A stretch of 7,266 bases of DNA from Bacteroidales bacterium. GTDB taxonomy: Bacteria; Bacteroidota; Bacteroidia; Bacteroidales; UBA932. The notes beneath the pieces are model-generated. The model was given only the letters and a program-made list of their open reading frames with translations, had not been told where the DNA came from and did not search any database. This document shows, one piece after another, positions 1 through 7,266 of this stretch. The stretch is taken from NCBI GenBank assembly GCA_024689525.1, contig JAILDI010000118.1:1-7266 (forward strand), read 5' to 3'. Both the position numbers and the translations under genes were made by a program. Numbering within the stretch: the first letter of the stretch is position 1; each line of letters opens with the position of its first letter.

Positions 1-84
1 CAGGGCAAGGAGAACGCCTCTCCTTGCCTTGGTCTTTTTCTGCTCCGGGGAGAGCCCCTCGAAGGAGTACCACCTGCGTCTCAT
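1..84 (-). CDS. 5' end of an unidentified small gene, cut by the window edge
   Basis: Twenty-eight codons are open from the ATG at 84-82 to the window edge. The peptide starts MRRRWYSFEGLSPEQKK and turns hydrophobic (GVLLAL), so a basic N-terminus leading into a membrane segment is likely. The start overlaps the stop of the upstream frame as ATGA, and an AGGAG lies 6 bases before it, which suggests translational coupling. A short membrane-anchored protein of a conjugation or secretion operon is possible, but I do not recognise the family. Confidence is low because only 28 residues are visible. Confidence 0.3.
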   Translation of the reverse strand, partial: MRRRWYSFEGLSPEQKKTKARRGVLLAL

Positions 85-182
85 CGGATGCTCCTGAGAT
101 ACCCCACCGCAAGAAGCGACGGGAGGTAGTCCTTCGTCTCCCGTGGGACCTTCTCCCAGACGGTCCAGGGGTCAAAAAAAGC
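81..182 (-). pseudogene. 3' stub resembling a lytic transglycosylase gene
   Basis: The minus-strand frame ending with TGA at 83-81 reads DPWTVWEKVPRETKDYLPSL, then LAVGYLRSIR. The run VPRETKDYLPSLLAV resembles the conserved end of the catalytic domain in Slt/MltD-type lytic transglycosylases (LPxETxxYVPxLLA). The frame is open back to a TAG at 239-237 but has no ATG, GTG or TTG start, and its upstream codons run through the direct repeats and hairpin of the island end. I read it as the tail of a gene whose 5' part was lost when the island end was joined to it. The family call rests on about 20 residues from memory of the motif. A chance open frame cannot be excluded. Confidence 0.35.
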
Positions 183-199
183 CCCTCCCGAAAAAATCG

Positions 200-219
200 G
201 TGGTGCAAATGTGGTGCAA
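200..219. repeat. Pair of 11-bp-spaced direct repeats at an island end
   Basis: GTGGTGCAA occurs at 200-208 and again at 211-219, exactly one helical turn apart. A near-identical pair with the same spacing lies at 2760-2780, also just before a terminator hairpin and a copy of the tRNA-Arg 3' end. Phased repeats next to a tRNA attachment site are typical of accessory binding sites for a tyrosine integrase or excisionase. That role is inferred from position, since no integrase gene is visible. Confidence 0.6.
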
Positions 220-230
220 CTTGTAAAAGA

Positions 231-272
231 AAATCGCTAAGTGCTTATTTTTCAGCAACTTAGCGATTTTTT
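231..272. terminator. Strong hairpin terminator, probably bidirectional
   Basis: Twelve perfect base pairs join 231-242 (AAATCGCTAAGT) and 258-269, with a further GCT/AGC pairing inside. On the plus strand the stem runs into six T (267-272). On the minus strand it is followed by TTTTCTTTT. It closes the island end and insulates it from the neighbouring DNA. Confidence 0.8.
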
Positions 273-275
273 CTG

Positions 276-288
276 GTGACTCCTACAG
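276..288. repeat. Second copy of the tRNA-Arg 3' end (putative attachment site)
   Basis: GTGACTCCTACAG is identical to 2827-2839, which covers the last bases of tRNA-Arg: the discriminator base, the 3' acceptor strand and four bases of the T stem. A free-standing copy of a tRNA 3' end is the classic scar left by tyrosine integrases that target tRNA genes. Thirteen bases could arise by chance, but the copy sits just after the same repeat-plus-terminator arrangement that borders the real tRNA, which makes chance unlikely. Confidence 0.6.
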
Positions 289-355
289 ACATTTATTGTC
301 AGTCATATTGAATCTCAGCCGATTTCTATCGTCCGCGAAGAGAATAGTCACTTCT

Positions 356-402
356 TATAATCTGCGGAATTCGGCAAAAAACAGTAAAAACCGCAGATTA
401 TA
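356..402. repeat. Left palindromic border of the ATPase unit
   Basis: TATAATCTGCGG (356-367) pairs perfectly with CCGCAGATTATA (391-402) around a 23-base A-rich loop. The outer arm extends to AATT at 371, giving the same 16 bases that end the right border in inverted orientation. The hairpin begins one base after the ATPase stop codon (406-404). Neither strand has a T-run after the stem, so a standard terminator role is not supported. Confidence 0.8.
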
Positions 403-403
403 A

Positions 404-1828
404 CTATATCTGAATATAAGGCTCGAAGAGGGAATCCAGCGTGATTATCTTTTGGAATTCGTCGGAATAAGCATTTCGCTTTACACCATTTGCGCTGATG
501 AGTATCTGATGAATGGACTTCGTCGATTTGGTATCCTCTTTAAAGCGGAGAGTCTTATTGAGAACTATATCATAGTACTCTGACGTTACTATATATGGCT
601 CTCTGGAATACTTGATTTCGCACAAATCAACAATGTCATCATTCCTGTCGATGATGAGGTCTATCTGGGCACCTTTATTCCCTCCTTTTCCTAAAGCCTG
701 CCATCCGCATACTCCGCTGATAACACCGGTAATACCCAACGCCTGCTTTATCTGGTTTACATGCAACAGACAAATGCGTTCAAACGCAAGACCGCACCAG
801 TTATTATAGGTTGGCTGATTCTGACTGTGCGACCAAAAGCGTTCGTCTTTCCTGTCATTGGCAAGAATGAACTTGTAATAGAATAGAGTGTATGGATCAA
901 TTAATTGAAAAATAGCCTTGTGAGAGGAATATCCGTAAGCGGCGTACTTTCGGATAAAGCCACATTGCTCCAGATCCGCAAGCAATTCTGTTAATTTGCC
1001 ATTGTCTTTGATACCGGAAGAAATCAGTTCTTCTCTGGTCATTCCAACTTTCCTGGCCCCCAATTGCTCAATTACTTTAATGTATGGTTCCGGATTCTTG
1101 AATAAGGACCGATAGAGTTCATTGAATTCGTTATGCAATTCACCATTCTCTTGAAAGAAGAGATCATCTATGTTCTGAGCGAGGCTCTTTTCGCGATCCA
1201 GGAGTGACCAGTAATAGGGAATTCCCCCCATAACCATTGAGCACTCGGTCAACTGCCTGCGGTTCATCCCAAGTTTGTAATGAGTAGCAAACTTCTCACA
1301 TTCCGCAAGTGTGAAAGGATTAATCCTGATTTTTGTGGTTACTCTACCATGGAGGCCTGCTTTATTCCGTATAATCTTGTTGATAATCCACGAGGTGGCT
1401 GAACCGCAGACTATCAATGTAATATCCTTCCTGGCAGAGGCCCAACCATTCCAGAAAAACTCAAGCGCTGAAATAAAACCGGACTTGGGTGTATCCATCC
1501 ATGGCATCTCATCGATGAAGATGACTTTCTTTTTCTTTGGGGATGCAATAATCAATTCCTTCAGTTGATTAAAGGCATCGAGCCAGGTTTTGGGCTTGAC
1601 TGTATCATATCCGTGAAACTTCATGGAAGTTTGCCACGCTGCCAACTGTTCCTTCATACCCGCCTTTGCCAGGCCGGCATGTTCGAAGGTGAATTTATAA
1701 TTGAACGTTTCCCGGACAAAGAAGGTCTTTCCAACGCGCCTGCGCCCGTAAACGGTTACAAACTGCGAATACTCAGAGTCGTTTGCCTTGAGCATTTTCT
1801 TCTTTTCTTCTACTCTGCCGATAATCAT
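404..1828 (-). CDS. AAA ATPase with C-terminal DUF234 nuclease-like domain
   Basis: The 474-residue protein belongs to the ATPase_2 plus DUF234 family (COG1672 type), common in archaea and Bacteroidota and of uncertain role. The N-terminal P-loop domain shows Walker A GRRRVGKT (28-35), Walker B VIFIDE (102-107) and a sensor-like CGSATSW (141-147). A winged-helix-like middle follows at about 250-300. The C-terminal part carries GLAFE (346-350), a QID aspartate (D390) and CEIK (403-406), a layout matching PD-(D/E)XK nuclease folds. It therefore probably binds and may cut nucleic acid in an ATP-dependent way, but no activity is established. The start at 1828 is the first ATG after a TATCTTTG -7 box. 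The gene is complete, sits between two related hairpins and reads against its neighbours. Its AT-richer composition suggests transfer. Confidence 0.85.
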   Translation of the reverse strand: MIIGRVEEKKKMLKANDSEYSQFVTVYGRRRVGKTFFVRETFNYKFTFEHAGLAKAGMKEQLAAWQTSMKFHGYDTVKPKTWLDAFNQLKELIIASPKKKKVIFIDEMPWMDTPKSGFISALEFFWNGWASARKDITLIVCGSATSWIINKIIRNKAGLHGRVTTKIRINPFTLAECEKFATHYKLGMNRRQLTECSMVMGGIPYYWSLLDREKSLAQNIDDLFFQENGELHNEFNELYRSLFKNPEPYIKVIEQLGARKVGMTREELISSGIKDNGKLTELLADLEQCGFIRKYAAYGYSSHKAIFQLIDPYTLFYYKFILANDRKDERFWSHSQNQPTYNNWCGLAFERICLLHVNQIKQALGITGVISGVCGWQALGKGGNKGAQIDLIIDRNDDIVDLCEIKYSREPYIVTSEYYDIVLNKTLRFKEDTKSTKSIHQILISANGVKRNAYSDEFQKIITLDSLFEPYIQI

Positions 1829-1851
1829 TTTTGCAAGTTTTATTTACCTTG

Positions 1852-1859
1852 CAAAGATA
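1852..1859 (-). promoter_or_regulatory. -7 box of the ATPase gene promoter
   Basis: On the minus strand TATCTTTG matches the Bacteroidota -7 consensus TAnnTTTG. It would place the transcript start near 1846, about 18 bases before the ATG. I see no TTTG at the -33 distance. That region instead falls on the inner arm of the palindrome at 1873-1919, so the palindrome may act as an operator. Confidence 0.55.
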
Positions 1860-1872
1860 ATAAAAAGTATTG

Positions 1873-1919
1873 TATAATCTGCGGAATTTTCAAAAATATC
1901 ATAAATTCCGCAGATTATA
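1873..1919. repeat. Right palindromic border of the ATPase unit
   Basis: A perfect 16-bp inverted repeat (1873-1888 TATAATCTGCGGAATT with 1904-1919) surrounds a 15-base A/T-rich loop. The arm is the same motif found at 356-402 beyond the other end of the gene. It covers the expected -33 region of the ATPase promoter. Confidence 0.85.
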
Positions 1920-1955
1920 GTGCACTTTCAATATTAAATATGACCGAAGAATGTA

Positions 1956-2007
1956 GCTTTATTCCGCTGGAATCATCGCTTTTGCTATATTGGCAGCACA
2001 ATAAAGC
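1956..2007. other. Interrupted stem-loop in the intergenic region
   Basis: GCTTTATT (1956-1963) pairs with AATAAAGC (2000-2007). After a symmetric 2x2 internal loop, GCTG (1966-1969) pairs with CAGC (1994-1997), around a 24-base loop. There is no T-run on either strand, so it is not an ordinary terminator. It could be a recombination site folded as a single strand, part of a small RNA, or chance. The rest of the 281-bp gap (1829-2109) holds the right palindrome and two promoters. Confidence 0.35.
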
Positions 2008-2050
2008 AGTGATTTAATTGTTCACAACTTCTTAAGATTTGCAAAGTTTA

Positions 2051-2081
2051 TTTGTCATTATGAAAAATATACTTATCTTTG
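2051..2081 (+). promoter_or_regulatory. Bacteroides-type promoter of the membrane protein-XRE operon
   Basis: TTTG (2051-2054), 19 bp, then TATCTTTG (2074-2081) is a full match to the -33/-7 consensus of the Bacteroidota primary sigma factor. Transcription should start around 2086-2088, giving a leader of about 22 bases before the ATG at 2110. Confidence 0.85.
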
Positions 2082-2109
2082 CAACAAGAAAACTTAACAT
2101 GCGTTTAAC

Positions 2110-2547
2110 ATGAATCACAAAAGTATCCTCATGCCGCATACCTGCCAAAAGATTGGCTGGTGCCTTTTGATTCTCTTCGTTATCGTGGAGCTCGCAAATG
2201 CGCTGTTCGTCCACAACATCGATGTGGCCTGGCATTTCGCAAAGGCGTCTCACATTATCTTTATCGTGTCGATCTTCCTCATCTGCCTGTCGAAAGAGAA
2301 GGTGGAAGATGAAATGATTTCCGGCCTTCGCCTGAAGTCCATCGGGCGTGCGGCTTATGTATTTTTCGTTCTTTTCCTGATCATGAGTCTGTTCCTGGAA
2401 CTGAGATTCGCAACCCTCTTTCCGAGTTTCCCGGAAGATCTCGAACTCTACCTGAGCGAAGCATTCCTGATTTTCCTTCCGCTTCTTCTCTTCGTCCTGT
2501 ATTATGGGCCGTTCAAGTGGATGCTCTGGAAATCCCAAAAACAGTAA
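2110..2547 (+). CDS. Small four-helix membrane protein of unknown function
   Basis: The 145-residue protein has four hydrophobic segments at about 14-34, 42-60, 80-98 and 113-132. A charged cytoplasmic-looking loop SKEKVEDEMISGLRLKS (61-77) joins helices 2 and 3, and the C-terminus is basic. I cannot assign a named family. Small membrane proteins of this shape, with a charged EDE-type loop, often precede a YozG-like XRE regulator in Bacteroidota and Firmicutes. The next gene starts 5 bases after its stop, so the two form one operon driven by the promoter at 2051-2081. A role as membrane partner or sensor for that regulator is inference. The ATG at 2110 fits the promoter. An earlier ATG at 2099 encodes only MRLT and stops in overlap with this start. 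Confidence 0.8.
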   Translation: MNHKSILMPHTCQKIGWCLLILFVIVELANALFVHNIDVAWHFAKASHIIFIVSIFLICLSKEKVEDEMISGLRLKSIGRAAYVFFVLFLIMSLFLELRFATLFPSFPEDLELYLSEAFLIFLPLLLFVLYYGPFKWMLWKSQKQ

Positions 2548-2552
2548 GATCT

Positions 2553-2753
2553 ATGAAAAACACTGTCAGAGTAGAAAGAGCCATCAAAGACATCACCCAG
2601 CAGCAGCTGGCCGATGCTATTGGCGTGAGCCGGAACACCATCAATTCCATTGAGTCCGGAAAGTATGTCCCTTCCACGGTGCTGGCACTGAAAATTGCCC
2701 GATATTTCGAAAAGTCTACAGACTCTATCTTTCAATTGGAAGAGAATGATTGA
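2553..2753 (+). CDS. XRE-family helix-turn-helix regulator (YozG-like)
   Basis: This 66-residue single-domain DNA-binding protein has the XRE/HTH_3 core: TQQQLADAIGVSRNTINSIE, followed by SGKYVPS and LALKIARYFEKSTDSIF. The recognition helix is VSRNTINSIE. The frame is open upstream to an ATG at 2517, but that start lies inside the membrane protein gene. The ATG at 2553, 5 bases after the neighbour's stop, gives the usual family length and a typical MKNTVRVERA start. It probably regulates its own operon or an island function. Its stop lies 6 bases before the phased repeats of the island end. Confidence 0.9.
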   Translation: MKNTVRVERAIKDITQQQLADAIGVSRNTINSIESGKYVPSTVLALKIARYFEKSTDSIFQLEEND

Positions 2754-2759
2754 ATGGTT

Positions 2760-2780
2760 CGTTGTGCAAACGTTGTGCAA
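2760..2780. repeat. Pair of 11-bp-spaced direct repeats at the tRNA-side island end
   Basis: CGTTGTGCAA occurs at 2760-2769 and 2771-2780. The pair matches 200-219 in core sequence (GTGCAA), in 11-bp spacing, and in position before a hairpin and the 13-bp tRNA end (47 bp here, 57 bp there). Probable binding sites for an integrase or accessory protein, inferred from position. Confidence 0.6.
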
Positions 2781-2790
2781 TGTATATGAA

Positions 2791-2822
2791 AAACCCCATT
2801 AGAATGTGCTCTAATGGGGTTT
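2791..2822. terminator. Bidirectional terminator downstream of tRNA-Arg
   Basis: A 13-bp perfect stem (AAACCCCATTAGA at 2791-2803 with 2810-2822) encloses a 6-base loop. On the minus strand the stem is followed by five T (2793-2789), which fits termination of the rplS-tRNA-Arg transcript. On the plus strand the stem ends in TTTT and could end the XRE operon. Confidence 0.85.
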
Positions 2823-2826
2823 TGAA

Positions 2827-2839
2827 GTGACTCCTACAG
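2827..2839. repeat. tRNA-Arg 3' end copy of the attachment repeat
   Basis: GTGACTCCTACAG is identical to 276-288. It lies at the 3' end of the tRNA-Arg gene and extends one base beyond it. This would be the tRNA-side crossover region of the island. Confidence 0.6.
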
Positions 2840-2901
2840 GACTCAAACCTGTAACCTTTTGATCCGTAGTCAAATGCTCTATTCAATTGAGCTAAGGAGC
2901 C
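2828..2901 (-). tRNA. tRNA-Arg (anticodon ACG)
   Basis: The 74-base cloverleaf is complete. The acceptor GGCTCCT pairs with AGGAGTC (one G-T), the D stem is GCTC/GAGC, the anticodon stem TTTGA/TCAAA has loop CTACGGA, and the T stem is ACAGG/CCTGT. The anticodon ACG, with A34 read as inosine after deamination, decodes CGU, CGC and CGA. The discriminator is A and CCA is not encoded. It lies 27 bases after the rplS stop with no promoter between them, so it is probably co-transcribed with rplS. Its 3' end is the putative island integration site. Confidence 0.95.
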
Positions 2902-2905
2902 GTAC

Positions 2906-2928
2906 AAAGGGGCCTTTCGGTCACCTTT
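2906..2928. other. Hairpin between rplS and tRNA-Arg
   Basis: On the minus strand AAAGG/CCTTT closes an interrupted stem capped by a GAAA tetraloop between CC and GG. It starts right at the rplS stop codon (2931-2929). There is no T-run on the minus strand, so it looks more like a processing or mRNA-stabilising element than a terminator. On the plus strand it is followed by TTTTTATTTTT and could stop rightward read-through from the island. Confidence 0.5.
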
Positions 2929-3297
2929 TTATTTTTCAGCAACGTAGACTTTCTCGCGGATGCGTGCCTTCTTACCGGTGAGGTTGCGGAGGTAGAAGAT
3001 GCGGGCCCTGCGGACCTTGCCGTACTTGTTCACCTCGATGCTGTCGATGAAGGGGCTCTGCATGGGGAAAATCCTTTCCACACCAATGCCGCTGGAAACC
3101 TTGCGAACCGTAAAAGTCCTGGTGAAGGGATCCTGGCCTTTCATCTGGATGACGACACCGCGGAACTTCTGAAGCCTCTCTTTGTCGCCTTCTTTAATCC
3201 GGTAGGTAACGGTGATGGTGTCACCGGCCTTGAACTCCGGGAATTCGGCTGCTTTTCCTGTCTGGAAAGCCTGCTCTGCTATTTTAATCAAATCCAT
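2929..3297 (-). CDS. rplS: 50S ribosomal protein L19
   Basis: The 122-residue protein matches bacterial L19 along its whole length. Recognisable parts are [20 protein letters not shown], the FRGVVIQ strand, [18 protein letters not shown] and the C-terminal [11 protein letters not shown] with [11 protein letters not shown]19 sits at the 30S-50S interface and supports subunit bridging. It has its own promoter right behind dnaJ rather than the rpsP-rimM-trmD context known from other phyla. A strong AGGAG lies 8 bases before the ATG, and the leader can fold. The tRNA-Arg gene follows in the same direction. Confidence 0.97.
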
Positions 3298-3305
3298 TTT
3301 AATAT

Positions 3306-3310
3306 CTCCT
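3306..3310 (-). promoter_or_regulatory. Ribosome binding site of rplS
   Basis: AGGAG lies 8 bases before the rplS ATG. Strong Shine-Dalgarno matches are less usual in Bacteroidota, where many genes lack them. This one confirms the start at 3297. Confidence 0.6.
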
Positions 3311-3318
3311 AATTAGTG

Positions 3319-3355
3319 GCAACATCGCATTCTAAACTCCTGTGCGAGAGGTTGC
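3319..3355 (-). promoter_or_regulatory. Leader hairpin upstream of rplS
   Basis: In the minus-strand leader GCAAC (3355-3351) pairs with GTTGC (3323-3319), and inside it TCGCA (3347-3343) pairs with TGCGA (3329-3325), separated by a small asymmetric internal loop. It lies between the promoter and the ribosome binding site. L19 leader elements that act in autoregulation are known from Firmicutes. Whether this is an analogue is inference. Confidence 0.4.
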
Positions 3356-3371
3356 GTCGTTTTTGGGACTG

Positions 3372-3402
3372 CAAAGGTAGAAATTTTTTTTCAATCACCA
3401 AA
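3372..3402 (-). promoter_or_regulatory. Bacteroides-type promoter of rplS
   Basis: On the minus strand TTTG (3402-3399), 19 bp, TACCTTTG (3379-3372) matches the -33/-7 consensus fully. The start of transcription should fall near 3365, giving a leader of about 68 bases. The -33 box lies 5 bases beyond the dnaJ stop codon. Confidence 0.85.
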
Positions 3403-3407
3403 AATAA

Positions 3408-4601
3408 TTAGAAAATATTTTTCTCTTTTTCGAAAATGGCATTGTCGTCCCTGTTGGGAGAAGGCGTGAACGTGCTGCTGGAGCGCATTGCCTCGAGGGC
3501 CTCTTTCTCGCTACGGGACAGCTTGTGGGGCATCCAGACAAGGATTTTCACGTACAGGTCACCCGTACCGCGGCCGTAGCCCTGGACCGAGGGTAGTCCC
3601 CTGCCCCTAAGACGAATGACCGTACCGCTCTGCGTGCCGGGATCCAGTTTTTGGCGGACAGTTCCCGTAAGGGTGGGGATTGTTACTTCGCAGCCAAGGA
3701 CAGCATCCGGCATGGAGATGATCTTCGTGTAGAACAGGTTGTTGCCATCGCGCTTGAGTTCTGCGTGGGGAGTTTCGTGGACAACCACAAGGAGGTCTCC
3801 GTTCACTCCGCCCTGCTGGCCTGCGTGACCCTCGCGGGGAACCGTGATCTGCATACCTTCTTCAACACCCGCGGGTATGCGCACGCGTACGGTTTCCCTG
3901 CGCCTCTCCAGACCGGTACCGCCGCACCTGCGGCAGGGATTGCTCACCACCTTTCCGGTGCCGCCGCACTGGGGACAGGTGGAGATAGTGTAGCTGGTCA
4001 TACCGAAGAGCCCGCGCATTGCCTGACGCACCTGGCCCTGTCCGTGACAAGTGGGGCAGGTTTTTATGTCGGATGAATTCTTTGTGCCTTTTCCGCCGCA
4101 TTCCTGGCAGGGACGGTTGCGCTCGATGGTTACTTCCTTCTCGCATCCGTTTGCAATCTCCTCAAGCGTAAGCTTCACGCTGGTGCGGATGTCCCGTCCG
4201 CGGAATACACGCTGGCCGCTCTGTGAGCTGCCACCGCCGCCGAAGAAATCGCTGAATCCACCGCCGCCACCAAAGCTGAAGCTCCCGCCGAACACGTTGC
4301 GGAGTATCTCGTTCAGGTCGAACCCGCCGAAGTCGAAGCCGCCTGCTCCGCCGCCCATCTGGTCGCCGGCGAAGCCGAACTGGTCGTAGCGCGCCTTCTT
4401 GTCCGGGTCGCTGAGCACGGAGTAGGCCTCCGCCGCCTCCTTGAAGCGTTCCTCGGCCTCCTTCTTCTCCGCATCGGTGCCGTTCACCCACCTGTCAGGA
4501 TGCCATTTGAGCGCCAGCTTGCGGTAGGCGCTCTTTATTTCATCGGCCGATGACGTCTTCTGTACGCCCAGGACCTCGTAGTAGTCTCTTTTCTGTGCCA
4601 T
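3408..4601 (-). CDS. dnaJ: Chaperone protein DnaJ (Hsp40)
   Basis: DnaJ stimulates the DnaK ATPase and delivers unfolded clients to it in the cytoplasm. The 397 residues show the full type I order: J domain with HPD at 34-36, Gly/Phe-rich stretch at about 77-128, and four zinc-binding CxxCxGxG repeats at 165-172 (CQECGGKG), 182-189 (CPTCHGQG), 209-216 (CPQCGGTG) and 223-230 (CRRCGGTG). The two client-binding C-terminal domains follow. A short charged insertion ([14 protein letters not shown]) follows HPD, and the protein is about 20 residues longer than E. coli DnaJ. The start lies 4 bases after the grpE stop, and an AGGAG overlaps the last grpE codons, so the pair is translationally linked. 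No dnaK is visible in the window. Confidence 0.97.
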
Positions 4602-4605
4602 CGTA

Positions 4606-5130
4606 TTATGCTCCTACAACGACTTTTGCATACCTGAGCACTTTGTCGCCCAGGGTATAGCCCGTCTGAACGACGTCTATCACCTTGCCTTTCATATCCT
4701 CCGACGGTGCGGGGAACGTGGTCACGGCCTCGTGGAACTCGGTGTCGAACTCCTTGTCCTTGGCCTCGATCTTCTCCAGCCCCTTGCCTTTCAGATATGC
4801 GGTGAGTTTATTGAAAATCAGCTTTGTGCCTTCCTTGGCAGCCTCGCTGTCGGTACTCTTCTCCAGCTGGGCGAGCGCAATCTCACAGTCGTCCAGGATG
4901 GGAAGCAGACCCTTTATGGTATCGGCCGATGCGCTGGACACAAGTGCCAGCTTCTCCTCCGCCGTGCGGCGGCGGAAGGTGTCGAATTCCGCCATCAAGC
5001 GGAGGTAATCGGCCTTAGAATCGGCCAGGGCCTTCTCTTTCTCTTCCAGGGCCTTTTTGGCCTCGTCAAGTTCTGCAGAAACCTTCTTTTCCGCAGGCTG
5101 GGCATTATCTTTTTTCTTCTTCTCTGCCAT
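4606..5130 (-). CDS. grpE: Nucleotide exchange factor GrpE
   Basis: GrpE releases ADP from DnaK and works with DnaJ, whose gene follows after 4 bases. From the ATG at 5130 the protein has 174 residues. A lysine-rich N-terminus leads into a long charged helix ([20 protein letters not shown]), then the dimer-helix signature [19 protein letters not shown]. The C-terminal beta domain ends [19 protein letters not shown] and [20 protein letters not shown]. The frame is open to an ATG at 5193, but the extra 21 residues (MADMGRWQAF...) do not look like GrpE, whereas [10 protein letters not shown] is a typical start. The promoter -7 box at 5211-5218 would allow either. Confidence 0.95.
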
Positions 5131-5210
5131 GTCAATAGAATTTTTGCCGGCACTTGGCAAACAAAATGCCTGCCATCGGCCCATATCTGCCAATATGTCA
5201 GTTTGGGGTG

Positions 5211-5218
5211 CAAAGTTA
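5211..5218 (-). promoter_or_regulatory. -7 box of the grpE-dnaJ promoter
   Basis: TAACTTTG on the minus strand fits TAnnTTTG. No TTTG is present at the -33 distance. The transcript would have a leader of about 75 bases before the ATG at 5130. No CIRCE-type heat-shock operator is visible. Confidence 0.5.
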
Positions 5219-5230
5219 ATTGTTTATTGT

Positions 5231-5238
5231 TATATTTG
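5231..5238 (+). promoter_or_regulatory. -7 box of the ykvA-like gene promoter
   Basis: TATATTTG fits TAnnTTTG and lies only 4 bases before the ATG at 5243. If transcription starts at the usual distance, the mRNA would be leaderless or nearly so. It is divergent from the grpE -7 box and 12 bp away from it, so the two promoters share their upstream regions. Confidence 0.5.
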
Positions 5239-5242
5239 CAGC

Positions 5243-5620
5243 ATGGACGAGAACAAACTGGCAAAATACAGCCCTTATTATAATAAGGAAGCGCTGGGCA
5301 GCAAGCTGCTGGCATCAGCCCGCAAGGCCGGAAAGAAGGTAGTGTACTACGTTCTGCTGCTTTATTACGTGCTCCAGTCCAGCAGAACCAAGATGGCCGA
5401 CAAGGCCAAGATCATCGGCGCACTGGGATATTTCATCTTCCCGGCAGATCTGATTCCGGACATTATGCCCGTGGTGGGCTATTCCGACGACCTTGCAGCG
5501 CTGGCCTGGTGCATCTACAGCGTGGCCAAGAACGTCACTCCGGAGATAAAAGAAAAAGCCGCCGCGCAAGCGCAGCGGTGGTTCGAAAAAGGGAGCGGAA
5601 TGCGAGGTTCGAACTCGTGA
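5243..5620 (+). CDS. YkvA/DUF1232-family membrane protein
   Basis: The protein is 125 residues from the ATG at 5243. The DUF1232 signature is GALGYFIFPADLIPDIMPVV followed by GYSDDLAAL. A preceding hydrophobic stretch (VVYYVLLLYYVLQ) and a following one (AALAWCIYSVA) suggest a small inner-membrane protein. The function of the family is unknown. The frame is open upstream to 5057, but that part is antisense to grpE, and MDENKLAKYSPYYNKEALG is a typical family start. The last residues (about SGMRGSNS) are read from the complement of the tRNA-Gly 3' end, and codons for KEKAAAQAQRW overlap an antisense terminator. Family members usually end near the WFEK, so the tail may be non-essential. Confidence 0.88.
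   Translation: MDENKLAKYSPYYNKEALGSKLLASARKAGKKVVYYVLLLYYVLQSSRTKMADKAKIIGALGYFIFPADLIPDIMPVVGYSDDLAALAWCIYSVAKNVTPEIKEKAAAQAQRWFEKGSGMRGSNS
5549..5578 (-). terminator. Intrinsic terminator of tRNA-Gly, inside the ykvA-like gene
   Basis: On the minus strand CCGCTGCG (5578-5571) pairs with CGCGGCGG (5566-5559; one T-G pair) around a CTTG loop and runs into C then TTTTTCTTTT. It starts 16 bases after the 3' end of tRNA-Gly in the right orientation. It lies wholly within the coding sequence of the convergent gene. Confidence 0.75.
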
Positions 5621-5666
5621 CCTGCGGCTTGGGAAGCCGCCGCTCTACCAACTGAGCTAATTCCGC
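5594..5666 (-). tRNA. tRNA-Gly (anticodon CCC)
   Basis: The 73-base cloverleaf is perfect. The acceptor is GCGGAAT/ATTCCGC, the D stem GCTC/GAGC, the anticodon stem GCGGC/GCCGC has loop TTCCCAA, and the T stem is ACGAG/CTCGC (with one mismatch) around loop TTCGAAC. Anticodon CCC reads GGG. The discriminator is T, as expected for glycine, and CCA is not encoded. Its 3' 27 bases overlap the end of the convergent ykvA-like gene. Confidence 0.96.
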
Positions 5667-5671
5667 TTGTG

Positions 5672-5703
5672 CTTGCAAAGATAGGGAATTTTTCTTAGTT
5701 TTG
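5672..5703 (+). promoter_or_regulatory. Promoter of glnA
   Basis: CTTG (5672-5675; three of four bases of the -33 box), 20 bp, then TAGTTTTG (5696-5703) matches the Bacteroidota promoter pattern. The start near 5708-5710 leaves about 27 bases of leader. The tRNA-Gly -7 box lies within its spacer on the other strand. Confidence 0.55.
5676..5683 (-). promoter_or_regulatory. -7 box of tRNA-Gly
   Basis: TATCTTTG on the minus strand fits TAnnTTTG and ends 9 bases before the mature tRNA 5' end. No clear -33 TTTG is present. Confidence 0.6.
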
Positions 5704-5735
5704 CATACGAAACCGCATAATTATTTCATTGTATA

Positions 5736-7250
5736 ATGGATAAGACACTAGTCCTCAATCCCAATGAGGTTGTAGCTTTCATCGGCAAACGTCCGGTGGA
5801 ATTCACCAGAGAAGACCTTCTTCATTTCATCCAGGCCAAAGGCATCAGGATGATCGACTTTATGTATCCGGCTGAAGACGGACGCGTGAAAACCCTCAAC
5901 TTTACGGTAAACTCTCTCGCTTACGCGGAGACTGTCCTCACCAGCGGTGAGCGCGTGGACGGATCGTCCCTCTTCCCCTCCTTCGTGGAAGCCGGCAACA
6001 GCGACCTGTACGTCATTCCGCGGTATCGTACCGCTTTCATCGACCCGTTCAATCCCATCCCCACACTGTGCTTCCTGTGCAGTTTCCTTATGAATAACGG
6101 AGAGCCTTTCTCCTGCGCCCCGCACGCCACGCTCATCAGGGCGGAAAGGGTGTTCGAGGAGTCCACGGGCCTGCAGTTCGAGGCTATGGGAGAACTGGAA
6201 TACTATGTCATCGCCCCGGAGAGCCCGCTTTTCCCGGCATCGGACCAGAAAGGATATCACGAGACTGAGCCTTTCGCCAAGCTGAACGATTTCCGCCGCA
6301 CCTGTATGGACTACATCGCCCGCACAGGCGGCCAGATCAAGTACGGTCACGGCGAGGTGGGCAACTTCACCCTGGACGGCAAGGTGTACGAACAGCAGGA
6401 AATCGAATTCCTCCCCTGCCCCGTTGACACTGCGGCCGACCAGCTCCTTCTGGCGAAATGGATTATCCGCAACGTGGCCTACCAGCAGGGGATCGACGTT
6501 TCCTTCGCGCCCAAGATCACAACGGGCAAGGCCGGTTCCGGTATGCACATCCATATGCGTCTGATGAAGGACGGCAAGAACGTAACCCTGAAGGATGGCG
6601 GCAAACTGTCCGACGAGGCGCGCAGGGCCATCGCAGGCCTTATGCAGATGGCTCCGTCCATCACGGCCTTCGGCAACAAGAATCCCACTTCATACTTCCG
6701 CCTGGTGCCCCATCAGGAGGCTCCCACAAATGTGTGCTGGGGCGACTGCAACCGCTCCGCACTCGTGCGCGTGCCCCTTGGCTGGTCCACCGGCAAGGAT
6801 ATGGCCGCCAGCGTGAATCCCGCTGAAAAACCCGTCCAGCAGGACGCCCACGCAAAGCAGACCTTCGAGATGCGCAGCCCGGACTGCTCGGCCGACATCT
6901 ACCAGCTTATGGCCGGTTTGTGCGTTGCGGCGCGAATAGGCCTTGAGATGGATCCCGCGGAAGCCCTGGCAATCGCCGATGCAAAATACGTGGACATGGA
7001 CATCCACAAGCCGGAGAATGCAGCCCGCCTGAAGTCTCTGGACGCACTTCCCACCTGCTGCGCAGAGTCGGCCGACTGCCTGGAGGCCGCCCGCGCCGTT
7101 TACGAATCGGCAGGAGTGTTCCAGCCCCGTATGATAGACGGCGTACTCCATGCGCTGCGCGAGCATAATGACGCTCACCTCCACGAGGAGGCGCGCAGGG
7201 ATAAAGCTTTAATGAAGCACCTGGTGAAGAAGTTCTTCTACTGCGGTTAG
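5736..7250 (+). CDS. glnA: Glutamine synthetase, type I-like
   Basis: The enzyme makes glutamine from glutamate, ammonia and ATP in the cytoplasm. The 504 residues carry the family motifs in order: beta-grasp N-terminal domain with VDGSS (74-78), metal-binding glutamates in GELEYY (152-157), HGEVG (205-209) with QEIEF (221-225), the active-site GSGMHIH (267-273), NPTSYFRLVP (316-325), NRSALVRVPLG (339-349) and FEMRSPD (377-383). It is about 35 residues longer than E. coli GlnA, partly through an insertion between NRSALVRVPLG and FEMRSPD (about 350-374). I do not see the NLYDLP-type adenylylation site, so control by adenylylation is unlikely. It belongs to the roughly 500-residue GS group found in Bacteroidota. 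Some members of the wider family act on other amines, so glutamine synthesis is likely rather than certain. The start fits the promoter at 5672-5703. Confidence 0.9.
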   Translation: MDKTLVLNPNEVVAFIGKRPVEFTREDLLHFIQAKGIRMIDFMYPAEDGRVKTLNFTVNSLAYAETVLTSGERVDGSSLFPSFVEAGNSDLYVIPRYRTAFIDPFNPIPTLCFLCSFLMNNGEPFSCAPHATLIRAERVFEESTGLQFEAMGELEYYVIAPESPLFPASDQKGYHETEPFAKLNDFRRTCMDYIARTGGQIKYGHGEVGNFTLDGKVYEQQEIEFLPCPVDTAADQLLLAKWIIRNVAYQQGIDVSFAPKITTGKAGSGMHIHMRLMKDGKNVTLKDGGKLSDEARRAIAGLMQMAPSITAFGNKNPTSYFRLVPHQEAPTNVCWGDCNRSALVRVPLGWSTGKDMAASVNPAEKPVQQDAHAKQTFEMRSPDCSADIYQLMAGLCVAARIGLEMDPAEALAIADAKYVDMDIHKPENAARLKSLDALPTCCAESADCLEAARAVYESAGVFQPRMIDGVLHALREHNDAHLHEEARRDKALMKHLVKKFFYCG

Positions 7251-7266
7251 GCCGATGGCGTCGTTT

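Follow-up and report, generated by a model that had tools for sequence, protein, structure and literature searches.

Private palindromes around a candidate defence ATPase gene are probable operators and cassette borders

Why should a single ATPase gene lie between two copies of the same palindrome? The question is raised by a 7,266-nucleotide stretch of DNA from a Bacteroidales bacterium (the window, analysed over its whole length; Table 1). At up to three mismatches, TATAATCTGCGG-N23-CCGCAGATTATA was found exactly twice in the window, compared with none of 200 dinucleotide shuffles containing two matches (mean 0.00). The original prediction had counted four copies of one motif; these proved to be four half-sites in two hairpins of 47 bp, whose equal 23-nucleotide spacing had not been pointed out before. 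A repeat search of the window confirmed that the 16-mers at the outer ends (356-371 and 1904-1919) are inverted repeats without a mismatch and, as also stated before, the ATPase ORF is the sole gene between the hairpins. When 355-403 is taken, the left hairpin can have 13-bp arms and therefore abuts the stop codon of the ATPase ORF, in agreement with the earlier placement of this hairpin directly by the stop codon. The remaining genes that could be named in the window are ordinary ones (L19, DnaJ, GrpE, DUF1232, glutamine synthetase and HTH_3 in Pfam). A direct repeat, GTGACTCCTACAG, is present at 276-288 and 2827-2839, where the right copy forms the 3′ end of a tRNA-Arg gene, and the cassette lies within an apparent tRNA-Arg-bounded island of about 2.5 kb. 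Pfam searches of window ORFs found no integrase inside this island.

Table 1. Coordinates of the features of the palindrome-flanked gene and its surroundings in the window
Feature	Position	Strand	Remark
Left palindrome (downstream of gene)	356..402		TATAATCTGCGG-N23-CCGCAGATTATA
PDC-S27 gene, 474 aa: AAA/STAND-like ATPase + winged helix + PD-(D/E)XK-like	404..1828	-	
PD-(D/E)XK-like core, residues 350-406	611..781	-	E350, Q388, D390, E404, K406
Winged helix-turn-helix, residues 247-309	902..1090	-	AlphaFold2 model
Codon of Asp275	1004..1006	-	Top covarying residue with palindrome sequence
Bacteroidota-type -7 promoter box TATCTTTG	1852..1859	-	31-24 nt before ATG
Right palindrome (upstream of gene)	1873..1919		Upstream of -7 box, over -33 region
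Cassette palindrome-gene-palindrome	356..1919		Repeat unit 1517 bp = one gene + one palindrome
Flank directly after single palindrome in L047	1920..2004	+	
tRNA-Arg	2827-2901	-	

What kind of protein is encoded between the palindromes? It had been described as ATPase_2-DUF234. ATPase_2 was recovered in the N-terminal part of the protein (46 bits against a Pfam cut-off of 33.2), whereas DUF234 fell below its cut-off (17.1 against 22.5 bits). A full-length match was obtained with the PADLOC family PDC-S27 (PDLC04984, 636.7 bits, E=5.9e-192, residues 2-468 on profile positions 4-473 of 474). Features of STAND/AAA ATPases of the PF01637 type are present, namely a P-loop, Walker B and an AAA fold followed by a winged helix. 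An AlphaFold2 model (mean pLDDT 92.2, pTM 0.88) contains helices 247-257, 265-270 and 279-288 with a wing at 292-297 and 305-309, and in our own reading of this model residues 247-309 form a winged helix-turn-helix (wHTH). The three putative nuclease residues named in the original prediction, D390, E404 and K406, are present and near-invariant among 220 family members (216, 220 and 217 of 220), as are the Walker residues; E350 is kept in 219 of 220. In the model, strands 371-378, 387-395 and 399-406 carry D390, E404 and K406, and E350 lies in helix 339-355. The D...(D/E)XK strands and helix Glu of a PD-(D/E)XK superfamily core can thus be recognised in the model, and a nuclease is predicted. 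Matches listed in a fold search with the whole model fell mainly in residues 1-354, so that this search barely tested the C-terminal nuclease-like region. The fold of residues 1-320 was closest to PABY2304 (2qen) and SSO1545 (2fna), followed by NLR and CED-4 proteins. A PDB sequence search gave just two weak matches, and NCBIfam named neither of two proteins tested. Relatives of the ATPase exist on plasmids (up to 43.3% identity) and phages (up to 38.6%). In the accessible part of PMC12988326, PDC-S27 and PDC-S01 are ATPase domains fused to PD-(D/E)XK members, and validation is said to be pending for most PDCs; PDC-S27 is an unvalidated candidate defence family.

Is the hairpin tied to this gene elsewhere? 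Scanning GTDB species contigs for the exact arms with a loop of 15-32 nt gave 27 stretches in 26 genomes, mostly of rumen Bacteroidales, with some Lachnospiraceae and Eubacterium (record titles). A relative of the ATPase was detected by tblastn in 22 of the 27, at full-length identities from 99% down to about 40% (two truncated matches had 36% and 37%); because one gene is split between the adjoining stretches L002 and L015, the 22 stretches represent 21 genes. The arms were exact by design of the scan and the loop was free, and 40 of the 42 palindromes listed (window included) had a loop of 23 or 24 nt. Five stretches lacked the ATPase: L016 is a gene-less site, L011 a solo palindrome, L020 carries a different gene (see below), L023 keeps a promoter like that of L022 before another gene, and the L025 hairpin is probably a chance match. 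At up to three mismatches and a fixed 23-nt loop, each of the 26 genomes contained three palindromes at most, and viral_contigs contained no exact palindrome match. A solo palindrome with one mismatch was observed at L049:12730-12776, about 8 kb from a complete cassette of the same genome, and a variant form, TATAGTGTGCGG...CCGCACATTATA, at L050:6683-6729, close to the end of a contig. A wide occurrence of the palindromes with no link to the gene, which would have told against the original prediction, is contradicted by the 22 of 27 stretches that carry the ATPase. Existence of the same ATPase without these palindromes, the other such observation, is true of homologues, but most of those sampled have a different upstream palindrome of their own.

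This was found by sampling PDC-S27 regardless of motif: in the order of genome G009 (at least 68 of 393 genomes positive, E<=1e-60, best three candidates per genome), the family of a Lachnospiraceae genome (at least 38 of 200, E<=1e-60, best seven), the phylum of G009 (at least 21 of 395, E<=1e-100, best three scored) and the family of G009 (at least 56 of 199, E<=1e-100, best seven scored). Leaving out 20 of the 220 unique ORFs, which were motif-selected loci or had short flanks, gave 200 motif-unselected loci with enough flank; this set includes orthologues, and its counts are therefore not independent. An upstream palindrome (-175 to 0, score of at least 11) was present in 147 of the 200 loci, as compared with 2 of 200 sequences randomised by first-order Markov resampling, 5 of 186 regions far upstream, 1 of 200 inside the gene and 10 of 29 regions upstream of PDC-S01 genes (29 control genes of one subfamily, found with PDLC04787). 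Downstream palindromes were found in 61 of 200 loci, versus 6 of 200 randomised and 5 of 29 PDC-S01 loci. Matching palindromes on both sides occurred in 31 of 200, versus 128 of 39,800 mismatched pairs (0.32%) and none of 29 PDC-S01 genes; in a minority of sampled members a matching palindrome lies just past the stop codon. At least two palindromes sharing an arm were found somewhere in the flanks of 70 loci, and a pair of upstream palindromes with an arm in common in 35 of 200 PDC-S27 loci versus 3 of 29 PDC-S01 loci. The motif varies from member to member, and a single motif shared by the whole family was rejected on this ground. The window's motif is thus not family-wide, while the palindrome architecture largely is. 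Separately, a PDC-S27 gene with two upstream palindromes at L018:700-2480 belongs to a unit that, as a whole, has one and the same terminator-like sequence (about 40 bp) on either side.

We next consider where the palindromes lie relative to the promoter. The Bacteroidota -7 box has the consensus TAnnTTTG. In the window, 13 bp separate this box from the right palindrome, which lies upstream of it and should thus be absent from the mRNA of that promoter. At 102 measurable loci (a palindrome plus a TAnnTTTG box, a short consensus, near -30; motif-selected loci included), the palindrome nearest the gene was upstream of the box in 75, spanned it in 27 and was downstream in none; the expected -33 region was overlapped in 65 of 102. 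This placement points to an operator in DNA rather than to an RNA leader. Palindromes do form hairpins and the left one stands directly after a stop codon, as would suit a 5′ leader structure and a terminator; the position of the upstream palindrome, before or over the -7 box at every measurable locus, disfavours this RNA-level reading, and we consider it highly improbable.

If the palindromes are operators, which protein reads them? Covariation was analysed in 144 of the 220 members, the 76 others being left out for lack of a callable motif, by asking whether parts of the protein are more alike than overall identity predicts when motifs are alike; structure was not used. The best 20-residue window was 271-290 (r=0.179, reached by 0 of 300 permutations); the three windows ranked after it overlap with it, and a separate window, 376-395, was marginal (p=0.043). 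The best single column was residue 275 (r=0.199, 0 of 300 permutations). Removal of motif-selected loci (129 proteins) left the window at 0 of 500 permutations and residue 275 at p=0.004. After thinning to a single protein from each 55% identity cluster, residue 275 remained on top (family-wise p=0.028 for 64 proteins and 0.046 for 59 motif-unselected ones) and the 20-residue window lost significance (p=0.19; 0.73 in the motif-unselected set, where another window came first). A set thinned to 45% identity contained 8 proteins and was ignored; an earlier run with 83 motifs gave the same peak barely above the 95% limit (0.130 versus 0.125). Among the 64 clusters, Ser or Thr at 275 went with GCCA in 15 of 22 versus 0 of 42, and Asp or Glu with GCGG in 13 of 28 versus 2 of 36, base classes that were picked after the column result had been seen; association of Asn275 with TGGCT was not significant (1 of 6 versus 1 of 58). 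In the AlphaFold2 model, helix 279-288 is the third helix of the wHTH and residue 275 stands just before it. The protein thus seems to read its own palindrome through a winged-helix recognition helix. The original suggestion of a gene that recognises its own borders gains support from this covariation, which is a property of sequences.

Recognition of this kind could also serve to mark self: occupied palindromes would keep the nuclease inactive, and lost occupancy, as on phage or plasmid entry, would free a toxic or defensive activity. PDC-S27 is a defence candidate, its N-terminal 320 residues resemble NLR and CED-4 proteins after the two archaeal ATPases, and the Walker and nuclease residues are near-invariant, all of which suits such a role. 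We found no defence phenotype for PDC-S27 in the accessible parts of the literature, and we regard this role as rather unlikely.

Do the palindromes also mark the ends of a unit that comes and goes, as the prediction of a one-gene mobile cassette had it? L003 and L026 are 80.7% identical from palindrome to palindrome, and nothing else but the palindromes aligns in their surroundings (17 kb and 14 kb). Exactly one palindrome is retained at three loci in relatives that have the same flank but lack the gene: 1) the window agrees with L047 (G015) at 78 of 80 positions on the left and 79 of 82 in the right flank, and the solo palindrome of L047 is identical to the window's left palindrome at 47 of 47; 2) L287 and L288 are 98.0 and 97.1% identical to L343 (G1128) in the left flank through the palindrome, and the right flank of L343 matches L288 at 86.9% over 998 bp, as against just 150 bp before a break for L287; and 3) L283 agrees with L348, L349 and L350 at 98.4, 97.5 and 92.0% in the left flank through one palindrome, while its right flank aligns to L348 and L349 again only after an unaligned stretch of about 670 bp. 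The gene beside L283 is presumably recA. At the first and third loci the solo loop resembles that of the palindrome downstream of the gene, and at the second that of the palindrome upstream of the gene in L287, indicating that either side can stay. L351 has the same left flank as L283 (92.8%) without a palindrome and agrees with L350 on either side of it; reading this one pair base by base revealed no apparent target-site duplication of the kind expected of an IS element with terminal inverted repeats. L355, L356 and L358 likewise have the left flank of L283 in common with the palindrome absent. PDC-S27 was not found by tblastn in L047, L343, L348-L351, L355, L356 or L358. The cassette claim thus stands as regards borders and presence or absence. 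A separate observation is that L355 and L356 join the left flank of L283 to the right flank of L288 with the palindrome absent, apparently by deletion of the stretch between two cassette sites.

These loci belong to a first joined-flank set (L283, L287 and L019) of 20, comprising four source genomes, 13 inspected loci and three (L360-L362) with a gene check only. At the L019 site, only the left flank is shared by L352, L354 and L359, which lack both gene and palindrome; L353 and L357 have a left flank in common with L287 and L288 that ends 54 and 85 bp before the palindrome. In a second set (L105, L099 and L112; 12 loci), the four inspected were all at the L105 site. The gene is present in L365 and L367, and L366 and L368 have other DNA with neither gene nor palindrome, so that no one-palindrome site was seen among these four. 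In L366 and L368, a small ORF, which we take to be an MNT-type nucleotidyltransferase, was observed in place of the cassette.

Identity had also been expected to drop exactly at the borders. This is only partly borne out, in that similarity between the window and L009 continues 88 bp beyond the left palindrome. Window positions 268-1931 are 97.6% identical to L048 and the neighbouring 2465-5011 are 75.9% identical, a difference suggesting a recent move between species of the cassette together with 88 bp on its left. Positions 1958-2004 are similar to a promoter region found before another PDC-S27 gene, that of L052; two divergent ATPase genes may thus once have stood on either side of the right palindrome. 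In the high-identity pairs L153/L163 and L155/L157, similarity did not end at palindromes on both sides. The PDC-S27 units of L153 and L163, which are 97.4% identical, stand in different contexts and end in GGCACC; a near-identical direct repeat, CTCAAAYTCCTTCGGCACC, at both ends of the L163 unit suggests another mode of integration. None of 39 near-identical pairs (at least 92% over more than 900 bp; best three or seven candidates per genome scored) came from the same genome, which gives no sign of replicative transposition.

Are operators alone sufficient to account for these observations? The palindromes would then be autoregulation sites, the downstream copy would serve looping or a read-through block, and one-palindrome sites would arise by passive slipped-strand or homologous deletion; palindromes promote deletion between direct repeats. 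The promoter positions described above favour this account, as do several loci with upstream copies alone, some in tandem (L018, L021), and the low number of window-type palindromes in each of the 26 genomes, which speaks against dispersal. It leaves unexplained why, in unrelated contexts, similarity stops at a palindrome on either side, why PDC-S01 genes lie between the same palindromes, and why a solo palindrome is found where a close relative has none (L350 versus L351). We give this account a serious chance, somewhat short of even.

The PDC-S01 genes concern two loci. An array at L026:859-3889 reads palindrome, PDC-S27, palindrome, PDC-S01 (AAA_14-DUF4143), palindrome, and the PDC-S01 gene of L020 has a full palindrome on one side and a half palindrome on the other. 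Such cargo of another gene family could indicate that the cassettes, like those of integrons or like MITEs, are mobilised in trans by a recombinase or transposase, with the ATPase as a passenger regulated by its border. The apparent tRNA-Arg-bounded island around the cassette and the lack of a recombinase or integrase match in Pfam searches of ten window ORFs fit such a mover. Covariation of the palindrome with the recognition helix of its own cargo argues against it, and a shared recombinase would not favour palindromes that differ among family members; we judge it unlikely.

From these comparisons of sequences, it is probable that the protein binds its private palindrome and that this palindrome is both an operator and a border at which a one-gene cassette is gained or lost. 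Such a combined role would involve the following: 1) the protein would bind its own palindrome as an AAA assembly; 2) binding at the upstream copy would repress the gene; 3) the palindromes on both sides would be points where a unit of about 1.5 kb, one gene with one palindrome, enters or leaves a resident palindrome; and 4), less securely, the protein's own PD-(D/E)XK site might nick or cut at the palindrome and promote exchange, which would make the unit a self-recognising selfish or defence cassette. The main rival to exchange driven by its own nuclease is passive deletion between repeats. Such deletion, too, would leave one palindrome, and gain and loss look alike at the gene-less sites. 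Carried further, PDC-S27 genes would be self-recognising mobile cassettes in which an Orc/STAND-like ATPase follows a palindrome code at residue 275 and PD-(D/E)XK activity drives insertion or release at a resident palindrome; we find this doubtful. The code would be a simple one, with Asp or Glu275 for GCGG, Ser or Thr275 for GCCA and Asn275 tending to TGGCT.

How does this layout compare with known systems? REPtrons consist of a RAYT/TnpA-REP gene flanked by REP palindromes that co-evolve with the protein. The PDC-S27 cassettes likewise have a single gene between copies of a palindrome co-evolving with its protein. They differ from REPtrons in encoding an AAA-wHTH-PD-(D/E)XK-like protein (Pfam and model) rather than an HUH-type Y1 transposase, and in having at most three palindromes per genome rather than many dispersed ones. 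Integron gene cassettes consist of a gene plus an attC site and depend on attI and the IntI integrase. The unit studied here is again a gene plus one palindromic site, with a site-gene-site-gene-site array in L026, and the gene-less relatives L047, L343 and L348-L350 keep one site, whether by gain or by loss. Unlike integron cassettes, each PDC-S27 member has its own palindrome, with a promoter inside the cassette, and an integrase was not found among the ten window ORFs searched. With these likenesses in layout, the differences from REPtrons and no integrase in the window ORFs, the cassettes represent a varied layout on an unrelated protein. The alignments with PABY2304 and SSO1545, the archaeal ATPases, end at residue 319-320, and hence barely test the C-terminal nuclease-like region. 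PDC-S01 is alike in fusing an ATPase to a PD-(D/E)XK member (PMC12988326, accessible part) and in having genes between window-type palindromes in L026 and L020; it differs in that none of the 29 genes sampled from one subfamily has matching palindromes on both sides.

No description of palindromes around the PDC-S27 family was found in the open-licence full-text literature searched (preprints and most subscription journals lie outside it) or in the accessible parts of PMC10210955, PMC12988326, PMC13356809, PMC5760070 and PMC1913061. The PDC-S27 of PMC12988326 is the same protein family; palindromes, a recognition helix and cassette borders are not mentioned in its accessible part. PDC-S27 is counted in thousands in surveys of putative defence genes, whose accessible text does not describe its mechanism. 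Our data supply a candidate DNA ligand for each member of the family, predict which residue sets specificity, and add natural sites of known flanks where the cassette is either present or absent. Should the protein move itself, some of the genes now counted as defence would be selfish DNA. Self-mobility, if true, would amount to a system that moves DNA with none of the known types of transposase or integrase, that occurs in Bacteroidota and Bacillota and that has so far been classed as candidate defence.
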